Source: Acidimicrobiaceae bacterium
GTDB taxonomy: Bacteria; Actinomycetota; Acidimicrobiia; Acidimicrobiales; RAAP-2
Assembly: GCA_003161575.1 (NCBI GenBank)
Contig: PMOE01000083.1
Span: 1 to 64,000 of the forward strand
DNA: 64,000 nucleotides
Reading direction: 5' to 3'
This document shows, in pieces, positions 1-64,000 of this stretch. The notes below the pieces were generated by a model. The model was given only the letters and a program-made list of their open reading frames with translations. It was not told the DNA's origin and did no database searches. Numbering within the stretch: position 1 is the stretch's first letter; each line of letters starts with the position of its first letter. Made by a program: the position numbers and the translations under genes.

Positions 1-521
1 AGACGGTTGCGCTCGGACTCGAGATGCCGGGCCATGTTCTCGACGTCGGTCGCCAGCTGGCCCCGCATCCCTTCGAGCCTGGTGACCTCGTCACGCAATC
101 GCTGCTCGGCTTCTGTCGATACCTGATGGGCTTTCTCCTCGGCCTGGGCGATCGTCGAGCGGGCCCGCTCTTCGGCGTTGGCCACGACCTCGGCCGCCTG
201 GCCCTCGCTGTCCCGCTTGGTCTGATCGACGAACTTCTGCGCGAGCAGCAGGGTCCGTTGCAGGGTCTCGTCGGGCACGGCCTCCGAGGGCTGGGGGGCG
301 GGGGCCTCGCGTCGCTCGCTTTCGAGCTGGGCGATCCTCTCACCAGCCTGGCGGAGGCGCTCGGTCACCTGGCGCACCTGCTCGAGCATGGCCTCGGCTT
401 CGACGGCGGCCTTTTCTAAATACTCGTCGACCTCGTCGACGTTGTAGCCCTTCAACCCGAGGCGGAATTCCACCGTACGGAGCGTCTCGAGGATCGATTG
501 TGTCGGAGGAGAACTGTCCAT
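1..521 (-). CDS. divIVA: DivIVA/Wag31-like polar scaffold protein, 3' end outside window
   Basis: The protein begins MDSSPPTQSI at the ATG at 521, 73 bp after the yggT stop. Residues 10-45 hold the DivIVA N-terminal signature: VEFRLGLKGYNVDEVDEYLE, the hairpin that binds curved membrane. The rest of the visible 173 residues is charged coiled coil rich in Glu, Gln, Ala and Arg. In actinobacteria this family marks poles and septa and recruits the cell-wall synthesis machinery. Its place as last gene after sepF and yggT is the classic actinobacterial order. The C-terminus lies beyond the window edge, so the length is unknown. The family call is firm; a polar-growth role is inferred. Confidence 0.9.
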   Translation of the reverse strand, partial: MDSSPPTQSILETLRTVEFRLGLKGYNVDEVDEYLEKAAVEAEAMLEQVRQVTERLRQAGERIAQLESERREAPAPQPSEAVPDETLQRTLLLAQKFVDQTKRDSEGQAAEVVANAEERARSTIAQAEEKAHQVSTEAEQRLRDEVTRLEGMRGQLATDVENMARHLESERNR

Positions 522-593
522 GGCGGGCAAGTCTATCGAGCGACCCGGCCGGACCCCACAAGTCCCCTCTCAAAGGGACCAGGGCCGGTACCC

Positions 594-860
594 TCAGCGC
601 CGCAGGAGTGGGATGACGACCAGCTCGGCCACCACGACGACGACGAGGATGGACAGGTCGATCCCCATGCCCCCGGCCCGCACTGGGGGCAAGATGCGAC
701 GGATGGGCCGGAGCACCGGCTCGGTGACGGCGTCGAGGGCCCGCACCACCTTGAACAGGACCGTGCCGGGGGCGGCCGGGAACCAGCTCAATAGGGCGCG
801 CACGATGAGGACGATCACGTAGAGCTCGATGATTGCCGCCAGGACGGCGAAGACGTTCAT
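594..860 (-). CDS. yggT: YggT-family small membrane protein
   Basis: An 88-residue integral membrane protein with two hydrophobic segments (about residues 3-26 and 67-86). They flank the family motif: RALLSWFP, then DAVTEPVLRPIRRILPP. YggT proteins sit beside sepF in dcw clusters of actinobacteria and Firmicutes. Their role is poorly defined, with links to division-site positioning and ion homeostasis. It starts 5 bp after the sepF stop, so it is surely cotranscribed with sepF. Length and topology match the family. Confidence 0.9.
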   Translation of the reverse strand: MNVFAVLAAIIELYVIVLIVRALLSWFPAAPGTVLFKVVRALDAVTEPVLRPIRRILPPVRAGGMGIDLSILVVVVVAELVVIPLLRR

Positions 861-865
861 GTCCG

Positions 866-1438
866 TCAGGGACGCCCGAAACCACGCTCCTGCAGCCGCT
901 GGCGCTCCTCATCGGAGACCTTGACGTTGGTCGGGGCGAGCAAGAAGACCTCGTCAGCCACCTTCTCCATCTCCCCGCTCAAGGCGTAGGTGACGCCGCT
1001 ACAGAAGTCGATCATCCGCCGCTGCAGGTCTCGCTCGGCAACTTGGAGGTTCACGATCACCGGCCGGTTGGCCTTCAAGACGTCGGCGATCTCCTTGGCA
1101 TCACCAAAGCGCGACGGGGCGACCACGTGAACCTTGGCGGCATCGCCGACGCTCATCGGACGGACCGTTGCTTGGGCCGGGCGCGGATTCACCGACCCAT
1201 GGATCTGGGCTTGGGGCTGGGCCTGCACCCCCCCCTCGCGGGGCAGGGTGCGGATGCGACCGACCGGGGAGGGGGCCGGACGCTCTTCGGGCTCTTCGGG
1301 TTCCACGGCACGGGGGTCGGCCCGCGTTGGTCCCGAGAACCCCCGGGGGCTCCGGTCGTCGTACTCGTCGTACTCGTCGTACTCGTCGTCGAGTAGTCCG
1401 AGATAGACCATCGTTTTCTTTAGGAACGAGGTGGCCAT
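866..1438 (-). CDS. sepF: Cell division protein SepF
   Basis: 190 residues. The N-terminal amphipathic segment (MATSFLKKTMVYLGL) is the membrane anchor. A disordered acidic linker follows with a DEY tripeptide repeat (a 9-bp DNA repeat near 1363-1389), then a Pro/Arg-rich stretch. The C-terminal SepF domain (about residues 90-175) includes ADVLKANRPVIVNLQ and RRMIDFCSGVTYAL. SepF tethers FtsZ to the membrane in organisms without FtsA, and none is seen here. The ATG at 1438 is preceded by GAGGAGA with 6-nt spacing, which fixes the start. A 136-bp gap separates it from the YggS-type gene upstream and could hold a promoter, but I see no strong one. Confidence 0.95.
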   Translation of the reverse strand: MATSFLKKTMVYLGLLDDEYDEYDEYDDRSPRGFSGPTRADPRAVEPEEPEERPAPSPVGRIRTLPREGGVQAQPQAQIHGSVNPRPAQATVRPMSVGDAAKVHVVAPSRFGDAKEIADVLKANRPVIVNLQVAERDLQRRMIDFCSGVTYALSGEMEKVADEVFLLAPTNVKVSDEERQRLQERGFGRP

Positions 1439-1574
1439 CGCATGTCTCCTCGGGCACAGCGTAGTGCTTCCACCAGCAAGCGGGCGGATCCCTCCGACCC
1501 ACTGGTCACAGGTTTGTCACACCACGCGGGGCCACAACCAGCAGGCCAAGAGCGGTCTTTGAGAGGCCGCCGGC

Positions 1575-2243
1575 TCACGCGATGACCGACCTCGTCGGGC
1601 GGTTCCCGAACAGCGCCCGACCCACCCGGACCATGGTCGAACCCTCGGCCACGGCCACCTCGAGGTCGTCGCTCATCCCCATGGAGCGCTCTATCAGTCC
1701 GAGATCGTCGGCAAGTTCTCGGACGGCGCGAAAACACTGGCGCGCCGCATCGATCCGAGGAGGCGCGACGGTCATGAGCCCCTCGACGACGAGCCCGAGC
1801 TCCCGCAGTCCGGCGACGAGATCGGGCACCTCTGCCGGTTGGCACCCGCCCCGATTCGGGGCACCGGTCGTGTCCACTTCGACGAACACGCAAGCCGCGG
1901 GGCGACGACGGGCGATCTCTGCCCCTTCGACGAGGCGCCCCAGTCCCTGCCAACAGTCGACCACCGGAGCGAGCGCCCGCACCTTGTTGCGTTGGACCGT
2001 TCCGAGGAAATGCCAGCGAAGGTCCTCGGCGTCGGGACCGAGTTCGCGTCGTTTGCGTACAAGCTCTTGGGCATAGTTCTCGCCAACGTCGGCGAGCCCC
2101 GCTTGACGGGCGGCGAGGACCGCGTCGGGGCCGAATCCCTTGGTCACCGCGACGATCCGCACCGAGTGAGCATCGCCCCCGGCCGTCTCGATTCGTCGAC
2201 GCAGCAACGTCAATGCGTCGATCACACTTCGAGGCGGCTCCAC
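1575..2243 (-). CDS. yggS: YggS/PLPBP-family pyridoxal phosphate homeostasis protein
   Basis: A 222-residue single-domain alanine-racemase-fold protein. The PLP lysine sits in RIVAVTKGFG (about residue 35). Further family motifs are DVGENYAQEL, WHFLGTVQRNK and the C-terminal SMGMSDDLEVAVAEGSTMVR, which binds phosphate. Family members buffer free PLP and have no known catalysis. In actinobacteria the gene usually lies between ftsZ and sepF, as here. It starts 9 bp after the ftsZ stop. Length is normal for the family (220-240). Confidence 0.94.
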   Translation of the reverse strand: MEPPRSVIDALTLLRRRIETAGGDAHSVRIVAVTKGFGPDAVLAARQAGLADVGENYAQELVRKRRELGPDAEDLRWHFLGTVQRNKVRALAPVVDCWQGLGRLVEGAEIARRRPAACVFVEVDTTGAPNRGGCQPAEVPDLVAGLRELGLVVEGLMTVAPPRIDAARQCFRAVRELADDLGLIERSMGMSDDLEVAVAEGSTMVRVGRALFGNRPTRSVIA

Positions 2244-2252
2244 CCCGACGGG

Positions 2253-3377
2253 TCAGCGCAGGAACGAGGGGACGTCGAAGTCGTCGTCGCCGAGGTCGAT
2301 CTCCTCATCGGGCGCATCCGCGAAAATGTCGACCGTCGTCATGGGCTCGCGTCCGAGCACCTGGGAGCGTTCATCGCTGGCGGTTGCTCCCTGTGCGCTG
2401 GCCGGACGACTGGCCCCACCCTCTTCCCAGCGCTCGAAGCCCGCAGCGATAACAGTCACCCGGACCTCTTCACCCATGTTGTCATCGATCACCGCTCCGA
2501 AGATGATGTTGGCATCGGGGTGAGCCACCGAGTGGATGATCTCGGCCGCTTCGTTCACTTCGAAGAGCCCGAGGTCTGAGCCGCCCGCGATATTGAGCAG
2601 GATGCCCCGGGCCCCTTCGATGGACGCCTCGAGCAGGGGGCTCGTAATCGCGGCGCGGGCCGCGTTGACGGCCCGGCCGTCACCGGTGGCTGAACCAATA
2701 CCCATGATGGCGGTTCCGGCATTGGTCATGACCATCTTCACGTCGGCGAAGTCGGTGTTGATGAGGCCGGGCACGGTGATGAGATCGGTGATTCCCCGCA
2801 CACCTTGGAGCAGCACTTCGTCGGCGATGCGGAAGGCATTGACCATCGATGTCTTGTCATTCGAAACCGTCAACAGGCGATCGTTGGGGATCACGATGAG
2901 CGTGTCGACCTTTTCCTTCAAGATCTGGATGCCTTTTTCGGCCTGCATGGCCCGACGGCGGCCTTCGAAGGTGAACGGCCGGGTGACCACACCAATGGTC
3001 AGGGCGCCGAGCGCCTTGGCCACTTCGGCCACCACCGGAGCCGCGCCGGTGCCGGTCCCACCGCCCTTGCCGGCGGTGATGAACACCATGTCGGCACCCT
3101 GGAGGGCCTCTTCGATCTCCCCCCGGTGCTCGTCGGCGGCTTGGCGACCCACCTCGGGGTCGCTTCCCGCGCCGAGCCCCTTCGTGAGCTGGCGCCCGAT
3201 GTCGAGCTTGAGGTCGGCGTCGCTCATCAGCAGCGCCTGGGCGTCGGTGTTCGCGGCGATGAACTCGACGTTGCGCAGCCCCGAGTCGATCATCCGGTTG
3301 ACGGCATTGACGCCGCCGCCTCCCACGCCGACCACCTTGATGACGGCGAGGTAGTTGCTTTGTGCCGGGACGGTCAT
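2253..3377 (-). CDS. ftsZ: Cell division GTPase FtsZ
   Basis: 374 residues. The tubulin-signature glycine loop GGGTGTGA is at about residues 105-112. The N-terminal nucleotide-binding segment ([18 protein letters not shown]), the T7 loop ([14 protein letters not shown]) and the short C-terminal peptide FDVPSFLR, which contacts SepF and FtsQ/W partners, are all present. It polymerises into the Z-ring. The start at 3377 has GAGGGAG 3-4 nt upstream. A 238-bp leader separates it from ftsQ and carries a recognisable promoter (3521-3549) and an inverted repeat (3474-3494), so ftsZ can be expressed apart from the upstream cluster. Confidence 0.98.
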
Positions 3378-3473
3378 GAACTCCCTCGTGGTTGGGGCGA
3401 TCGCCGGCCGATCGCGATGGTCTTCACTCCCCCACGTGCCGGCGACAGGTCGGGTTGCCCAGGCCCACTTATC

Positions 3474-3494
3474 TCAACCTTCCGCACAGGTTGA
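3474..3494. promoter_or_regulatory. Inverted repeat in the ftsZ leader
   Basis: Seven-base arms TCAACCT / AGGTTGA separated by 7 nt. It lies about 20-40 nt downstream of the expected ftsZ transcription start, so it is either a protein-binding dyad or an RNA hairpin in the ftsZ leader. No matching regulator can be named. Confidence 0.45.
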
Positions 3495-3520
3495 TGATGT
3501 TTAGGCAACGACGTGGTCAC

Positions 3521-3549
3521 ACGATACGGGTGGTGCTCGACGGGGTCAA
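3521..3549 (-). promoter_or_regulatory. ftsZ promoter
   Basis: On the minus strand TTGACC (3549-3544) and TATCGT (3526-3521) are separated by exactly 17 bp. This is a good vegetative sigma -35/-10 pair, better than most in this window. Transcription would start near 3514 and leave a leader of about 135 nt before the ftsZ ATG at 3377. Internal ftsZ promoters are common in actinobacterial dcw clusters. Confidence 0.6.
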
Positions 3550-3615
3550 GCAACCACATGGGCAGCGAGGATCGCACAATCGAGCTCGGCTCGACCGGGC
3601 GTCGGACCATTGTCT

Positions 3616-4509
3616 TCACGGGCCGGTCACCGTCGGGGATTCAGGGACGCTCACGTCGATCACGTCGCCCGCCGTCAGCGTGGCGTGAGCCAGGAGTGCC
3701 GCGACATCCTCCTCTTTGGCTCCGAGCTGCGCGGTGGTGCCCAAGTCGACGGTGACGGGGATGGTGAGCTTCAGGCTGACCTGACCGCCCGAACCGACCG
3801 CCACTGCCACCACCTGGGCAGCGTAGGCCCGGGGCAGGCTGGCGGCCACCCGGAGCGCGGGTCCGGCGCTGGGCCCGAGAAAACTGGCCGGCGGCCCGGG
3901 ATGGACCGGGACGGCGAGTTGGACGAGGCCGGACGGCTCGGTTGCACTCTCGGCGAGTACCCGGCCGGTGGCGTCGACTTCGGCCCAGTCCGATGGGCCG
4001 CTCGGGGCCGCCGGGGAAGCGGCGACGATGGCCACTGGGGTCCGCTCGGTGACGCTGATCACCACCCCATCGGGCCACTGGCGGCGCACCGTGGCGGTGC
4101 CCACCCAGGCCAGACGCTCGACTCGGGCGGCCACCGCGGCCGGGTTGACATTGATCATCGGGGGGTGGGTCGCCAGGCCCGAGGCCGCCACCACCGCGGC
4201 ACGTTCGGTGTGGGCCGAGCCCTCGACCGTGACCACCCGGGCGCTCAACAGACGCGAATCGAGGAGCAGCCAGCCGCCCAGCACGATGAGAACGATCGCG
4301 GCGAACGCCACGAGCACGGCGAGCCGGCGACGCCCCTGGCGCCGGGTGACCGCCGCTCGGCGGTCGCGCAGCCGCGGGTCGATCCGGGGGGTGGCCTTCT
4401 TCTTGGCCCGGGCCGACGTTGCCCGGCGCCGGCGGGACGTGACCTCGGCCGTCGTGATCCGCCGGCGTCGCAAGGACCGGGGCGGGCTCGCGGTCTTCGA
4501 CGGCGTCAC
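3616..4509 (-). CDS. ftsQ: Cell division protein FtsQ (POTRA-domain divisome protein)
   Basis: 297 residues from the GTG at 4509, which overlaps the murB stop as GTGA. A longer reading frame upstream only shadows murB. The layout is typical of FtsQ: a very basic cytoplasmic N-terminus (residues 1-60, Arg/Lys-rich), one membrane helix (about 63-83, LAVLVAFAAIVLIVLGGWLL), the POTRA domain starting VVTVEGSAHTERAAVV, then the FtsQ beta domain with VISVTERTPVAIV. FtsQ bridges cytoplasmic and periplasmic divisome parts. The call rests on topology, motifs and its murB-ftsQ-ftsZ position. Confidence 0.92.
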   Translation of the reverse strand: MTPSKTASPPRSLRRRRITTAEVTSRRRRATSARAKKKATPRIDPRLRDRRAAVTRRQGRRRLAVLVAFAAIVLIVLGGWLLLDSRLLSARVVTVEGSAHTERAAVVAASGLATHPPMINVNPAAVAARVERLAWVGTATVRRQWPDGVVISVTERTPVAIVAASPAAPSGPSDWAEVDATGRVLAESATEPSGLVQLAVPVHPGPPASFLGPSAGPALRVAASLPRAYAAQVVAVAVGSGGQVSLKLTIPVTVDLGTTAQLGAKEEDVAALLAHATLTAGDVIDVSVPESPTVTGP

Positions 4510-5531
4510 CGGCCCGGGCCGGTCTCGTGGTCCGAGCCGCTCATCGGTCCGGCCCCGTCGGCACGGTCGTCGTTTCGGCCATCTCCTCCATTGTCGGTCC
4601 CGGGGAAGCCGATGAGGCGGACCTCGGGCCGGAGCACGACGCCGAAGCGGTCGGCCACGACGGTCCGCACATGGTCGATAAGGGCCGCCACGTCGTCGGC
4701 CGAGCCGTCGTCGTCGGCCTGGATGAAGTTTGCGTGTTTGTCCGAGACCCGGGCGCTGCGAAGGCAAAAGCCCTTGAGTCCGGCCGCCTCCACTAGGCGG
4801 CCAGCCGAGTCTCCGGGAGGATTCGAAAAGACCGACCCGGCGTTGCTCCCCCCGGGCTGGTGCCGACGCCGCCAACCGACGATGTCGGCAATTTGGGCCC
4901 GTCCAGCCGTCCGATCACCAGGGGAAAGGGCGAATTCGGCCCATACCACCACCTCGCTCGGACCCACCGACGAGGAGCGGTAGCCGAGCGCCAGACGCTG
5001 TGGCCGGTCCTCGCCACCGGACGGTCCGGCCAGGTCGAGCCAGCGATAACGCACCAAAGAGGCGGCGACATCGGAGCCGTGCCCTCCGGCGTTCATACGG
5101 ACCGCCCCTCCCACCGAGCCCGGCACCCCGACCGCCCACTCGAAGCCGGTGAGACCGGCCTCGACGCTCCGGCGGGCCAGCACGGGCAATCCGATCCCCG
5201 ACCCCGCCCGGACCACCACCGGGCCGGGCGACTCGGTGGCCTTGGCAAAGGCCAGATCGTCGAGACCCATCCGCACCACGAGTCCGGGGAAGCCGGCATC
5301 GGCGACCAGGAGGTTCGAGCCTTTGCCGAGGACGAGGACCGGAACCGACCGACCGCTGAGGGCGGTCCGCACAGCCACCAGATCCTCTTCGCTCCCCGCC
5401 TCGACCAGCACCGCGGCGTGACCCCCCACCCGGTAGGTGGTAAGGCGTCCGAGCGGATGGTCCCGTTTGGCCCGGGGTCCGAGGGCCGCCGCCAACACCT
5501 CGAGCTCGGCCGGGTCGACACCGCTCACCAT
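4506..5531 (-). CDS. murB: UDP-N-acetylenolpyruvoylglucosamine reductase MurB
   Basis: 341 residues. MurB uses NADPH and FAD to reduce enolpyruvyl-UDP-GlcNAc to UDP-MurNAc. FAD-binding motifs are PLGRLTTYRVGG near the N-terminus, LGKGSNLLVADAGFPGLV, and GSVGGAVRMNAGGHG. The active-site serine region GGSNAGSVFSNP and the closing ASFI-type segment HANFIQADD are present. The C-terminus has an unusual acidic tail of about 25 residues (GTDNGGDGRNDD) beyond the normal end. It starts 10 bp after the murC stop and its stop overlaps the ftsQ start. Confidence 0.96.
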   Translation of the reverse strand: MVSGVDPAELEVLAAALGPRAKRDHPLGRLTTYRVGGHAAVLVEAGSEEDLVAVRTALSGRSVPVLVLGKGSNLLVADAGFPGLVVRMGLDDLAFAKATESPGPVVVRAGSGIGLPVLARRSVEAGLTGFEWAVGVPGSVGGAVRMNAGGHGSDVAASLVRYRWLDLAGPSGGEDRPQRLALGYRSSSVGPSEVVVWAEFALSPGDRTAGRAQIADIVGWRRRHQPGGSNAGSVFSNPPGDSAGRLVEAAGLKGFCLRSARVSDKHANFIQADDDGSADDVAALIDHVRTVVADRFGVVLRPEVRLIGFPGTDNGGDGRNDDRADGAGPMSGSDHETGPGR

Positions 5532-5541
5532 CTCGGTGCGC

Positions 5542-6942
5542 TCACCATCTCGGCGCGGCCAGCAGGTCGTCGGGCAGCAGGGTCAGATCGCCCGCACCGA
5601 GCGTCAAGCACAAGTCGCCGGGGCGCAGCACGGAGGCCACCACTTCGCGAAGGTCATCGCGGGTGGCGGCGTAGTGCACCGGGACCGAGGGACTGGCTGC
5701 GGCCGCCGCGTCGGCCACCAGCTTCCCCGATACGCCCGGAACCGGGGTGTCTCCAGCCCCGTAGACGTCGGTGATCACCACCACGTCGGCGTCGACAAAG
5801 GCGGTGGCGAAGTCCTCGACCAGGGCCGCAGTGCGTGAGTAGCGGTGGGGCTGGAACACCGCCACCACCCGTGCCCACTCGCCGGCCCGGGCCGCCGCGA
5901 GCACCGAGCGGACCTCGCCGGGCAGGTGAGCGTAGTCGTCGACGAAGCTCACCCCGTTGGCCTCACCGCGGAACTCAAATCGCCTCGGGACTCCGGCGAA
6001 TCGGGCCAGCGCGGTCCGCGCCGCGCCAAAGGTGGCACCGGCACAAAGCGCGCCAACTGTCGCGAGCGCCGCGTTGCGGGCGTTGTAGAGGCCGGGCATC
6101 GGCACCGACAGACGGCCGAGGAGCCCGTCGGGCCCCGACAGATCGAAGGCCACTGCGCTGCGTGACAGGACGACGTCGGTCATTGGGTAGTCGGCGTCGG
6201 AGGCGGTACCCACAAGGAGCGACCCGTGGTGGCGCCCGAGCTCGGCCGCCACCGGCTCGTCGGCGCCGACCACGCTCGCGGCGGTGGACCCCTCGAGGTA
6301 ATGACCGAACGCTTGGCGGAGCACCTCGAAGGTGCCGTAATAGTCGAGGTGGTCGGGTTCGCAGTTGGTGAGTAGGGCGATCTCACAGCGCAGGGCCCGG
6401 AAGGTCCCGTAGCTCTCGTCGGCCTCCACCACCAGCCACTCCCCTTCATCGAAGGCCGCGTTGGTGCCGATCTCGTTGACGTCGGCCCCTATGAGAAACG
6501 ACGGCCGCAGGCCCGCCTCAGCCAAGATGAGCGACAGCATCGACGAGGTGGTCGTCTTGCCGTGGGTGCCGGCCACCGCGATGCAGCGCTTCGTGAGAGC
6601 GATCGCGGCCAGGACCTCGGCCCGGCGCACGACCGTCACACCCCGGCGCTGGGCTTCGATCAGCTCTGGGTTGGTCGCCGACACGGCCGGCGAATAGGTC
6701 ACGAACTCGGCGTCACCAAGGTTCTCGGGACGGTGGCCGATCGACACCGTGATGCGCTGGTTCCCCAATCGCTCGGTCACCACCGACGCCTTGAGGTCGC
6801 TGCCGGTCACCTGGTGGCCCATGGCGGCGAGCACCGTGGCGATGGCGCTCATCCCCGCACCCCCCACCCCAACAACGTGGACCCGCCGCGGCTGGGACAG
6901 ATCGAGATCACCACCGTCGAGCGGCTCAGCGGGCATGGGCAT
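5542..6942 (-). CDS. murC: UDP-N-acetylmuramate--L-alanine ligase MurC
   Basis: Adds L-Ala to UDP-MurNAc with ATP. From the ATG at 6942 it is 466 residues, with GAGGTGG about 5 nt upstream. A second ATG lies at 6936, and both overlap the murG end by 11-17 bp. Motifs are the N-terminal Rossmann segment HVVGVGGAGMSAIA, the ATP loop VAGTHGKTTTSSM, EADESYGTF, NCEPDHLDYYG, the third-domain DDYAHLPGE and FQPHRYSRT. Length and order match the family. It is the only Mur ligase besides MurE in this cluster. Confidence 0.96.
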   Translation of the reverse strand: MPMPAEPLDGGDLDLSQPRRVHVVGVGGAGMSAIATVLAAMGHQVTGSDLKASVVTERLGNQRITVSIGHRPENLGDAEFVTYSPAVSATNPELIEAQRRGVTVVRRAEVLAAIALTKRCIAVAGTHGKTTTSSMLSLILAEAGLRPSFLIGADVNEIGTNAAFDEGEWLVVEADESYGTFRALRCEIALLTNCEPDHLDYYGTFEVLRQAFGHYLEGSTAASVVGADEPVAAELGRHHGSLLVGTASDADYPMTDVVLSRSAVAFDLSGPDGLLGRLSVPMPGLYNARNAALATVGALCAGATFGAARTALARFAGVPRRFEFRGEANGVSFVDDYAHLPGEVRSVLAAARAGEWARVVAVFQPHRYSRTAALVEDFATAFVDADVVVITDVYGAGDTPVPGVSGKLVADAAAAASPSVPVHYAATRDDLREVVASVLRPGDLCLTLGAGDLTLLPDDLLAAPRW

Positions 6943-8074
6943 CCACCACCTCGGCCACCCGGGCCGCCGCGTCACGTCGGCTGAGCCCGAGTGCGGCGCG
7001 AGCCATGGAGGCCAACCTCACGGGGTCCGCCAATAGCTCGTCAAGCACTGCGGCCAGGCGTTCACCGTCGCACTGGTCGTCGGGGAGCATCACGGCGGCC
7101 CCGGCCGCAACTAGCACCCGGGCGTTGAGGGTCTGGTGGTCGCCGGGCGCACCCGGGAGCGGGACCAGGACGCTCGGCACCCCGGCGATTGTCAGCTCGG
7201 CCACCGTCATCGCGCCGGCCCGGCAGACCATGACGTCGGCCGCCTCGTAGAGCACCGGCATCTGTTGTTCAAAGGGCACCAAGCGGCGGCTCAGCCCGCT
7301 GGGCTGACCTTGCGTGCCGCTCACCTCGGATCGGCCGGCCCGGGCCGATACCTCGGCCCAGTCGCGCCTCCCAGTCACCTGGTAGATGGCGCGATCGGAA
7401 CGTTCGGCCCAGCGCTCGGCCAGTTCGGCGGCGGCTTGGTTGATCCGGCGGGCCCCGAGCGAGCCTCCGAACACGCCGACCACCGCCCGCCCTTCGTCGA
7501 AGCCGAGCGCCACGCGAGCGCGCGCTCGCCCGCCGGGGCTCGGGTCGACCGCCAGGATTTCGTCGCGCACCGGAGTGCCGGTGACGACCGTCCGGGGGAG
7601 CGGCGTACTCGCGAAGCTAACGGCACTCGCCGAGGCGAACCGACCGAGGACGCGATTGACCCGTCCCGGCACGGCGTCGATGTTCACGACGACAAGGGGC
7701 ACTCGAAGCAGTACCGCGGCCACCCCGGCGGGAAAGCTCGCGTAGCCGCCGACACAGACCACGACGCTCGGGTGCCAGCGGGCCAACGCCCCAACGGCTC
7801 GGATCGTCGACCAGGCGAGGGCAACGAGCGCCCCGAGGTTCGCCGCCAGATCGCCGGGCCCCATCTGCCGGGACATTCCCCGCCCCGGCAGGTTCGTAAA
7901 GGGAAACCCTTCTCCTTCGAGCAGCGTGGCTTCGTGGCCCCGCCGCGAGCCGACGAGCTCGATGGCCTCTCGGTCATGGCCCCGGGCCGCGAGCGCGCGG
8001 GCCACCGCGAGCGCGGGGATCACATGCCCACCCGTTCCACCACCGGCGACCACGGCGTAGCGCCGTGGAGTCAC
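6926..8074 (-). CDS. murG: Undecaprenyldiphospho-muramoylpentapeptide N-acetylglucosaminyltransferase MurG
   Basis: 382 residues from the GTG at 8074, which overlaps the ftsW stop as GTGA. The longer upstream frame is a shadow of ftsW. MurG transfers GlcNAc to lipid I, giving lipid II on the inner membrane face. The N-terminal membrane/donor motif VAGGGTGGHVIPALAVA, the second glycine-rich loop VFGGSLGARRIN, and the UDP-binding VCRAGAMTVAELTIAGVPSVLVPLP are intact. The gene lies between ftsW and murC as usual. Confidence 0.97.
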   Translation of the reverse strand: MTPRRYAVVAGGGTGGHVIPALAVARALAARGHDREAIELVGSRRGHEATLLEGEGFPFTNLPGRGMSRQMGPGDLAANLGALVALAWSTIRAVGALARWHPSVVVCVGGYASFPAGVAAVLLRVPLVVVNIDAVPGRVNRVLGRFASASAVSFASTPLPRTVVTGTPVRDEILAVDPSPGGRARARVALGFDEGRAVVGVFGGSLGARRINQAAAELAERWAERSDRAIYQVTGRRDWAEVSARAGRSEVSGTQGQPSGLSRRLVPFEQQMPVLYEAADVMVCRAGAMTVAELTIAGVPSVLVPLPGAPGDHQTLNARVLVAAGAAVMLPDDQCDGERLAAVLDELLADPVRLASMARAALGLSRRDAAARVAEVVDAHAR

Positions 8075-9294
8075 CAGCCCGTCCCGCTCCGCACAGTCGG
8101 TCCGGGCGGGCGTTCTTGGCGGGCGATGTTCACCAGGATCCCGGTCGCCACCATGGTGATGACGAGCGAGGAGCCCCCAAAGGAGATGAAGGGCAGCGGG
8201 ATCCCGGTCACCGGCAGGATCCCGATGACCGCCCCCACGTTGATCACCGTCTCGGCGGCGATCCAGGCCACGATGGCGACGGCCAGGAGACCGCCGAAGC
8301 GATCGGGCGCCCGGGCCGCTGCCCGCAGGCCGAACCAGGCGAAGGCCCCGAGCAGGGCGAGGACGCAAAGCGCCCCGACAAGACCCAGCTCCTCGCCGAT
8401 CACCGAGAAGATGAAGTCGGTGTGGGCGTTCGGGAGATAGCCCCACTTCTGGCGACCGGCGCCGAGCCCCAGGCCGAACAGGTGCCCCGATCCCAACCCG
8501 ATGAGCGACTGGACGACCTGGTAGCCCGAACCCGAAGCGTGGGCGCCCGGGTCCAAAAACGAGAGCAGGCGGGCCCGGCGGTAGGGCTCGACGATGCCAA
8601 CGACAAGCGCCAGGGCGCTCACCACGCCGAGCAACTTCAAGATGGGGCCCATCCGGACACCCGAAGCGAAAATCAAGGCAAAAGTGATGCAACCGAGCAC
8701 CAGCGCGGTTCCCATGTCGGGCTGCAAGACGACCAGGCCGGCCGCGGCGGCCGCCACTAGCAACAAAGGCCCGATCACCATACGGGCCCCTCCTTTCATC
8801 TCTTCGCGCCGCACGACGAGATCGGCGCCGAAGACGGCCAGGGCCAGCTTCATGAGCTCGGAAGGCTGAATACGCAGCTCGCCCAGGCCGACCCAACGGC
8901 TCGAACCACCCGAATGCACCCCGATACCCGGGACCAAGACAGCCAGTAGCAGGGCGAAGGTGACCGCCAGGAGCACGAGCCGCAGACGCCGCCACTTGCG
9001 ATAGTCGAAGCGGCAGGAAAAGACCAAGGCGATGACCCCGATCACCATCCAGATCACTTCGCGCAACGAGATGGCCCAGGGGCTGCCGTAGGTCTGGATC
9101 GAGATCACTTCTGAGGCCGAGCCCACCATGACCAGCCCGACGACACAAAGCAAAGTCATCAGCGCGAGGAGGATCGATGCGGTCGGCAGCGTCCGGGTCC
9201 GCTGGACCCATCCGGCCGGGCTGGTCGGTCGTTCGTGGCGGGCCGGTGTCCCGCGCGGCGGCTGGGTGGCCTTCTGCGTCTGGGTGGGCGTCAT
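8071..9294 (-). CDS. ftsW: Lipid II glycosyltransferase FtsW (SEDS family)
   Basis: 407 residues with about ten membrane helices. FtsW polymerises septal glycan together with FtsI. Family features are GSSRWVGLGELRIQPSELMKLAL (the catalytic loop region, with conserved Ser-Arg and Glu), ALVLGCITFALIFASG, QVVQSLIGLGSGHLFGLGLG and the C-terminal GIPLPFISFGGSSL signature. The cytoplasmic N-terminus (about 40 residues, Thr/Pro/Arg-rich) is longer than in proteobacteria. It starts 91 bp after the mraY stop, and this interval would hold murD in most clusters but has no gene. Confidence 0.96.
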   Translation of the reverse strand: MTPTQTQKATQPPRGTPARHERPTSPAGWVQRTRTLPTASILLALMTLLCVVGLVMVGSASEVISIQTYGSPWAISLREVIWMVIGVIALVFSCRFDYRKWRRLRLVLLAVTFALLLAVLVPGIGVHSGGSSRWVGLGELRIQPSELMKLALAVFGADLVVRREEMKGGARMVIGPLLLVAAAAAGLVVLQPDMGTALVLGCITFALIFASGVRMGPILKLLGVVSALALVVGIVEPYRRARLLSFLDPGAHASGSGYQVVQSLIGLGSGHLFGLGLGAGRQKWGYLPNAHTDFIFSVIGEELGLVGALCVLALLGAFAWFGLRAAARAPDRFGGLLAVAIVAWIAAETVINVGAVIGILPVTGIPLPFISFGGSSLVITMVATGILVNIARQERPPGPTVRSGTGW

Positions 9295-9385
9295 GGCGCG
9301 ACCCGCTGGCCGCCCGAGTGTCCCTGGTCGGACCCGTGCACCGCACCAGCCTCGCCGCTGGAGCGCCCGAAGTGGGGGAGCCCTG

Positions 9386-10426
9386 TCATGTGAAGTGAGC
9401 CACTGTTAAGAACTCGCCGTAGAAGATCCCGAGGGCGAGGGCGGCGAACAGGCCGCCCAGGATCCAAAACCGCACGATCACGGTGGTTTCGGGCCACCCC
9501 AGCAACTCGAAGTGGTGGTGGAACGGGGCCATCCGGAAGATCCGCTTGCCAAAGACCCGGAAGCTGATGACCTGGGCGATGACCGACACGGTCTCGAAGA
9601 CGAAGAGCCCACCCAAGATGGGGAGCAACAGGTCGAGGTTCATCAGGAGACAGATCGCCGCCAGGCCGGAGCCGATGGCCAAGGACCCGGTGTCGCCCAT
9701 GATGATCTGGGCCGGCGCGGCGTTCCACCACAAGAACCCGAGGCATGCTCCGGCGAGGGCCACCGAGGCCAGGGCCAGATCAATGGCCGAGGCCGGGAGC
9801 TCGTGGTAGATGCCCACATGGCGGAAGACCCAATAGCCCATGATGGCCAGCACGGCGAAGCAGAACGTCGAAGAACCCGCCGCCAGCCCGTCGAGGCCGT
9901 CCGTGAGGTTCACGGCGTTGGACGTCGCCACCAGCACGAACACCGCGAAGAGTACCCAGCCCACTTCGCCCAATTCGAAACCCGGCGACCCGAGTCGAGT
10001 GAACGAGAGTGACGTTGCGGTGTGGGCCCAGTGCACCGCCAACTCGGCGAACAGCACACTGACCGCGATCTGCGCACCCATTTTGGCCCGTTTATTGAGT
10101 CCGAGGCTCCGCTTGTGCCGGACCTTGATCCAGTCGTCAAGAAAACCGATCACCCCGAAAAGGATGACGGTCAGGATCACCAGATACCCGGTGCGGGAGA
10201 ACTTCACCTCCGTGCCCAGGTGCCCGACGAAGTAGCCAATCACCACCGCGGTCACGATCGCCAGGCCCCCCATCGTCGGGGTCCCCGCCTTGGCGCTGTG
10301 GTGGGCCGGGCCATCCTCACGGATGTGCTGGCCGATCTTGTGACGGATCAGCCACCGCATGAGCAGCGGCGTCCCGAGGATGGCGACCCACAGAGCGACG
10401 CCACCCGAAGACATGAGCGAGAGCAC
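9386..10426 (-). CDS. mraY: Phospho-N-acetylmuramoyl-pentapeptide transferase MraY
   Basis: 346 residues, about ten membrane helices. MraY moves phospho-MurNAc-pentapeptide to undecaprenyl phosphate, making lipid I. Signatures are AGTPTMGGL near the N-terminus, the catalytic aspartates in GFLDDWIK, NAVNLTDGLDGLAAG, and the C-terminal histidine motif APFHHHFELLGWPE. It begins 3 bp after the murE stop, so no room remains for murF between them. Confidence 0.97.
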   Translation of the reverse strand: MLSLMSSGGVALWVAILGTPLLMRWLIRHKIGQHIREDGPAHHSAKAGTPTMGGLAIVTAVVIGYFVGHLGTEVKFSRTGYLVILTVILFGVIGFLDDWIKVRHKRSLGLNKRAKMGAQIAVSVLFAELAVHWAHTATSLSFTRLGSPGFELGEVGWVLFAVFVLVATSNAVNLTDGLDGLAAGSSTFCFAVLAIMGYWVFRHVGIYHELPASAIDLALASVALAGACLGFLWWNAAPAQIIMGDTGSLAIGSGLAAICLLMNLDLLLPILGGLFVFETVSVIAQVISFRVFGKRIFRMAPFHHHFELLGWPETTVIVRFWILGGLFAALALGIFYGEFLTVAHFT

Positions 10427-10429
10427 GGC

Positions 10430-11938
10430 TCAGCCCTGCCGGCCGGCAACGGTGGGTACCCATTGATCTGGATCCCCGTCTATGCGAGCCGTCAACTCCT
10501 CACGGACCACGAGCCGGTCGTCGAACGGGATTCTCTCCCCGGACACCTCCTGGTAGTCCTCGTGGCCCTTGCCGGCGATCACCAGCACGTCGCCCGGGTG
10601 TGTTGCGTCCACCGCCAGCGAGATGGCCGCACGCCGATCGGGTTCGATGACAAGCGGTGTCCCCGAGGAGGTCACCATCGATCCGCTGACCCCGGCCGCT
10701 ACCTGTTCGATGATGCCGAGAGGGTCCTCGTCTCGTGGATTGTCCGACGTAAGCACGGCGATGTCGGCCAGCCTGGCGGCCACCGCCCCCATCAAGGGGC
10801 GCTTGTCGCGGTCGCGGTTCCCTCCGCAGCCGAACACGGTGACCACCCGGCCACCGGGTGCGGTCAGCCGGCGGGCTTCGCCGAGTGCCACTTCCAGGCC
10901 GGCTGGGGTGTGGGCGTAGTCGACGAGCACGGTGAACTCGGGGGTTCGCCCCGCACCGGGTGCGGCCACCACTTCGAGGCGTCCGGGAACCGACGGGGCC
11001 GCGTGAAGCCCGGCGGCGATCTGCGTGGGCGCGAACCCGAGGGAGACAGCTGCCTCGGCGGCGAGGAGCGCATTGTCCACGTTCACCAATCCGGTCAGAG
11101 AAAGGACGACCCGCTGATCTCGCCAGGTGAACGCCGTGTTCCCGGGGGCAACAGTGATATCCGCCGCGTCGAGGCGGGAGACCGCGACCAAGGGTATGCG
11201 GGCAGAGTCGAGGAGCCGCCTCCCCCATCGGTCATCGGCGTTGACCACGCCGCGGACCGAGTGCTCGGGCGTGAACAACGACGATTTCGCCTCGAAGTAC
11301 GACTCCATGGTGCCATGGAAATCCAGGTGGTCATGGCTCAGGTTGGTAAACACCGCCACATCGAAATGGATGCCGTCCACCCGGGCCTGGGCCAATGCGT
11401 GACTGGAGACCTCCATCACGACGGCCGGTTCGGAGCCGTCGTCGTGGTGCTCGTCGCGCGCTGTTGCCAGCAGGGCCTGCAACTCGGTCGATTCTGGAGT
11501 GGTGCGTGCCCCCGACAACGTGCCGATCACCGTCGTCGGCCGGCCCGCGTGCTCGAGCACGCAGCCGAGCAGATGGGTCACGGTCGTCTTGCCGTTGGTG
11601 CCGGTCACCCCGGTCATCAGCAGATCGCGGGCCGGATGGCCATAGAAGGCGGCAGCTAGACGAGCCATGGCCGGTCGCACGTTTCCCGCTCCGACGCGAG
11701 CCTGGACCACCCGGAGGTCGGTTGCCGAGGCCACCAGGTGTTCGCAGAGCAACCCGACCGCGCCGTTCGCCAGCGCCTCTTCGGCGTATTCGTGTCCGTC
11801 CACGGAGCTCCCCGGAAGGCAACAGAACACGTCCCCCGGGCCGACCCGCCGGGAGTCATGTTCGACACCTCGCACCTCGACCACGGTCGGGTCGCCTGTT
11901 GTCTCGAGCACGTCGATCTCGTCGAGCAACAGGTTCAT
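10430..11938 (-). CDS. murE: UDP-MurNAc-tripeptide synthetase MurE, meso-diaminopimelate type
   Basis: 502 residues from the ATG at 11938; an in-frame GTG at 11944 is an alternative and the frame stays open further upstream. The ATP loop GVTGTNGKTTVTHLLG is at about 110-125. The carbamylated-lysine region YFEAKSSLF (about 214-222), DYAHTPAGLE and FGCGGNRDRDKRP are present. Residues 399-402 are DNPR, the signature of MurE enzymes that add meso-diaminopimelate rather than lysine, so the peptidoglycan is predicted to be DAP-type. The gap to ftsI is 121 bp, the only sizeable one in the mraZ-to-mraY run apart from that after mraZ, and it holds candidate control signals. Confidence 0.95.
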   Translation of the reverse strand: MNLLLDEIDVLETTGDPTVVEVRGVEHDSRRVGPGDVFCCLPGSSVDGHEYAEEALANGAVGLLCEHLVASATDLRVVQARVGAGNVRPAMARLAAAFYGHPARDLLMTGVTGTNGKTTVTHLLGCVLEHAGRPTTVIGTLSGARTTPESTELQALLATARDEHHDDGSEPAVVMEVSSHALAQARVDGIHFDVAVFTNLSHDHLDFHGTMESYFEAKSSLFTPEHSVRGVVNADDRWGRRLLDSARIPLVAVSRLDAADITVAPGNTAFTWRDQRVVLSLTGLVNVDNALLAAEAAVSLGFAPTQIAAGLHAAPSVPGRLEVVAAPGAGRTPEFTVLVDYAHTPAGLEVALGEARRLTAPGGRVVTVFGCGGNRDRDKRPLMGAVAARLADIAVLTSDNPRDEDPLGIIEQVAAGVSGSMVTSSGTPLVIEPDRRAAISLAVDATHPGDVLVIAGKGHEDYQEVSGERIPFDDRLVVREELTARIDGDPDQWVPTVAGRQG

Positions 11939-11976
11939 GTGCACAGGTGCAGGCAGGGCGACCGGACGGCACTGGA

Positions 11977-12018
11977 CACGGAATGTCCGTGCACCACCGG
12001 TCCGGTCGACCGATCGTA
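11977..12018 (-). promoter_or_regulatory. murE leader: possible -10 box and two dyads
   Basis: In the 121-bp ftsI-murE gap the minus strand shows TACGAT (12018-12013), a fair -10 box; the palindrome CGGTCGACCG (12003-12012); and the inverted repeat CACGGA-3 nt-TCCGTG (11977-11991) about 40 nt before the murE ATG. Together they suggest an internal promoter or an RNA hairpin that tunes murE. No -35 is convincing. Confidence 0.35.
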
Positions 12019-12059
12019 CCCGCGCCAGCGCCCCCCACCGCGCCTCGTCTGGACTGGCC

Positions 12060-14063
12060 TCACGTGATGTCTTGGGCCTGCGAGGCCGTCGATCCCGACT
12101 GGGGCTGGCCCTGGGTGGGGGCACCCGGTGTGGTCGGGATGTCGTAGCGGTGGAGGGCATAGCTCATGATCTGGGAGAAGACCGGGGCCGCCACCGTGCC
12201 GCCGAATATCGGAGTCGGCCGGTCGAGAACCACGATCTCTGAAAGTGTCGGGTTGTTGGCCGGGGCGAATCCGACAAAGGACGCCATATAGGCACCCGGC
12301 ACGTAGCTGTCCTGGCCCGGGGTGGGGATCTGGGCCGTCCCGGTCTTGCCGGCCACCGTGTAACCCGGCACCACCGCACTGGTGCCCGTACCCACGTCGA
12401 CAACCTGCTCGAGCATGCTCGTCAACTCAGAGTCGGTCGAGGCAGAAAAGACCCGGTGGCTGGCCGACGGCGCGCTCGAGGTCAAAGAGCCGCTCGGAGA
12501 GACTGTTGCTTGGACGAGCCTGGGACGAATGAACACACCGTGGTTTGCCACGGCGTTGTACATGTCGAGCACCTGGAGGGCATTGACCGCGTCGACCTGA
12601 CCGATCGGCAGGGAGACGTAGTCGGTCGGTTCCCACTGTGCTGCGGCGGCCAACAGGCCGGCCGACTCACCCGGGAAGCCAAGCCCGCTCGGTTGCCCGA
12701 AACCAAGGGTGTGAACCTGAGAGAGAAGCCGGGATTCGCCCAGGCCCTGGGCGATCTCGGAGGTCCCAATGTTGGAGGACTGTGCCAGGATCTGGGTGGC
12801 GGTGAGCGCCTCGGTCGGGTGTGGGTCGGCGTCATGGAACGTGGAACCGTCGAGCTTGATCTGGTCGGGGACGGTGAACGGCGTGTTGGGGTTGATGATC
12901 CCCGCCTGCAAGGCGGCCGAGAAGGTAACCAACTTGAAGACCGACCCCGGCTCGTAGAGTTGGCTGACGGCCAAGTTGTTGGCAGCTTCGGAGACTTGGC
13001 CCGACGGACCGATCGTGACCGTCGGGGCGACCGGCGTGGTCGCCGACGACCCAACGGTGGCGTGCTGGTTGGCCACCAGGTTGGCCATCGAGAGAATGTC
13101 ACCGGTTCTCACGTCCATGACGATCGCGATACCGCTGAGTGAATTCGTGGACACGATCTGGGCGGCCAGGGAGTGCTCAGTCTCGTACTGGAGCGGTTCG
13201 TCAAGAGTGAGCTCGATGCCCTTGCCCGGCCGAGCCGCTGAGTGGTCCACCACCGGCGTCCCGGGCAATGCCACCCCGCCCGGCGACTCGAGAAGGGTCT
13301 CGGTTTCGGCTTTGCCTGCGAGTTCGTGGTTGAACTGGTATTCGAGGCCCGCCGCTCCGGCTCCGGTTCCATTCACCATTCCGATCACGGGAGCCGCCAG
13401 GTTGGCGTTGGGCACCTCGCGCACCGAACCGTCGATGAAATTGATGCCAGCAAAGTGCTTGGCCGCGATCCGCCCGGCCTTAGCCGAGGCAATGTTGACG
13501 GCGAGCGGAACGTAGCCGGAGTGTTCTTGGAGTTGGGCGGCTAGCCGGGTCGGCGCCACACCGAGCATTGGGGCCAATGCCAGGGCCTCGCTCACCGGAT
13601 GTTGTACCTGGAAGTCGTCGGCCAGGACGGTCTTGGTCGGAACCGAGAGAGCCAGCACCTGCCCGTTGCGGTCAAAGATGCCGCCGCGCAACGCCGGGAC
13701 GATCACCGGCTGGGCCAGCTCTTCAGATGCGGCCGAACGGTACTGGCCCGAGCGCAACCCTTCGATGTCGATCAAGCGGAGGGCCAACGCCACCAAGACC
13801 ACCACCAAGATGAGCCGGAAGAATCGGATACGCCGGCCGAGAACCTGTTGAGACTGCGCCCGCTTGTGTGCCAACGACGGACGCCGGGTTGAACGCGAAG
13901 AGTGCGGGTTTCGGGGTCTGGGGACTCGGGCTCTCGGGGGAGGCGGCGACCGGCGAGCGTGGTCAGTGCGGGGGCGTTGCCCGGTCCGGGGGCGGGTCCC
14001 GTGGCCCGACCCCCCCGCCTCCTTGGATCGCCTCGAGGGTGGAATGGTGGTGGTCGGGCTCAC
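12060..14063 (-). CDS. ftsI: Septal peptidoglycan transpeptidase FtsI (class B PBP)
   Basis: 667 residues from the GTG at 14063, overlapping the ftsL stop as GTGA. A long basic Pro/Arg/Ser-rich cytoplasmic tail (1-75) precedes one membrane helix (about 80-97). The PBP dimerisation domain starts at LRGGIFDRNGQVLA (about 125-138). The transpeptidase domain has the three active-site motifs: SVFK at 374-377 (catalytic Ser374), SSN at 429-431, and KTGT at 573-576. It cross-links septal peptidoglycan with FtsW. There is no PASTA domain. The C-terminus ends in a Gln/Ser/Pro-rich tail. Confidence 0.96.
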   Translation of the reverse strand: MSPTTTIPPSRRSKEAGGSGHGTRPRTGQRPRTDHARRSPPPPRARVPRPRNPHSSRSTRRPSLAHKRAQSQQVLGRRIRFFRLILVVVLVALALRLIDIEGLRSGQYRSAASEELAQPVIVPALRGGIFDRNGQVLALSVPTKTVLADDFQVQHPVSEALALAPMLGVAPTRLAAQLQEHSGYVPLAVNIASAKAGRIAAKHFAGINFIDGSVREVPNANLAAPVIGMVNGTGAGAAGLEYQFNHELAGKAETETLLESPGGVALPGTPVVDHSAARPGKGIELTLDEPLQYETEHSLAAQIVSTNSLSGIAIVMDVRTGDILSMANLVANQHATVGSSATTPVAPTVTIGPSGQVSEAANNLAVSQLYEPGSVFKLVTFSAALQAGIINPNTPFTVPDQIKLDGSTFHDADPHPTEALTATQILAQSSNIGTSEIAQGLGESRLLSQVHTLGFGQPSGLGFPGESAGLLAAAAQWEPTDYVSLPIGQVDAVNALQVLDMYNAVANHGVFIRPRLVQATVSPSGSLTSSAPSASHRVFSASTDSELTSMLEQVVDVGTGTSAVVPGYTVAGKTGTAQIPTPGQDSYVPGAYMASFVGFAPANNPTLSEIVVLDRPTPIFGGTVAAPVFSQIMSYALHRYDIPTTPGAPTQGQPQSGSTASQAQDIT

Positions 14064-14692
14064 TGCCCGGGCGCCGAGGCGCGCGCCGCGGTCCCGCTCA
14101 AAGGTGGTGGCGAAGCTTGCGCGCCCGGCGGAACAGTCGTGACTGTCCCCGGCACAGTGGCAGTCGCTCCGGAGGTTGAAGGGGCGGTCGCCGTGGCGGC
14201 CGAAGCGTTCGACGAGGCCCCGCTCTGCGCAGTCGGGGTGGCCGCCGTGGTCGGCGTGGTGGTCGGCGGGGCGGCGGCGACGCTCGGCGCGGGCACCGGG
14301 ACCGACAAAGGCACCGACGGGAGCTGGCTGACCTGTCCGGTTCGCACCATGTGGAAGCGCTGCTGGGCCTCGGCCGCGATGCGAGACGGCGTCTCGAGTT
14401 GAGCCACCGCCAAGACGTCATTGCGGTGGAGGGTCTGTTCGGCGTTGAGCTCGGATTGTGCAGCCGAGAGCCGGACCTGGCCTTGGGCCAACATGGAGTG
14501 ACCAATCACTACCGTCAAGAGGCTCCCGACGATGACCACCACGGAGAGCACCTCGGTAGAACGACGCCTGCGGGTCTGCCTTCGGCGCGCCGGCGCTTCG
14601 AGGACGCGCAGGGGCGGTCGACGAGACGCGCGTGCGTCGGGAGCGACACGTGGGGTACTCCGTCTGGCTGCGGCGACAGCCGGTGGGGTCAC
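14060..14692 (-). CDS. ftsL: FtsL-like septum assembly protein with long low-complexity tail
   Basis: 210 residues from the GTG at 14692, overlapping the rsmH stop as GTGA; the stop overlaps the ftsI start the same way. Residues 1-45 are basic and cytoplasmic. Residues 46-66 (STEVLSVVVIVGSLLTVVIG) form one membrane helix, and 67-110 form a heptad-like stretch (SELNAEQTLHRNDVLAVAQL), as in FtsL. About 85 residues of Pro, Thr, Ala and Ser follow, which FtsL normally lacks (usual length 90-130). The identification rests on position and topology, since FtsL sequences are poorly conserved. The tail probably sits outside the membrane. Confidence 0.82.
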   Translation of the reverse strand: MTPPAVAAARRSTPRVAPDARASRRPPLRVLEAPARRRQTRRRRSTEVLSVVVIVGSLLTVVIGHSMLAQGQVRLSAAQSELNAEQTLHRNDVLAVAQLETPSRIAAEAQQRFHMVRTGQVSQLPSVPLSVPVPAPSVAAAPPTTTPTTAATPTAQSGASSNASAATATAPSTSGATATVPGTVTTVPPGAQASPPPLSGTAARASAPGQ

Positions 14693-15633
14693 GATGCCAC
14701 CGCGAACCGCTCGAGCGCCCGCAAGCGCGCCGAATCGGCCCGGTGGTTCCGCGCGGCTTCGTCGGCGGACGCCTTGCGGGCCCCCCCAAAAACCAAGCGG
14801 TGCTCCGGCACGGCTCCGCATACGCACGGCAGGCCCACCGGACAGGTGCACCCGCCGGTGACTGCGTTAGCAAACGCAGCCTTCACGATGCGGTCCTCGC
14901 CCGAGTGGTAGGCAATGACGACGCACCGACCACCCACACCGAGCAGACCGGTCGCCGGCTCCAGGGCAGCGGAGAGCTCGTTGAGTTCTTCATTGACCGC
15001 GATCCGTAGAGCCTGAAACACCCGGCGGGCCGGGTGACCCCGTCGACGGAGCGCCGCCGGCACCGCCGCTGAGACCACATCGGCCAGCTGGCTGGTCGTC
15101 GAGATAGGACGGCCCGACACGATGGCCCGGGCCAGCCGGTGGGCCAGACGCCTCTCGCCGCTGTCCCGGAAGAGCGAGGCCAGGTCGTCGGCTCGGGCCT
15201 CGTTGACAAGATCGAGGGCGCTCGGGCCGGCCGTCGGGTCCATGCGCATGTCGAGCGGGCCGTCTTGGCGGTACGAAAAGCCGCGCTCGGCCCGGTCGAG
15301 CTGGGGCGAGCTCACCCCAAGGTCGAGAAGGGATCCGGCGATGACCGTGCCGGCCGGCAACGCCTCGGCTGCCACGTGCCCGAGCGCGCTGAAACGGGCC
15401 CGCCGCAACGTGGCCCGGGCCCCGAAACGAGCCAGTCGGTCCGCCGCCGCCTCGAGGGCGTCTGGGTCACGGTCGAGTCCGAGGAGGCTGAGGTGTGGGT
15501 GGGCGTCGAGGATCGCCGCAGCGTGTCCACCACCACCCACCGTTCCGTCGATGACGACGCCGGGCGGAACCGGGCCGAGCAGCGCCACAACCTCGTCCAC
15601 CATTACCGGGTCGTGTGCGAAGTCCTGGCCCAT
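14689..15633 (-). CDS. rsmH: 16S rRNA (cytosine1402-N4)-methyltransferase RsmH
   Basis: 314 residues from the ATG at 15633, a normal family length. A longer frame upstream overlaps mraZ and is a shadow. It opens with the family segment HDPVMVDEVVALL, then the SAM-binding loop DGTVGGGGHAAAIL. LLDLGVSSPQLDRAERGFSY, DGPLDMRMD, the helical ARAIVSGRPI region and VFQALRIAVNEELNEL follow in order. It methylates C1402 in the ribosomal P site. The gene follows mraZ after 179 bp and is translationally coupled to ftsL. Confidence 0.97.
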   Translation of the reverse strand: MGQDFAHDPVMVDEVVALLGPVPPGVVIDGTVGGGGHAAAILDAHPHLSLLGLDRDPDALEAAADRLARFGARATLRRARFSALGHVAAEALPAGTVIAGSLLDLGVSSPQLDRAERGFSYRQDGPLDMRMDPTAGPSALDLVNEARADDLASLFRDSGERRLAHRLARAIVSGRPISTTSQLADVVSAAVPAALRRRGHPARRVFQALRIAVNEELNELSAALEPATGLLGVGGRCVVIAYHSGEDRIVKAAFANAVTGGCTCPVGLPCVCGAVPEHRLVFGGARKASADEAARNHRADSARLRALERFAVAS

Positions 15634-15812
15634 CCGCAGCCCCCCGACGAGCCAGGTGCTCTCGGAGAATCTCCCCGAGCGACCAGCGGGGAAGAGGGCG
15701 GAGGAGAAGTCTTCCACCGTGCTGGTCGAGGGGCTGCGCATGGTCCGGTGGCCGCAGAAGTGGCCCGGTTCCTTGTCGTGGTCTGTCGTGTCAGTCGTTC
15801 CCTCAGTTCCTG

Positions 15813-16238
15813 TCAGTTGTCCTCGTCCTCGTCCTCGAGGAACCAGCGCTCCTCGGGGACCACGCGATCGGCCCACACCGTCGGGCTCCACAGCTCCACC
15901 CGGTCGATGGCCCCGGCCACGAGCACGTCGTTCTCGAGGGAGGCGAACTCGCGCAAGTGAACGGGGATGGCCATCCGACCCTGACGGTCGATCTCGACGT
16001 CCTGGGAGTTGGCCGCCCAGAGCCGGGCCCGGTTGCGCCCGGTCCGCCCGGAGGTCGCACGCTCGAGCATGGCGGCCTTCTGACGCTCGAACTCCCCCGG
16101 CGTCCACAAGGCCAGGCAGCCTTCGCGGTTCTCGGTGAGAAACCCTCCGTGCTCGAACGAGGCGCGGAACTTCGCCGGCAGGATCACCCTGCCCTTGGAG
16201 TCGAGCGTGTGCTCGTACCTGCCAACGAATCCGCCCAC
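15813..16238 (-). CDS. mraZ: Transcriptional regulator MraZ
   Basis: 141 residues from the GTG at 16238. It contains two SpoVT/AbrB-like repeats: GRYEHTLDSKGRVILPAKFR (about 6-25) and VEIDRQGRMAIPVHLREFA (about 80-98). The DxKGR and DxQGR DNA-binding motifs are intact. MraZ forms ring oligomers that bind short direct repeats upstream of its own gene and control the dcw operon. Such repeats lie 30-90 bp upstream here. The C-terminus ends in an acidic EDEDEDN run. Confidence 0.96.
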   Translation of the reverse strand: MGGFVGRYEHTLDSKGRVILPAKFRASFEHGGFLTENREGCLALWTPGEFERQKAAMLERATSGRTGRNRARLWAANSQDVEIDRQGRMAIPVHLREFASLENDVLVAGAIDRVELWSPTVWADRVVPEERWFLEDEDEDN

Positions 16239-16268
16239 CGGCCTGATCTCCCACGACGCTCCCTGGCT

Positions 16269-16328
16269 CGCGCCCTATGCCACCCTTTCAAACCACTTCG
16301 TACCACTCTACGCCCCTATCCCCCACTG
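16269..16328 (-). promoter_or_regulatory. Candidate MraZ operator: 10-bp-phased G-rich boxes
   Basis: Upstream of mraZ the minus strand reads, in consecutive 10-bp steps, CAGTGGGGAT, AGGGGCGTAG, AGTGGTACGA, AGTGGTTTGA, AAGGGTGGCA and TAGGGCGCGA. Known MraZ operators are direct repeats of a TGGG/GTGG core with one helical turn between copies. The three central boxes (16279-16308) fit best. The G-rich steps make a conventional -10/-35 hard to place here. Confidence 0.65.
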
Positions 16329-16491
16329 GTCAACAATGCCCCTCCACGCGGACTCCCCGGGGAGGTGCGACCGGGCACGCCGATTTGGCGTTGGCGAGTG
16401 GGCATTGCTGGCTGGCCGGTCGTGGCTCGGTGGACGCGACGTATCAGGCGTGGCCGCAGATCTGGTCCTTTTGGACAAAGGATCCTGCGGG

Positions 16492-17244
16492 CTACGGTTC
16501 GGTCTGTACCGCCCAGGGCGCCCCGGAGGGCAGCAACTCGATCAGGGCCTGCCGGAGCCGATCGACATCGAAGTCGCCTCCAGCCACTGCCTCGAGTCCG
16601 GTGGCAACGCTCGAGAGCCTCTCGATCATCGGCAACCGGCCGTCGTCGGGGACATCGAGCAGCTCGACGAGAGGTTGCGGCTCGAATCGGCAATACGCGG
16701 CGCTGTGAAAGAGGGCCCCCTCTCGGCCACGCCACTGGGCAACGCCGACGAGCTTTCGGGGAGCGGCGGAGCCTGATCGATCAGCGATGAAGACCTCGCC
16801 CGGGCCGGCGCCGGCGAAACAGACGAGGTCCGACCACGACGAGCGCACCGAACTCCCGCGCTGCACGCTCAGCTGAGCGTCACCCCCGAGGCCTACGGCA
16901 CTGAGAGCCGCCACCCACCACTCGCCCACCCACTCGGCGGCCACGGACACGTCGTCGCTCCACAACGGATCACCCCGGGGAATCCACAGGTCGATCCAAA
17001 GAGGATCGCCCGGCGTGACGAGGACCGCGCCGCCACCGCTCCGTCGACGGGCCAGCGCGAACCCACTCTGGGCCATCCGCCGGCGGTCGACGACGCGCTC
17101 GTCCTGGGTGCTGCCCAGCACCACCGCGGTCTGTGTGGCCCGGCGAAGCACCGCCGCCCGACCCTTCGCGCTTCGAAACGCGTCCACATCGAACCACTCA
17201 CCGCTTCGCCCCCACCGCGGGCCCGCTGACCCCGTGGGACTCAC
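16492..17244 (-). CDS. Lipoate/biotin-protein ligase A/B-family protein
   Basis: 250 residues from the GTG at 17244, preceded by TAGGAGG with 6-nt spacing. The LplA/BPL fold signature is clear: ARRRSGGGAVLVTPGDPLWIDLW (about residues 65-87) is the RRxSGGGAV substrate loop, and PRKLVGVAQWRGREGALFH (about 164-182) is the RK.xG.AQ.R motif with the catalytic-type lysine. It probably attaches or transfers a lipoyl/octanoyl group, but the exact activity (ligase, octanoyltransferase or amidotransferase) cannot be read from sequence. It is transcribed toward mraZ with its own ribosome site. Confidence 0.78.
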   Translation of the reverse strand: MSPTGSAGPRWGRSGEWFDVDAFRSAKGRAAVLRRATQTAVVLGSTQDERVVDRRRMAQSGFALARRRSGGGAVLVTPGDPLWIDLWIPRGDPLWSDDVSVAAEWVGEWWVAALSAVGLGGDAQLSVQRGSSVRSSWSDLVCFAGAGPGEVFIADRSGSAAPRKLVGVAQWRGREGALFHSAAYCRFEPQPLVELLDVPDDGRLPMIERLSSVATGLEAVAGGDFDVDRLRQALIELLPSGAPWAVQTEP

Positions 17245-17278
17245 GCGGTGCCTCCTAGCGGCCCACCACGGCTCGCCC

Positions 17279-17785
17279 TCAGGAGGCGGCAGCCAAGTAG
17301 GGCTCCCACAGTGGGTCCACCTCGGCCAGGTGACGCAACCGCCAAAGATGACCTTCGGGCGCGCCGGGCTTGAATGGCAGCGACCAGCCGATCTCAGAAA
17401 GCAGCTGATCGCCCTTCATCAGATTGTCGCGTTTACATGAGGCTACGACATTGGACCACTCGTGGACTCCGCCCCGGCTGCGAGGCACGACATGGTCGAC
17501 GGTGTCGGCGGCCTCGGTGCAGTACGCGCACTGGCCGCCGTCACGTCGCAACACGGCGCGGCGGGTGAGCGGCGGGGTGCGGGCCCACCGGGGTATGCGC
17601 ACCATGTGGGAGAGCCGGACGATGGCCGGAACGTCGACCGACATCTGAGCAGAGTGGAACACGGCACAATCGGGTCGGAAGGCAACTGGCTCGGCCCGGC
17701 CGCCGAGGACCAGCACGACGGCGCGTCGATCCGAGACCAGCGCCAGCGGCTCGTAGGTCGCATTGAGCAGGAGGACCCGCTCCAT
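17279..17785 (-). CDS. HNH endonuclease-family protein
   Basis: 168 residues from the ATG at 17785. The N-terminus RVLLLNATYEPLALVS is typical of the McrA-like HNH group found in many actinobacteria. The HNH core is CAYCTEAADTVDHVVPRSRGG...NVVASCKRDN: two CxxC-type zinc pairs with the catalytic His in DHVVPRSRGG and a following Asn. No restriction or toxin partner is adjacent, so the biological role is unknown. A TAGCCT -10 box 8 nt upstream suggests a leaderless transcript; it overlaps the stop codon of the small gene upstream. Confidence 0.88.
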   Translation of the reverse strand: MERVLLLNATYEPLALVSDRRAVVLVLGGRAEPVAFRPDCAVFHSAQMSVDVPAIVRLSHMVRIPRWARTPPLTRRAVLRRDGGQCAYCTEAADTVDHVVPRSRGGVHEWSNVVASCKRDNLMKGDQLLSEIGWSLPFKPGAPEGHLWRLRHLAEVDPLWEPYLAAAS

Positions 17786-17796
17786 GAGCCAAGAGG

Positions 17797-18090
17797 CTAA
17801 CCGCGCAGCGCCCGCATCCTCCGACACCATCGAAGGAAGGCCACGGTGTCTTGAGCAGATGGCGTACCAACGCCGTCGCCGCCGTAAGCGGTGATCAGAC
17901 GGAACCGCCAGTACTCGGGGGCGGGGAGAGGCAGCAGCGGCCAGCGGCGCCACCAGCCCGGCCGGGCCAGCCGTAGTACCGCAAAGAGGGCCAGCGACCA
18001 GAGGCGGGGGCGACCCAAGACCGCCAGGACCACGCTCGCCGCGGCCCGCCCCCAACCCGACAGAGGCCCACCCGGGGTCACACCACTCAT
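17797..18090 (-). CDS. Small uncharacterised protein coupled to the ROK kinase
   Basis: 97 residues. Its ATG at 18090 overlaps the ROK kinase stop as ATGA, a strong sign of real translation. A hydrophobic N-terminal half (VVLAVLGRPRLWSLALFAVLRL) is followed by WWRRWPLLPLPAPEYWRFRLITAYGG and an amphipathic helix ending FLRWCRRMRALRG. The WRFRLITAYGG segment looks conserved-motif-like. It may be a peripheral or single-pass membrane protein. I recognise no family with a known function. Confidence 0.65.
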   Translation of the reverse strand: MSGVTPGGPLSGWGRAAASVVLAVLGRPRLWSLALFAVLRLARPGWWRRWPLLPLPAPEYWRFRLITAYGGDGVGTPSAQDTVAFLRWCRRMRALRG

Positions 18091-18968
18091 CGGGTAGCAA
18101 CTTCGGATCGCCCTTTAAGCCCCACGGTGCCGGCGCCGATCAACGGGCCTTCTGGCCCGAGACCCGCCGGACGGATCTCGGCACCGAGGACGTACTCGAT
18201 CATCGCCCGCTTGGTCAGCTCCTCTTGGGCGGCGGTGAAGAAGGGCTCGCCGAATCCGAGCGCCACCGACCCGGCGACCACGGCCAGGGAGAGGTCGAGC
18301 AGCACGGCCATCGTCGCCACGGCACGGCCGACATAGGTTCCAACCCGCTCGACCGTCTCGGGCGAGGCCTCGGCCGGCGACCGACCGGTGATGGCCTGGA
18401 TCGCCGTACCCGAGGCCTCAGCCTCGAGGCAGCCTCGGGCCCCGCAGGCACACAGGTGCCCGTCGGGTTCGACGGTGATGTGCCCGATGTGCCCGGCGTT
18501 GCCGTGTTGGCCGTCGAGTAGACGGCCGTCGAGCACGATCCCCCCACCCACGCCGGTCGAGACCACGATGGCCACGTAGTCGGTCTGCCCCTCGGCCGCC
18601 CCGACCCAGCCTTCCGCTATGGCCAGAGCTTTGGCGTCGTTGTCCACGAAAGTGGTCAACCCCGTCAGCTCGGCCAACCGGCTTCGCAAGGGGAAACCCC
18701 GCCAGGCCGGGATATTCAGCGGGGAAACCTCTTCGCCCCCCATACTCATCGGACCGCCGCAGCCCACCCCGCAGACCTCTACGGAATCGCCTGATTCCTC
18801 AAGAACCCCTCTCACCATGTCGGCAACGGCGGTCCAGACGATCTCGGGGTCATGGCTCGAGGGGGTGGCGATTTTGGTGGCGCCGCTCAAGACTCCTTGG
18901 TAGTCGACCAACCCGGCGGCACACTTGGTGCCGCCGATGTCGACGGCGAGACAGCGGCCCGGCGCCAA
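18087..18968 (-). CDS. ROK-family sugar kinase (glucokinase-like)
   Basis: 293 residues from a TTG at 18968; an ATG at 19070 is possible but would overlap the DUF3040 gene by 98 bp, so the start is uncertain. The ATP phosphate-1 motif LAVDIGGTKCAAGLVD opens the protein. VDNDAKALAIAEGWVGAAEG carries the catalytic Asp. STGVGGGIVLDGRLL, GHIGHITVEPDGHLCACGARGCLE (zinc-binding Cys cluster of the ROK family) and VVAGSVALG follow. It phosphorylates glucose or a related sugar with ATP. It lies just after DUF3040 and before the small coupled gene. Confidence 0.88.
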   Translation of the reverse strand: MAPGRCLAVDIGGTKCAAGLVDYQGVLSGATKIATPSSHDPEIVWTAVADMVRGVLEESGDSVEVCGVGCGGPMSMGGEEVSPLNIPAWRGFPLRSRLAELTGLTTFVDNDAKALAIAEGWVGAAEGQTDYVAIVVSTGVGGGIVLDGRLLDGQHGNAGHIGHITVEPDGHLCACGARGCLEAEASGTAIQAITGRSPAEASPETVERVGTYVGRAVATMAVLLDLSLAVVAGSVALGFGEPFFTAAQEELTKRAMIEYVLGAEIRPAGLGPEGPLIGAGTVGLKGRSEVATR

Positions 18969-18972
18969 GGGA

Positions 18973-19371
18973 TCAGCGTTCGCGGCGAAACAGGTGGGAG
19001 CGGAACCAATCCCGGGCGCCGTGTACGGCGTGCTCAATCCCGCCACCGGCCCCGGAGGGCTGTTCGTCATGCAACGAGCGCGTTAAATCGTGCCAACCGG
19101 CCTTGCCCATCCGTCGCAGGTTCCGCTCGAAGATCACAAGGGAGGCGAACATGATGGCCACGCCGAACAGGCCCAGGACCACCGATTCGGAGTAGAAGGC
19201 GACCAGGATGGCCACGCCGACCACGAAACCGAACGCGGCCCACTTGCAATAGCGTCCAGCGTGCCGATACACGGTCTCCGAGCGGACGCGCTCGGCGAAC
19301 TCAGGGTCCTGGCGAACGAGAGATTCCTCGAGTTCGGCCAGGATGCGCTGCTCATGTTCAGAGAGCGGCAC
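18973..19371 (-). CDS. DUF3040 membrane protein
   Basis: 132 residues from the GTG at 19371, with AAAGGAG 4-5 nt upstream fixing this start. The very long frame upstream only shadows the amidase. The N-terminus VPLSEHEQRILAELEESLVRQDP is the DUF3040 hallmark. Two adjacent membrane helices (about residues 48-88, WAAFGFVVGVAILVAF and VVLGLFGVAIMFASL) follow, then a basic cytoplasmic tail. DUF3040 proteins are typical of actinobacteria, and the gene is often found close to dcw clusters. Function unknown. Confidence 0.88.
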   Translation of the reverse strand: MPLSEHEQRILAELEESLVRQDPEFAERVRSETVYRHAGRYCKWAAFGFVVGVAILVAFYSESVVLGLFGVAIMFASLVIFERNLRRMGKAGWHDLTRSLHDEQPSGAGGGIEHAVHGARDWFRSHLFRRER

Positions 19372-19396
19372 CCCACTCCTTTGTGACACTGCCCTT

Positions 19397-19410
19397 CCGT
19401 GCCGGCACGG
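19397..19410. promoter_or_regulatory. 14-bp perfect palindrome between DUF3040 and amidase
   Basis: CCGTGCCGGCACGG is perfectly self-complementary and lies in the 228-bp divergent intergenic region, 26 bp upstream of the DUF3040 start. It may be an operator. No regulator gene is adjacent. The rest of this intergenic region shows only the amidase -10 box (19588-19593). Confidence 0.3.
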
Positions 19411-19587
19411 TGAAGGCACCTCCTCGCCCGTGTTCTTGACTCCATGTTCGCGCACCAGGATCCGACGGACAACGGATTGGGGCCTTGGCCGGCCCTGCAC
19501 CCTCCGGGATTCTCGCCCGCGAGCCAGTGTATGGCCGATCCCGCCCCGGTGGGCACGCGGGCCCCGACGCCCCCAGGACGCGTGCCA

Positions 19588-19593
19588 TAGGGT
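19588..19593 (+). promoter_or_regulatory. -10 box for leaderless amidase mRNA
   Basis: TAGGGT ends 6 nt before the amidase ATG (19600), so transcription should start at or next to the A of the start codon. There is no ribosome binding site. No convincing -35 is visible. Confidence 0.5.
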
Positions 19594-19599
19594 GCCCAC

Positions 19600-21009
19600 A
19601 TGGACACCTTCACCCCCGCCACCGAGCTCGCCGCGGCCATCGCCCGGCGCGAAGTGAGCCCGGTCGAGCTCCTCGAGCAGTGCCTGGACCAGGTCGACCG
19701 GCTCAACCCCGCTCTCAACGCCGTGATCTGGCGCAATGACGAAGAGGCCCGGGCGACGGCCAAAGCTGCGGCCGATGCCGTGGCGAAGGGAGAGGAGCTC
19801 GGACCGTTCACCGGGGTGCCTCTCCCGATCAAGGACCTCACCGCGGTGGCCGGGTGGCCCGTCACCTACGGCTCCTGGGCGGCCGCGGGGGACATCAACG
19901 ATGAGGACGAACTCGTGGTGGCCGGCCTCCGTCGGGCCGGGTTCACCCTCACCGACCGGACCAACACCCCAGAACTCGGCCCGATCCCCGCCACCGAGAA
20001 CCTGCGCTACGGCATCACCCGCAACCCCTGGAACCGCGAATACACCCCGGGGGGATCGAGCGGGGGCGCCGGGGCTGCGGTGGCCTCGGGAATGTTCCCC
20101 CTCGCCCACGCCAACGACGGTGGCGGCTCCATCCGCATCCCGGCGTCGTGCACCGGTCTCGTGGGCCTGAAGGCCAGCCGGGCCCGAGTGCCAGCGATTG
20201 TGCCTGGGTGGATGGGCGCCTCGGTGGAAGGCGTACTCACCCACACCGTCAGCGACAGCGCTGCGGTGCTCGATCAGATCTGCGGTCCCGACCCTCTCTC
20301 GTGGTACAACGCCCCGGCCCCGGATCGGCCGTTCGCCGACGAGGTGGGCGCAGACCCCGGGCGACTGCGTGTCGCGCTGCTCACCCGGGCCCCCCTCGAT
20401 CTCCCGGTGGCCGAAGCGCCCCGTCAGGCGGTTGCTCGGGCTGGCACCACCCTTGAGCAGCTCGGGCATCACGTCGAGAGCGTCGATTTCGAACTCTTCC
20501 CACTCGAGGCCATGGCTTCGTTCCTCCCCATCATGAATTCGAGCTTCGGCGACTACTCCGACGTCGACTTCACCAAGATGGAACCTCACAATCTGGCGAA
20601 CTATGCCGCCGGGCAGGCAGTCGACAGCATCACCTTCGTGCGCTCTTTTGGAGAGCTCCAGCGGATCTCCCGACGCATCGTGGCGCGTTGGGGTCAGGAC
20701 TTCGACCTCCTCGTGACCCCCACGTTGACCATCGAGCCGCCACGGGCCGGTGCCATCCTCACGCAGGCCCACGCCAACCCGACCGAGATGCCGGCCGACG
20801 TGCTGGCCATGGGCGCCTTCACGGCGCCGTTCAACTTGAGCGGACAGCCGGCCATCAGCTTGCCCCTCCATCAGAGCGAGTCCGGGTTGCCGGTGGGTGT
20901 GCAGCTGATCGGCGGCCCCTTCCAAGAAGCGCTCCTCGTGCGGGTGGCCGCACAACTCGAGCAGGCCGATCCCTGGATTGGCCGCCGACCTCCGCTCGGG
21001 CCCACCTAG
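19600..21009 (+). CDS. Amidase (amidase-signature family)
   Basis: 469 residues. The Ser-cisSer-Lys triad is in place: Lys in GVPLPIKDLTAVAG (about residue 77), and both serines within the glycine-rich signature TPGGSSGGAGAAVASG plus GGGSIRIPASCTGLVGLK. The C-terminal FTAPFNLSGQPAISLP is also family-typical. These enzymes hydrolyse amide bonds of varied substrates. It is not GatA by context, since no gatB or gatC is nearby. The gene stands alone on the plus strand, with a leaderless-type promoter. Confidence 0.9.
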   Translation: MDTFTPATELAAAIARREVSPVELLEQCLDQVDRLNPALNAVIWRNDEEARATAKAAADAVAKGEELGPFTGVPLPIKDLTAVAGWPVTYGSWAAAGDINDEDELVVAGLRRAGFTLTDRTNTPELGPIPATENLRYGITRNPWNREYTPGGSSGGAGAAVASGMFPLAHANDGGGSIRIPASCTGLVGLKASRARVPAIVPGWMGASVEGVLTHTVSDSAAVLDQICGPDPLSWYNAPAPDRPFADEVGADPGRLRVALLTRAPLDLPVAEAPRQAVARAGTTLEQLGHHVESVDFELFPLEAMASFLPIMNSSFGDYSDVDFTKMEPHNLANYAAGQAVDSITFVRSFGELQRISRRIVARWGQDFDLLVTPTLTIEPPRAGAILTQAHANPTEMPADVLAMGAFTAPFNLSGQPAISLPLHQSESGLPVGVQLIGGPFQEALLVRVAAQLEQADPWIGRRPPLGPT

Positions 21010-21125
21010 AGAAAAACCCCGGGGGTCGCCCACAGCGTCGGCACTCCCAGGTCCGCGCCCGCCGCGCTTGGTGCTCCCGGACGGGGTGAGCAGGCATCAT
21101 CGTTGTCTTCGGCGGCAGCCTCTCG

Positions 21126-21323
21126 GTGAGCGGCGTCTGGGACACCCTTGTCGGATTGGTCGTGTACCTCGGGCTGCTCCAGCTCGTGGTCATCTGGGCT
21201 CACCGCGTCGCCCGAGACCTGGTCGGACCCTGCCCCGGTCGGACCGACTGGAGGCGAGCCGCTCGCGGCGCTCCGAGCGAAGGGATAGGGACGAAATCAG
21301 GTGGCGCGAGGCCTCAGGGTTGA
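21126..21323 (+). CDS. Possible small single-pass membrane protein
   Basis: 65 residues from a GTG. Residues 5-27 (WDTLVGLVVYLGLLQLVVIWAHRVARD) form a plausible membrane helix followed by a positive stop-transfer segment; the rest is Arg/Gly-rich. Third codon positions of the first 40 codons are GC-rich as in real genes here. There is no clear ribosome site or -10 box, and its end overlaps the lapA end by 10 bp. I know no homologue, so treat it as tentative. Confidence 0.3.
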   Translation: MSGVWDTLVGLVVYLGLLQLVVIWAHRVARDLVGPCPGRTDWRRAARGAPSEGIGTKSGGARPQG

Positions 21324-21583
21324 GCGTTCGTGGACCGCTGGCGGCGACGCAAGATCAACGCCGCGAGACCTCCACCCAGCACCGCGGTGATGACGACCAC
21401 CAGGACAAGTGGAGCCCGGGTGGTGTGCAGCCAGAAATGTATCTCGACGTCTTGCAGGTTGATCAAGGCGAACCAAACGAGCAGCACGGTGGCCACACCG
21501 AATAACACCATTTGGGTGTCCCGCTTCCGGTCGCGCGGTGCTTGAGATCCCGGCCCGATTCCCGATCCCGTTGCCTCTGCCAT
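21314..21583 (-). CDS. LapA-domain (DUF1049) membrane protein
   Basis: 89 residues with two membrane helices (about 25-43 and 57-78). The motif between them, ALINLQDVEIHFWLHTTRAPLVLVV, is the LapA domain hallmark (N..xVxxxFLxxxxxxPL). LapA proteins assist lipopolysaccharide assembly in proteobacteria; the role in actinobacteria is unknown. The start is fixed by AAAGGAGA with 5-nt spacing. The gene is single. Confidence 0.85.
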   Translation of the reverse strand: MAEATGSGIGPGSQAPRDRKRDTQMVLFGVATVLLVWFALINLQDVEIHFWLHTTRAPLVLVVVITAVLGGGLAALILRRRQRSTNAQP

Positions 21584-21761
21584 GTCGTCTCCTTTGGTGT
21601 ACCGGGCCCTGATTTATTCGGACCTGGCCCTTGTGCCGCTGGCCACTTCGCATACCGGCCCATACCACTCTGCCTCGTTCAGCGGGTCGGCGGTGTGACC
21701 TCGTCGATGGGCCTGTGTCCTGACGACCTGATAAGAGAGAGACGCCGGAAGGAGGCCCACG

Positions 21762-23342
21762 ATGGCAGAGCGACAGACCATCACCGGGGCGCGGACGATA
21801 TGGGAGTTGGTGAGCCGCCGGGCCGAGGCTACGCCCGACCACCCCATGCTGATCGATGCCGAGGGAACCACGCTGAGTTTCGGCGCGTTCTGCGTCCGAG
21901 CCGAACGGGTGGCCGCCGGACTCGCGGCCCGAGGCGTCGGCGAGGGCAGCGTGGTGTCGTGGCAACTACCGAGCCGCATCGACACCGTGTTGCTTTCGAT
22001 CGCCCTCAGCCGGCTCGGTGCAGTCCAGAATCCGATCATTCACCTCTACCGCGAGCGGGAGGTCGGATTTGCCCTCCGACAGACCGGCTCCGAATTGTTC
22101 TGTGTGCAAAAGGACTGGCGGGGCATCGACTTCGTGGCCCTGGCAGAAAGGGCACTCGAGGGTGCGACAACCAAGCCCGAACTGTTGGTAGTCGACCGAG
22201 GATTGCCCGAGGCGGACCCGGCGGCGCTCGCCCCCCCGCCCGTGGGGACCGGGGCCGAAGACGCGCCAATCCGTTGGATCTACTACACCTCGGGGAGTAC
22301 GGCGGACCCCAAGGGCGTCCGCCATACCGATCAGACGTTGATCGCCGGCGGTTGGGGATTGGCTGTTGCTCTCGACATGTCACCCGACGACGTGGGATCG
22401 ATTGCGTTTCCCTTTGCTCACATTGCTGGTCCGGACTATCTCGTGACCATGTTGAGCCTCGGATTCCCCGCGGTCATTGTCGAAGCCTTCTCGGCTCCCG
22501 AGGTGCTCCCGATCTTCCGCAGGCACGGGGCGACCATGGTGGGCGGGAGCACCGCCTTCTACGTGGCCTACCTGGCCGAGCAGCGCAAACAGCCGGGCCA
22601 ACCGATACTGCCGACGCTTCGCCTCATGTCGGGCGGCGGTGCCCCCAAACCACCTCACATCCACTTCGAGGTACGCGACGAAATCGGCGGTCGCGGGGTG
22701 GTCCACGGTTACGGCATGACCGAGGTGCCGATGATCGCCAACGGGTCGCCCCACGACACCGACGAGCAGCTGGCGAACACCGACGGCGCCCCGGTCGAGG
22801 GGGCCGAGGTTCGCATCGTCACTCTCGACGGGGCCGTGGCGGGGCCCGACGAGGAGGGCGAGATCCGGGTCCGAGGGCCGATGGTCTTCCACGGCTACAC
22901 CGACCCGTCCCTCGATACCGAGGCCTTCGACACCGACGGTTTCTTCCGCACCGGCGATTTGGGCAAGCTCCGCGCCGACGGACATCTCATCATCACCGGT
23001 CGGCTGAAGGACGTCATCGTCCGAAAGGGCGAGAATGTGAGCGCCACCGAAGTGGAAGCCGTGCTCTACACGCACTCGAAGGTCGCCGAGGTCGCGGTGA
23101 TCGGCCTGCCCGACAAAGACCGCGGTGAACGCGTGTGCGCCGTGGTCCAGCTGGTGGAGGGAGCCGAGCCACTGACGCTCGCCGAGCTCGTGACGTTTTG
23201 TCGCCAGGCCGGGCTCATGACCCAAAAGATCCCAGAGCAGCTCGAGTTACGCGACGAGTGGCCGAGGGCGGGAACGGGAAAGATCGTGAAGAAGGCGCTG
23301 CGGGAGGAATACGCCCGCGATCCGCTCGGCCCGCCGCGGTGA
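21762..23342 (+). CDS. AMP-dependent acyl-CoA synthetase/ligase
   Basis: 526 residues with an AGGAGG ribosome site 6 nt upstream. ANL-superfamily motifs occur in order: the P-loop WIYYTSGSTADPKGVRHT (about 171-188), GYGMTEVPMIANG, FFRTGDLGKLRADGHLIITGRLKD (hinge and aryl/adenylate contact), and the catalytic Lys in RAGTGKIVKKALR near the C-terminus. It activates a carboxylic acid to its CoA thioester through an acyl-adenylate; chain length is not readable. Its stop overlaps the start of the phosphatase gene (GTGA). Confidence 0.93.
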   Translation: MAERQTITGARTIWELVSRRAEATPDHPMLIDAEGTTLSFGAFCVRAERVAAGLAARGVGEGSVVSWQLPSRIDTVLLSIALSRLGAVQNPIIHLYREREVGFALRQTGSELFCVQKDWRGIDFVALAERALEGATTKPELLVVDRGLPEADPAALAPPPVGTGAEDAPIRWIYYTSGSTADPKGVRHTDQTLIAGGWGLAVALDMSPDDVGSIAFPFAHIAGPDYLVTMLSLGFPAVIVEAFSAPEVLPIFRRHGATMVGGSTAFYVAYLAEQRKQPGQPILPTLRLMSGGGAPKPPHIHFEVRDEIGGRGVVHGYGMTEVPMIANGSPHDTDEQLANTDGAPVEGAEVRIVTLDGAVAGPDEEGEIRVRGPMVFHGYTDPSLDTEAFDTDGFFRTGDLGKLRADGHLIITGRLKDVIVRKGENVSATEVEAVLYTHSKVAEVAVIGLPDKDRGERVCAVVQLVEGAEPLTLAELVTFCRQAGLMTQKIPEQLELRDEWPRAGTGKIVKKALREEYARDPLGPPR

Positions 23343-23908
23343 GCGTCGCGGACATCCCGCCGGCGAAAGGGGTCGGCGCACCCTATCGGGTGTGCTTCGT
23401 CTGCACCGGGAACATCTGCCGTTCGCCAATGTCCGAGATGGTGCTCCGCCACCTCGCTGTCGGAGCTCCTGTCGAGGGCCGCCTCGAGGTCTCGAGTGCG
23501 GGCACTGGCCCCTGGCACGAAGGAGAACCGATGGACCCGAGAGCAAGGCGGGCTCTCGAAGACGCCGGATACGTCGACCTCGGTCACAGAGCCCATCAGT
23601 TCGACGTCGATCAGTTCGACCAACTCGACCTCCTCGTGGCCCTCGATCGTCGGCATCGCCAGACGTTGCATAGCCTCGCTCGAGACCGCCCCGTGGACGA
23701 CCGTCTGGTGCTGTTGCGCAGCTTCGACCGCAGCGCGGGCGGAGCGGTCGACGTCCCCGATCCCTACTACGGCGACGAAACGGATTTCGCCCGCTGCCTC
23801 TCCATGGTGGCGGCCGGATGTCGGGGCCTGTTCGATCGGCTCACCGAGGTTCTCTTCGAGCCAGCCCTCACCGGTTCCGATCACCTCGTGGAGGAGCCTC
23901 CGCACTGA
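23339..23908 (+). CDS. Low-molecular-weight protein tyrosine phosphatase
   Basis: 189 residues from the GTG at 23339 (GTGA overlap with the ligase stop). The P-loop VCFVCTGNICRSPMSEMVL carries the CX5R catalytic Cys and Arg, and DPYYGDETDF holds the general-acid Asp. It is longer than the usual 150-160 residues, owing to an N-terminal lead of about 16 residues and a C-terminal extension. It removes phosphate from protein tyrosines or small phospho-esters. Cotranscribed with the ligase and the fructosamine kinase. Confidence 0.92.
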   Translation: MSVADIPPAKGVGAPYRVCFVCTGNICRSPMSEMVLRHLAVGAPVEGRLEVSSAGTGPWHEGEPMDPRARRALEDAGYVDLGHRAHQFDVDQFDQLDLLVALDRRHRQTLHSLARDRPVDDRLVLLRSFDRSAGGAVDVPDPYYGDETDFARCLSMVAAGCRGLFDRLTEVLFEPALTGSDHLVEEPPH

Positions 23909-23913
23909 GCGAC

Positions 23914-24645
23914 ATGGCCGACGCCTCACCCGATCCTCGGCTCCCCGACGGCCGCGTCTGCTTCGTGAAGCGATGGCCGTTCGCTCCTGCGGGTTTCTTC
24001 GCCGCAGAAGCCAACGGCCTGGCTTGGCTGGCCGAACCCGGAGTGATCCGCGTTCCCGACGTGCTCGACGTCACCGTCTCTTCAATCGCCATTGAACCAA
24101 TTCCCATCGGCGCGCCCACCGAGTCTGGGGCCGAGCAGCTAGGCCGGTCGCTGGCCCGATTGCACGCCGCCGGGTCACCCAGTTTCGGCGCGTCGTGGCC
24201 CGGTTTCATCGGGCCACTCGAGATGGGCAACGAGCCATCGGCGCGCGACTCGGATGCCATCTCCGCCGAAGGGACACGGACGGTCGAGCGGGTCCTCTCG
24301 CGCCTGCGCGAAGTGGCAGGCCCCGCAGCCGACGAGGCCCCGAGCCGGATCCACGGCGACTTGTGGTCCGGCAATCTCCTCTGGGACAACGAAGGCAACG
24401 GCTGGATCATCGATCCGGCGGCCCACGGCGGCCACCGAGAGACCGACCTGGCCATGCTGGCGCTTTTCGGCACACCCCATATCGCTCGCATCCTCGCCGC
24501 CTACGACGAAGAGCGACCATTGGCCGAAGGGTGGCGGGATCGCGTCGCCCTCCACCAGCTCCATCCCCTCCTCGTCCACGCCGTTCTCTTAGGCCCCAAC
24601 TACGGGTCCCAGGCCGAAGAGGCGGCCCGGTGGATCCTGAGATGA
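23914..24645 (+). CDS. Fructosamine/ketosamine-3-kinase family protein
   Basis: 243 residues from the ATG at 23914, 5 bp after the phosphatase stop. APH-like kinase fold: the catalytic loop SRIHGDLWSGNLLWD (HGDxWxxN) and the metal-binding WIIDPAAHGGHRETDLAMLALFG (DP...E.D). The N-lobe lysine is in CFVKRW. The family phosphorylates sugars bound to amines, which leads to protein deglycation. Pairing with a low-Mr tyrosine phosphatase is a recurrent bacterial arrangement, in which the phosphatase may remove the product phosphate. Confidence 0.9.
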   Translation: MADASPDPRLPDGRVCFVKRWPFAPAGFFAAEANGLAWLAEPGVIRVPDVLDVTVSSIAIEPIPIGAPTESGAEQLGRSLARLHAAGSPSFGASWPGFIGPLEMGNEPSARDSDAISAEGTRTVERVLSRLREVAGPAADEAPSRIHGDLWSGNLLWDNEGNGWIIDPAAHGGHRETDLAMLALFGTPHIARILAAYDEERPLAEGWRDRVALHQLHPLLVHAVLLGPNYGSQAEEAARWILR

Positions 24646-24853
24646 GCACCGACGACTCGGCCAGCAAAACCCGGTCGCTGTGCTGACCACAAAAGGGAGG
24701 CCATCGCCGCTGCCGCCGACCCTCCCCTCGGGAAATGCCGGTACCGAACCTGCGCCCTGACCGGAGCTTCGGGCAACCAGCCCCACCCCGGCCGGGGGGC
24801 CAGGGCTTCCTCGGCCTCGGCCGTTCCCCCGATGCTGTGCCATAGTGCCGGGC

Positions 24854-26170
24854 GTGGTGTCCCGGCGAGTTCGACGGCGGCGGCGTCAGGTCGCAACGGC
24901 TGTAGTCGTACTGGTTCTCATCATCGTGCTGCTCGTCAGCATCGGTGGAGGTTCGGGCATAAAGAAGCCAACGACGACTTCGACGACGGTGCGTGCACGC
25001 GCCAGCTCGACCCTCTCCCCCGCCTGGCGAGGCAACGGCAAGCCGGTGACCTTGGCCTTCGGGGGGGACGTCCATTTCGAAGCAGTGCTGGCCTCTCGTC
25101 TTTCGAACGATCCCACCACCGCCCTCGATGGCACGGTGTCCAACCTGATGTCGGGTTCGCAGGTCTCCATGGCCAACTTCGATTCGGCCCTGACCAACGG
25201 CACCTGCCCCGCGCCACAGGCCAAGACGTACGTCTGGTACGCCCCACCGACCGCCATCACAGCCTTTCGCAGTGCCTCGCTCTCGCTTGTCAGCGAAGCC
25301 AACTCCCACGGCGAGGACTGCGGGATAGCCGGCCTCCAGATGGCCATCGCGGCGGCCGACGCGGCCAAGTTCCCGGTGGTCGGCGTTGGTGCCACCGCCG
25401 TCCAGGCATACGCTCCTTACCGCGCCACGATCAACGGGCAGCGAATCTCGATCCTGGCCGCCACCGCGCTGTTCGACCCTGGGCTGCAAGCCCAGTGGAC
25501 AGCGACGACGTCACAACCCGGCGTGGCGTCCGCTCTCGACCAGAACGCCTTGATCGCCGCGGTGCAGGCGGCCCGCAAAACCTCCGACACCGTGATCGTG
25601 TACCTCAACTGGGGCACCGAGACCAAGACCTGCCCCAACTCCGAGCAGGGGCCGCTCGCCGCGGCGCTGGTCAAGGCCGGAGCCGACATCGTCATCGGGA
25701 GCGGCGCCCATGTGCAGCAGGGCACGGGGTACCTGGGCCAGGCCCTCGTTGACTACGGACTGGGCAATCTCGCCTTCTACGACAGCGCACCGCCCGAGAC
25801 CTTGAGCGGGACACTGGTGGTGACGGCGACGGGACGCCATGTCGACAGCTTCGTGTGGCGCCCGGCGCTCATCACCGATGGCCTGCCGCAGCCGCTCACG
25901 GGCGCCAACGCCGCCAGTGCCATTTCCCGCTGGGCCGGGCTGCGGAGCTGCACCGACCTTTCGGCGACCCCGGCCAAGAGCACCGCCACCATCAAGACCC
26001 AGACCGTGGTCGCAGCGGCAAACGCTCCGAGCACGCCAACGACGGGCCACTCGACCACCACGGCCCACGCGACTACGACGGCCCACGCGACCACGACGGC
26101 CCACGCGACCACGACGGCCCACGCGACTACGACGGCCCACGCGACTACGACGGTCAAGGGCCACGGCTGA
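24854..26170 (+). CDS. CapA/PgsA-like secreted protein with repeated Thr-Ala-His tail
   Basis: 438 residues from the GTG at 24854; GTGs at 24845 and 24857 are alternatives. A basic start (RRVRRRRRQ) and membrane anchor (about 15-33, TAVVVLVLIIVLLVSIGGG) place it outside the membrane. The CapA metallophosphatase-like domain covers about 60-345: TLAFGGDVHFE, ANFDSALTNG, VYLNWGTETKTCPN, IVIGSGAHVQQG and DYGLGNLAFYDS. CapA homologues act in poly-gamma-glutamate synthesis, but no capB/capC is near, so the substrate is unknown. The C-terminus is five exact TTTAHA repeats. A weak -10 (TAGTGC) lies 5 nt upstream. Confidence 0.82.
   Translation: MVSRRVRRRRRQVATAVVVLVLIIVLLVSIGGGSGIKKPTTTSTTVRARASSTLSPAWRGNGKPVTLAFGGDVHFEAVLASRLSNDPTTALDGTVSNLMSGSQVSMANFDSALTNGTCPAPQAKTYVWYAPPTAITAFRSASLSLVSEANSHGEDCGIAGLQMAIAAADAAKFPVVGVGATAVQAYAPYRATINGQRISILAATALFDPGLQAQWTATTSQPGVASALDQNALIAAVQAARKTSDTVIVYLNWGTETKTCPNSEQGPLAAALVKAGADIVIGSGAHVQQGTGYLGQALVDYGLGNLAFYDSAPPETLSGTLVVTATGRHVDSFVWRPALITDGLPQPLTGANAASAISRWAGLRSCTDLSATPAKSTATIKTQTVVAAANAPSTPTTGHSTTTAHATTTAHATTTAHATTTAHATTTAHATTTVKGHG
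26054..26152 (+). repeat. 18-bp tandem repeat (five full copies plus part of a sixth)
   Basis: Unit AC(C/T)AC(G/C)ACGGCCCACGCG, encoding Thr-Thr-Thr-Ala-His-Ala at the C-terminus of the CapA-like protein. Copies differ only at two third-codon positions, so the array is recent or kept uniform by slippage. Confidence 0.9.
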
Positions 26171-26233
26171 ATCCTCGTCTCGTCGAGCGCCCGAATCGGT
26201 CCCGGTTGGGCGTCAGCCACATCGGTCAGCGGA

Positions 26234-26848
26234 TCACTCCGATGATTGTGACCACTCAGGATCCCGGCCATAGGCGCGGAGCAACGCGATCCACGGCTCG
26301 CCCGGTCCGATGTCTCGGCCAACTGCCGCCTGTCCCCGGGCGATGGTCAGGGGATCATTTGGACGGTGATCGAGGCCGGCCGACCGGGCGATGTCCCATG
26401 CGTGCACGTGCCATTCCCCGACGGCCACGGCGGTGTGCTCGCCGATGCTCAGGTCGCCGAGACCCGACCAGGTTCCAAGGGTCAAGGTCCAATCGATCCG
26501 TCCGAGACGCGAGGCGTATTCACGCGCGGCGGCAACAAATCGGCGAGCTCGTTCGGGTCCGTCCCCGTCGGTGAGCCGAACGAGGTCTTCGGCGTTCATT
26601 GCTGCGAGTTGCCGACCTCGAGGTAGATCGACCAACGGACTCCCGGCCGCCGCGGCATCAAGGAGACGGTGGTAGTAGCGGGCGATCGCGAGGAGATGGC
26701 CGGCGAGGTCGACGGCTCGCCACTGGCCACAGGGGGACGCCATTTCCCAATCCTCGACGACGACGGCAGCACGGTCGACGCCGTTCACGCCCTCGAGGTA
26801 TGCGGCCAGGACTTCCGTCGGATCGAGGGGTTCCTCCCTGGTCGCCAT
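26234..26848 (-). CDS. Maleylpyruvate-isomerase/DinB-family (mycothiol-dependent type) protein
   Basis: 204 residues from the ATG at 26848. The four-helix DinB fold is suggested by ASPCGQWRAVDLAGHLLAIARYYHRLLDAA (metal His in DLAGHLL), then GDLSIGEHTAVAVGEWHVHAWDIARSAG (GEWxVHxWDI, the second and third metal ligands). This pattern is typical of the actinobacterial maleylpyruvate isomerase-like, mycothiol-linked group. Substrate unknown. A TAGATT box 5 nt before the ATG may drive a leaderless transcript. Single gene. Confidence 0.8.
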   Translation of the reverse strand: MATREEPLDPTEVLAAYLEGVNGVDRAAVVVEDWEMASPCGQWRAVDLAGHLLAIARYYHRLLDAAAAGSPLVDLPRGRQLAAMNAEDLVRLTDGDGPERARRFVAAAREYASRLGRIDWTLTLGTWSGLGDLSIGEHTAVAVGEWHVHAWDIARSAGLDHRPNDPLTIARGQAAVGRDIGPGEPWIALLRAYGRDPEWSQSSE

Positions 26849-26915
26849 CGCCGAATCTACCTTCCAAGACCACTTCGGGAAACGACGCTCCTGCCCGGTC
26901 GCCCGCCCATCGGCC

Positions 26916-28199
26916 TCAGGCGTCGCCGGGGAAAAACCGCGGCAGAGCGCGACGGTTGGCGGCCAGCAGTGCGTCTGCCAGCTGCGCCGCCAGAGGGTAT
27001 TGGCCGACCAATGGATTGGCCAACAAGGCCCGGACAACGGTGTCCCGGCTGCCGGTGCACGCCGCTTCGACCGCCAGGTGTTCGTAGGCTTTGCAGTGCT
27101 CGACCAACCCCATCATTTCGGGTGGGAGGGCCCGCTGGGGTAGGGGGTGCGCACCGTCGGCATCGACGGTCGCGGGCACCTCGACGACGGCATGATCTGG
27201 GAGTCCGGGTAACGCGCCGTCGTTGCGCACGTCGACGACCTGGACGTCGCCGGTCCCTGCGTAGAGCGAGGCCATAAGCCGGACCGCCGCCTCGGAGTAG
27301 TAGGCACCGCCCCGCCACGACAGCTTCTCGGGCTTGGTCACGAGCTCGGTATCTCGATATTGAGCCAGTAACTCGGCCTCGAGTTCGGCCACCACTTGGG
27401 CCCGGGGCCGGTAGCCGGGCACCTGCTGGGCCGCGAGCTCCGCATCTCTGGCGTAGTAGTAGTGGAGGTAATAAGACGGCCAGACGCCGAGGAATCTGAG
27501 CAGCTCCAGCGGCGACCCGCTCTCAAGTTCGATCTCCGCACCGAATCGCTCGAAGAGCTCGGGGAGTCGGTCCTCGCCGCCGATGCGGGCCGAGCGGACC
27601 CAGGTCAGGTGGTTGAGTCCGACGTGCTCGAGCTGGACGTCATCGGGACTGACTCCGAGATAGTGGCCGGTACGCCGCTGGACCCACCGCGCCACATTGC
27701 ACAGGCCGAGCGCTCGGTGTCCCTCGTCGGCCAACGCTTGGGTCACGATGCCGACTGGGTTGGTGAAGTCGACGAGCCAAGCCCCCGGGGCCGCTCTGGT
27801 GGCCGTCTCCTCGGCGATCTCGAGGACCAAGGGTACGGTCCGCAGGGCCTTGGCCAGCCCTCCCGGACCGGTCGTTTCCTGACCAAAGCAGCCGTAGCCG
27901 ACCGGGAGGGTCTCATCGCTGTAACGGGCCGCTTGTCCACCGACGCGGAGCTGGACGACCACGAAGTCCGCCCCTTCGATCGCCTCATCCCGGTTGCCGG
28001 TGGCGACCAACCGCCCGGCCCAGCCCCGGTGGCGCAAGATCCGTTCAGACAGTCCCGCCACCGGTTCGAGACGCACGGGGTCGGGGTCGAGCAGCACCAG
28101 CTCGTCGACCACGAGGCGGTCCTCGTGATCGCAGAGCCCTTCGACGAGTTCGGGCGTGTACGTACTCCCCCCGCCGACAACGGCGACCTTTGCGCCCAC
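26916..28199 (-). CDS. Family 4 glycoside hydrolase (6-phospho-beta-glucosidase type)
   Basis: 427 residues from the GTG at 28199, which gives the canonical GH4 start (VGAKVAVVGGGSTYTPELVEGL, NAD+-binding Rossmann loop). An ATG at 28217 would add 6 residues but lies within the predicted promoter. The metal-binding Cys in LGLCNVARW and His in VGLNHLTWVR, and FGQETTGPGGLAKALRTVP, are intact. GH4 enzymes cleave (6-phospho)glycosides by an NAD+-dependent redox-elimination mechanism needing Mn2+. Divergent from a BadF-type sugar kinase, so the two probably serve the same sugar. Confidence 0.92.
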   Translation of the reverse strand: MGAKVAVVGGGSTYTPELVEGLCDHEDRLVVDELVLLDPDPVRLEPVAGLSERILRHRGWAGRLVATGNRDEAIEGADFVVVQLRVGGQAARYSDETLPVGYGCFGQETTGPGGLAKALRTVPLVLEIAEETATRAAPGAWLVDFTNPVGIVTQALADEGHRALGLCNVARWVQRRTGHYLGVSPDDVQLEHVGLNHLTWVRSARIGGEDRLPELFERFGAEIELESGSPLELLRFLGVWPSYYLHYYYARDAELAAQQVPGYRPRAQVVAELEAELLAQYRDTELVTKPEKLSWRGGAYYSEAAVRLMASLYAGTGDVQVVDVRNDGALPGLPDHAVVEVPATVDADGAHPLPQRALPPEMMGLVEHCKAYEHLAVEAACTGSRDTVVRALLANPLVGQYPLAAQLADALLAANRRALPRFFPGDA

Positions 28200-28207
28200 G
28201 GCCGGCG

Positions 28208-28217
28208 AACCTAACAT
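28208..28217. promoter_or_regulatory. Overlapping divergent -10 boxes for GH4 and the BadF-type kinase
   Basis: The 10-bp sequence AACCTAACAT contains TAACAT on the plus strand (28212-28217), 8 nt before the kinase GTG at 28226, and TAGGTT on the minus strand (28213-28208), 8 nt before the GH4 GTG at 28199. The two boxes share two base pairs. Only 26 bp separate the start codons, so both mRNAs should be leaderless and polymerases must compete for the site. Confidence 0.6.
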
Positions 28218-28225
28218 GGCTCGTC

Positions 28226-29245
28226 GTGCCGGGCATGGGGGACAAAGAAACAGTGCCCACTCGAGCTGAGCCCGCTGTCCTCGCAGTCGACGGCGGGGCA
28301 TCCAAGACCGACGTGGTGGTGATCGACCGGCACGGCGGGGTTCTCGGACGGGCTCGGGGTGGTCCCTCGAACCACCAGACGGTGGGCCTCGACGCGGCCA
28401 TGGACAACCTGGGCGCCACGATCGCCGCCGCCCGTGACGCCGTCGGGCTCGTACCCGGGAATGGTGCCGGGCCGCTGTGCCGGACTGGGGTGTATTGCCT
28501 CGCCGGTGTGGATCTGGACATCGATGAACGCCGGGTCGGCCAAGCGGTGGCCGAACGGGGTTGGACCACCGACGTCGAGCTGCACAACGACACGTTCGCT
28601 ATCTTGCGGGCCGGAATGACGTCGGGGTGGGGTGTCGGGGTGGTCTGCGGCACCGGACTCAACTGTGTCGGCCTCGGGCCCAACGGATCGAGCGTGCGTT
28701 TCCCGGCACTGGGCGAACTCTCTGGTGACTTCACCCCCGGGGGGGCCTGGCTCGGGGTGCGCGGACTCGGCCTGGCGTTGCGGGCGGGCGACGGGCGCGG
28801 CGACGCGACGCTGCTCGAGACTGCGGTGCCGGACCATTTCGGACTGCCCGACCCCGAAGCGGTGCTTGAGGCCGTCTACACCGGTGAGATCTCCTACGGT
28901 CGATTGCCTGAGCTCGGCGAGTTGGTGCTGCATGCCGCGGCCACGGGCGACGGACCGTCAAGGCAGGCGGTCGAGCAATTGGTAGCCGAGGTGGTGGCCA
29001 TGGTGGGCGCCACAATCGCTCGACTCGGGACCCCGAACCTGCCAATCGAGGTGGTCGTCGGCGGGGGGATCTTCGAGGACCCCGATTTCGCGCGCCTCGT
29101 ACTCGAGGGGGTACGCGCCCACTCACCCGGAGCCGCCTTGCGCCCGATCAGCGGTCCCCCGGTACTCGGAGCCGCCCTCCTCGGCCTCGACGCCATCGCC
29201 GCCGGCGGCGGCGCCGAAGCGGCGCTGCGGGCCGTCCTGGTCTAG
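28226..29245 (+). CDS. BadF/BadG/BcrA/BcrD ATPase-family kinase (N-acetylglucosamine-kinase-like)
   Basis: 339 residues from the GTG at 28226 (an ATG at 28235 is an alternative). ASKHA-fold motifs: phosphate-1 LAVDGGASKTDVVVIDRHG, HNDTFAILRAG, the phosphate-2 loop GVGVVCGTGLNCVG, GGAWLGVRGLGLALRAGDGRG, and the adenosine loop IEVVVGGGIFEDPDFARL. This form phosphorylates amino sugars or related sugars in other bacteria. It is divergent from GH4. The stop shares a CTAG palindrome with the convergent MFS stop. Confidence 0.85.
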   Translation: MPGMGDKETVPTRAEPAVLAVDGGASKTDVVVIDRHGGVLGRARGGPSNHQTVGLDAAMDNLGATIAAARDAVGLVPGNGAGPLCRTGVYCLAGVDLDIDERRVGQAVAERGWTTDVELHNDTFAILRAGMTSGWGVGVVCGTGLNCVGLGPNGSSVRFPALGELSGDFTPGGAWLGVRGLGLALRAGDGRGDATLLETAVPDHFGLPDPEAVLEAVYTGEISYGRLPELGELVLHAAATGDGPSRQAVEQLVAEVVAMVGATIARLGTPNLPIEVVVGGGIFEDPDFARLVLEGVRAHSPGAALRPISGPPVLGAALLGLDAIAAGGGAEAALRAVLV

Positions 29246-31278
29246 GCGTGCGCCGCGGCTCGGGCGTCGGCGAGCAACTTGTCATCGTCGGCCAGCAACT
29301 CCTTGGCCAGGTGCTTGACCATATCGATGACCTCGGGATGAGCCTCTGGATCCCAGCCCTCGAGTAGATCGGTCATTGAGTCGCGACGTGCCGCCGTCAG
29401 CTTCTCGATGCCCTCGTGGCCGGCCGGTGTGAGAGTCAAGGTGCACCCGTCGGACGACTCGTCCCGGACGATCATTCCTCCGGCTTCGAGGGAATCGAAA
29501 CCCGCCTGGAGCCGTTCGGGATCGACCTTCAAACGGGCAGCGACGCTCTCCACAGTGCAGCCGGGCCGATCGGCGAGCCGGTAAAGGGTCCAGCAGGCCC
29601 GGGGATCGAGATCGAGTCCCGCCCGCGCAGCCAGCGTCTCGTACAGCTCACGCCGGTTCTCCCGACTGGCCGCTCGCTCGAGGATGAGCTGTACCTCATC
29701 GAGCGATGACCTCGGCTCAGGTACCCCGAACCCCTCGGCCGGCTCGACCGTCCGGATCGACTTGCGCAATTCGATTTCTGGGAGGAGCCAGCTCAGGAGG
29801 AAAGCCACGAAGGCGATCGGCACCCCGATCAGAAAGACCGTCTGGACGCTGTGGGCGATCCCGCTTTGAACCCCGGCCCGAATGACAGGGGGCAGCGACT
29901 TGATCGCGGCCGGATTGTCCGCATTGAGGCTGAACCCGGTGGGTGCCTTGGTCACGTGGAGCGCATGCAGGACGTTGGAGACCACCAGGTTGCCGTAGAT
30001 CGCACCGAAGACCGCCGTGCCGAATGATCCCCCGATCATGCGGAAAAACGTCGTCCCCGACGTGGCGGTACCCAGCTCCTCATAGGGGACGGCGTTTTGG
30101 ACAGCGACGACCAACACCTGCATCACAAGGCCGAGCCCGAAACCGAAGATCGCCATGTAGGCCGACATGGTCCAGGCTCCGGTGCTGATCCCGACCCTCG
30201 ACATGAGATACAGGCCGATGGTGATGAGCGCGGTGCCGACAACCGGGAAGACCTTGTAGCGGCCCCACCGGCTGACGAGCAGGCCCGAACCGATAGAGGC
30301 AACGAGCAAGCCTCCCATCATCGGAAAGAGCCGCACCCCCGACTCGATCGGGCTTACGCCCTTGACGTCTTGAAGGAACAGCGGAAGGAAGGTGAGCGCT
30401 CCGAACATGGCGAACCCGACGACGAAGCCGATGGCCCCGGCCGCACTGAACACTTTGTTGGAGAACAGGGCGAGTGGAATCACCGGCTCCTTGGCCCGCC
30501 GCTCGGCCAACAAGAACAAAATAGCCAACACCACGCCGACGACACCCAGACCGATAACAAACGGGGAGTTCCAGGGGTACGAGACGCCACCCAAGCTGGT
30601 GAACAGGACCAGTGCGGTGGCGGACGAGGCCAACAAGGCGGTCCCGAGGTAGTCGATGACCCGGTGGACCTTGCTGAGGGCGCCCGGTAGGGCGACGGCC
30701 GTCACGGCCAGGGCGACGGCGCCGATCGGGATGTTGATGTAGAAGATCCAGCGCCAGGACAGGTAGTGGATGATGACGCCCCCGACGAGCGGACCGATCA
30801 CCGTGGTCACCCCGAACATGGCCATGAACAGGCCCATGTATCGCCCGCGATCGCGCGGCGAGACGACGTCGCCCACGATGGTCTGGGCCCCCACCATCAG
30901 TCCGCCGGCGCCCAGGCCCTGGAGGGAACGGAAGACGATCAGCTCGAGCATCGAATGGCTCAGTCCAGACAGGGCAGAGCCGATCAAGAAGATGACGATG
31001 GCCGCCTGGAAGAAGACCTTTCGGCCGTACTGGTCCCCGAGTTTCCCCCACAGGGGCGTCGACACGGTCGAAGCCAACAGGTACGCCGTGACCACCCAGG
31101 TCAGGTGGGATGCGCCATGGAGGTCGCCGACGATCGTGGGCAGGGCGGTGGAAACAACGGTCTGATCGAGAGCTGCCAGGAACATCCCGAGCACCAGTGC
31201 ACCAATGATGATGAGGACCCGACGATGGGTCAGCGCGACCGGCGGGCCGGTCATCGCCGGGGTGGCCGTCTCGGTCAT
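29242..31278 (-). CDS. DHA2-type MFS drug exporter fused to a C-terminal winged-helix domain
   Basis: 678 residues. Residues 1-520 are a 14-helix EmrB/QacA-type proton antiporter: motif D1 LDQTVVSTALPTIVGDL in helix 1, motif A GKLGDQYGRKVFF, motif C GPLVGGVI.HYLSWRWIFYINIP. Residues about 535-678 are soluble and resemble a MarR-like winged helix: LDEVQLILERA, DPRACWTLYRLADRPGCTVESVAARLKVDPERLQAGFDSLEAGGMIVRD and LTLTPAGHEGIEKL. The ATG overlaps the MMPL stop (ATGA), making it gene three of marR-mmpL-MFS. The fused domain may sense ligand or regulate transport; that is inference. Confidence 0.9.
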   Translation of the reverse strand: MTETATPAMTGPPVALTHRRVLIIIGALVLGMFLAALDQTVVSTALPTIVGDLHGASHLTWVVTAYLLASTVSTPLWGKLGDQYGRKVFFQAAIVIFLIGSALSGLSHSMLELIVFRSLQGLGAGGLMVGAQTIVGDVVSPRDRGRYMGLFMAMFGVTTVIGPLVGGVIIHYLSWRWIFYINIPIGAVALAVTAVALPGALSKVHRVIDYLGTALLASSATALVLFTSLGGVSYPWNSPFVIGLGVVGVVLAILFLLAERRAKEPVIPLALFSNKVFSAAGAIGFVVGFAMFGALTFLPLFLQDVKGVSPIESGVRLFPMMGGLLVASIGSGLLVSRWGRYKVFPVVGTALITIGLYLMSRVGISTGAWTMSAYMAIFGFGLGLVMQVLVVAVQNAVPYEELGTATSGTTFFRMIGGSFGTAVFGAIYGNLVVSNVLHALHVTKAPTGFSLNADNPAAIKSLPPVIRAGVQSGIAHSVQTVFLIGVPIAFVAFLLSWLLPEIELRKSIRTVEPAEGFGVPEPRSSLDEVQLILERAASRENRRELYETLAARAGLDLDPRACWTLYRLADRPGCTVESVAARLKVDPERLQAGFDSLEAGGMIVRDESSDGCTLTLTPAGHEGIEKLTAARRDSMTDLLEGWDPEAHPEVIDMVKHLAKELLADDDKLLADARAAAHA

Positions 31279-33692
31279 GACTGCCTTGCTTGCTCGGACG
31301 AGTGGAAATCACTGGCAGCCCCCACCGGTTGAGGGGCGGGGCCGACCGGGGGGACGCCGTTTCCCCCGCCACCGGGTGAACTCGGTGGGCCTTGTCCACC
31401 TGACACGCCAACCGACCGACGACTCATGGCCGAAGGCCACCAGTTCCATCGCCCGAGCAGGGAGACGGTGGAGGGGACGAGCACCGTGCGCACCACAAAG
31501 GTGTCAAGGAGGATCCCCACAGCCAGGCCGACCCCGATCTCGCGCACCTGGCTGCCCCCCGAACCGCTCCCGCCGGCGATGGCGAGGACGGCGAAGGTCC
31601 CGGCGAGAACCAGTCCAGCTGACGTGACGGTCGGCCCGGTGGTGCCAACGGCCCGGACCACCGCTTCGCGCAGGGGCCGGTTGGTCGCTTCCTCGCGGAT
31701 GCGAGTCATCACCAAGATGTTGTAGTCCTCGCCCAAGGCCAGGAGGAAGATGAACATCAAGAAGGGTAAGAGGAAGACAATGCCCCCGTTCCCACCGATC
31801 TTGATGAACACGATCACTGCCAGGCCAAGCGATGCGAGATACGAGAGCACAACGCTCAGGATCAAGTAGAGCGGGGCCACGAGGCTCCGCAACACCAGGG
31901 CTAACACGATGCCGATGGCCAAGACGGCGATCGGCACGATGTGGCGCAGGTCGCTGTCAGAGATATGGCTGACGTCATATAGAGCGGGGGCCTCGCCGGC
32001 CACTCCGGCGGCCGAGGCGCCAGCCTCATGGCCGACTACGGCCACCTGGCTGCGTATGGTGGGAATGGCGTCAAGGGCTCCAGAGGACTGGGGATCGCCC
32101 GCCTTGAGGCCCGCTTCCCACTGGGCCGTTCTGCCGTCCGCGCTCAGATAGCGGGCGCTCGCCAGGTAGGCGTCGTATAGGGCGGGTGACACCGACGAAC
32201 CGGCCGGGGGGACCGGCGCGGTGCGCACGAGTTCTTGAGCCGGCTTCCCGATCTCGGTGTGCACGGCATACAGCTCGGCGGGCGTGATGGGCTCGCCGTT
32301 CGGGTCGAGGGCGCCAGCGAGCGTGGTGAAGCTGCCGGTCCCCTCCAATCCGGTCGTCGCCTTGCCGATCGAAGAAGCCAGGGCCGCCGCACTCGACCAA
32401 GCCGAGGTCGGAAAGCGCATGATGATGTTGGTCGGGTTGGCGCTGGCCTGGGGGAAGTGGGTGGTGAGAGCGGTGTTGCCCAGGGCGGCACTACTGCCGG
32501 CCGGTGCGTTGACCTGTCCTCCGAATCCGCCGGGCTTAAAGCCCGCAGCGAACACCGCCAACGCCGCGAACACGAGCACCCCGACGCACAACGTGAGGGC
32601 CGGCCGGCGCACCAGCCGGCCGGCGATCCGTCCCCACAGCCCTTCCTTGTGATCTTTGGGCGCGGTCTTGGTCGGCCAGAAGACGGCCCGACCGAGGATG
32701 GCCAGGAGGGCGGGCAACAGGGTCAGGCCGGCGAGCAGCATGACGACGATGCCGATTGCGAGCGGGATCCCGAGGTCGTGGTAGATCCCGAAGGTGGCCA
32801 GGGTGAGGGTGAGCAGGGCCACCACCACGGTCGCCGCCGAAGCGGCAATCGATTCGCCCACCTTGGAGACCGCGTAGGCAACCGCATCTTTGGGTTCGCG
32901 TCCGTTCAACATCTCCTCACGCACTCGGAACACGAGGAACAGCCCGTAGTCGGTTCCCGCCCCGAGGATCAGCACGATGAGCAGGATCTGGGTGAAGAAC
33001 GAGATCTTGAGGCCGTGGGCGCCGAGGGCGCCGATGAACGACCCCGACAACAGGAGCACCATGACGGCCGGGATCAAGGTCACCAAGGGAGCGAGGAACG
33101 CCCGAAAGATGATGAACAGCAGCACGATGATGAACAGGATCGAGAAACTCTGAATCCGGCTTCCCGCCTTGTTCGACGCCTTCTGATTGGCCACGTTGGT
33201 GGCGATCTCACCGGCCAGGTGGACCTGCAGGTCCGGCGGGAACCCGGACTTTCCGAGAGCGGTCTGGAGGTTGGAGACCAGCGTGTCGGTCCCGGTCTGG
33301 TCGAACGGGGTCACCGACGAGACGACCAACAGCTGGGCGGCGTCTCCCCGCGTGGCCAGGAAGTGAACGCTGTCGACCGAGGCCACCTTGGCCAATTCGC
33401 TCTGCGCCCGGATCAGCGCAGCCTGGTCGGCTGCGTTGAGCGCAGCGTTGGACGTGACAGCCACCACCGGTATCTGGGACTGGTTCGTCGACCCGATCAG
33501 TGGGACGGCCAACGTGGCCGCCTGGTTGCTCGGCGCGGACGCCGGGAGGAATGAGCTGTTGTTGTTGTTGACCTGGCTACCGAGCGATGGCAACGAGTGC
33601 ACTGCGAGCACGGTACCCACGAGCCAGGCCACCAGGATCACCCACCGGAGCTTGACCACGATCCGGCCGAGGGCGGCGAATGCGGCGTTCAT
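31275..33692 (-). CDS. MMPL/RND-family transporter
   Basis: 805 residues with two halves, each one helix, a large extracytoplasmic domain (about 30-180 and 380-560) and five to six helices. Family signatures are ILGAGTDYGLFLVFRVREEM (about 235-254) and ALGEDYNILVMTRIREEA (about 665-682), the proton-relay Asp-Tyr pairs. MMPL proteins export lipids, glycolipids or hydrophobic drugs. The start overlaps the marR stop and the stop overlaps the MFS start (both ATGA). With a MarR in front, drug or lipophile efflux is likely. Confidence 0.93.
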   Translation of the reverse strand: MNAAFAALGRIVVKLRWVILVAWLVGTVLAVHSLPSLGSQVNNNNSSFLPASAPSNQAATLAVPLIGSTNQSQIPVVAVTSNAALNAADQAALIRAQSELAKVASVDSVHFLATRGDAAQLLVVSSVTPFDQTGTDTLVSNLQTALGKSGFPPDLQVHLAGEIATNVANQKASNKAGSRIQSFSILFIIVLLFIIFRAFLAPLVTLIPAVMVLLLSGSFIGALGAHGLKISFFTQILLIVLILGAGTDYGLFLVFRVREEMLNGREPKDAVAYAVSKVGESIAASAATVVVALLTLTLATFGIYHDLGIPLAIGIVVMLLAGLTLLPALLAILGRAVFWPTKTAPKDHKEGLWGRIAGRLVRRPALTLCVGVLVFAALAVFAAGFKPGGFGGQVNAPAGSSAALGNTALTTHFPQASANPTNIIMRFPTSAWSSAAALASSIGKATTGLEGTGSFTTLAGALDPNGEPITPAELYAVHTEIGKPAQELVRTAPVPPAGSSVSPALYDAYLASARYLSADGRTAQWEAGLKAGDPQSSGALDAIPTIRSQVAVVGHEAGASAAGVAGEAPALYDVSHISDSDLRHIVPIAVLAIGIVLALVLRSLVAPLYLILSVVLSYLASLGLAVIVFIKIGGNGGIVFLLPFLMFIFLLALGEDYNILVMTRIREEATNRPLREAVVRAVGTTGPTVTSAGLVLAGTFAVLAIAGGSGSGGSQVREIGVGLAVGILLDTFVVRTVLVPSTVSLLGRWNWWPSAMSRRSVGVSGGQGPPSSPGGGGNGVPPVGPAPQPVGAASDFHSSEQARQS

Positions 33693-34240
33693 GACACGCC
33701 TGCTGTGCGTGAGGTCCCATGGCAGCTGCCGCCGACCTCGTCGGCTCGAATCACTTCTTCGGCCACCATGTGGAGCCCCTCCACCAGCGCCCGGGACCGT
33801 TCAGGGCCCATCCGCTCTACGGCTCGGCGCAACGGGGCGAGCTTCGCCTCCAGCACGGCCTGGCTCATCCGGCGGTACTTCGGTGCGACCGACACCACCG
33901 TGCGGCGCCGGTCGTGCTCGTCCTCGTGGCGCTCGACCAGGTTCGCCTCGGCCAGCTGGGTCACGAGCAGGCTGGTCGTGCTGAGGGCGAAGGCGCCCCG
34001 GGCCGCCAGCTCAGAGACCGTCAGTGGCCCCTCGAGGGCGATGATGGCGAACGCCCCGAGGTGGCGTGGCGCGAGGAATCCGGACTGCACCAGCTCTTCT
34101 ATGTGCTTGGGCATCGTTCCCCCGCCCTTTTGGCCACGGGCCATGCGGGCGAAGGCGAGCAGCAGCTCGGAGGCCTGGTCGTCTGTGGAGCGAGACCGGT
34201 CGGCCTTGTTGGCCTGGTCGCTGGCGGTGCGGGGTGCCAC
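33689..34240 (-). CDS. MarR-family transcriptional regulator
   Basis: 183 residues from the GTG at 34240. The winged helix spans about 58-130: GFLAPRHLGAFAIIALEGPLTVSELAARGAFALSTTSLLVTQLAEANLVERHEDEHDRRRTVVSVA. The wing DEHDRRRTVVSV is the MarR hallmark. It heads an operon with the MMPL and MFS exporters and probably represses it, with release by exported compounds. TAACAT ends 8 nt before the GTG (leaderless), and a 13-bp palindrome lies just upstream. Confidence 0.92.
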   Translation of the reverse strand: MAPRTASDQANKADRSRSTDDQASELLLAFARMARGQKGGGTMPKHIEELVQSGFLAPRHLGAFAIIALEGPLTVSELAARGAFALSTTSLLVTQLAEANLVERHEDEHDRRRTVVSVAPKYRRMSQAVLEAKLAPLRRAVERMGPERSRALVEGLHMVAEEVIRADEVGGSCHGTSRTAGVS

Positions 34241-34260
34241 AACTCCGCATGTTAGAACAG

Positions 34261-34273
34261 TATTGAATCAATA
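34261..34273. promoter_or_regulatory. MarR-type operator palindrome
   Basis: TATTGAATCAATA is a perfect palindrome with TTG/CAA half-sites. It lies 20 bp upstream of the marR start and just upstream of its -10 box TAACAT (minus strand, 34254-34249), where a repressor would block polymerase. It also sits 42 bp before nhaA on the other strand. Confidence 0.6.
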
Positions 34274-34314
34274 GCGATGACGGCGCCCGGCCCATTGCTA
34301 CGATCACCAAGGGA

Positions 34315-35616
34315 GTGCCGGGAAGACTGGTCGGCGATCGAAACCACGCGCCCCCGATGCCCTCACTCCCTCCCACCCCCGCCACGGCCCCGCCCGACCC
34401 CGACCGGCGGACGTGGCGCCCCGAATTCTGGAGCGGATTCGTCGTTCGGGTGGCTCGTACCGAAGCCACCGGCGGCGTGGTGCTCAGCATCGCCGTGGTC
34501 ATCGCCTTCGTCTGGGCAAACACATCCGCCCGGTCCTACGCACTCGTCTGGAACCACCCCCTCGGGTTCAGCCTTCTGCCGGACACACGCAGCGTCATCA
34601 ACAGCGCACTGATGACGCTCTTCTTCTTCGCCGTCGGGCTCGAGGTCGGACGAGAACGAGCGTGCGGCTCGTTGGCAGACAACCGCACCGCGGCGCTCCC
34701 CGTGCTCGCCGCGTTCGGTGGCATGGCCGGAGCCGCCCTCGTCTATCTGCTCGTGGCCCTGGCCGGCGGCGCCGGCGCGGCCGTCAGCCAGGGTTGGGGG
34801 ATACCAATGGCGACCGACGTCGCTTTCACCCTCGGTGCGCTGGCCCTGCTCGGGAACCGGGTCCCCTCGGGCTTGCGGGTGTTCGTCCTGGCTCTCGCCG
34901 TGGCCGATGACATTGCCTCGGTTGGGGTGCTGGCTGTGGTCTCCTCGTCGCACGTGCAATTGTTCTTCGTACTCGCTGCTGGGGTGGTGCTCGCCGCTGG
35001 CGTCATCATTCGACGTCGCTACCCGACCCAGTGGTGGCCCTGGCTCATCCTGCTCGTGCTCGAGTGGTGGCTCCTGGCCCGCGCCGGTGTTGAGCCGACC
35101 CTGGCCGGAGCCTTCATCGGGATAATGGTTCCGTGCGGCGCCCCGGCGCCCCCGCTCCGGGGAACGCGGTCCGGTGTCGCACCCTCCACCAAGCTCGAAA
35201 CGGTGATGCATCCGATCTCGACATTCGCGGTACTGCCGTTGTTCATGTTGGCCAACACCGGTGTGGTCCTTGTCCCGTATCTCTTCGAGAACTCGTCCTC
35301 ACGATCGGTGATCGTCTCCGTGGTAGCGGCCCGGATCGTCGGCAAGATGGCGGGCATCACGATCGCTGCGGCGATCGTGGTCCGGGTGGGCATCGCTCGG
35401 CTGCCCGAAGAGATCACCTGGGCCCACATGGCTGGCGCGGCAACGCTGTGCGGCATGGGCATCACTGTTCCGCTGCTCTTCGCCACCGCCGCCTTCAAGG
35501 GGTACCCGCGCCTCGTCTCGGCGGCTCAGATCGGCCTGTTACTCGGCACCGTCATCGCGTTCGCCATTGGCTCTACCGTGGTTGTGTGGCAATCGCGCCG
35601 GTCCCGGGCTGATTGA
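34315..35616 (+). CDS. nhaA: Na+/H+ antiporter NhaA
   Basis: 433 residues from the GTG at 34315; an ATG at 34357 would remove 14 residues. TACGAT (34299-34304) would put the transcript start 3-4 nt before the GTG. Twelve helices. The ion-binding aspartates are in VFVLALAVADDIASVGVLAV, the unwound helix-4 region in WGIPMATDVAFTLGALALLG, and PISTFAVLPLFMLANTGV is conserved. NhaA exports Na+ or Li+ against two protons. Divergent from marR with 74 bp between; whether MarR touches nhaA is open. Confidence 0.93.
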   Translation: MPGRLVGDRNHAPPMPSLPPTPATAPPDPDRRTWRPEFWSGFVVRVARTEATGGVVLSIAVVIAFVWANTSARSYALVWNHPLGFSLLPDTRSVINSALMTLFFFAVGLEVGRERACGSLADNRTAALPVLAAFGGMAGAALVYLLVALAGGAGAAVSQGWGIPMATDVAFTLGALALLGNRVPSGLRVFVLALAVADDIASVGVLAVVSSSHVQLFFVLAAGVVLAAGVIIRRRYPTQWWPWLILLVLEWWLLARAGVEPTLAGAFIGIMVPCGAPAPPLRGTRSGVAPSTKLETVMHPISTFAVLPLFMLANTGVVLVPYLFENSSSRSVIVSVVAARIVGKMAGITIAAAIVVRVGIARLPEEITWAHMAGAATLCGMGITVPLLFATAAFKGYPRLVSAAQIGLLLGTVIAFAIGSTVVVWQSRRSRAD

Positions 35617-35637
35617 TCAGGGCGGACCGTTCAAGTA

Positions 35638-35648
35638 TTGCTAGGGTG
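35638..35648 (+). promoter_or_regulatory. Possible promoter -10 for the nitronate monooxygenase-like gene
   Basis: TAGGGT at 35643-35648 lies about 65 bp before the ATG at 35713, giving a leader that carries the AAAGGAGA ribosome site. The -35 region is poor. Confidence 0.3.
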
Positions 35649-35712
35649 CGGCGCCGTCGGCTGGGACTCTCGGGACCGCGGTCGGAGGTCACCGCCAATG
35701 AAAGGAGACCGC

Positions 35713-36696
35713 ATGCGCACGCGCTTGACCGAGCTGTTGGGAGTCGAACATCCAGTCATGCTGGCCGGCATGGGGGGCGTTTCGTACTCGCCGCTCGTCG
35801 CGGCAGTCTCTGACGCCGGCGGATTCGGCTGCATGGGCGCCTCGACGATGGGCAATGAGAAGATGGTCGACGAGATCGCCGCGGTCCGAGCGGCCACCGA
35901 CATGCCGTTCGGCGTCGACCTGCTCACTGCCATGCCCGGTGGCATGACCGAGCAGGTCGAGTTGATCATAGAGGGGGGTGCCTCGGCATTCGTCGCCGGC
36001 CTCGGCATCCCCTCCGAGGTCGTAGACCTGTGCCACCGCCATGGGCTGTTGGTGGTGAACATGTGCGGAAAGGTCGACCACGCGGTGCGCGCCGTCGAAG
36101 CCGGCTGCGACGTGGTCGTGGCGCAAGGTACCGAAGCCGGAGGTCACACCGGTCGGGTGGCCACCATGCCGCTCGTCCCACTCATCGTCGATGCCGTCGG
36201 GGACCGGGTCCCCGTCGTGGCCGCCGGCGGCATCTTCGACGGCCGCGGGTTGGCGGCCGCCCTGGCCCTCGGGGCCGACGGCGTCTGGGTGGGAACCCGT
36301 TTCATCGCCACCCCAGAGGCCCGGGGCGTACGGGGTTACAAAGACGCACTACTTTCGAGCCGGGAAGACGGGACAACGGTCAGCCGCGCCTATTCGGGCA
36401 AGACAATGCGGGTGATCAAGAGCGAATACACCGAGTACTTCGACGCCCACCCCGACGAGCTCCAGAGGTTCCCCGATCAAATGGGACGTGCCTACTCGGA
36501 CCAGGTGATGCATCTCGGAGCCGACGAGACCAATGAGAACATCGATCCGGCGCGGGAGTGCTTCCCCGCCGGCCAAGGCGTCGGCGGCATCACAGAGCTC
36601 GTGCCGGCACGCCAGCTCGTGCACCGTTTCGTCGCCGAGGCCGAATCATCCCTGGCGCGCCTCGGCTCCACCTCGTCCTCGAAGGTCCCAAAATAA
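35713..36696 (+). CDS. Nitronate monooxygenase-family FMN enzyme
   Basis: 327 residues from the ATG at 35713, with AAAGGAGA 4 nt upstream. TIM-barrel FMN protein. The opening segment TRLTELLGVEHPVMLAGMGGVSYSPLVAAVSDAGGFGCMGAS is family-typical. DVVVAQGTEAGGHTGR carries the active-site His, and VPVVAAGGIFDGRGLAAALALGADGVWVGTRF binds FMN phosphate. Such proteins oxidise nitronates or act as 2-nitropropane-dioxygenase/enoyl-reductase-like enzymes; the exact substrate is unknown. Single gene, convergent with msrA. Confidence 0.9.
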   Translation: MRTRLTELLGVEHPVMLAGMGGVSYSPLVAAVSDAGGFGCMGASTMGNEKMVDEIAAVRAATDMPFGVDLLTAMPGGMTEQVELIIEGGASAFVAGLGIPSEVVDLCHRHGLLVVNMCGKVDHAVRAVEAGCDVVVAQGTEAGGHTGRVATMPLVPLIVDAVGDRVPVVAAGGIFDGRGLAAALALGADGVWVGTRFIATPEARGVRGYKDALLSSREDGTTVSRAYSGKTMRVIKSEYTEYFDAHPDELQRFPDQMGRAYSDQVMHLGADETNENIDPARECFPAGQGVGGITELVPARQLVHRFVAEAESSLARLGSTSSSKVPK

Positions 36697-36865
36697 CAAC
36701 CGATCCTCAGAAGCGCCTTCTGGAGCTCATCGGCGCTCAGACCCCGGTTTGTGCCTCAACTCGTCCTTCTTCGACGGCCGCTAAACCTGATCGATCTCTG
36801 GCCTCGCCGTGACGTCGTGGTCCTGAGCCACCGTGCCCCCTTTTTGGGGAACATCATCGCCGGGT

Positions 36866-37549
36866 TCAGGCCGGGTCGTGGTCCTCGCCACCGCCCGGAC
36901 TCCCGAGCACCCCGACCGGACAGGACACACCCGTGCCGCCCAACCCGCAGTAGCCACCCGGATTCGCCGCCAGGTATTGCTGATGATCGTCCTCGGCGTA
37001 ATAGAACGGTCCGGCCGGGGCGATCTCGGTGGTGATCGGCCCCAAGCCACGCTCGGCCAGTGCCTCGCCGTATTGCTTGGCCACAATTTCCGCCGCAGCT
37101 GCCTGCGCGTCGGACGTCGTGTAGATCGCCGAGCGGTACTGGCTGCCCACGTCGTTGTCCTGGCGCATGCCCTGGGTCGGGTCATGCCCCTCGAAGAACA
37201 AGGACAGCAAGGTCTCGTAGGTGGTCTTCTTTGGGTCAAAGACCACCAGAACCGCCTCGGCATGCCCGGTCCGGCCCGAGCAGACCTCGTGGTATGTCGG
37301 GTTCGGCGTGAACCCACCGGAGTAACCCACCGCCGTCGTATACACCCCGTCGGCCTGCCAGAACTTCCGCTCGGCTCCCCAGAAACAGCCCATTCCGAAG
37401 ATCGCCTGTTCCAGGCCATCGGGGAACGGCGGCGTCAGCTGGGTCCCGAGTACTAGGTGCCGCTCGGTAACGGGCATGGCTGTGGTCCGCCCTCCAAGCG
37501 CCTGCTCGGAGGTCACCATCTCCTTTTTGTGGTTGGTGAACAGCCCCAT
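36866..37549 (-). CDS. msrA: Peptide methionine sulfoxide reductase MsrA
   Basis: 227 residues from the ATG at 37549, with AAGGAGG 4 nt upstream; a GTG one codon earlier sits too close to the ribosome site. The catalytic motif [14 protein letters not shown] has the nucleophilic Cys, and [26 protein letters not shown] and [22 protein letters not shown] are intact. A C-terminal [15 protein letters not shown] provides resolving cysteines. It repairs methionine S-sulfoxide with thioredoxin. The N-terminus has about 45 extra residues without a signal peptide, so it is cytoplasmic. Confidence 0.96.
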
Positions 37550-37675
37550 CACGCCTCCTTATGTTCGGCCGTCTTTCCGGGGCGCCCTCGCCCTCTCGCC
37601 GCTCTTAAAAGAACACCCCGGTGGCGCCGGCTGTTCCCTTTCGACGGTAGGTTCTGGCCCGAAAAGGAGGTGGGC

Positions 37676-39202
37676 GTGGCCGACCCCCCGTCGGGCTCTA
37701 CGACGGCCAGCATCGAACGACTCGATCCAGCACTGCTCAAGCTGGGCGGCGTCGTCATCCTCGGCGCCATCGCGTCGATCCTCGACACCACCATCGTCAA
37801 CGTCGCCCTCGACACCCTCGCCCGCGACTTCCACACCTCACTGTCGACCATCCAGTGGGTCAGTACCGGCTACCTGCTCGCCTTGGCCGTTGTCATCCCC
37901 CTGTCGGGGTGGTCGGTCGAGCGTTACGGGGCCAAGCCCATGTGGATGCTCTCACTCATCCTCTTCGTCATCGGTTCGGCCTTGTCGGGAGCCGCGTGGT
38001 CGGCCAACAGCCTCATCGCCTTCCGGGTCATCCAGGGCCTAGGAGGCGGCATGATGATGCCGATCGCCCAGACCATTTTGGCCCAGGCAGCCGGGCCTGC
38101 TCGCCTTGGTCGAGTCATGTCCATGGTGGCCATCCCGGGCATGCTTGCTCCGATCCTCGGCCCGGTGATCGGTGGGTTGATCATCGACAGCGCGAGCTGG
38201 CGCTGGATCTTCTACGTGAACGTACCCATCGTCGCCGTTGCCCTGATCGCTGCCTGGAAGGGTCTGCCCGGCGGAGGGGGCCACAAGGTCCACCGCCTCG
38301 ACGTCGTGGGATTTGTCCTCATCTCTCCGGGCCTCGCGCTCGGTGTCTACGGCTTCTCCCAGGCCGGGAACCACGGGGGGTTCAGCTCGACCTCGGTGAT
38401 CATCCCCCTGTTCCTCTCCGTCGTCTTGCTCGGAACGTTTGTGCACCACTCACTGCACACCAAGACCACTCCGCTGATCGACGTTCGACTGTTCAAAGAC
38501 CGCTACTTCTCGGCCAGCGCGGGAACTTCGCTCCTCCTCGGGGCGGCCCTCTTCGGTGGGATGATTCTGCTCCCCCTCTACTACCAGATCGTCCGGGGCG
38601 AGAGCCCCCTGGCCGCCGGCTTGCAGCTCGCACCCCAAGGCATCGGCGTCATGGTCGCCTCGGTGATGGCCGGACGCCTGACCGACCGCATCGGCGCCGG
38701 GCGAGTGGTGCCCATCGGGCTCGTCGTCACGTTGGCCGGCACCTTTGTCTTCACACAGCTCACCGCGCACACCAACCAGTGGGTGCTGGCCGGCTCACTG
38801 GTGGTTCGGGGCCTCGGCCTCGGTTCTTCCATGTTCCCGGCCATGGCCGCCGCCTACAACTCCCTCCCCCGGTCCGCCGTGCCCCGGGCGACCACCGCGA
38901 TCAACATCCTCCAGCGGGTCGGCGGATCCCTGGGCACGGCGGCGCTCATCGTGATCCTCGACACTCACATGGCCGCCGTCGTGGGATCCACAGCGGTCAC
39001 AGATATCTCGGCGACCAGCGGTACCCCACCGCCCGTGGTGGCGGCCGGGCTCGCCGGCGCATTCGGGTCCACGTTCTGGTGGGTCATGGGCATCACCGCC
39101 CTCGCCCTCGTGCCGGCCCTGTTTTTGCCGCGCCATCGGGCCGGCCACTTCGCCGACGAAACCCCGGTTCCGGGGTCGGCACCCGCCCTCTCGCTGGACT
39201 GA
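37676..39202 (+). CDS. DHA2-type MFS multidrug exporter
   Basis: 508 residues from the GTG at 37676, with AAAAGGAGG 5 nt upstream. Fourteen helices. Motif D1 LDTTIVNVALDTLARDF, motif A-type SVERYGAKPMWM, and motif C GPVIGGLIIDSASWRWIFYVNVPI. It has no soluble C-terminal domain, unlike the MFS protein at 29242-31278. It probably exports drugs or toxic metabolites by proton antiport. TAGGTT (37648-37653) is a possible -10. padR follows, with its own promoter. Confidence 0.92.
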   Translation: MADPPSGSTTASIERLDPALLKLGGVVILGAIASILDTTIVNVALDTLARDFHTSLSTIQWVSTGYLLALAVVIPLSGWSVERYGAKPMWMLSLILFVIGSALSGAAWSANSLIAFRVIQGLGGGMMMPIAQTILAQAAGPARLGRVMSMVAIPGMLAPILGPVIGGLIIDSASWRWIFYVNVPIVAVALIAAWKGLPGGGGHKVHRLDVVGFVLISPGLALGVYGFSQAGNHGGFSSTSVIIPLFLSVVLLGTFVHHSLHTKTTPLIDVRLFKDRYFSASAGTSLLLGAALFGGMILLPLYYQIVRGESPLAAGLQLAPQGIGVMVASVMAGRLTDRIGAGRVVPIGLVVTLAGTFVFTQLTAHTNQWVLAGSLVVRGLGLGSSMFPAMAAAYNSLPRSAVPRATTAINILQRVGGSLGTAALIVILDTHMAAVVGSTAVTDISATSGTPPPVVAAGLAGAFGSTFWWVMGITALALVPALFLPRHRAGHFADETPVPGSAPALSLD

Positions 39203-39228
39203 CCCCGCGACGTCCCTGGGTACCCTCC

Positions 39229-39277
39229 TTGACATCTTGCTCCGACATGTTATGATATGTCGTTATTGTTCGCAATA
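39229..39277 (+). promoter_or_regulatory. Strong promoter of the padR-ABC operon with overlapping dyads
   Basis: TTGACA (39229-39234), 16 bp, TATGAT (39251-39256) is nearly a consensus sigma-70 promoter. The dyad GACAT-8 nt-ATGTC (39244-39261) covers the -10, and a second dyad TATTG-4 nt-CAATA (39264-39277) covers the start of transcription. Both would let a dimeric repressor, most simply PadR itself, shut the operon. The padR ATG is 36 bp further on. Confidence 0.7.
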
Positions 39278-39312
39278 GAACGACGCAGGCACTAGAAGAA
39301 AGAGGCGCCACC

Positions 39313-39873
39313 ATGCACAACACACGAGACCACGGGTCCTTCAACGCCGCTCGCGGACACCACCAAGGACGCGGCCGCGGCGACCTAGGTTCGATGGAGA
39401 GAGGCGGCTGGGGTGGAGGCCGGCGCCGCATGCGCCGGGGCGACATCCGCACCGCCGTCCTGTTGGCCTTGAAGGACGGTCCGGCCCACGGCTACGAAGT
39501 CATGAGACGCCTCGAGGAACGCAGCGGTGGAATTTGGCGCCCGAGCCCCGGGTCGGTCTATCCGACCCTCCAGATGCTCGAAGACGAGGGACTGGTCACC
39601 GCTGAGCAACATGAGGGCACCCGCACCTACGAGCTGACCGAGATTGGGCGCAGCGCCGGGGAAACGAGCGCCGCTGAGCGCACCGGGCGTGCCCCGTGGG
39701 AACGGGGCGACGAGAGCGACGAGCGCCTGCGGAGCCTTCGTGAAGCGATAGGCCAGACCCACATGGCAGCCAAGCAAGTGGCCCACGCCGGCAACCCCGA
39801 ACAGATTGATCGGAGCATCGAGATCATTCAGCGGGCCCGCAAGGAGCTCTACCAGATCCTGGCCGAGGGCTGA
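39313..39873 (+). CDS. PadR-family transcriptional regulator
   Basis: 186 residues. A Gly/Arg/His-rich N-terminus (1-40) precedes the winged helix (about 42-115): DIRTAVLLALKDGPAHGYEVMRRLEERSGGIWRPSPGSVYPTLQMLEDEGLVTAEQHEGTRTYELTEIG. The SPGSVYPTLQMLEDEGL recognition helix and wing are PadR hallmarks. The helical C-terminus mediates dimerisation. It lies 31 bp before an ABC exporter pair that it most likely represses. Confidence 0.93.
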   Translation: MHNTRDHGSFNAARGHHQGRGRGDLGSMERGGWGGGRRRMRRGDIRTAVLLALKDGPAHGYEVMRRLEERSGGIWRPSPGSVYPTLQMLEDEGLVTAEQHEGTRTYELTEIGRSAGETSAAERTGRAPWERGDESDERLRSLREAIGQTHMAAKQVAHAGNPEQIDRSIEIIQRARKELYQILAEG

Positions 39874-39904
39874 TCCGCCTCCGGTAGCCTGGGCGCCGAG
39901 CACA

Positions 39905-40900
39905 ATGTCCACCGCCACCGACACCGCGTCGCCTACATCGGCGACGGCATCTGACTCAGTCATTCAGACCGTGAATCTGACCAAGGTCTACCCGGGCTCG
40001 GACTTCCGGGCGGTCGACGAACTCAACCTGTCGGTGTCGGCCGGGGAGATCTTCGGGTTGCTCGGGCCGAACGGCGCAGGCAAAACCACGACGGCGGGCA
40101 TGCTCACTACCCGGGTCATCCCCACCTCGGGCCAGGCGTTGGTCGGCGGGATTGACGTGGTCGGCCACCCAACTCTGGCGAAGCAGATCCTCGGGATCGT
40201 GAGCCAGGAGAACACCTTGGATCGCCAGCTCACGGTCTGGGAGAACCTCTACTTCCACGGTCGGCTCTTCGGCATGCCGGCCAAAGAGTCCCGCCAGGTG
40301 GCCGACAGATTGCTCGAGCAGTTCTCACTGTCCAAGTGGGCCAAGGCCTCGGTGTACGCACTTTCGGGCGGCATGGCCCAACGGCTCATGGTCGCCCGCG
40401 CCATCTTCCACCGACCCGCGGTGCTATTCCTCGACGAGCCGACAGCCGGTCTTGACCCCCAGAGCCGGTTGGCCCTCTGGGACATCCTGCGCGAGCTCAA
40501 CAGCGACGGGCAGACCATCTTGCTCACCACCCACTACATGGAAGAGGCGGACCAGCTGTGCGGACGCGTGGCCATAATGGACCACGGAAAGATCCTGGCC
40601 CTCGACACGCCGGCCCGACTCAAAAAAGGGGTCGGCGCCGACACGATCGTGACTGTGAAGGCGGCCGGTGACCCCCAAGCTCTGGCCGCCGTCTTCACCG
40701 CCGGAGTTGAGGGAGTGACCCGGACCCGCCCGATCGAAGGTGGGGTGGAGTTGCACGTCGAAGGGGCAAGCCGCCTCTTGCCTCGCGTGGTCAGCGCGGC
40801 TGAGGGTGCCGGATTCGAAGTCGCCGACCTCTCGGTAGCCGAGCCCAGCCTCGAGACCGTCTTCATCAACCTCACCGGCAAGGAACTGCGCGACGAATGA
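39905..40900 (+). CDS. ABC exporter ATP-binding protein (DrrA-like)
   Basis: 331 residues from the ATG at 39905; a longer frame overlaps padR. Walker A LLGPNGAGKTTTAGML, signature YALSGGMAQRLMVARA, Walker B AVLFLDEPTAGLDPQSR and switch His LLTTHYMEEADQLCGR are complete. The C-terminal regulatory domain (about 230-331) is like that of antibiotic-export DrrA proteins. Its stop overlaps the permease ATG (ATGA). Confidence 0.94.
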   Translation: MSTATDTASPTSATASDSVIQTVNLTKVYPGSDFRAVDELNLSVSAGEIFGLLGPNGAGKTTTAGMLTTRVIPTSGQALVGGIDVVGHPTLAKQILGIVSQENTLDRQLTVWENLYFHGRLFGMPAKESRQVADRLLEQFSLSKWAKASVYALSGGMAQRLMVARAIFHRPAVLFLDEPTAGLDPQSRLALWDILRELNSDGQTILLTTHYMEEADQLCGRVAIMDHGKILALDTPARLKKGVGADTIVTVKAAGDPQALAAVFTAGVEGVTRTRPIEGGVELHVEGASRLLPRVVSAAEGAGFEVADLSVAEPSLETVFINLTGKELRDE

Positions 40901-41778
40901 CCACCGTCCTCGACCCGGCCGGTCGGGCCCAGATCCAGACCGCCCCAGTCCGCTCGGCGCTGGCCTCGAGCTGGGTCTCCCTGCGTGCGCTGATGCTCCG
41001 GGACCTCGTGGTGCTGCGAAAGCACGTTGGCGAATTCGTGGTGCGCACCCTGGTCCAGCCGTTCCTCTTGTGTTTCGTCTTCCTCTACGTCTTCCCCAAG
41101 ATCGGGCAAGGGGTGGGCGGGGGTCACGGCCCGGCCGCCGAATCGGCGTTCGCCACCGTGCTCGTCCCCGGCGTGGTTGGGATCTCCATCATGTTCCAGG
41201 GCATCCAGTCCGTCGCGCTACAGATGGCCCAGGAGTTCGGCTTCACCCGGGAAATCGAGGACCGGGTGCAAGCACCATGCCCGATTTGGCTGGTGGCGAT
41301 GTCCAAGGTCCTCTCGGGCGCGGTGCAGGGGTTGATCTCAGCCGCCCTCGTGCTGCCCATCGCTTCGGTGGTCCACGCAGATGGCGTGACAGCCAACATC
41401 TCACTGCATTGGTGGATCATCCTCACGGTCGTACCGCTCTCGTGCGTCGCAATGTCGTCTCTCGGGCTGCTGCTCGGAACCACGTTCGAGCCTCGCAACA
41501 TCGGATTGATGTTCGGGTTCGTTGTCCTTCCGATCACCTTCCTCGGCGGCACGTACTACCAGTGGACCCGTTTGGTCCCGGTGAAAGTCGGTGGGTGGCA
41601 CTGGCTCCAGACCGTCGTGCTGGTCAATCCGTTGATCTACGTAAACGAGGGCATGCGGGCCGCCTTCACCGATGCCTCCCACATGCATCTCTACGTCGTC
41701 TACCCGGTCCTTGTTGGCTTCTGCGCCTTGTTCCTCAGCATCGGATTGCGCAATTTCCGACGCCGGGTGCAGTCCTGA
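40897..41778 (+). CDS. ABC-2 type permease (DrrB-like)
   Basis: 293 residues, six helices. The N-terminal SWVSLRALMLRDLVVLRKHVGEFVVRTLVQPFLLCFVFLYVF and central FGFVVLPITFLGGTYYQWTRL are typical of ABC-2 permeases with the conserved Pro-x-x-x-x-Gly-Gly region. It pairs with the preceding ATPase, so two of each would form one exporter. The substrate is not readable; DrrAB-type systems export drugs and lipids. Confidence 0.92.
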   Translation: MTTVLDPAGRAQIQTAPVRSALASSWVSLRALMLRDLVVLRKHVGEFVVRTLVQPFLLCFVFLYVFPKIGQGVGGGHGPAAESAFATVLVPGVVGISIMFQGIQSVALQMAQEFGFTREIEDRVQAPCPIWLVAMSKVLSGAVQGLISAALVLPIASVVHADGVTANISLHWWIILTVVPLSCVAMSSLGLLLGTTFEPRNIGLMFGFVVLPITFLGGTYYQWTRLVPVKVGGWHWLQTVVLVNPLIYVNEGMRAAFTDASHMHLYVVYPVLVGFCALFLSIGLRNFRRRVQS

Positions 41779-41890
41779 TCCGATATCGGTCAGAACTCAC
41801 AGGCCGCGACCGTGCCAGCATCCTCGAGAATCGCGCGAGCCCACTGGCCGGCGTCGACGGACGTCGCCACGCCAACTTCTCCCAGCGCAC

Positions 41891-42295
41891 TCATGAGGGG
41901 CGCACGGCGTGGCTGTTGGCCTGGTCGGCGAAGGCACTCTCCATGGCCTCGGGCCGATCAACCGACAACAGCGCGACCTCACCGCCGCTCCGATCGACCA
42001 TGAGCGTGGCCGGCCCCTCGGGGGTTCCGAGCGGACCGGCCTCGACCCTCCAACCGCCAGTCCGAAGTGTCACGGTGACCTCTTCGAGATCCCTGACGGC
42101 GTAGATTGGCAAAAAGGTGCCAGCGGGGCGATGGTCGGCCAACAATATTGCGGGGGGCGAACCCACGTCGACGGCGGCCACGTCGGCCCCGAAGTGCTGA
42201 AACCGCCACCGCAACGCGGCGCCGGGAAGGGCGAGCCAGACCGCGAGGTCCTCGTCGACGTTCTCAGAACCGACATAGAGATACCGCAGCTCCAC
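41891..42295 (-). CDS. VOC/glyoxalase-fold family protein
   Basis: 134 residues from the GTG at 42295, chosen because TAACGT ends exactly 7 nt before it; a GTG at 42316 would lie upstream of that box. Two beta-alpha-beta-beta-beta halves can be traced: VELRYLYVGSENVDEDLAVWLALPGAALRWRFQHFGADVAAVDVG, then LPIYAVRDLEEVTVTLRTGGWRVEAGPLGTPEGPATLMVDRSGGEVALL. The usual metal ligands are not all obvious, so it may be a binding rather than a catalytic member. Divergent from the Fur-family gene, 131 bp between starts. Confidence 0.72.
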   Translation of the reverse strand: MELRYLYVGSENVDEDLAVWLALPGAALRWRFQHFGADVAAVDVGSPPAILLADHRPAGTFLPIYAVRDLEEVTVTLRTGGWRVEAGPLGTPEGPATLMVDRSGGEVALLSVDRPEAMESAFADQANSHAVRPS

Positions 42296-42426
42296 TCCGC
42301 TTACGTTACGCGCCACTCAGGGGCCGTTCTCCCTGTCAATCAACCCAGCACCAGACCGCGGCGCCAGGCCACTGATCGCTGCGCAACTGGGCCTGGGCGA
42401 GCGCGCCCGAGGTCTACGCTGGAGGG

Positions 42427-42885
42427 GTGACCAGGAGTGCGCCCCCACCAGGGAACCTCGACGCCCCGGCGACGACGGTCGACGAAGCCCTCGACCGGGT
42501 GCGGCGAAACGGCGGGCGCGTCACTTCCTCGCGCCGGTTCTTACTGCGGGCCCTGTTCACCGCCGGCGGACATCGGACCGCCGAGGAGCTGGCGGCCGAG
42601 GTGCAAGACCAAGCCCCCGATGTCCACCTGTCGACGATCTACCGGAACCTCGAAGAGCTCGAACGCCTTGGCGTCATCGTCCACGCCCATCTTGGCCACG
42701 GCCCGGCCACGTACCACCTCGCCTCGGCGGCCCACGGCCATTTCGTCTGTGAGGTGTGCGGCACCATGATCGAGGCGCCCGACCAGCTCTTCGGTGGCCT
42801 GGCCCGGACGGCCAAGACGGAGTTCTCCTTCACCATCGACCCGCACCATTTCGCCGTGCTCGGCCGGTGCGCTCGATGCTCATGA
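42427..42885 (+). CDS. Fur-family metalloregulator
   Basis: 152 residues from the GTG at 42427 (TACGCT ends 6 nt upstream; leaderless). Winged helix about 20-90: RRNGGRVTSSRRFLLRALFTAGGHRTAEELAAEV, then DVHLSTIYRNLEELERLGVI, the Fur recognition helix. The dimerisation half has HGHFVCEVCGTMIEAP (first CxxC) and closes with CARCS (second CxxC), a structural zinc site. It could be Fur, Zur or Nur; the short C-terminus and lack of an HHDH-type motif make iron versus zinc undecidable. No metal transporter is adjacent. Confidence 0.9.
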   Translation: MTRSAPPPGNLDAPATTVDEALDRVRRNGGRVTSSRRFLLRALFTAGGHRTAEELAAEVQDQAPDVHLSTIYRNLEELERLGVIVHAHLGHGPATYHLASAAHGHFVCEVCGTMIEAPDQLFGGLARTAKTEFSFTIDPHHFAVLGRCARCS

Positions 42886-42921
42886 GCCCGCGCCCGCAGA
42901 CTTGGCGCTCGGGCGCGGGCT
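42885..42921 (+). terminator. GC-rich hairpin after the Fur-family gene
   Basis: A perfect 12-bp inverted repeat, AGCCCGCGCCCG / CGGGCGCGGGCT, with a 13-nt loop begins on the last base of the fur stop codon. No U-tract follows. It is probably an actinobacterial-type I-shaped terminator that separates fur from the EamA gene. Confidence 0.7.
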
Positions 42922-42983
42922 GACCCCCGCTCGGACGTGAGGCACCGGCGGGGGGGTCCGCCCACGCCACTGGTCGTCGATCG

Positions 42984-43868
42984 GTGAGCGTTCTCTTCGC
43001 GCTGCTGGCCGCGCTCTCCAACGCCTCGACCTCGGTCTTCCAGCGCGTCGCCAACGTCTCGGCCCCAAAGAACCTGACCAGTTGGCGCCAGCACGCCCTC
43101 TATCTGCTCCGTCGACCCCTCTGGCTCATGGGCTTTGCTTGTCTCATCCTCACCTTCGTGTTCACCGCGATTGCTTTGTACTTCGGGCAGTTGGCGGTGG
43201 TCCAGCCGCTCTACGTGGCCGAACTGATCTTCACCCTGGCCCTCCGACGGTTCTGGTTGCGCGACGAGGTGCCCGCAAAGAGCTGGGCGGCTGCCGCAGT
43301 GCTCTCGGCGGGGTTGATCGGCTTTCTCGTCATCGCCCGTCCCCTCCCCGGTGATCGGGCCACGACCGCGGCTCAGTGGGCCGGGGTGCTAGCGGTCGGG
43401 GCCGTGATCCTCACCGTCTTGTTGGTCGGTGCGCGCCGTGGTCCGCCGCGGCGCCGGGCCGCCATGTACGGCGCGGCCGCCGGGCTCGTCTGGTCGATCG
43501 ACGCGGGCGTCGTCAAGGCAGCAACCAACGTGCTCCAGTCCGACGGATGGGGTGAGCTCTTCGAGCATTGGCCGGTGTACGTGTTGGTGGTCAGCGGCAT
43601 GCTCGGGACTCTGCTCGTGCAGGGCGCGCTCAAGGTGGGGCCGCTGCAGGCCTCCCAGCCGGCCATGCTGATCGTCGAACCCCTGGCCGGCATCATCGTC
43701 GGCGTGTCCCTCTTCGGCGAGCGACTGGCAAACAGCCCCGCGGCTATCACCGGCGAATGTCTTTCCCTTCTCGTGATGGCCCTCGGCGTGCTGCTGGTCT
43801 CCCAATGGGCGCCGCCGGCGATCGCCGAGCGGCCCCTGGCCTCAACGAAGACCCAAGAGACCCGGTAG
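42984..43868 (+). CDS. EamA/DMT-superfamily permease
   Basis: 294 residues from a GTG. About nine to ten helices in two repeated halves. The first opens SVLFALLAALSNASTSVFQRVAN, and the second GLVWSIDAGVVKAATNVL. LLVQGALKVGPLQASQPAMLIVEPLAGIIVGVSLFGE is the conserved end of the DMT second half. It is probably a metabolite exporter of unknown substrate. Its last 27 bp overlap the convergent phosphonatase-like gene. Confidence 0.85.
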   Translation: MSVLFALLAALSNASTSVFQRVANVSAPKNLTSWRQHALYLLRRPLWLMGFACLILTFVFTAIALYFGQLAVVQPLYVAELIFTLALRRFWLRDEVPAKSWAAAAVLSAGLIGFLVIARPLPGDRATTAAQWAGVLAVGAVILTVLLVGARRGPPRRRAAMYGAAAGLVWSIDAGVVKAATNVLQSDGWGELFEHWPVYVLVVSGMLGTLLVQGALKVGPLQASQPAMLIVEPLAGIIVGVSLFGERLANSPAAITGECLSLLVMALGVLLVSQWAPPAIAERPLASTKTQETR

Positions 43869-44552
43869 CTGAGCCACCGACTCGATGACATGAGTGGCTC
43901 CAGCGGCGATCAGGCGCGCCCGGTCGTCGGCGCCGCTCAGCACACCGGCCACCACCGAGGCGCCGGCCCGGCGGCCGCTCACCATGTCCGCAGCGGTATC
44001 CCCGGCTACGGCCACCGCTGCGACCGACTCGGCACCGAGGGCGAGCAAGGCGGTCAGGATCATGTCGGGGTACGGTCGCCCCCTCCCGGCGTCGACGGGG
44101 CTGAGGACGAGGTCGACCAGGTCGCCCCAGCCGAGCACCTCGATCAGCAGGTCCCGGGTGCGAGCCGAGAACCCGGTGGTCAGAGCCACTTTCACCCCGG
44201 CCGCTCGCAGGACCCCGATGCAATCGAGCGCACCGGGTATGGGTCGGACCGATCCACCCCGTACGGCTTGGTCGTAAGCCGCCTCGAAGGCGATGTTGGC
44301 GGCTAGGGCCCGGTCCTCTGCTCCGAAGAGCGTCCGGAACACTTCGATCTTCGATGTCCCCATGGTGTCGCGCACATGGGCGACCATCGAGGCCCGCTGT
44401 GCCTTCTGAGTCACCCCGAGCTCGTCGAGGGCGGCGTCGAAGGCCTGTTCGACCAAGCCGTCGTCGGCCACGGTGGTGCCGGCCATGTCAAGACAGGCCA
44501 GTTCGATGCCCGGCGCTTCTTCGTCCGGCGCGCGCATTTGAGGCGAGCTCAT
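43842..44552 (-). CDS. Phosphonatase-like HAD hydrolase (PhnX-related)
   Basis: 236 residues. HAD motif I IELACLDMAGTTVADDGLVEQAF (nucleophile Asp in LDMAGT), motif II VALTTGFSARTRD, motif IV VAVAGDTAADMVSGRRAG. The cap segment HVRDTMGTSKIEVFRTLFG contains a Lys where phosphonoacetaldehyde hydrolase has its Schiff-base lysine region, judged by eye. This subfamily (phosphonatase-like hydrolase, TIGR03351 type) occurs beside the FAD oxidoreductase found here upstream; the ATG overlaps that gene's stop (ATGA). Predicted role: cleaving a C-P bond in aminoethylphosphonate breakdown. Confidence 0.85.
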   Translation of the reverse strand: MSSPQMRAPDEEAPGIELACLDMAGTTVADDGLVEQAFDAALDELGVTQKAQRASMVAHVRDTMGTSKIEVFRTLFGAEDRALAANIAFEAAYDQAVRGGSVRPIPGALDCIGVLRAAGVKVALTTGFSARTRDLLIEVLGWGDLVDLVLSPVDAGRGRPYPDMILTALLALGAESVAAVAVAGDTAADMVSGRRAGASVVAGVLSGADDRARLIAAGATHVIESVAQLPGLLGLR

Positions 44553-45658
44553 TGGAATGTCTCCTCGGCGATTGCAGGCGAAAGGGTCATTCCCCGGCCG
44601 CCGGCGCCGGTCACCACCTCCACCCCCGCCGCAACCCAGTGGCGCAAGTAGATCGCGTCCCCCGCCGCCTCGGTCACTTGGCTGTAGACACCGGCCCAGC
44701 GCCGGACGATCGGCGGAATGGATCGGCCGAACAAGGTGGCGGCCACGTCGAGAAGATGCCGGTATGGGGCCTCGTCGACGTCGAAGGCGAAGGGCTCCTC
44801 GGTCGAGTGGGTGTCGCCGATGGTCAGCCCACCGTCATGCCGCTGGACTGCCAACAGTTGGGCCGCCCAGAGGGCGGCCACCGAGCTCTGCGGTCCGAGC
44901 GCCCGGCGGGCCGGCACGTCGAAGGCCGGGTAGTAACGCAGCGAGTCCCCGTCGGCGAGGGACGTGGTCAGCCGGCCCTCGAAGGGCTCGGTCTCGAGCA
45001 TCTCGAGGCGCACCCGGCGCACCGGGGCACCGCTGAGCGCCTCGGCCAGGATGCCGCCGTGGGCCGCTCCGGTGCAGAGCACCACCCGGTCGCCGCGGTG
45101 TCGCTCGCCGGTCGCGTCGGTCACCTCGTGGTCGGAGAACCCCACCATCTCGCGGCCGGGGAGCCACCGATAGCGGCCGCTCGCCAGGCAGGTGGCCCGC
45201 AGTGGGGCCAGGACCTCGCGAGGCTCGACAACTGCGTCGGTCGAACAGTGCAAGGCGGCGAGGTACTCGCCGGCCAGTGCCGGGTTGACCCGACGGGCCG
45301 CATCCGCGGTGAGAAGGGCGATCCCCCGAGCCTCGGCGTCATCTCGGGCGACCACCTGTTCGAGTACGGCCAGCTCGGCCGGTGTCCGTACCAAGGTCAA
45401 TGATCCGTTGGCCCGAAAGCCGATGTCGGGGTGACGGACGCCGATCTCGGCCCATTTCTCGCGGGCCCGCAGGGCCAATGCCAGCTCAGGGCCGCTCGCC
45501 CGACCACTTACCCAGATCAGTCCGAAGTTTCGGACCGAAGCGCCCCGTGGGCCGACCTCACGCTCGAGGTGGACGACGGTACATCCCCGAGAGACACCTT
45601 CGAGCGCGTGCATCGTTCCGAGCACTCCCCCACCGACGACCACCAATCGTTCCGCCAC
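44549..45658 (-). CDS. FAD-dependent oxidoreductase of phosphonate-cluster type
   Basis: 369 residues from a GTG. DAAO/glycine-oxidase fold: the N-terminal dinucleotide loop RLVVVGGGVLGTMHALEGVSRGCTVVHLERE, the mid-segment VVLCTGAAHGGILAEAL, and the C-terminal FAD loop VVTGAGGRGMTLSPAIAEE. The length and the start RNFGLIWVSGR after ERE match the TIGR03364-like family linked to phosphonatase-like genes. Related enzymes oxidise N-methylated or free aminoethylphosphonate to phosphonoacetaldehyde (recalled literature). Coupled to the HAD gene. A general sarcosine/glycine oxidase role is the alternative. Confidence 0.85.
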   Translation of the reverse strand: MAERLVVVGGGVLGTMHALEGVSRGCTVVHLEREVGPRGASVRNFGLIWVSGRASGPELALALRAREKWAEIGVRHPDIGFRANGSLTLVRTPAELAVLEQVVARDDAEARGIALLTADAARRVNPALAGEYLAALHCSTDAVVEPREVLAPLRATCLASGRYRWLPGREMVGFSDHEVTDATGERHRGDRVVLCTGAAHGGILAEALSGAPVRRVRLEMLETEPFEGRLTTSLADGDSLRYYPAFDVPARRALGPQSSVAALWAAQLLAVQRHDGGLTIGDTHSTEEPFAFDVDEAPYRHLLDVAATLFGRSIPPIVRRWAGVYSQVTEAAGDAIYLRHWVAAGVEVVTGAGGRGMTLSPAIAEETFQ

Positions 45659-45717
45659 ACCCGGATCTTCGCGTCATCGGGGGCGGCCGGCCAGAATTGC
45701 TACCGGGCCGATCGGCC

Positions 45718-46008
45718 CTAGACCTCGTCGACCTCGACGCCCTTCCAGAAGGCGACGTGGTCGATGATCTCTTTGGCCGCGTCCTTCGGATCGGGATAGA
45801 ACCAGGCGGCGTCGGCATTCCGGGCGCCGTCGACCACAACGTCGTAATAGCTGGCCGTCCCCTTCCACGAGCACACCGTGTGAGTGCCTGAGTCACCGAG
45901 CACGGAGCGGTTCACCGACTCAGCAGGAAAGTAGTGGTTCCCCTCCACCACGATCGTCTGGTCGCTCTCGGCGATGGTCGTACCTTTCCAGGTTGCTCGA
46001 ATGGTCAC
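45718..46008 (-). CDS. DUF427 protein
   Basis: 96 residues from the GTG at 46008; TACTCT ends 6 nt upstream (leaderless), so the longer open frame upstream is not used. The family sequence is evident: VTIRATWKGTTIAESDQTIVVEGNHYFP, TVCSWKGTASYYDVVVDGARNADAAWFYPDP and KEIIDHVAFWKGVEV. DUF427 proteins are small beta-rich proteins common in actinobacteria with no agreed function. Divergent from egtB. Confidence 0.9.
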   Translation of the reverse strand: MTIRATWKGTTIAESDQTIVVEGNHYFPAESVNRSVLGDSGTHTVCSWKGTASYYDVVVDGARNADAAWFYPDPKDAAKEIIDHVAFWKGVEVDEV

Positions 46009-46211
46009 GAGCCAAGAGTAGCGGCCCGTTGCGGTCGATCGTCCGGCCCATCGGGGGCCGGTTGACGCCGATGAGCCCCGCCCAGGAGCCCCCGCAGTCC
46101 CCAAGGACCGGTTGGGCGGCCGCCCAGCGGGGTCAAAGCGAAGTGGCGCTTTGCGGAGCGGCGCGCTGACTACATTGGCAGGGGAAGGTTTCGGGCTCGC
46201 TCGTGGGGGAA

Positions 46212-46252
46212 CCTGATCCTGGCAACCATTGCCTGATCCTGGCCAACCATTA
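46212..46252 (+). repeat. 20/21-bp tandem duplication in the egtB leader
   Basis: CCTGATCCTGGCAACCATTG is followed at once by CCTGATCCTGGCCAACCATT(A). The copies differ by one inserted C. The second copy ends 15 nt before the egtB ATG and abuts the GAGGGG ribosome-site region. TACATT (46171-46176) may be the -10, which would put both copies inside the leader RNA. Confidence 0.75.
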
Positions 46253-46267
46253 GAGGGGAAGCGAGCA

Positions 46268-47554
46268 ATGCTCAACTCCGACGAGGAGTCCGGGGGCGGG
46301 GAGCTCACCACCCGCTATGAGCGGGTGCGAGCGCTGACCGAGGAGCTAGCGGCACCCCTGTCCCCCGAGGACCAAATGGTCCAGTCGATGCCCGACGTGA
46401 GCCCGACCAAATGGCACCGGGGCCACACGTCGTGGTTCTTCGAGACGTTTCTCCTCCAGCCCGGCCTCGACCGGTACGAGCCGTTCCATCCCGCATTCGC
46501 CTACATCTTCAACTCGTACTACGAGACCGTCGGGGCGCGTCACCCCAGGGCCGAGCGCGGCATGATCTCACGTCCGGGCACCGCCGAGGTGGCCGACTAC
46601 CGACGTCATGTCGACGCCGCCATGGCTGAGCTTTTGAACAGTGGCCTCGGTCCCGAGGCTCTCGAACTTGTCGAGCTCGGGTGCAATCATGAAGAGCAGC
46701 ACCAAGAGCTGCTGCTGATGGACATCAAACACGTTCTCTCGCGCAACCCGCTGCGGCCGGCCTATTTGCGCTCACCGGGCCCAACCCCTTCCACCGCGCC
46801 CAAGACCAAGTGGATCGAACATCAGGGGGGACTCGTCGAGATCGGCTACGACGGCCAAGGTTTCGCCTTCGACAACGAGTCGCCCCGCCATCAGGTGCTG
46901 GTGACTCCCTACGCCTTGGCCGACCAGCCCGTCACGTGCGGTGACTGGCTTGCCTTCATGGAGGACGACGGCTACTCCCGGCCCGAGTTCTGGCTCTCCG
47001 ACGGCTGGGCCATGGTCCAACGTGACCGGTGGCAGGCGCCGCTGTACTGGACCCACAACGGAGAAGTGGCCGGCGGCGGCTCGGGCGGCCATCCTTCGGG
47101 CTGGCAGACCTTCACCCTTGGTGGGGAGCGACCGGTCGACCCGGCCGAGCCGGTCTGCCACGTGAGTTACTACGAAGCCGACGCCTTTGCCCACTGGACC
47201 GGTGACCGGCTGCCGACTGAATCAGAATGGGAGGCCCTGGCGGTCGATCATCTCGCCGAGGAGCACTCCTTGGACCTCTCTTCGCTGCACCCGCCGGTGA
47301 CCACGGGGAAGGGCGCGGGGTTCTTCGGTGGCGTCTGGGAATGGACCTCGAGCGCGTACTGTCCGTACCCCGGGTTCCGGGCCCCCTCGGGCGCAGTCGG
47401 TGAGTACAACGGCAAATTCATGGTCAATCAATACGTCTTGCGAGGCGGCTCTTGTGTGACCCCGCGCGGGCACGCGCGCTCTTCGTACCGCAACTTCTTC
47501 CCTGCCTCGGCCCGTTGGGCATTCAGCGGGGTACGGCTGGCCCGGGACCTCTGA
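46268..47554 (+). CDS. egtB: Ergothioneine sulfoxide synthase EgtB
   Basis: 428 residues from the ATG at 46268. The N-terminal DinB half carries the iron ligands: His in SPTKWHRGHTSWFFETFLL and the two His of LGCNHEEQHQELLLMDI. The C-terminal formylglycine-generating-enzyme-like half has CHVSYYEADAFAHWTGDRLPTESEWE, GGVWEWTSSAYCPYPGF, VLRGGSCVTPRGHARSSYRNFFP and ARWAFSGVRLARD. It joins a thiol donor to hercynine with O2. egtA and egtC are not in the window, so the donor (gamma-glutamylcysteine or cysteine) is undetermined. egtD follows after 2 bp. Confidence 0.95.
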   Translation: MLNSDEESGGGELTTRYERVRALTEELAAPLSPEDQMVQSMPDVSPTKWHRGHTSWFFETFLLQPGLDRYEPFHPAFAYIFNSYYETVGARHPRAERGMISRPGTAEVADYRRHVDAAMAELLNSGLGPEALELVELGCNHEEQHQELLLMDIKHVLSRNPLRPAYLRSPGPTPSTAPKTKWIEHQGGLVEIGYDGQGFAFDNESPRHQVLVTPYALADQPVTCGDWLAFMEDDGYSRPEFWLSDGWAMVQRDRWQAPLYWTHNGEVAGGGSGGHPSGWQTFTLGGERPVDPAEPVCHVSYYEADAFAHWTGDRLPTESEWEALAVDHLAEEHSLDLSSLHPPVTTGKGAGFFGGVWEWTSSAYCPYPGFRAPSGAVGEYNGKFMVNQYVLRGGSCVTPRGHARSSYRNFFPASARWAFSGVRLARDL

Positions 47555-47556
47555 GC

Positions 47557-48540
47557 ATGTCTGGCGCCGCGGGCCTCTCGGTCGATGTCCATCTCAGCGC
47601 AACCGACCTGCACCGTGCCCTCGAAGAGGACGTGCGGGTCGGGCTCACTTCGCGCCCGAAGAGCATCCCCCCGGTCTGGTTCTACGATGAAGAGGGCAGC
47701 CGGCTCTTCGAGGTGATCACCACACTCGATGAGTACTATCCCACCCGGGCCGAGCGCCGATTGCTGGAACTGCACTCCCCCGCGATCGCCGCGCTGGCCG
47801 GGGCCGACACCCTGGTCGAGTTGGGAGCCGGGGCGTGCGCCAAGACCCGCACACTGCTCGATGCCATGGGCGAAGACGGCCCTCTGCGGCGTTACCTCCC
47901 TTTCGACGTCAGCGACGACTTCTTGCGCTCGGCGGCAGCCGAGGTGTTGGAGGACTACGAAGGGCTAGAGGTCCACGCGGTCATCGGCGACTTCCACCGT
48001 CACTTGGACAGGATCCCCGTCGTCGGCATCCGGTTGGTTGCCTTCCTCGGCGGGACCATCGGCAACCTCACTCCCGACCAACGCCAGCGCTTCTTCTTCG
48101 ACCTCAACTGCTCGATGCTCGCCGGAGACCACCTCCTGATCGGCACCGACCTGGTCAAGGACACCCGGCGCATCATTGCCGCCTACGACGACGGCGCCGG
48201 GGTGACCGCCGAGTTCAACCGCAACATGCTGCGGGTCCTCAACGAGCAGTTGGACGCCGATTTTGTCCCCGAGTTGTTCGAGCATCTCGCCGTGTGGAAT
48301 GACGCCGAACAATGGATCGAGATGCGGCTCCGCTCGACGGCCGAACAGTCCATTCACATCAACGCACTGGACCTTGAGGTGCACTTCGAGGCCGGCGAAG
48401 AGATGCTCACCGAGATCAGCGCCAAGTTCACCCCCGAGCAGGTGGCTGATGAGTTGATCAAGGCCGACTTCGTGGTGGACGGACAGTGGGGAGCTGACGA
48501 AGGCGACTTCCTTCTCACCTTGGCCCATCCGTACTGCTGA
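47557..48540 (+). CDS. egtD: L-histidine N(alpha)-methyltransferase EgtD
   Basis: 327 residues from the ATG at 47557; a longer frame shadows egtB. Family motifs: LTSRPKSIPPVWFYDEEGSRLFEVITTLDEYYPTRAE, the SAM loop LVELGAGACAKTRTLLDAM, PFDVSDDFL, AFLGGTIGNLTPDQR, LLIGTDLVKD and AEFNRNMLRVLNEQLDADF. It trimethylates histidine to hercynine, the substrate of EgtB. Length matches (about 320). It ends 140 bp before the convergent MFS gene; I see nothing coding in that gap. Confidence 0.96.
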   Translation: MSGAAGLSVDVHLSATDLHRALEEDVRVGLTSRPKSIPPVWFYDEEGSRLFEVITTLDEYYPTRAERRLLELHSPAIAALAGADTLVELGAGACAKTRTLLDAMGEDGPLRRYLPFDVSDDFLRSAAAEVLEDYEGLEVHAVIGDFHRHLDRIPVVGIRLVAFLGGTIGNLTPDQRQRFFFDLNCSMLAGDHLLIGTDLVKDTRRIIAAYDDGAGVTAEFNRNMLRVLNEQLDADFVPELFEHLAVWNDAEQWIEMRLRSTAEQSIHINALDLEVHFEAGEEMLTEISAKFTPEQVADELIKADFVVDGQWGADEGDFLLTLAHPYC

Positions 48541-48680
48541 TCAGGCGATCGGCGTCACTCGTCGCGAGTTGGACGTCGCTCCGAGTGGGCTGGGCGCCGC
48601 ACCGCGGTGGACCGGCCGGCGCTACCCACTCACCCAGGTCGATCCCACTCACCTCGACCCAGGGACCGTCGAGCCAGTGG

Positions 48681-50168
48681 CTACTCACCCGCATTGTTGT
48701 GCGCTCCTCGCGCCGTCGCCCCAACGTTGCGGGTCAGTGCGGCCAAGGTCAGGGCGACGAGGGCGACGAGGGCGAGGAAGAGCGTGGTGATCGAGAAGGC
48801 GTGCCGGGCCGCGCTCGCTACGACGGCGTCGCCTCCGGCCAGGCCGAAGACCAAGCCGGTGCAGGCGAGCCCAAGGGCCGTGCCCATCCCCCGAGTCATG
48901 TTGAGTACCCCCGAAGCCACACCGGCCTGCTGGCGGGGCACGCTCCCCATGACCGACGCATTATTCGGGGCTGTGAAGAGCCCGAGGCCGGCTCCGACAA
49001 CGGCCAAGGCGAAGAGGAACAGCGGCCTCGGCAATTCGGGAACGGCAAGTACACACAGCGCCCCGGCGACCAGCGCCATACCCAAGACGGTGAGCGGGCG
49101 GGGCCCGACCCGGTCGGCCAACTTGCCGCTGAAGGGGGCAACGAGCCCGAGAGCCACCGGCATGACCATCAGCTCAACCCCCGACCAGCTCGAAGCCAAC
49201 CCGAGTCCGCGCTCGAAGAAGAATGGGACGGCAAAGAGGACACCGAACAACACGAGGTAGCTCAGCAGCCCGCTGGCGATCCCCATCGAAAAGCGGGCCC
49301 TTTTGAACAGCGAGAGATCGAGCATGGGTGAGACGGCGCGGCGTTCGCGCCGGACGAATCCGAAACCGAGCAGGACCGTCACCACGCCCAGACCGGCGAT
49401 CTGCGGCGATCCCCACCCGAGGCTGTTCCCGAACGACACCGCGCAGAGGAGGGCGACGACGGCCGGGAAGAAGAGCCCCAGTCCCCGCCAGTCGAACGGG
49501 GTTCGCTCTTGGAGCTGCCGGCTCCGCGGGATGCAAAGCCAACCGACTGCCGCACCCACGATACCGAAGGGGATGGTGACAAAAAAGATCAGCCGCCAGC
49601 CCCCGGCAATCAGCAAGAATCCCCCGACAGACGGGCCGAGGGCCAGGCCGACCGCCTGGGCCGCCCCCTGGATGCCTAGGGCCCGCCCAAGGCGCTCGGC
49701 GGGGACGGCAATCATGATGATGGCCAGGCTGTTGGCCTGGAGCATCGCCGCACCCACCGCCTGGATGGCGCGGAACCCAACCAAGGCGCCGAGCGTCGGG
49801 GCCAAGCCGCACAGCGTCGAGCCAACAATGAAGACCCCGAAGCCATACAGATACAGAAGCTTGCGGCCAACCATGTCCGCAAAGCGTCCAACCGCAGTGA
49901 CGGTCGCCACCAACACGATCAGGTAACTCAGACCAACCCAGGTGACCGCACCGAGGGACGCGTGGAAGGTCCGTTGCAACGTGGGAAGGGCAACGGTAAC
50001 GATGCTGGCGTCGAGTTGGCCCATGAAGGCCCCGATGCACACCGCGGCCACCGCCAGCCAATAGGCCCGCGGATGCTGCGCCACGCCGACCGGCCGACGT
50101 GGCTCGTTCAACCACCGCTGAGGGCGCGGGGCGGGCAAATCGTCGGCTGAGAGATCCACGAGCACCAT
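48681..50168 (-). CDS. MFS exporter (DHA2-like, 14 helices)
   Basis: 495 residues with a soluble lead of about 35. Motifs MGQLDASIVTVALPTLQRTFHAS (D1), GRFADMVGRKLLYLYG (A) and GPSVGGFLLIAGGWRLIFFVTIPFG (C). It is less similar to the two other MFS pumps here than they are to each other. Divergent from a LysR gene, 62 bp apart, so LysR is the likely regulator. Substrate unknown; probably drug or metabolite efflux. Confidence 0.9.
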   Translation of the reverse strand: MVLVDLSADDLPAPRPQRWLNEPRRPVGVAQHPRAYWLAVAAVCIGAFMGQLDASIVTVALPTLQRTFHASLGAVTWVGLSYLIVLVATVTAVGRFADMVGRKLLYLYGFGVFIVGSTLCGLAPTLGALVGFRAIQAVGAAMLQANSLAIIMIAVPAERLGRALGIQGAAQAVGLALGPSVGGFLLIAGGWRLIFFVTIPFGIVGAAVGWLCIPRSRQLQERTPFDWRGLGLFFPAVVALLCAVSFGNSLGWGSPQIAGLGVVTVLLGFGFVRRERRAVSPMLDLSLFKRARFSMGIASGLLSYLVLFGVLFAVPFFFERGLGLASSWSGVELMVMPVALGLVAPFSGKLADRVGPRPLTVLGMALVAGALCVLAVPELPRPLFLFALAVVGAGLGLFTAPNNASVMGSVPRQQAGVASGVLNMTRGMGTALGLACTGLVFGLAGGDAVVASAARHAFSITTLFLALVALVALTLAALTRNVGATARGAHNNAGE

Positions 50169-50217
50169 GGTGGGCTCCAGGGATCCCAGAGTCTAGGACA
50201 TAGTTACTCTATTTCCC

Positions 50218-50234
50218 ATAAGATATGCTTATGG
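50218..50234. promoter_or_regulatory. LysR-type box overlapping the lysR start codon
   Basis: CATAAG-ATATG-CTTATG is a perfect 17-bp inverted repeat and contains the LysR-type T-N11-A pattern (T at 50219, A at 50231). It covers the lysR -10 box TAAGAT (50219-50224), the predicted start of transcription and the ATG itself, which is an ideal place for autorepression while activating the divergent MFS gene. Confidence 0.65.
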
Positions 50235-51094
50235 ATCTTCGCCGCCTCAGCTACTTCCTCGCCGTGGCCGACCAGGGGAGTTTCACCGGAGCGGCCATGG
50301 CCCTCCACGTCTCCCAACCTGCGCTCTCGCTCGCTGTCAAAGAACTCGAGGCCGACCTCGGCGCCCGGCTCTTGCATCGTCCGGCCCGACCCATCACCCT
50401 CACCCCGGCCGGAGAGGCGCTCCTCGGGCCGGCTCGACAGGCTTTGCGGGATATCGACAGCGGTCGAGCGGCAGTGGCCGCCGTACTCGGACTCGAGGCC
50501 GGCTCACTCTCGTTGTGTTGTCTACCCACGCTGGCAGCAGACCCCCTCGCCGAGATGATCGGGCGGTTCCGCCAGGCCCACCCCGGCGTGCTCATCGATC
50601 TTGCCGCACCCGAGGACACGGCTGAGTTGCTCGAACTGGTCCGCAACGGACGCTGCGAGCTAGGGATCGCCGGCAACGAGCACCTCGATGACCTGGTCTG
50701 TCAGGTGGTGGCCACCCAGCGACTAGTGGCCATCCTGCCGCCCGGTAGCCCGGCCCTGCCGGTTCCTCTCTCGCTCGGACACTTGGCAGGGACGCCCCTC
50801 GTCACCACTCCGGTTGGAACCTCCAGCCGGGGACTCCTCGAGGACGGCTTCGCCCGGGCCGGCGTGACCCCGACGGTGGCCGTGGTGACCGCACAGCGTG
50901 ACGCTGTATTGCCCCTCGTGCTCGCCGGCGCCGGCGCCGCATTAGTGCCCGAACCCCTCGCTGTCGTAGCCCATCAATTGGGGGCCGTTGTCGGATGGCC
51001 CGATCCCCCGCTTATCCGAGAGGTGGGACTGCTGCACCGGCGTGGTCCCTTGGCCCCGGCCGCTCAGAGATTTCTGCAGTTGGCGGCCGCCTGA
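50231..51094 (+). CDS. LysR-family transcriptional regulator
   Basis: 287 residues from the ATG at 50231, chosen over the ATG two codons earlier because TAAGAT ends 6 nt before it. The N-terminal helix-turn-helix (about 1-60) reads MDLRRLSYFLAVADQGSFTGAAMALHVSQPALSLAVKELEADLGARLLHR. A type-2 periplasmic-binding-like effector domain (about 88-287) follows. It probably regulates itself and the divergent MFS exporter from the shared 62-bp region. Confidence 0.94.
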   Translation: MDLRRLSYFLAVADQGSFTGAAMALHVSQPALSLAVKELEADLGARLLHRPARPITLTPAGEALLGPARQALRDIDSGRAAVAAVLGLEAGSLSLCCLPTLAADPLAEMIGRFRQAHPGVLIDLAAPEDTAELLELVRNGRCELGIAGNEHLDDLVCQVVATQRLVAILPPGSPALPVPLSLGHLAGTPLVTTPVGTSSRGLLEDGFARAGVTPTVAVVTAQRDAVLPLVLAGAGAALVPEPLAVVAHQLGAVVGWPDPPLIREVGLLHRRGPLAPAAQRFLQLAAA

Positions 51095-51288
51095 GCGAGG
51101 CGCACGGGCGCCACGCGTCTGTGGGTCGGGGCCGGGTCGATACCGGCCAGGGTCACGACGAGGGCGACGTCGCCCTCACAGCCCACGATGAGGCGCTCGA
51201 CAGGGTCCTCGACATTCGCCGTGGCCAACCCCGAGCGTGCGCTGGCGGGCGAGGCGCTGCGACGCGGAACGATGACCGATGCGACCAC
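51064..51288 (-). CDS. Possible small protein antisense to the lysR end
   Basis: 74 residues from a GTG at 51288, overlapping the lysR tail by 31 bp in a convergent way. The frame has the GC-rich third positions of real genes, and the middle reads like a folded protein (GLATANVEDPVERLIVGCEGDVALVVTLAG). No ribosome site or -10 is well placed: AGGAGG occurs about 40 nt upstream of the GTG. No family recognised. The rest of 51095-51438 contains only this frame and the ABC promoter area (TAAGGT near 51380). Confidence 0.35.
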   Translation of the reverse strand: MVASVIVPRRSASPASARSGLATANVEDPVERLIVGCEGDVALVVTLAGIDPAPTHRRVAPVRLAQAAANCRNL

Positions 51289-51438
51289 GGCCGCCCACGA
51301 GGGCCCCCGGTCCGCCGTAAGAACCTCCTAAAGACCGGCTCCCGGCCCGAATTGCGACCTCAGACGATGCTTCTGAGTAGGTAAGGTCTGGTGGTTGCCA
51401 TGGGTCCTCTGACTCGGACAACGCGTCGGAGGAGTTCC

Positions 51439-52383
51439 ATGATCGAAGCACGAAGCCTCACCAAGCGCTACGGCGAGACCGTCGCCGTCGACGATCTCTC
51501 CTTTGATGTGTGCCCCGGGCAGGTGACCGGTTTTCTCGGACCAAACGGGTCGGGCAAATCGACCACCATGCGGATGATCATGGGCCTCGACTCCCCCAAC
51601 AGTGGTCGCGTCACCATCAACGGGCGGCGTTACCACGATCTGCCGTGGCCCCTTCGGGAGGTCGGTGCCCTGCTCGAGGCCAAGTCGATTCACCCGGGTC
51701 GGACAGCCTTTAACCATCTACTGGCCTTGGCCCAGACCAACGACATCTCCCCTTCGCGGGTCGAAGAGGTCATCGAGATCGTGGGCTTGACGTCGGTGGC
51801 CCACAAGCGGGCTGGCAAGTTCTCTCTCGGCATGGGGCAGCGGCTCGGCATAGCCGCCGCGCTGCTCGGCGATCCGGGCGTCCTACTTTTTGACGAGCCG
51901 GTCAACGGCCTCGATCCCGAAGGTATCCGTTGGGTGCGCACTCTTTTGCAGTCACTGGCCGCCGAGGATCGCACGGTGCTGGTCTCGAGCCACCTCATGA
52001 GCGAGATGGCGCTGACAGCCGAGCACCTCGTCGTGATCGGAAGGGGAAAACTCATCGCCGACACGTCGGTCACGAGCTTCATCGCTGGCAGCACCCACCA
52101 GTTCGTCAGGGTCCGTACCCCCGAGACCGACGCACTGACCAGCGCGTTGCTGGGTGCCGGTGCGGCCGTCGTCCCAGGGGTCGACGGTTCCCTATCGGTC
52201 ACCGGTCTAGCGGCCGCCGACATCGGCGATCTGGCGGCGCGCCACTCGGTGACCCTCCACGAGTTGGCCACCCAATGCGGATCGCTCGAAGAAGCCTTCA
52301 TGGAGCTCACCGCCGAGAGCGTCGAGTTTCACGGCGAGGCCACGATGCACCCGGCCAAGACGACGGCCGGAGCGGCCCGATGA
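51439..52383 (+). CDS. ABC-2 system ATP-binding protein
   Basis: 314 residues from the ATG at 51439, with GGAGGAG 4 nt upstream. Walker A FLGPNGSGKSTTMRMI, signature FSLGMGQRLGIAAAL, Walker B VLLFDEPVNGLDPEGIRW and switch region VLVSSHLMSEMALTAEHLVVI. The signature has LG in place of SGG, as is common in BcrA/DrrA-like exporters. The stop overlaps the permease start (ATGA). Confidence 0.93.
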   Translation: MIEARSLTKRYGETVAVDDLSFDVCPGQVTGFLGPNGSGKSTTMRMIMGLDSPNSGRVTINGRRYHDLPWPLREVGALLEAKSIHPGRTAFNHLLALAQTNDISPSRVEEVIEIVGLTSVAHKRAGKFSLGMGQRLGIAAALLGDPGVLLFDEPVNGLDPEGIRWVRTLLQSLAAEDRTVLVSSHLMSEMALTAEHLVVIGRGKLIADTSVTSFIAGSTHQFVRVRTPETDALTSALLGAGAAVVPGVDGSLSVTGLAAADIGDLAARHSVTLHELATQCGSLEEAFMELTAESVEFHGEATMHPAKTTAGAAR

Positions 52384-53231
52384 CTACGCTCAACGCCACC
52401 ATCGCCGAGGCCGTTCGACCTGTCTCCGGGCCGTCGGGTCACTACCGCTTCACCGGGGTATTGCGGTCCGAATGGACCAAGCTCCGCTCGGTGCGCTCGA
52501 CGACGTGGAGCCTGTTCGCCACCATCATCCTCACCGTCGGGATCGGAGTGTTGGCCACCGCCACGGTGGCGGCCCACTGGCAGCACCTGGGCCCAGACTT
52601 CCGTCTCACCTTCGACCCGGTGCGTCAGAGTCTGACCGGCCTCCTGTTCGGGCAGCTCTCCCTCGGGGTGCTCGGTGTACTCGTCGTCAGCGCCGAGTAC
52701 GGGACCGGGACCATCCGAGCCACCTTGGCTGCTGCGCCGAAGCGCACCCAGGTCCTCGCGGCCAAGGTCGCAGTGTTCGGCGCCGTCGCATTGGTAATAA
52801 GCGAGTTGCTCATGTTCGCCACCTTCTTCATCGGTCAGCTGATCCTGTCGGGGTCTGCGCCCGATGCCACTGTGGGCCAACCGGGCGTGCTCCGGGCGGT
52901 CGTCGGCGGCGGGATCTACCTGACAATCCTGGCCCTGTTGGCGATGGGGTTGGCTTCAATCATCCGACACACCGCCGGCGCCATCAGCGCCTTCGTGTTC
53001 CTGCTCTTGATCGTCCCGCTCGTCCTCCAGGCGCTGCCCTCTTCGATCGTCAATGCGGTCGGCAAGTACGTGCCGGCCAATATCGGCGCAACCGTCACTT
53101 CAACGAGCGGTGTTGGCTCTTTTGAGGGGCACAACTCCTTCTCGCCGTGGGAGGGGCTTGTCGTCCTGGCCATCTACGCCCTGGTAGCCCTCGTGCTCGG
53201 TGGCTGGCTGATGGTACGGCGCGACGCCTGA
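52380..53231 (+). CDS. ABC-2 family permease
   Basis: 283 residues, six helices. The N-terminal segment GVLRSEWTKLRSVRSTTWSLFATIILTVGIGVL is the hallmark of the actinobacterial permeases that pair with this ATPase type. SAEYGTGTIRATLAAAPKRTQVLAAKVAVF is the conserved coupling region. Start coupled to the ATPase gene. Substrate unknown. Confidence 0.9.
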   Translation: MTTLNATIAEAVRPVSGPSGHYRFTGVLRSEWTKLRSVRSTTWSLFATIILTVGIGVLATATVAAHWQHLGPDFRLTFDPVRQSLTGLLFGQLSLGVLGVLVVSAEYGTGTIRATLAAAPKRTQVLAAKVAVFGAVALVISELLMFATFFIGQLILSGSAPDATVGQPGVLRAVVGGGIYLTILALLAMGLASIIRHTAGAISAFVFLLLIVPLVLQALPSSIVNAVGKYVPANIGATVTSTSGVGSFEGHNSFSPWEGLVVLAIYALVALVLGGWLMVRRDA

Positions 53232-53255
53232 GCAGGACGGCGCCTGAGCAGGACG
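53226..53255 (+). repeat. Short tandem duplication at the permease stop
   Basis: GCCTGAGCAGGACG occurs at 53226-53239 and again at 53242-53255 (16-bp period). The first copy contains the permease stop codon, so the second offers a duplicate in-register TGA-containing segment just past the gene. Confidence 0.7.
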
Positions 53256-53265
53256 ATCCGGCTGC

Positions 53266-53412
53266 TCAGACGGCCGGCCCCCCGGACCAAGTGGACGGCG
53301 GGTCGCTCGCCGGGAACGACTCCTCGCCAGCCTCTTCGACCTCGTCGTCGTCCTCAGGCTGTGTCGGCTCCTCGTCAGGGCCGGGCGCCTGGGTACCGAT
53401 GGCCGTGGTCAT
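53266..53412 (-). CDS. 48-residue acidic protein with SFPASDPPS motif, downstream of encapsulin
   Basis: ATG at 53412 and TGA at 53266, starting one base after the encapsulin stop. The protein is very acidic in residues 12-31 (DEEPTQPEDDDEVEEAGEE) and ends ESFPASDPPSTWSGGPAV. An SFPASDPP(S/A)W-like ending recurs, in my recollection, in tiny uncharacterised bacterial proteins. The tight spacing makes it the third gene of the EncFtn-encapsulin operon. Possible roles are a minor cargo, shell-binding or folding factor, or an unrelated stress protein; none is shown. It does not end in the LGIGGLRG-type cargo peptide. Confidence 0.6.
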   Translation of the reverse strand: MTTAIGTQAPGPDEEPTQPEDDDEVEEAGEESFPASDPPSTWSGGPAV

Positions 53413-53413
53413 C

Positions 53414-54214
53414 TCACGGACTGAGGATCACTGCGGCGTCGGGCGAGGCGACTCGGAAGCTAAAGCTCTCTTCTAGGTAGAGGTGGACGTTGTGGGCGTC
53501 GTGGAACTCGTAGCCGATGGAGAGGTCCTGGCCCGATTCGAAGAGGAAATCCCCGCCTCGCAAGCTGAGGACGACCGCGCCGCTGACCCCGGGGGCCCAC
53601 ACGATGGGGCCGCCAAGGATCTGGCGCAGGTGGTCGAAGACAATCAGGCCCCCGTGCTCGGTCGTCTCGACGACTCCGGTGTAGCCGTCAGGTCCGAGCG
53701 CCAGGCCGTAGGGTCCGCTGATGCCGACCTTCAACAGCATCTCAACTGCGGTGGCAACGGTGGACGGGTAGTTGGCATACTCGGGGCCGAGGGTGACCGG
53801 TGGGTGGGTCGAGGCTTCGGTGACGCCGACGACACCGGCGTCCTCCCATCCATGAAAGACCGCCAGGTTCTCGGCCAAAGAGATCCGTTTGGCCGCGTCG
53901 TCGAGGCCATTGAGATCGAGATCGACGGCCCCGCGGTCAGCGTCGAGCAGTTCGTGGCGTTCGACAACGAAGGGAGCCCGCAACTCGACGAGGGGCAGCA
54001 CGGTGCGTCGGCGCGCTTCGAGCCCCTCGGCCGAGGTCCCGACGTCTCGGGCACGCCCGAGATTGGTTGCTGAGTGCTCCCAGCCTCTTGGCCCCGAGAA
54101 GTCCACCAGCTTGCGGGCGGCCAAGGCGGGAACGAGTCGTTGGCGGGCTTCCTCATCGAGCTGTTCCCAGCCGGTCTCGGTGATCGGTGCATGTGAACGA
54201 AGGAGGTGGTTCAC
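53414..54214 (-). CDS. Encapsulin shell protein (family 1, linocin-M18-like)
   Basis: 266 residues from the GTG at 54214, overlapping the ferritin stop as GTGA. Family features: NHLLRSHAPITETGWEQLDEEARQRLVPALAARKLVDFSGPRGWEHSATNLGR at the N-terminus, the E-loop/P-domain stretch ENLAVFHGWEDAGVVGVTEAS, LALGPDGYTGVVETTEHGG, WAPGVSGAVVLSLRGGDFLFESGQDLSIGY and the ending LYLEESFSFRVASPDAAVIL. HK97-fold subunits build an icosahedral protein cage that loads cargo through a C-terminal peptide. The coupled ferritin is the cargo. Confidence 0.96.
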   Translation of the reverse strand: MNHLLRSHAPITETGWEQLDEEARQRLVPALAARKLVDFSGPRGWEHSATNLGRARDVGTSAEGLEARRRTVLPLVELRAPFVVERHELLDADRGAVDLDLNGLDDAAKRISLAENLAVFHGWEDAGVVGVTEASTHPPVTLGPEYANYPSTVATAVEMLLKVGISGPYGLALGPDGYTGVVETTEHGGLIVFDHLRQILGGPIVWAPGVSGAVVLSLRGGDFLFESGQDLSIGYEFHDAHNVHLYLEESFSFRVASPDAAVILSP

Positions 54215-54588
54215 CGGGTCTCCCCTCTCAGGCCGCCGATACCAAGTGATCCACCGCCGTCAGTGACGGGATCGCCTCCTTCGGCCTGGACCTCTCGCTC
54301 CACCTCGGTGACCGGCTCAGTGGTGAACAGATAGGTCCGAAGGTGCTGGTCGAGAGCCGGATCGCGCCGCCGCAGCCACTCGAGAGTCATCGCCGCGTGC
54401 TCCTTCTCCTCGTCGCGATTGTGCGCCAGGAGAACTGCGAGCTCCGCGTCGTCTGTGGCATTGGCCCGCTGGTCGTACCAGTCGACCGCTTCGAACTCCT
54501 CTTGAATCGAGGTAATGGCCCGGTGACGGTCGATCGTCTGAGGCGACAACCGCTCCTCGGGTTCGTGCAATCCGACACTCTGGGCCAT
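54211..54588 (-). CDS. Encapsulated ferritin-like protein (EncFtn) with cargo-loading peptide
   Basis: 125 residues from the ATG at 54588, because AGGAGG lies 6 nt upstream; the ATG at 54594 touches the AGGAGG. The two-helix EncFtn domain is very close to the Rhodospirillum rubrum protein: DRHRAITSIQEEFEAVDWYDQR and LAHNRDEEKEHAAMTLEWLRR. The iron-site residues align as Glu31, Glu61 and His64, with entry-site Glu30, Glu33 and Trp37. After a Gly-rich linker the C-terminus is GGSLGIGGLRGETR, the encapsulin-targeting peptide. It oxidises Fe(II) inside the cage for storage. Confidence 0.96.
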   Translation of the reverse strand: MAQSVGLHEPEERLSPQTIDRHRAITSIQEEFEAVDWYDQRANATDDAELAVLLAHNRDEEKEHAAMTLEWLRRRDPALDQHLRTYLFTTEPVTEVEREVQAEGGDPVTDGGGSLGIGGLRGETR

Positions 54589-54708
54589 CGACATCCTCCT
54601 CGGGGTTTTGGGATTAGGGGGCTGCGCTTTGACCGTACCAGGGCAACCCTGCGGCCTGGTCCTGGATCGGGAATGCGCACCTGACTGTGTCCTTCATGAT
54701 CGGTGCCC

Positions 54709-55770
54709 TCAGTGATCGGCCCTGGTGGCCGCCAGACCGTGGTACGGACTCCCGGCCTCCTGCCACTCCTCGTAGAGCTCGAAGAATTCCTGGCCGAAGG
54801 GGTCCTTGCCGATCAATGGCATGGCGGCCCTGCGCACGGTCCAGTCGTGGGGGGCGAGCTGGGCCGCCTGTTCGAAGTGACGGCGGCCGGCCGCATCGTC
54901 GCGTTGCCGTTGCGCTTCGGCCCCGACCCGGAAATGCAGGCGGGCCAGAACCTCGTCGTCGCTCAAATCCGCGACTGCCCGGCGGGCCTCTTCGGGAGCC
55001 ATCGGGACTTCGCCGTCTCGCACCCAGCGACGGACAGCGCGCAAATGCGGTTCTGCCTCGACCCCGGTGAAGTCCGAAAAGGTGTCCGTCCCAAAGGCGA
55101 CGCCGTTCGGCCGCACGATGTGGTCGTCCTCGTCAATCCAAACGACCGTCGGCACGTTGGAGATAGCGAAGAGCTCGGTCAGCAGGTGCTGGCTGTCAAT
55201 CAGAACAGGGAAGGTGATCCCGTCCACCCACGGGCGGACGTCTGCAGGATCGTTGTCAATCGCCACCGCGACCGCGGTGAAACCGTCATCGGCCAGCTCC
55301 TCGTGGAGGGCCTGCCATCCCGGGAGGTCGTAACGGCATCCGCACCAACTTGAGAATGTGACCAGGAGCTTCTTGCGACCGTGCCACTCATCGAAGTGGT
55401 GATCCTCGCCGTCGAGATCGGGCAGCGAGAACGCTGGTGCCTCGAGTGAATCGAGGGCACGGTGACGCTGCTCGGCTCCAACGGCTACCGCCGCGATCCC
55501 GGCGCCGGTATCGACAACAACGAGAAGGCCGAGGGCGGCAGCGGCCGCGGCCAGATCCACGCCTGCTCCGACCACCAGCGATCCAGGGTCGGCCACCGGC
55601 ACGCAGACGTCGCCCCGACACAGGCCTTCGGGTTTGAGGGCCCAGCCCAGGACCTCGACCAGCTGGTCGGCATCGATGAGCACACGGCCATCGGCCACCG
55701 CTGCGTCGACCGATCTGACCCCTTCTGTGATCACGCTGATCTGTCGCACCCGAGCACCTCGTCTTCGCAT
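54709..55770 (-). CDS. Thioredoxin-fold (TlpA/AhpC-like) protein with CxC motif
   Basis: 353 residues from the ATG at 55770; a GTG at 55749 is an alternative. Residues about 1-105 form an unrelated Val/Ala-rich domain with CRGDVCVPV. Then comes a TlpA-like thioredoxin domain (about 110-250): APAFSLPDLDGEDHHFDEWHGRKKLLVTFSSWCGCRYDLPGWQALHEEL, NVPTVVWIDEDDHIVR (cis-Pro). The usual CxxC is replaced by CGC. The C-terminal about 80 residues are helical and TPR-like. No signal peptide. Upstream of the EncFtn operon on the same strand; a redox role is inferred. Confidence 0.8.
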   Translation of the reverse strand: MRRRGARVRQISVITEGVRSVDAAVADGRVLIDADQLVEVLGWALKPEGLCRGDVCVPVADPGSLVVGAGVDLAAAAAALGLLVVVDTGAGIAAVAVGAEQRHRALDSLEAPAFSLPDLDGEDHHFDEWHGRKKLLVTFSSWCGCRYDLPGWQALHEELADDGFTAVAVAIDNDPADVRPWVDGITFPVLIDSQHLLTELFAISNVPTVVWIDEDDHIVRPNGVAFGTDTFSDFTGVEAEPHLRAVRRWVRDGEVPMAPEEARRAVADLSDDEVLARLHFRVGAEAQRQRDDAAGRRHFEQAAQLAPHDWTVRRAAMPLIGKDPFGQEFFELYEEWQEAGSPYHGLAATRADH

Positions 55771-55795
55771 GCGGGCACCTCAGCGTGCTCGCATG

Positions 55796-55814
55796 CCGAT
55801 GTTATGGGCATCGG
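55796..55814. promoter_or_regulatory. Inverted repeat over the thioredoxin-like gene's -10
   Basis: CCGATG-7 nt-CATCGG is a perfect dyad. On the minus strand TAACAT (55804-55799) lies inside it and would be the -10, giving a leader of about 20-40 nt. This suggests a repressor site. Confidence 0.45.
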
Positions 55815-55926
55815 GCGGGAACGACCCAGCCCACCCGCCCCTCGGGGCCACGGCCACCACTGAGAACCCCGATCCTCGGCGTTGTGCGAGCCACGGACCC
55901 CTTGTCCCCCGGATACGGTCTCGCCC

Positions 55927-56463
55927 ATGACCGCCCGGGCGCTCGACCAGATCCTGGCACCACTACGTTCCCAGGGGTATTCGGTCTATGGGGGCGACCC
56001 GGTCAGCGTCACCGACCATTCATTGCAGACCGCGGCACTGGCCGAAAGGGGCGGATGCTCGGACTCTTTAATCGCCGCGTGTCTTTTGCACGACATCGGT
56101 TGGCTGCTACGGGCCGGGCGGGACGATCACGAGAGTCGGGGCTCGAACTTCATCTCCGCCTACCTCGGCCCGGCGGTCAGCGAACCGGTGCGACTGCATG
56201 TCACAGCCAAGCGATACTTATGCACCGTCGATTCCAGCTACGAGGCAACGCTCTCGAGCGCATCACGACGGACGCTCCAGTCCCAAGAGGGTCTGCTCGA
56301 GCCCGACGAGGTTGCTGGCTTTGTCGGTGAGCGCTACGCCGCAGACGCGCTGGTGCTCCGACGTTATGACGACACGGCGAAGGTTCCCGGTACACCGACC
56401 CCGACGCTCGAATCCTTCTCTGCGCTGCTCTACGACCTGCTCACCACGACAACCAACGGCTGA
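55927..56463 (+). CDS. PhnZ-like HD-domain oxygenase (phosphonate catabolism)
   Basis: 178 residues from the ATG at 55927; TACGGT ends 7 nt upstream (leaderless). Mixed-valence di-iron HD protein: VYGGDPVSVTDHSLQTAALAERGG (His31), LIAACLLHDIGWLLRAGRDDHESRG (His55-Asp56, His68) and EPVRLHVTAKRYLC (His91, Lys95). These match the iron and phosphonate ligands of PhnZ, which oxidises 1-hydroxy-2-aminoethylphosphonate to glycine and phosphate. Asp24 sits where PhnZ has Glu27, and Asp30 precedes the first His. A PhnY partner is not in the window. Substrate may be this or a methylated relative. Confidence 0.82.
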   Translation: MTARALDQILAPLRSQGYSVYGGDPVSVTDHSLQTAALAERGGCSDSLIAACLLHDIGWLLRAGRDDHESRGSNFISAYLGPAVSEPVRLHVTAKRYLCTVDSSYEATLSSASRRTLQSQEGLLEPDEVAGFVGERYAADALVLRRYDDTAKVPGTPTPTLESFSALLYDLLTTTTNG

Positions 56464-56540
56464 CCCAATGGCCTGGTCCACTAACGGTGCCGGCCACAAG
56501 ACGACGGTTCCGGGCTTACCGGGTCGCGGCGACTGCGCAT

Positions 56541-56963
56541 TCAGTCGGAGAGGTCAGCACCGCCGGTGACCCGTTCAGGCCGGAGGAACACCAGCAGCTC
56601 GCCGGAGACGCCGTTGCGCTCCCCGAATTCCTCGGCCTGATCGGCTCCCATGTACCGTCCGCCCAGGCGAGCCGCCCATCGGCGAAGGGGTATGGGCTCC
56701 TCGCTGATTTCGACCGGACCCTCGAGCAACACAAAGGAGAACGGGGGCCGGTCGTCGTCTACACAGAGCGCCGCCCACCTGGTGCGAGCGAGGTTGCGTC
56801 CTTTGACGGTGTCGGCTCCCGTGTTGAAGACAATTGAGCCGTCGTCGTCGACGTCGTACCAAATGGGCGCCACGTGCGGGCGCCCATCAGCACGTACCGT
56901 CGCCAGCTTGGCAGTGCGTGCCGGCAGCACTCTCAAGAATCGAGCGACCTCGGCGTCGGACAT
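56541..56963 (-). CDS. PPOX-class (F420/FMN split-barrel) oxidoreductase
   Basis: 140 residues. The split-barrel opening ARFLRVLPARTAKLATVRADGRPHVAPIWYDVDDDGSIVFNTG and KGRNLARTRWAALCVDDDRPPFSFVLLEGPVEI are typical of the actinobacterial PPOX-class F420-dependent family. RWAARLGGRYMGADQAEEFGERNG and LLVFLRPERVTGG close the protein. It probably binds F420 or FMN and reduces an unknown metabolite. TAGTCT about 21 nt upstream could be the -10. Confidence 0.88.
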   Translation of the reverse strand: MSDAEVARFLRVLPARTAKLATVRADGRPHVAPIWYDVDDDGSIVFNTGADTVKGRNLARTRWAALCVDDDRPPFSFVLLEGPVEISEEPIPLRRWAARLGGRYMGADQAEEFGERNGVSGELLVFLRPERVTGGADLSD

Positions 56964-57076
56964 CGGGTGGTGGGGCGTGCTCGCAGACTACTCACACGAC
57001 ACCGGCCGCGGGACCTATGCCTGTGGGGCGTGTGCTCGGGCAGCGCTCTAACGGCGAACGGGGGATCCTTGACCGA

Positions 57077-57166
57077 TCACTCCGGAGTGTGACGGACAGC
57101 CTCGACGTTGTTGCGGCCCGGATCGCGTACGAAGGCGCCGTAGTACTCCGTCGCGTCTCGGAGTGA
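57077..57166 (-). pseudogene. C-terminal remnant of a glyoxalase/VOC gene
   Basis: A 29-codon open stretch between two stops reads SLRDATEYYGAFVRDPGRNN, then VEAVRHTPE. EYYGAFVxDPxGNNVEAVxH is the classic C-terminal end of bacterial VOC proteins, including the metal-site Glu. No start or N-terminal half is present upstream in any frame, so this is the tail of a deleted gene. An intact but different VOC gene lies 70 bp upstream. Confidence 0.75.
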
Positions 57167-57235
57167 TCACGGCGAGTCGCCGCCCACTTGAGTGGGGCGT
57201 CGGGGAGCCGCCTCCGCGGTTCTCCCTCGGCGCGG

Positions 57236-57637
57236 TTATCCGGCGAGGTCGGGGGGACCGTCGGGCCACGTCGTGCTGAGCGATAAGAACATTCCCGGCG
57301 CCTGCACCCGAACCACGCAGAACTGTACGCCAGCGGGATCGCGCATCACCCACCAACTCTCAGTCTGGCGAACCCTCACGGCTCCCAAGGTCTCGAGCCG
57401 ACGAACTTCGGACTCAACGTCGTCGGTCTCGATGTCCAGGTGGATTCGCGCGGCGGCGTCGACGGCCTGAACCATAAACATCATGCCGGGGATCACCTCG
57501 CCGAAATCGGCGTAGGCCGGATCGTCCGGATCGCGCTTGGGTGTTCGCCCGAGGGCGCCGGCCCAGAATGCCACCTCTTGTTCGTTGACGGCGAGCGGGA
57601 CATCAATCAGTGCGGCAACCAGCTTGCTCTTGTGCAT
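57236..57637 (-). CDS. VOC-family protein
   Basis: 133 residues. Opens KLVAALIDVPLAVNEQEVAFWAGALGRTP; the second half holds RIHLDIETDDVESEVRRLETLGAVRV and WWVMRDPAGVQFCVVRVQ, the usual HLDIxxDD...LxxLGA...xxxDPxGxxFCVV layout. It resembles actinobacterial glyoxalase-like proteins of unknown substrate, often linked to bleomycin-resistance folds. Single gene; -10 not clear. Confidence 0.85.
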   Translation of the reverse strand: MHKSKLVAALIDVPLAVNEQEVAFWAGALGRTPKRDPDDPAYADFGEVIPGMMFMVQAVDAAARIHLDIETDDVESEVRRLETLGAVRVRQTESWWVMRDPAGVQFCVVRVQAPGMFLSLSTTWPDGPPDLAG

Positions 57638-57675
57638 TGAGCCATTGTTCCCATACCGGTCGGGCCGGGCAAACC

Positions 57676-58131
57676 TTAGGCGACTGGTGAACCGCCGGCA
57701 GCCATCCAGGCTTGGATCATGGGACCAAACTTCGCCGGGTTGTAGACATCCTCTTCATACGAGAACAACATATTCCCGGCGTAGTGCAAGACGGTGAGAT
57801 TGGGCTCCTCGTAGCATCCCCCGTCACCAGGATCGGCCATGCGGTTGAGGATCCGGCACACCCACCACCCCCGCTCCTCGTCACACACACACCACTCGTG
57901 GGGAAAGGCCGTCATATCGCTGTTGGGCCACTGCGCCATGGTGCTCGTGATCCATGCGTAGATTTCCTCGCGGCCATGAAACTCCCCGAAGGTGTGCTCG
58001 AGGTAATGGGCGTCCTCGGTGAACAGATCGGCCCAGGCTCGCCATTCGCGACGATCGGCGCAGTCGTTGGCGACAGCGATGAAGTTATCGTGGGCCGCTT
58101 GGAGTTCAGCCCGACTCCACCGCGGCGTCAT
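57676..58131 (-). CDS. NTF2/SnoaL-like domain protein
   Basis: 151 residues from the ATG at 58131, overlapping the stop of the EthD-like gene (ATGA). SnoaL-like cone fold: SRAELQAAHDNFIAVANDCADRREWRAWADLFTEDAHYLEHTFGEFHGREEIYAWITSTM, then WCVCDEERGWWVCRILNRM and EEPNLTVLHYAGNMLFSYEEDVYNPAKFGPMI. Relatives act as small isomerases, cyclases or hydratases in steroid, polyketide or aromatic pathways. The EthD-like partner is its likely functional neighbour. Confidence 0.85.
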   Translation of the reverse strand: MTPRWSRAELQAAHDNFIAVANDCADRREWRAWADLFTEDAHYLEHTFGEFHGREEIYAWITSTMAQWPNSDMTAFPHEWCVCDEERGWWVCRILNRMADPGDGGCYEEPNLTVLHYAGNMLFSYEEDVYNPAKFGPMIQAWMAAGGSPVA

Positions 58132-58850
58132 GAACGCAAGATCCATTCGCTCATGGTGAGACTCCTCATGGTGTTCAAGTCGAAGACTGCAGCCACCTGC
58201 TCGAAGAGCGCAGTGACATTGGCATTCATCTTTTCGAGATCACCCTCAGCACAATAGAAGAGCATGGGATCGGTGACATGTTCAGCCGAGGGCCAGGCTT
58301 CCTCCACGATTCCCCGATAGGGCGGGGCGTTCGGGGTGATTGCTCGGAAGACGGCATTGCGGACGTAGCGGCACCGGGGTTGGACTTTCTCGGAGACCGG
58401 CGAGACTCCGGCGTGCCAGGCGGTGATCCATTCTTCGAAACTCAAGTCGGGTCGTTGCTCGACCAGGGCAACGGTCAAGATCCCCGGCGAGCGTTCCCCG
58501 TCGGGCCAGTACCGAGTGGCTGACCAGCGGTTGCCGCCGTAGTCGCGGTAGAGGGACTCGACGACCTGGTAGCCGGCCAGTCCGAGCGCGACCGAACCAA
58601 GAATCTCTTCGAGCGGCGCCCGGTGGTCGTAGGAGTCCACCCACACCGACACGATGGCTTGGGGGGTGTGTTCTCCCACGGGGGCGGGAACCGGAGAGAC
58701 AACATCGGCCTCCTCGTCGTCAAGGTCCATGCTGAGGGCCACCACATCAGCGGCCAGCAACTGGGGGGCGACGATGCCGAGCATGCGCACTCGCACCTCG
58801 GTGCGCGGCGTTCCCTCCGGCAGCCACACGAGGTACATGAGCTTCTCCAC
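58128..58850 (-). CDS. EthD-like dimeric alpha/beta-barrel protein
   Basis: 240 residues from a GTG. Two ferredoxin-like halves are seen: MEKLMYLVWLPEG and ILTVALVEQRPDLSFEEWITAWHAGVSPVSEKVQPRCRYVRNAVFRAI, the latter with the EthD-type W..WH..H-like helix and R.xxxN.V strand. The ending MSEWILRS is typical of the family. EthD proteins support ether-degrading P450s, and larger relatives occur in actinobacterial cholesterol or aromatic pathways. The partner NTF2-like gene is translationally coupled. Confidence 0.72.
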   Translation of the reverse strand: MEKLMYLVWLPEGTPRTEVRVRMLGIVAPQLLAADVVALSMDLDDEEADVVSPVPAPVGEHTPQAIVSVWVDSYDHRAPLEEILGSVALGLAGYQVVESLYRDYGGNRWSATRYWPDGERSPGILTVALVEQRPDLSFEEWITAWHAGVSPVSEKVQPRCRYVRNAVFRAITPNAPPYRGIVEEAWPSAEHVTDPMLFYCAEGDLEKMNANVTALFEQVAAVFDLNTMRSLTMSEWILRS

Positions 58851-58965
58851 CGGGCGCCTCGCATCTGAGCGGCATCGGGCGCCGCGTCCGATCCGACCGT
58901 ACCGATCCGCGGGAGTTGGTGCAACGAAGGCACTCCCGGGACCGAACCCGACGCCTCCGGGTCCG

Positions 58966-59208
58966 CTATTGCAAGTAGCCCTCCACGGTCTCGTCGGCCC
59001 GTGGTGTTGCCTCTTCGGGACTCCGACCGACCTCTCGAAGGGCGCGCCGTTGGCGGAGCAGGTCCCAGAGGCGGTCGAGGGTCACCTCGAGGGCCCTCAT
59101 GCGTTCGAGCTCCTCGGGCGAGAGCCCAACGCCGGCGTGCGCTTCTTCGAGGCGCCGCTCCTCCTCGGCCAGGTCGCCTATCTGGCCGATGATTTCGTGG
59201 TCTTCCAC
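58966..59208 (-). CDS. DUF2630 protein
   Basis: 80 residues from the GTG at 59208, with AAAAGGAGA 5 nt upstream. MEDHEIIGQIGDLAEEERRLEEAHAGVGLSPEELERMRALEVTLDRLWDLLRQRRALREVG is the DUF2630 signature: a helical hairpin of conserved EEx.L, L...LDxCWDLLRQRRA type. Common in actinobacteria, function unknown. It follows lon by 74 bp on the same strand. Confidence 0.9.
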   Translation of the reverse strand: MEDHEIIGQIGDLAEEERRLEEAHAGVGLSPEELERMRALEVTLDRLWDLLRQRRALREVGRSPEEATPRADETVEGYLQ

Positions 59209-59282
59209 GTGGTTCTCCTTTTGGTTCGCCCGAGGCCCGTCATCGCCCGGCAGTCGGGCGCGACGGGGGGCGGGCTCGAGGC

Positions 59283-61670
59283 TCAGGCTACGGCCGGAAG
59301 CTCGACCTCGCCGTCGGCGCTCTGATGGGTGGCCCGATCCCCTTCGCTGAACGCCGGAGTCAGCACGTCGGCGATCTCGGCCGCCAGGTGAAACGTCATC
59401 ACTTGGCGCACCTCGTCGGGGACATCTTCGAGGTCTGGGCCGTTGCGTTCGGGGAGCACGACCTCGCTGAGGCCCGCCCTGTGGGCCGCAAGCACCTTCT
59501 GCTTGACCCCGCCGATCGGCAACACCCGTCCTTGCAGAGTGACTTCACCGGTCATGCCCACAATGGAGCGAACTGGCACGTCACGCAAGAGGCTGACCAG
59601 CGCGGTCGTCATGGTCACTCCGGCCGACGGTCCGTCTTTGGGCACCGCACCAGCGGGAACGTGGAGGTGGAACCGCTTACCGGCGAAGACGCCAGGATCG
59701 ATACCGAGCACCTCGGCGTGCGAGCGTACGTAGGACAGTGCGATCTCGGCCGACTCCTTCATCACGTCTCCGAGCTGACCGGTGAGCGTCAGCCCCTCGG
59801 GGCCGTCGGACACCGACGCCTCGACGAATAGGACGTCGCCGCCGGCGCCAGTCACGGCCAGCCCAGTGACCACCCCGGGAACGCTCGTCCGGTCGGCCGC
59901 CTCGAAAAAGAAGCGGGGTCGTCCCAGCCATTCGCGCAGGTCGGCCGCCTCGACGGTAACCGGTGAGGTGCTCTCTCCCGCGGCCAGCTTGGTCGCGACC
60001 TTCCGGAACAGCCGGTTGAGCTCCCGTTCGAGCGAACGCACCCCGGCTTCCCGGGTGTAGTCGGCCACAATCGCCTTGAGGGCCTCGTCGGTGATATCCA
60101 CCTCTCCGTCCCGCAAGGCGGCCCGACGCAGCTGGCGCCCCACCAGATGGTGGCGGGCTATGGCCACCTTTTCGGCCTCGGTGTACCCGTCGATAGAAAT
60201 GACCTCCATCCGGTCGAGCAGGGGCCCCGGAACGGTGTCGACCACGTTTGCCGTGGCGATGAACATCACTTGAGACAGGTCGAGGTCCACCTCGAGGTAG
60301 TGGTCCCGGAAGGTGTGATTTTGGGCAGGGTCGAGCACTTCGAGCAGGGCCGAGGACGGATCGCCCCGGAAGTCCGCGCCCAACTTGTCGACCTCGTCGA
60401 GCACGATGACGGGGTTCATCGTCCCCGCCTCTCGAAGGGCGCGCACCAAACGGCCCGGCTGCGCGCCGACGTATGTCCTGCGGTGCCCGCGGATTTCCGC
60501 CTCGTCGCGCACGCCCCCCAGGGAGACCCGCACGAACTTACGGCCGAGGGCCCGGGCGACCGATTCGCCGAGCGAAGTCTTACCGACACCCGGAGGGCCC
60601 ACCAAAGTCAATATGGCGCCGGCCCCGCGACCGTCTACGGGCAGGAGGCCCCGTTCGGCCTGGAGCTTGCGGACGGCCAGGTGCTCAAGGATGCGGTCCT
60701 TCACATCGCGTAGTCCATCGTGGTCGGCGTCGAGGATGCTCGCGGCTTCGGCGACATCGAGCCGGTCCTCTGACTCGGTACCCCAAGGGACCTCCAGCAC
60801 GGTGTCGAGCCAGGTTCGGATCCACCCACCCTCGGGACTCTGTTCGCTTGTGCGCTCCAGCTTGTCAACCTCGCGCATCACGGCAGTGCGCACGTGTTCG
60901 GGGAGCTCGCGCCCGGCCACCTTGGTCCGGTAGTCGTCAGGGTCGGCTCCGTCGTCGTCGCGACTGAGCTCGCCCAGCTCCTTGCGAATGGCCTCGAGCT
61001 GGCGCCGGAGCAGGAACTCACGCTGGGTCTTCTCCATGCCCTCTTCGACATCGGTCTTGATCCGCTCGCGCAAGGCGAGATCGGCCAGCGTGTCCTTGGC
61101 CCAACCGAGGACGAGGCGCAGCCGTGCCTCGACATCGAGGGTCTCGAGCACTTCGACCTTCTGGGTGAGGGACAGGTCCGATGAATAGCCGGCCACGTCG
61201 GCCAGCCGGCCCGGCTCGGTCACCTCGCGCAGCTGGGCGGCGATGCGCCCAGCCCCGCGGCTGAGCAGGATGTTCTCGAGGACAGCGCGATACTCCCGGG
61301 CCAGCTCGATGGCCGCGGGCGTCGGCTCTCCCTCGTCGAGGGGCTCGGCTTCGACCCAGAGGGCCTCCCCGGTGCCGGGTACCCCGGTCCCGATGGTGGC
61401 CCGCTGCTCACCACGCACGGCGATCGCCGGCAGACCGCCGGGCAGCGCACCGCGCTCCATGAGCTCCGCGATGACGCCCACGCTGGCATAACGCCCGTCG
61501 ATGTGAGGCACCAGCAGGAGTCTGCCGCCGGCCGAGGCGGCAGCCTCGGTGGCCGCGGTGGCCTCTTCTGACTCAAGGGCCATGGTGAAGACCATCCCTG
61601 GCAGCACCACCCCGGACTTGAGGGGCAACACCGGCAAAGTCTGATTCTCGGTCTGGTTCTGGTCGCTCAC
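59283..61670 (-). CDS. lon: ATP-dependent Lon protease
   Basis: 795 residues from the GTG at 61670, preceded by GGAGGATCC. Domains: N-terminal substrate-binding LON domain (about 1-200, [19 protein letters not shown]), coiled-coil (about 200-310), AAA+ with Walker [20 protein letters not shown], Walker [14 protein letters not shown] and sensor [13 protein letters not shown], then the protease domain with catalytic Ser in [19 protein letters not shown] and Lys in [20 protein letters not shown]. It degrades misfolded and regulatory proteins. No HAIR/HrcA element is visible upstream. Confidence 0.97.
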
Positions 61671-61848
61671 GGATCCTCCGTCTCTGGCTCCGGTCAATTC
61701 GTCTGACTGGTCAACAAAACGAAAGGCGGTCCGATTCCCGGCCAGGCGACCCCGGTGGGCTTGCCGGGGTGTCTGGCGGTCCGGTCCGGGGATGTCCCGA
61801 CTACGTGCGGTGTGCTGTTGGGGGCCCGGCCTGGCAAATTGAGGTCTC

Positions 61849-62976
61849 ATGAACCCCCTCGAGCGGGTTGTCCGCAGCGTCGACCGAGCCCAGCAGCGCT
61901 TCGGTCCCGCCGCCTTTGTGTTCGGTGTCGTCAAGAAATTCGGTGACGATCGGGCCGGCTCCCTCGCCGCCCTCATCGCCTATTACGGGTTCCTTTCCCT
62001 GTTCCCCCTGCTCCTCTTGCTGGTCACCATCCTCGGAATTGTGGCCGGTCATAACCCTTCGTTTGCCAAGAGCGTCGAGCATTCGGCCCTGTCCCAGTTC
62101 CCGGTCATCGGTAACCAGCTGGGCAACAACATCCACGCGCTGCATCGCAACAGCACGATCGGGCTGGTCATCGGGATCCTGGGCCTGATCTGGGGCGCGC
62201 AAGGGGCCATCCAGGCCGGCCAATACGCCATGGCCGAGGTCTGGAACGTCCCGGGGGTCGTGCGACCGAATTTCTGGTCCCGGCTGGTCCGGACCCTGCT
62301 CATGATGGGCGTGCTGGGCGTGTTCCTGGTCGCCAGCACCACCCTGGCGGGGATCGTCAGTTTCGCCACGAAGGGTTCAAGCATCACCCATGTCGCCGGG
62401 GTGATCGTCTCGCTCCTGCTCAATGTGGCCCTCTATGTCGTGGCCTTCCGGGTGCTCACACCCAAGCAGGTGAGGTCCAGGCTCCTCGTGCCCGGGGCGA
62501 TCCTCGGGGGGGCAGGCTGGACAGTCCTGCAGTACCTGGGCGTCAGCCTCATTGACCACACCCTTCGACACACCAGCCAGGTCTACGGCTTCTTTGCCGT
62601 GGTGCTGGGGTTGGTGGCCTGGATGTATCTGGGGGCCCAGATGACCTTGTACGTGGCCGAAGTCAACGTGGTCAAAGCCAACCGATTCTGGCCAAGGGGC
62701 ATGGTGCAACCGCCCCTCACCGAGGCCGACGAGCGGGTCCTGGTGGCGATCGGCCAACAAGGCAAGCGGCGGCCCGAGCAACGCCTGAGCGTGAAGTTCC
62801 ACCGCGAACCCCTCAACGGGGCAGCGACCGTGGCCGTTCCGTCGCCCGATGAGGGCCGCCCTCACCTTGACCCCGGGGTCGCCGCAACCGAGCGAGGCTC
62901 GGGGCTCCGGCCCGACCCCGACGCCCGAGGACCGGCGGAGGAGCACACCGACGACGATGGGCCGTTGGCCGGTTGA
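61849..62976 (+). CDS. YihY/virulence-factor BrkB-family membrane protein
   Basis: 375 residues, six helices. The family pattern is clear: KKFGDDRAGSLAALIAYYGFLSLFPLLLLLVTILGIV, IWGAQGAIQAGQYAMAEVWNVP, VPGAILGGAGWTVLQYLGVSLIDHTLRHTSQVYGFFAVVLGLVAWMYLGAQMTLYVAEVN. A Pro/Arg/Asp-rich soluble tail follows (about 285-375). The family is sometimes called ribonuclease BN by error; the true role is unknown, possibly transport. GAGGT lies 4-5 nt before the ATG. Confidence 0.92.
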   Translation: MNPLERVVRSVDRAQQRFGPAAFVFGVVKKFGDDRAGSLAALIAYYGFLSLFPLLLLLVTILGIVAGHNPSFAKSVEHSALSQFPVIGNQLGNNIHALHRNSTIGLVIGILGLIWGAQGAIQAGQYAMAEVWNVPGVVRPNFWSRLVRTLLMMGVLGVFLVASTTLAGIVSFATKGSSITHVAGVIVSLLLNVALYVVAFRVLTPKQVRSRLLVPGAILGGAGWTVLQYLGVSLIDHTLRHTSQVYGFFAVVLGLVAWMYLGAQMTLYVAEVNVVKANRFWPRGMVQPPLTEADERVLVAIGQQGKRRPEQRLSVKFHREPLNGAATVAVPSPDEGRPHLDPGVAATERGSGLRPDPDARGPAEEHTDDDGPLAG

Positions 62977-62989
62977 TGGTGGGTGCGCC

Positions 62990-63778
62990 CTACCAGCTCA
63001 GCCCGAGGACGCCCCGCATCGTCACTTCGAAATTGGTGTCGTCGAGCCCAGCCCGGGTCGAAAGGACGAGTCGGGCGTCGTCGCCAACAGGCACCCGGAG
63101 CGGGGTGGCTGGGTCTTCCAGCGCGTCGGCGATGGCCCGGGCCACGGTCTGTGGCCCCGGACGGCCTGCCGGCCCGCTCAACGTGACATCGACCCCTGAC
63201 CACTGGGCCGCCAGCTCCTCGTAGACCTCGGGGCCGGCGTGGGACTGCGAGCGCTTCATACCCGGAGCCACATAGCCCGGTTCGATGATGACCACCCGGA
63301 TGCCAAAGTGGCCGAGTTCATAGTGCAGGGTTTCGGAGAGCGCCTCGAGCGCGAACTTCGATGCCGAGTACGCGCCCTCGAGCGGCGTCGCCACCCGGCC
63401 CTGCACTGAGCTCACATTGACGATCACGCCGCTTCCCCGGGCCCGCCATCGCTCCAGCAGCGGTTGGATCACCTGGAGCGGGCCGAAGGCGTTGATCTCG
63501 AAGACCTGCCGGAGCAGATCCAACGGGTAACCCTCAAGGGGGCCGGCAGCGTTGACACCGGCGTTGTTGACGACAGCGTCGAGGTCGCCCGCCGCCGCCA
63601 GGGCCTCGTGGATCGAATCGGGGTCGCTGACATCGAGGGCAAGGATCTGAGCGACGGGCAAGTCCTCGAGCAAGGAAGCGTCGCGAGCAGTAGCCACCAC
63701 GTCATGGCCCCGGGCGGCCAGCTCGGTCGCCGTCGCCGCTCCGATAGCCCGGCCGGCTCCGGTGATGAGCGCTCGCAC
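62990..63778 (-). CDS. Short-chain dehydrogenase/reductase (classical SDR)
   Basis: 262 residues from the GTG at 63778; TACACT ends 7 nt upstream (leaderless), so the GTG at 63784 is less likely. TGxxxGxG cofactor loop ALITGAGRAIGAATATELAARGHDVVATAR, LDAVVNNAGVNAAGPLEGY (NNAG), active-site Ser in VIVNVSSVQGRV, and the YxxxK pair in GAYSASKFALEALS. The RD after VVATA suggests NADPH preference. Substrate unknown. A second SDR lies 91 bp upstream on the same strand. Confidence 0.92.
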   Translation of the reverse strand: MRALITGAGRAIGAATATELAARGHDVVATARDASLLEDLPVAQILALDVSDPDSIHEALAAAGDLDAVVNNAGVNAAGPLEGYPLDLLRQVFEINAFGPLQVIQPLLERWRARGSGVIVNVSSVQGRVATPLEGAYSASKFALEALSETLHYELGHFGIRVVIIEPGYVAPGMKRSQSHAGPEVYEELAAQWSGVDVTLSGPAGRPGPQTVARAIADALEDPATPLRVPVGDDARLVLSTRAGLDDTNFEVTMRGVLGLSW

Positions 63779-63869
63779 AACCACGAGTGTAGAGAAGCAG
63801 CTCGCCGGTCGCGGTTGCGACGGTCACCCGATGGACCCCGCCGACGGAACGGCGGAGGGCAGGTCCGGC

Positions 63870-64000
63870 TCAGCCCCGGCCGCGGCTCGCTTCGACGAGT
63901 TCCTCGCTGACCTCGAAAAGACGACAGGCCGCCCCAGCGTCTTGGGCCGCGGCTGAAGGGTCCTTTGGCCGCGACTTGACGAAGTACTTTCCGGTGACGG
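63870..64000 (-). CDS. C-terminal end of a second short-chain dehydrogenase (partial)
   Basis: The window edge cuts this gene; only the last 42 codons are seen. They read VTGKYFVKSRPKDPSAAAQD...CRLFEVSEELVEASRG and stop at 63870. TGxYFxxxxPxxPSxxAxDxxxAxxLxExSxxLV is the usual C-terminus of retinol-dehydrogenase-like SDRs in actinobacteria. It runs in the same direction as the intact SDR downstream, 91 bp away, so the two may be an ordered pair. Confidence 0.72.
   Translation of the reverse strand, partial: VTGKYFVKSRPKDPSAAAQDAGAACRLFEVSEELVEASRGRG

Follow-up and report, generated by a model that had tools for sequence, protein, structure and literature searches.

A short frame that starts directly behind an encapsulin gene raises the question of whether its product belongs to the encapsulin system or serves a purpose of its own. 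The gene order, the distribution of the frame, the occurrence of its sequence motif in other proteins and the pattern of base changes each bear on the answer.

Gene order at the encapsulin locus

In the window, i.e., the whole stretch of 64,000 nucleotides that was analysed, the family 1 encapsulin shell protein is encoded at 53414..54214 on the minus strand (NF041155, 1.6e-85, 286.6 bits with a curated cut-off of 100; PF04454, 2.7e-77). The gene of the encapsulated ferritin EncFtn lies at 54211..54594 on the same strand (TIGR04535, 2.8e-43, 146.5 bits with a curated cut-off of 125; PF22277, 5.5e-39), and its product has the C-terminal tail GGGSLGIGGLRGETR. Both genes are adjacent and above their curated cut-offs, as it is found for family 1 encapsulin operons, and the first-pass annotation had named them correctly. 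As in the known EncFtn/family 1 operons (Flp class), the cargo gene is placed directly upstream of the shell gene and both overlap, here by 4 nt (GTGA). Unlike these operons, the window has an extra third cistron, and among the family 1 accessory genes covered by the available part of PMC8346489 there is no protein like the one it encodes.

This third cistron at 53412..53266 encodes a protein of 48 residues, MTTAIGTQAPGPDEEPTQPEDDDEVEEAGEESFPASDPPSTWSGGPAV, with 13 aspartate or glutamate residues, no lysine, arginine, histidine or cysteine and a pI of about 4. Its coordinates, length and acidity were given correctly before; it is encoded on the minus strand, and 53266-53412 read on the plus strand yields an unrelated peptide. 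The junction to the encapsulin gene is TGA-G-ATG (TCCGTGAGATGACC), confirming that a single base separates the encapsulin stop codon from the ATG. The protein was described as ending in SFPASDPPSTW; this motif is present near the end, and SGGPAV follows it, the C-terminus being SFPASDPPSTWSGGPAV. The conserved motif block DEVEEAGEESFPASDPPSTW comprises residues 23-42 (53287..53346, minus strand) with the core SFPASDPP at 53296..53319. Searches of the whole protein against Pfam and NCBIfam gave zero matches even at E = 1, and an AF2 model, weak as it was built from an alignment of two sequences, is disordered and without secondary structure (pLDDT 63, pTM 0.13).

The same order of genes, i.e., redoxin, EncFtn, encapsulin, tiny gene and a convergent ABC transporter permease, is present at L037, a locus of an Acidimicrobiaceae metagenome-assembled genome, with 61% identity for the redoxin, 74% for the encapsulin and 68% for the permease, which closes the block in the window at 52380..53231 on the plus strand. 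At the other EncFtn/encapsulin loci of the set no homologue of either the redoxin or the permease was found. The layout of the junction suits a translational coupling of the tiny gene with the encapsulin gene. The claim that it is translated together with shell and ferritin agrees with its position as third cistron, the GTGA overlap, the TGA-G-ATG junction and the coding pattern seen in comparison with L037; the co-translation is thereby predicted, and the tiny gene is a genuine third cistron that is probably translated.

Two further features of the neighborhood were observed. The redoxin/TlpA-like protein upstream of EncFtn (54709..55770, minus strand; PF08534), a position conserved in L037 only, resembles the WAxxUGC selenoprotein-type family NF041054 below its cut-off (213.9 bits, cut-off 300) and has the cysteine form SSWCGC. 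Between the stop of the tiny gene and the convergent permease, at 53218-53279, there are an inverted repeat and a 16-nt direct repeat (TGAGCAG/CTGCTCA), which may form a shared terminator region having no T run; scans for promoters, terminators and Rfam families gave nothing above chance.

The tiny gene and encapsulins in other genomes

The first-pass annotation proposed a small partner that is conserved with EncFtn encapsulins and named a lack of the frame beside other encapsulins as an outcome that would refute it. The regions downstream of about 100 encapsulin genes were read, which came from 298 genomes of the order and, across phyla, from 80 relatives of EncFtn; the tiny gene was found at two loci, the window and L037, and thus not beside EncFtn encapsulins across lineages. 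The encapsulins closest by identity besides L037, i.e., L032 (75%), L035, L036 and L034, do not have it downstream, and no degenerate copy was seen beside these four or beside the encapsulin of L019. The encapsulin tree places L037 beside L036 and not beside the window (support 99/89), which together with the synteny shared by the window and L037 suggests that either L036 lost the arrangement or the arrangement was exchanged.

Moreover, the tiny protein occurs unlinked to encapsulins, as the first-pass annotation stated for tiny proteins with this motif. In G298, the genome of L032, and in G305, the genome of L043, the encapsulin and a similar tiny protein are encoded on different contigs, and separate contigs were also found in G069, G137, G203, G234 and G264; within the order, the two genes are on different contigs in the five other genomes that have both. 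In G045, G081, G101, G164, G253 and G260 the tiny protein is present with no encapsulin match in the genome. Furthermore, its C-terminus has no loading peptide of the kind SLxIGxL/TVGSL, whereas SLGIGGL is present in the EncFtn encoded in this operon. The presence at two of about 100 loci, the unlinked copies and the missing loading peptide leave the idea of a conserved partner unsupported beyond one lineage, and encapsulins in general seem not to need the tiny carrier.

A narrower reading is that the tiny protein acts as a lineage-specific accessory, e.g., a minor cargo, a pore plug or an assembly factor, working on the shell or on EncFtn. This is suggested by the tight TGA-G-ATG coupling, by the syntenic block that the window and L037 have in common and by the distribution within the order, where 6 of the 12 genomes that encode a tiny carrier have an encapsulin, compared to 33 of 286 others (p = 0.0018, a test that ignores phylogeny and genome size, with 5 of the 12 genomes coming from one family). 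It is also suggested by L033, where an EncFtn gene (4001-4357) has no encapsulin within 4 kb, the encapsulin of this genome being on another contig, and a gene for an FPASDP protein is located in the same orientation about 2.1 kb upstream. However, the rarity of the arrangement, the unlinked copies, the genomes with a tiny protein and no encapsulin match and the lack of a loading peptide speak against it, and genomes with the motif in an aconitase loop show a similar excess of encapsulins (p = 0.014), although these aconitases are not parts of encapsulins. Such an accessory role is judged unlikely. For the encapsulin field this is a warning against taking a small gene for a shell component on the basis of tight operon spacing alone. 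The caution in the first-pass annotation that the link may be accidental was well placed, as the motif is common to many proteins that have no encapsulin connection; the link is an arrangement specific to one lineage and of modest interest, and it is the motif that deserves further attention.

The FPASDP block and its carriers

The shared block has the consensus [VLI]DEAxxE[ST]FPASDPP[AS]x[WY] of roughly 16 residues, and about 80 distinct proteins carry it, spread over at least three phyla. In the order, the FPASDPP DNA pattern occurs in 37 of 298 genomes, compared to four matches of a reversed control pattern. Within 78 non-identical carriers the core is preceded by [VLI] at position -7, D (79%) at -6, E (66%) at -5, A (64%) at -4 and E (66%) at -1, and it is followed by P (80%), then A or S and then often W or Y. 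The invariance of the core FPASD is partly due to the construction of the search, whereas the flanks from -7 to -1 lay outside the search pattern. The tiny protein of the window fits this consensus with the core SFPASDPP, the flank VEEAGEE, which has E for D at -6 and otherwise follows the consensus, and W at +10 of the core, which is found in 16% of the carriers with Y being also frequent nearby. In the sampled carriers no Pfam or NCBIfam model covers the block, and neither FPASDP nor SFPASD was found as a protein sequence in the open-access papers searched, a part of the whole literature, where two text matches were unrelated. Within these sources the block appears to be undescribed, short docking or targeting peptides being a known kind of element.

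The carriers are of several kinds, i.e., tiny acidic or membrane-anchored proteins, aconitases with the block in an internal loop or in the C-terminal tail, and unrelated proteins with the block in their tails; the motif is portable. The tiny acidic carriers end shortly after the motif, and some tiny carriers of Alphaproteobacteria and Acidobacteriota have an apparent N-terminal membrane helix (L207, L212, L217, L220, L300, L303). No conserved neighbors of tiny carriers elsewhere were evident from the ORF lists. A small alphaproteobacterial protein (L219) has the block twice in tandem, DERLDEALEESFPASDPPSQ followed by EERVDEALEETFPASDPPSH. Carriers with the block in the C-terminal tail comprise a PRPP-synthetase-like enzyme (ribose-phosphate pyrophosphokinase), SDR, acetate kinase, SRPBCC, HAD, DUF1244 and OsmC proteins. 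In plasmids and phages, tblastn with the whole 48-mer returned nothing, probably due to low-complexity masking; with the 26-residue core as query, 54 plasmid records were found. Several carriers are located among stress genes on plasmids.

A structurally characterized carrier is the Pseudomonas metallothionein PDB 6GRV, which, like the tiny protein, ends in the block (LDEALEETFPASDPIS, within the fuller tail NNQLDEALEETFPASDPIS) and, unlike it, is a metal-binding protein. The block is located in a disordered tail (chain A, residues 57-81). The match has E-values of 0.04-0.45, and the case rests on identical residues, not on statistics alone. According to the available part of PMC7387436, the P. 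fluorescens metallothionein is induced in stationary phase and aids long-term starvation survival; no role of the tail is stated in that part. The stress and stationary-phase contexts of the carriers hint at a role in slow growth or stress.

In aconitase A the block is located in the internal linker between GPxRPQD and ITSCTNTSNP. Linkers of 65-114 residues in Actinomycetota carry DEAxxESFPASDPP, whereas linkers of 36-58 residues are without it. The block is internal here and not a free-standing protein; the sequence DEAxxESFPASDPPA resembles that of the tiny protein. Aconitases with the block in the linker (L112, L117-L119, L122, L123, L126, L127, L131, L132, L139, L140, L181-L188, L195, L196, L208, L226, L229, L231, L232 and L235) include Mycobacterium-like sequences. 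A gammaproteobacterial aconitase with a linker of 69 residues (L272) has no block in it and carries the block at the C-terminus instead (L170, G319:C14), while a second gammaproteobacterium (L281) has it in the linker; aconitase thus has the block at two different places.

The aconitase of the window genome itself (L225) has a short linker that lacks the block, and the same is true for nearly all genomes with a tiny carrier that were read. A tiny protein may therefore provide the block in trans. All short-linker aconitases read are without the motif, and most of their genomes have a tiny carrier. A strict complementarity of aconitase insert and tiny protein was considered and rejected: G203 has both, G300 and G301 have neither, and neither is found in most genomes of the order under the strict pattern.

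Bacteria have been mapped for short linear motifs far less than eukaryotes. The block is strict and short, is located in disordered tails, in loops and on tiny proteins and has moved among unrelated hosts, which suggests a docking motif, and its independently conserved flanks on aconitases, metallothionein and tiny proteins point to a shared putative receptor. The product of the tiny gene would thus be disordered and acidic and carry a portable docking peptide, and a common receptor would recruit, localize or turn over the carriers; this reading is held with modest confidence as the probable one. The acidic, proline-rich N-terminal half of the tiny protein would act as a leash and its C-terminal block as the recognized part. 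The same block, attached to an aconitase loop, to the tails of enzymes and metallothionein or to free-standing tiny proteins, of which some have a membrane helix, would in the simplest mechanism be bound by the putative receptor, i.e., a chaperone or protease adaptor, a scaffold or an anchoring protein, and binding would result in recruitment, localization or turnover. In the lineage of the window, the free-standing carrier would be translationally coupled to EncFtn and encapsulin and hence made together with them.

Known systems offer partial parallels. Cargo-loading peptides of encapsulins are likewise short, disordered, portable and usually C-terminal; in contrast to these, the FPASDP block has no SLxIGxL-like sequence and its carriers include proteins without a link to encapsulins. 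By analogy, the CIA targeting (TCR) tripeptide of eukaryotic Fe-S proteins (PMC13082141) is a short motif on diverse clients that is read by one receptor, although sequence, organism and machinery are different. A wider form of the docking reading, which is put forward tentatively, is that several phyla use one portable 16-residue FPASDP tag and a single putative receptor, by which aconitase, metallothionein and further proteins of metabolism or stress would be recruited or regulated. The free tiny proteins would then act in trans as adaptors, as competitors or as anchors, and the one of the window would be translated along with an encapsulin that stores iron.

Against docking it can be said that the carriers share no obvious pathway and that short motifs can converge. 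The block could also act without any receptor, by solubility or charge, or as a degradation signal that hands its carriers to a protease (ClpXP, Lon or FtsH) under certain conditions. Its position within 40 residues of the C-terminus in 49 of 82 carriers, in disordered tails or loops, would suit a degradation signal, as would the stationary-phase expression reported in the available part of PMC7387436 for the metallothionein carrier family. However, the abundant housekeeping aconitase carries the block constitutively, and in many carriers the motif is internal or has another 15-40 residues behind it, making degradation signaling a doubtful, quite improbable explanation.

Selection on the frame and on the peptide

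At the syntenic position in L037 the homologue of the tiny protein is MTRAWRGEQPADPVPPPDEDIPDEVEEEDEESFPASDPPAQWAGARPPS, with 48% identity overall. Over the core of 22 codons both genes differ at 15 bases, 3/3/9 for the first, second and third codon position, which results in just five residue changes (P = 0.00115 for so few residue changes when the same 15 base changes are redistributed at random, a test resting on this one syntenic homologue). The outer half of the protein varies between both loci, yet remains acidic and proline-rich. Based on the third-position bias and the syntenic block, the ORF is taken as a real gene with purifying selection on its C-terminal half. That it is a chance, untranslated ORF in GC-rich DNA could be argued from its shortness, from the lack of a Shine-Dalgarno sequence clear to the eye and from the lack of a family model. 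The third-position bias, the fit to a wide motif family and the core kept in L037, with five residue changes in 22, make it very improbable.

A spread of the block by in-frame insertion of a mobile DNA element, like the Rickettsia palindromic elements, would explain the same peptide in unrelated proteins, an internal loop included, and is hardly credible, being already disfavored by the absence of conserved DNA around the peptide and by the variety of its DNA spellings. The 82 carriers use 67 different 21-nt spellings with serine codons of both the AGY and the TCN family, which indicates that selection acts on the peptide and not on a DNA element.
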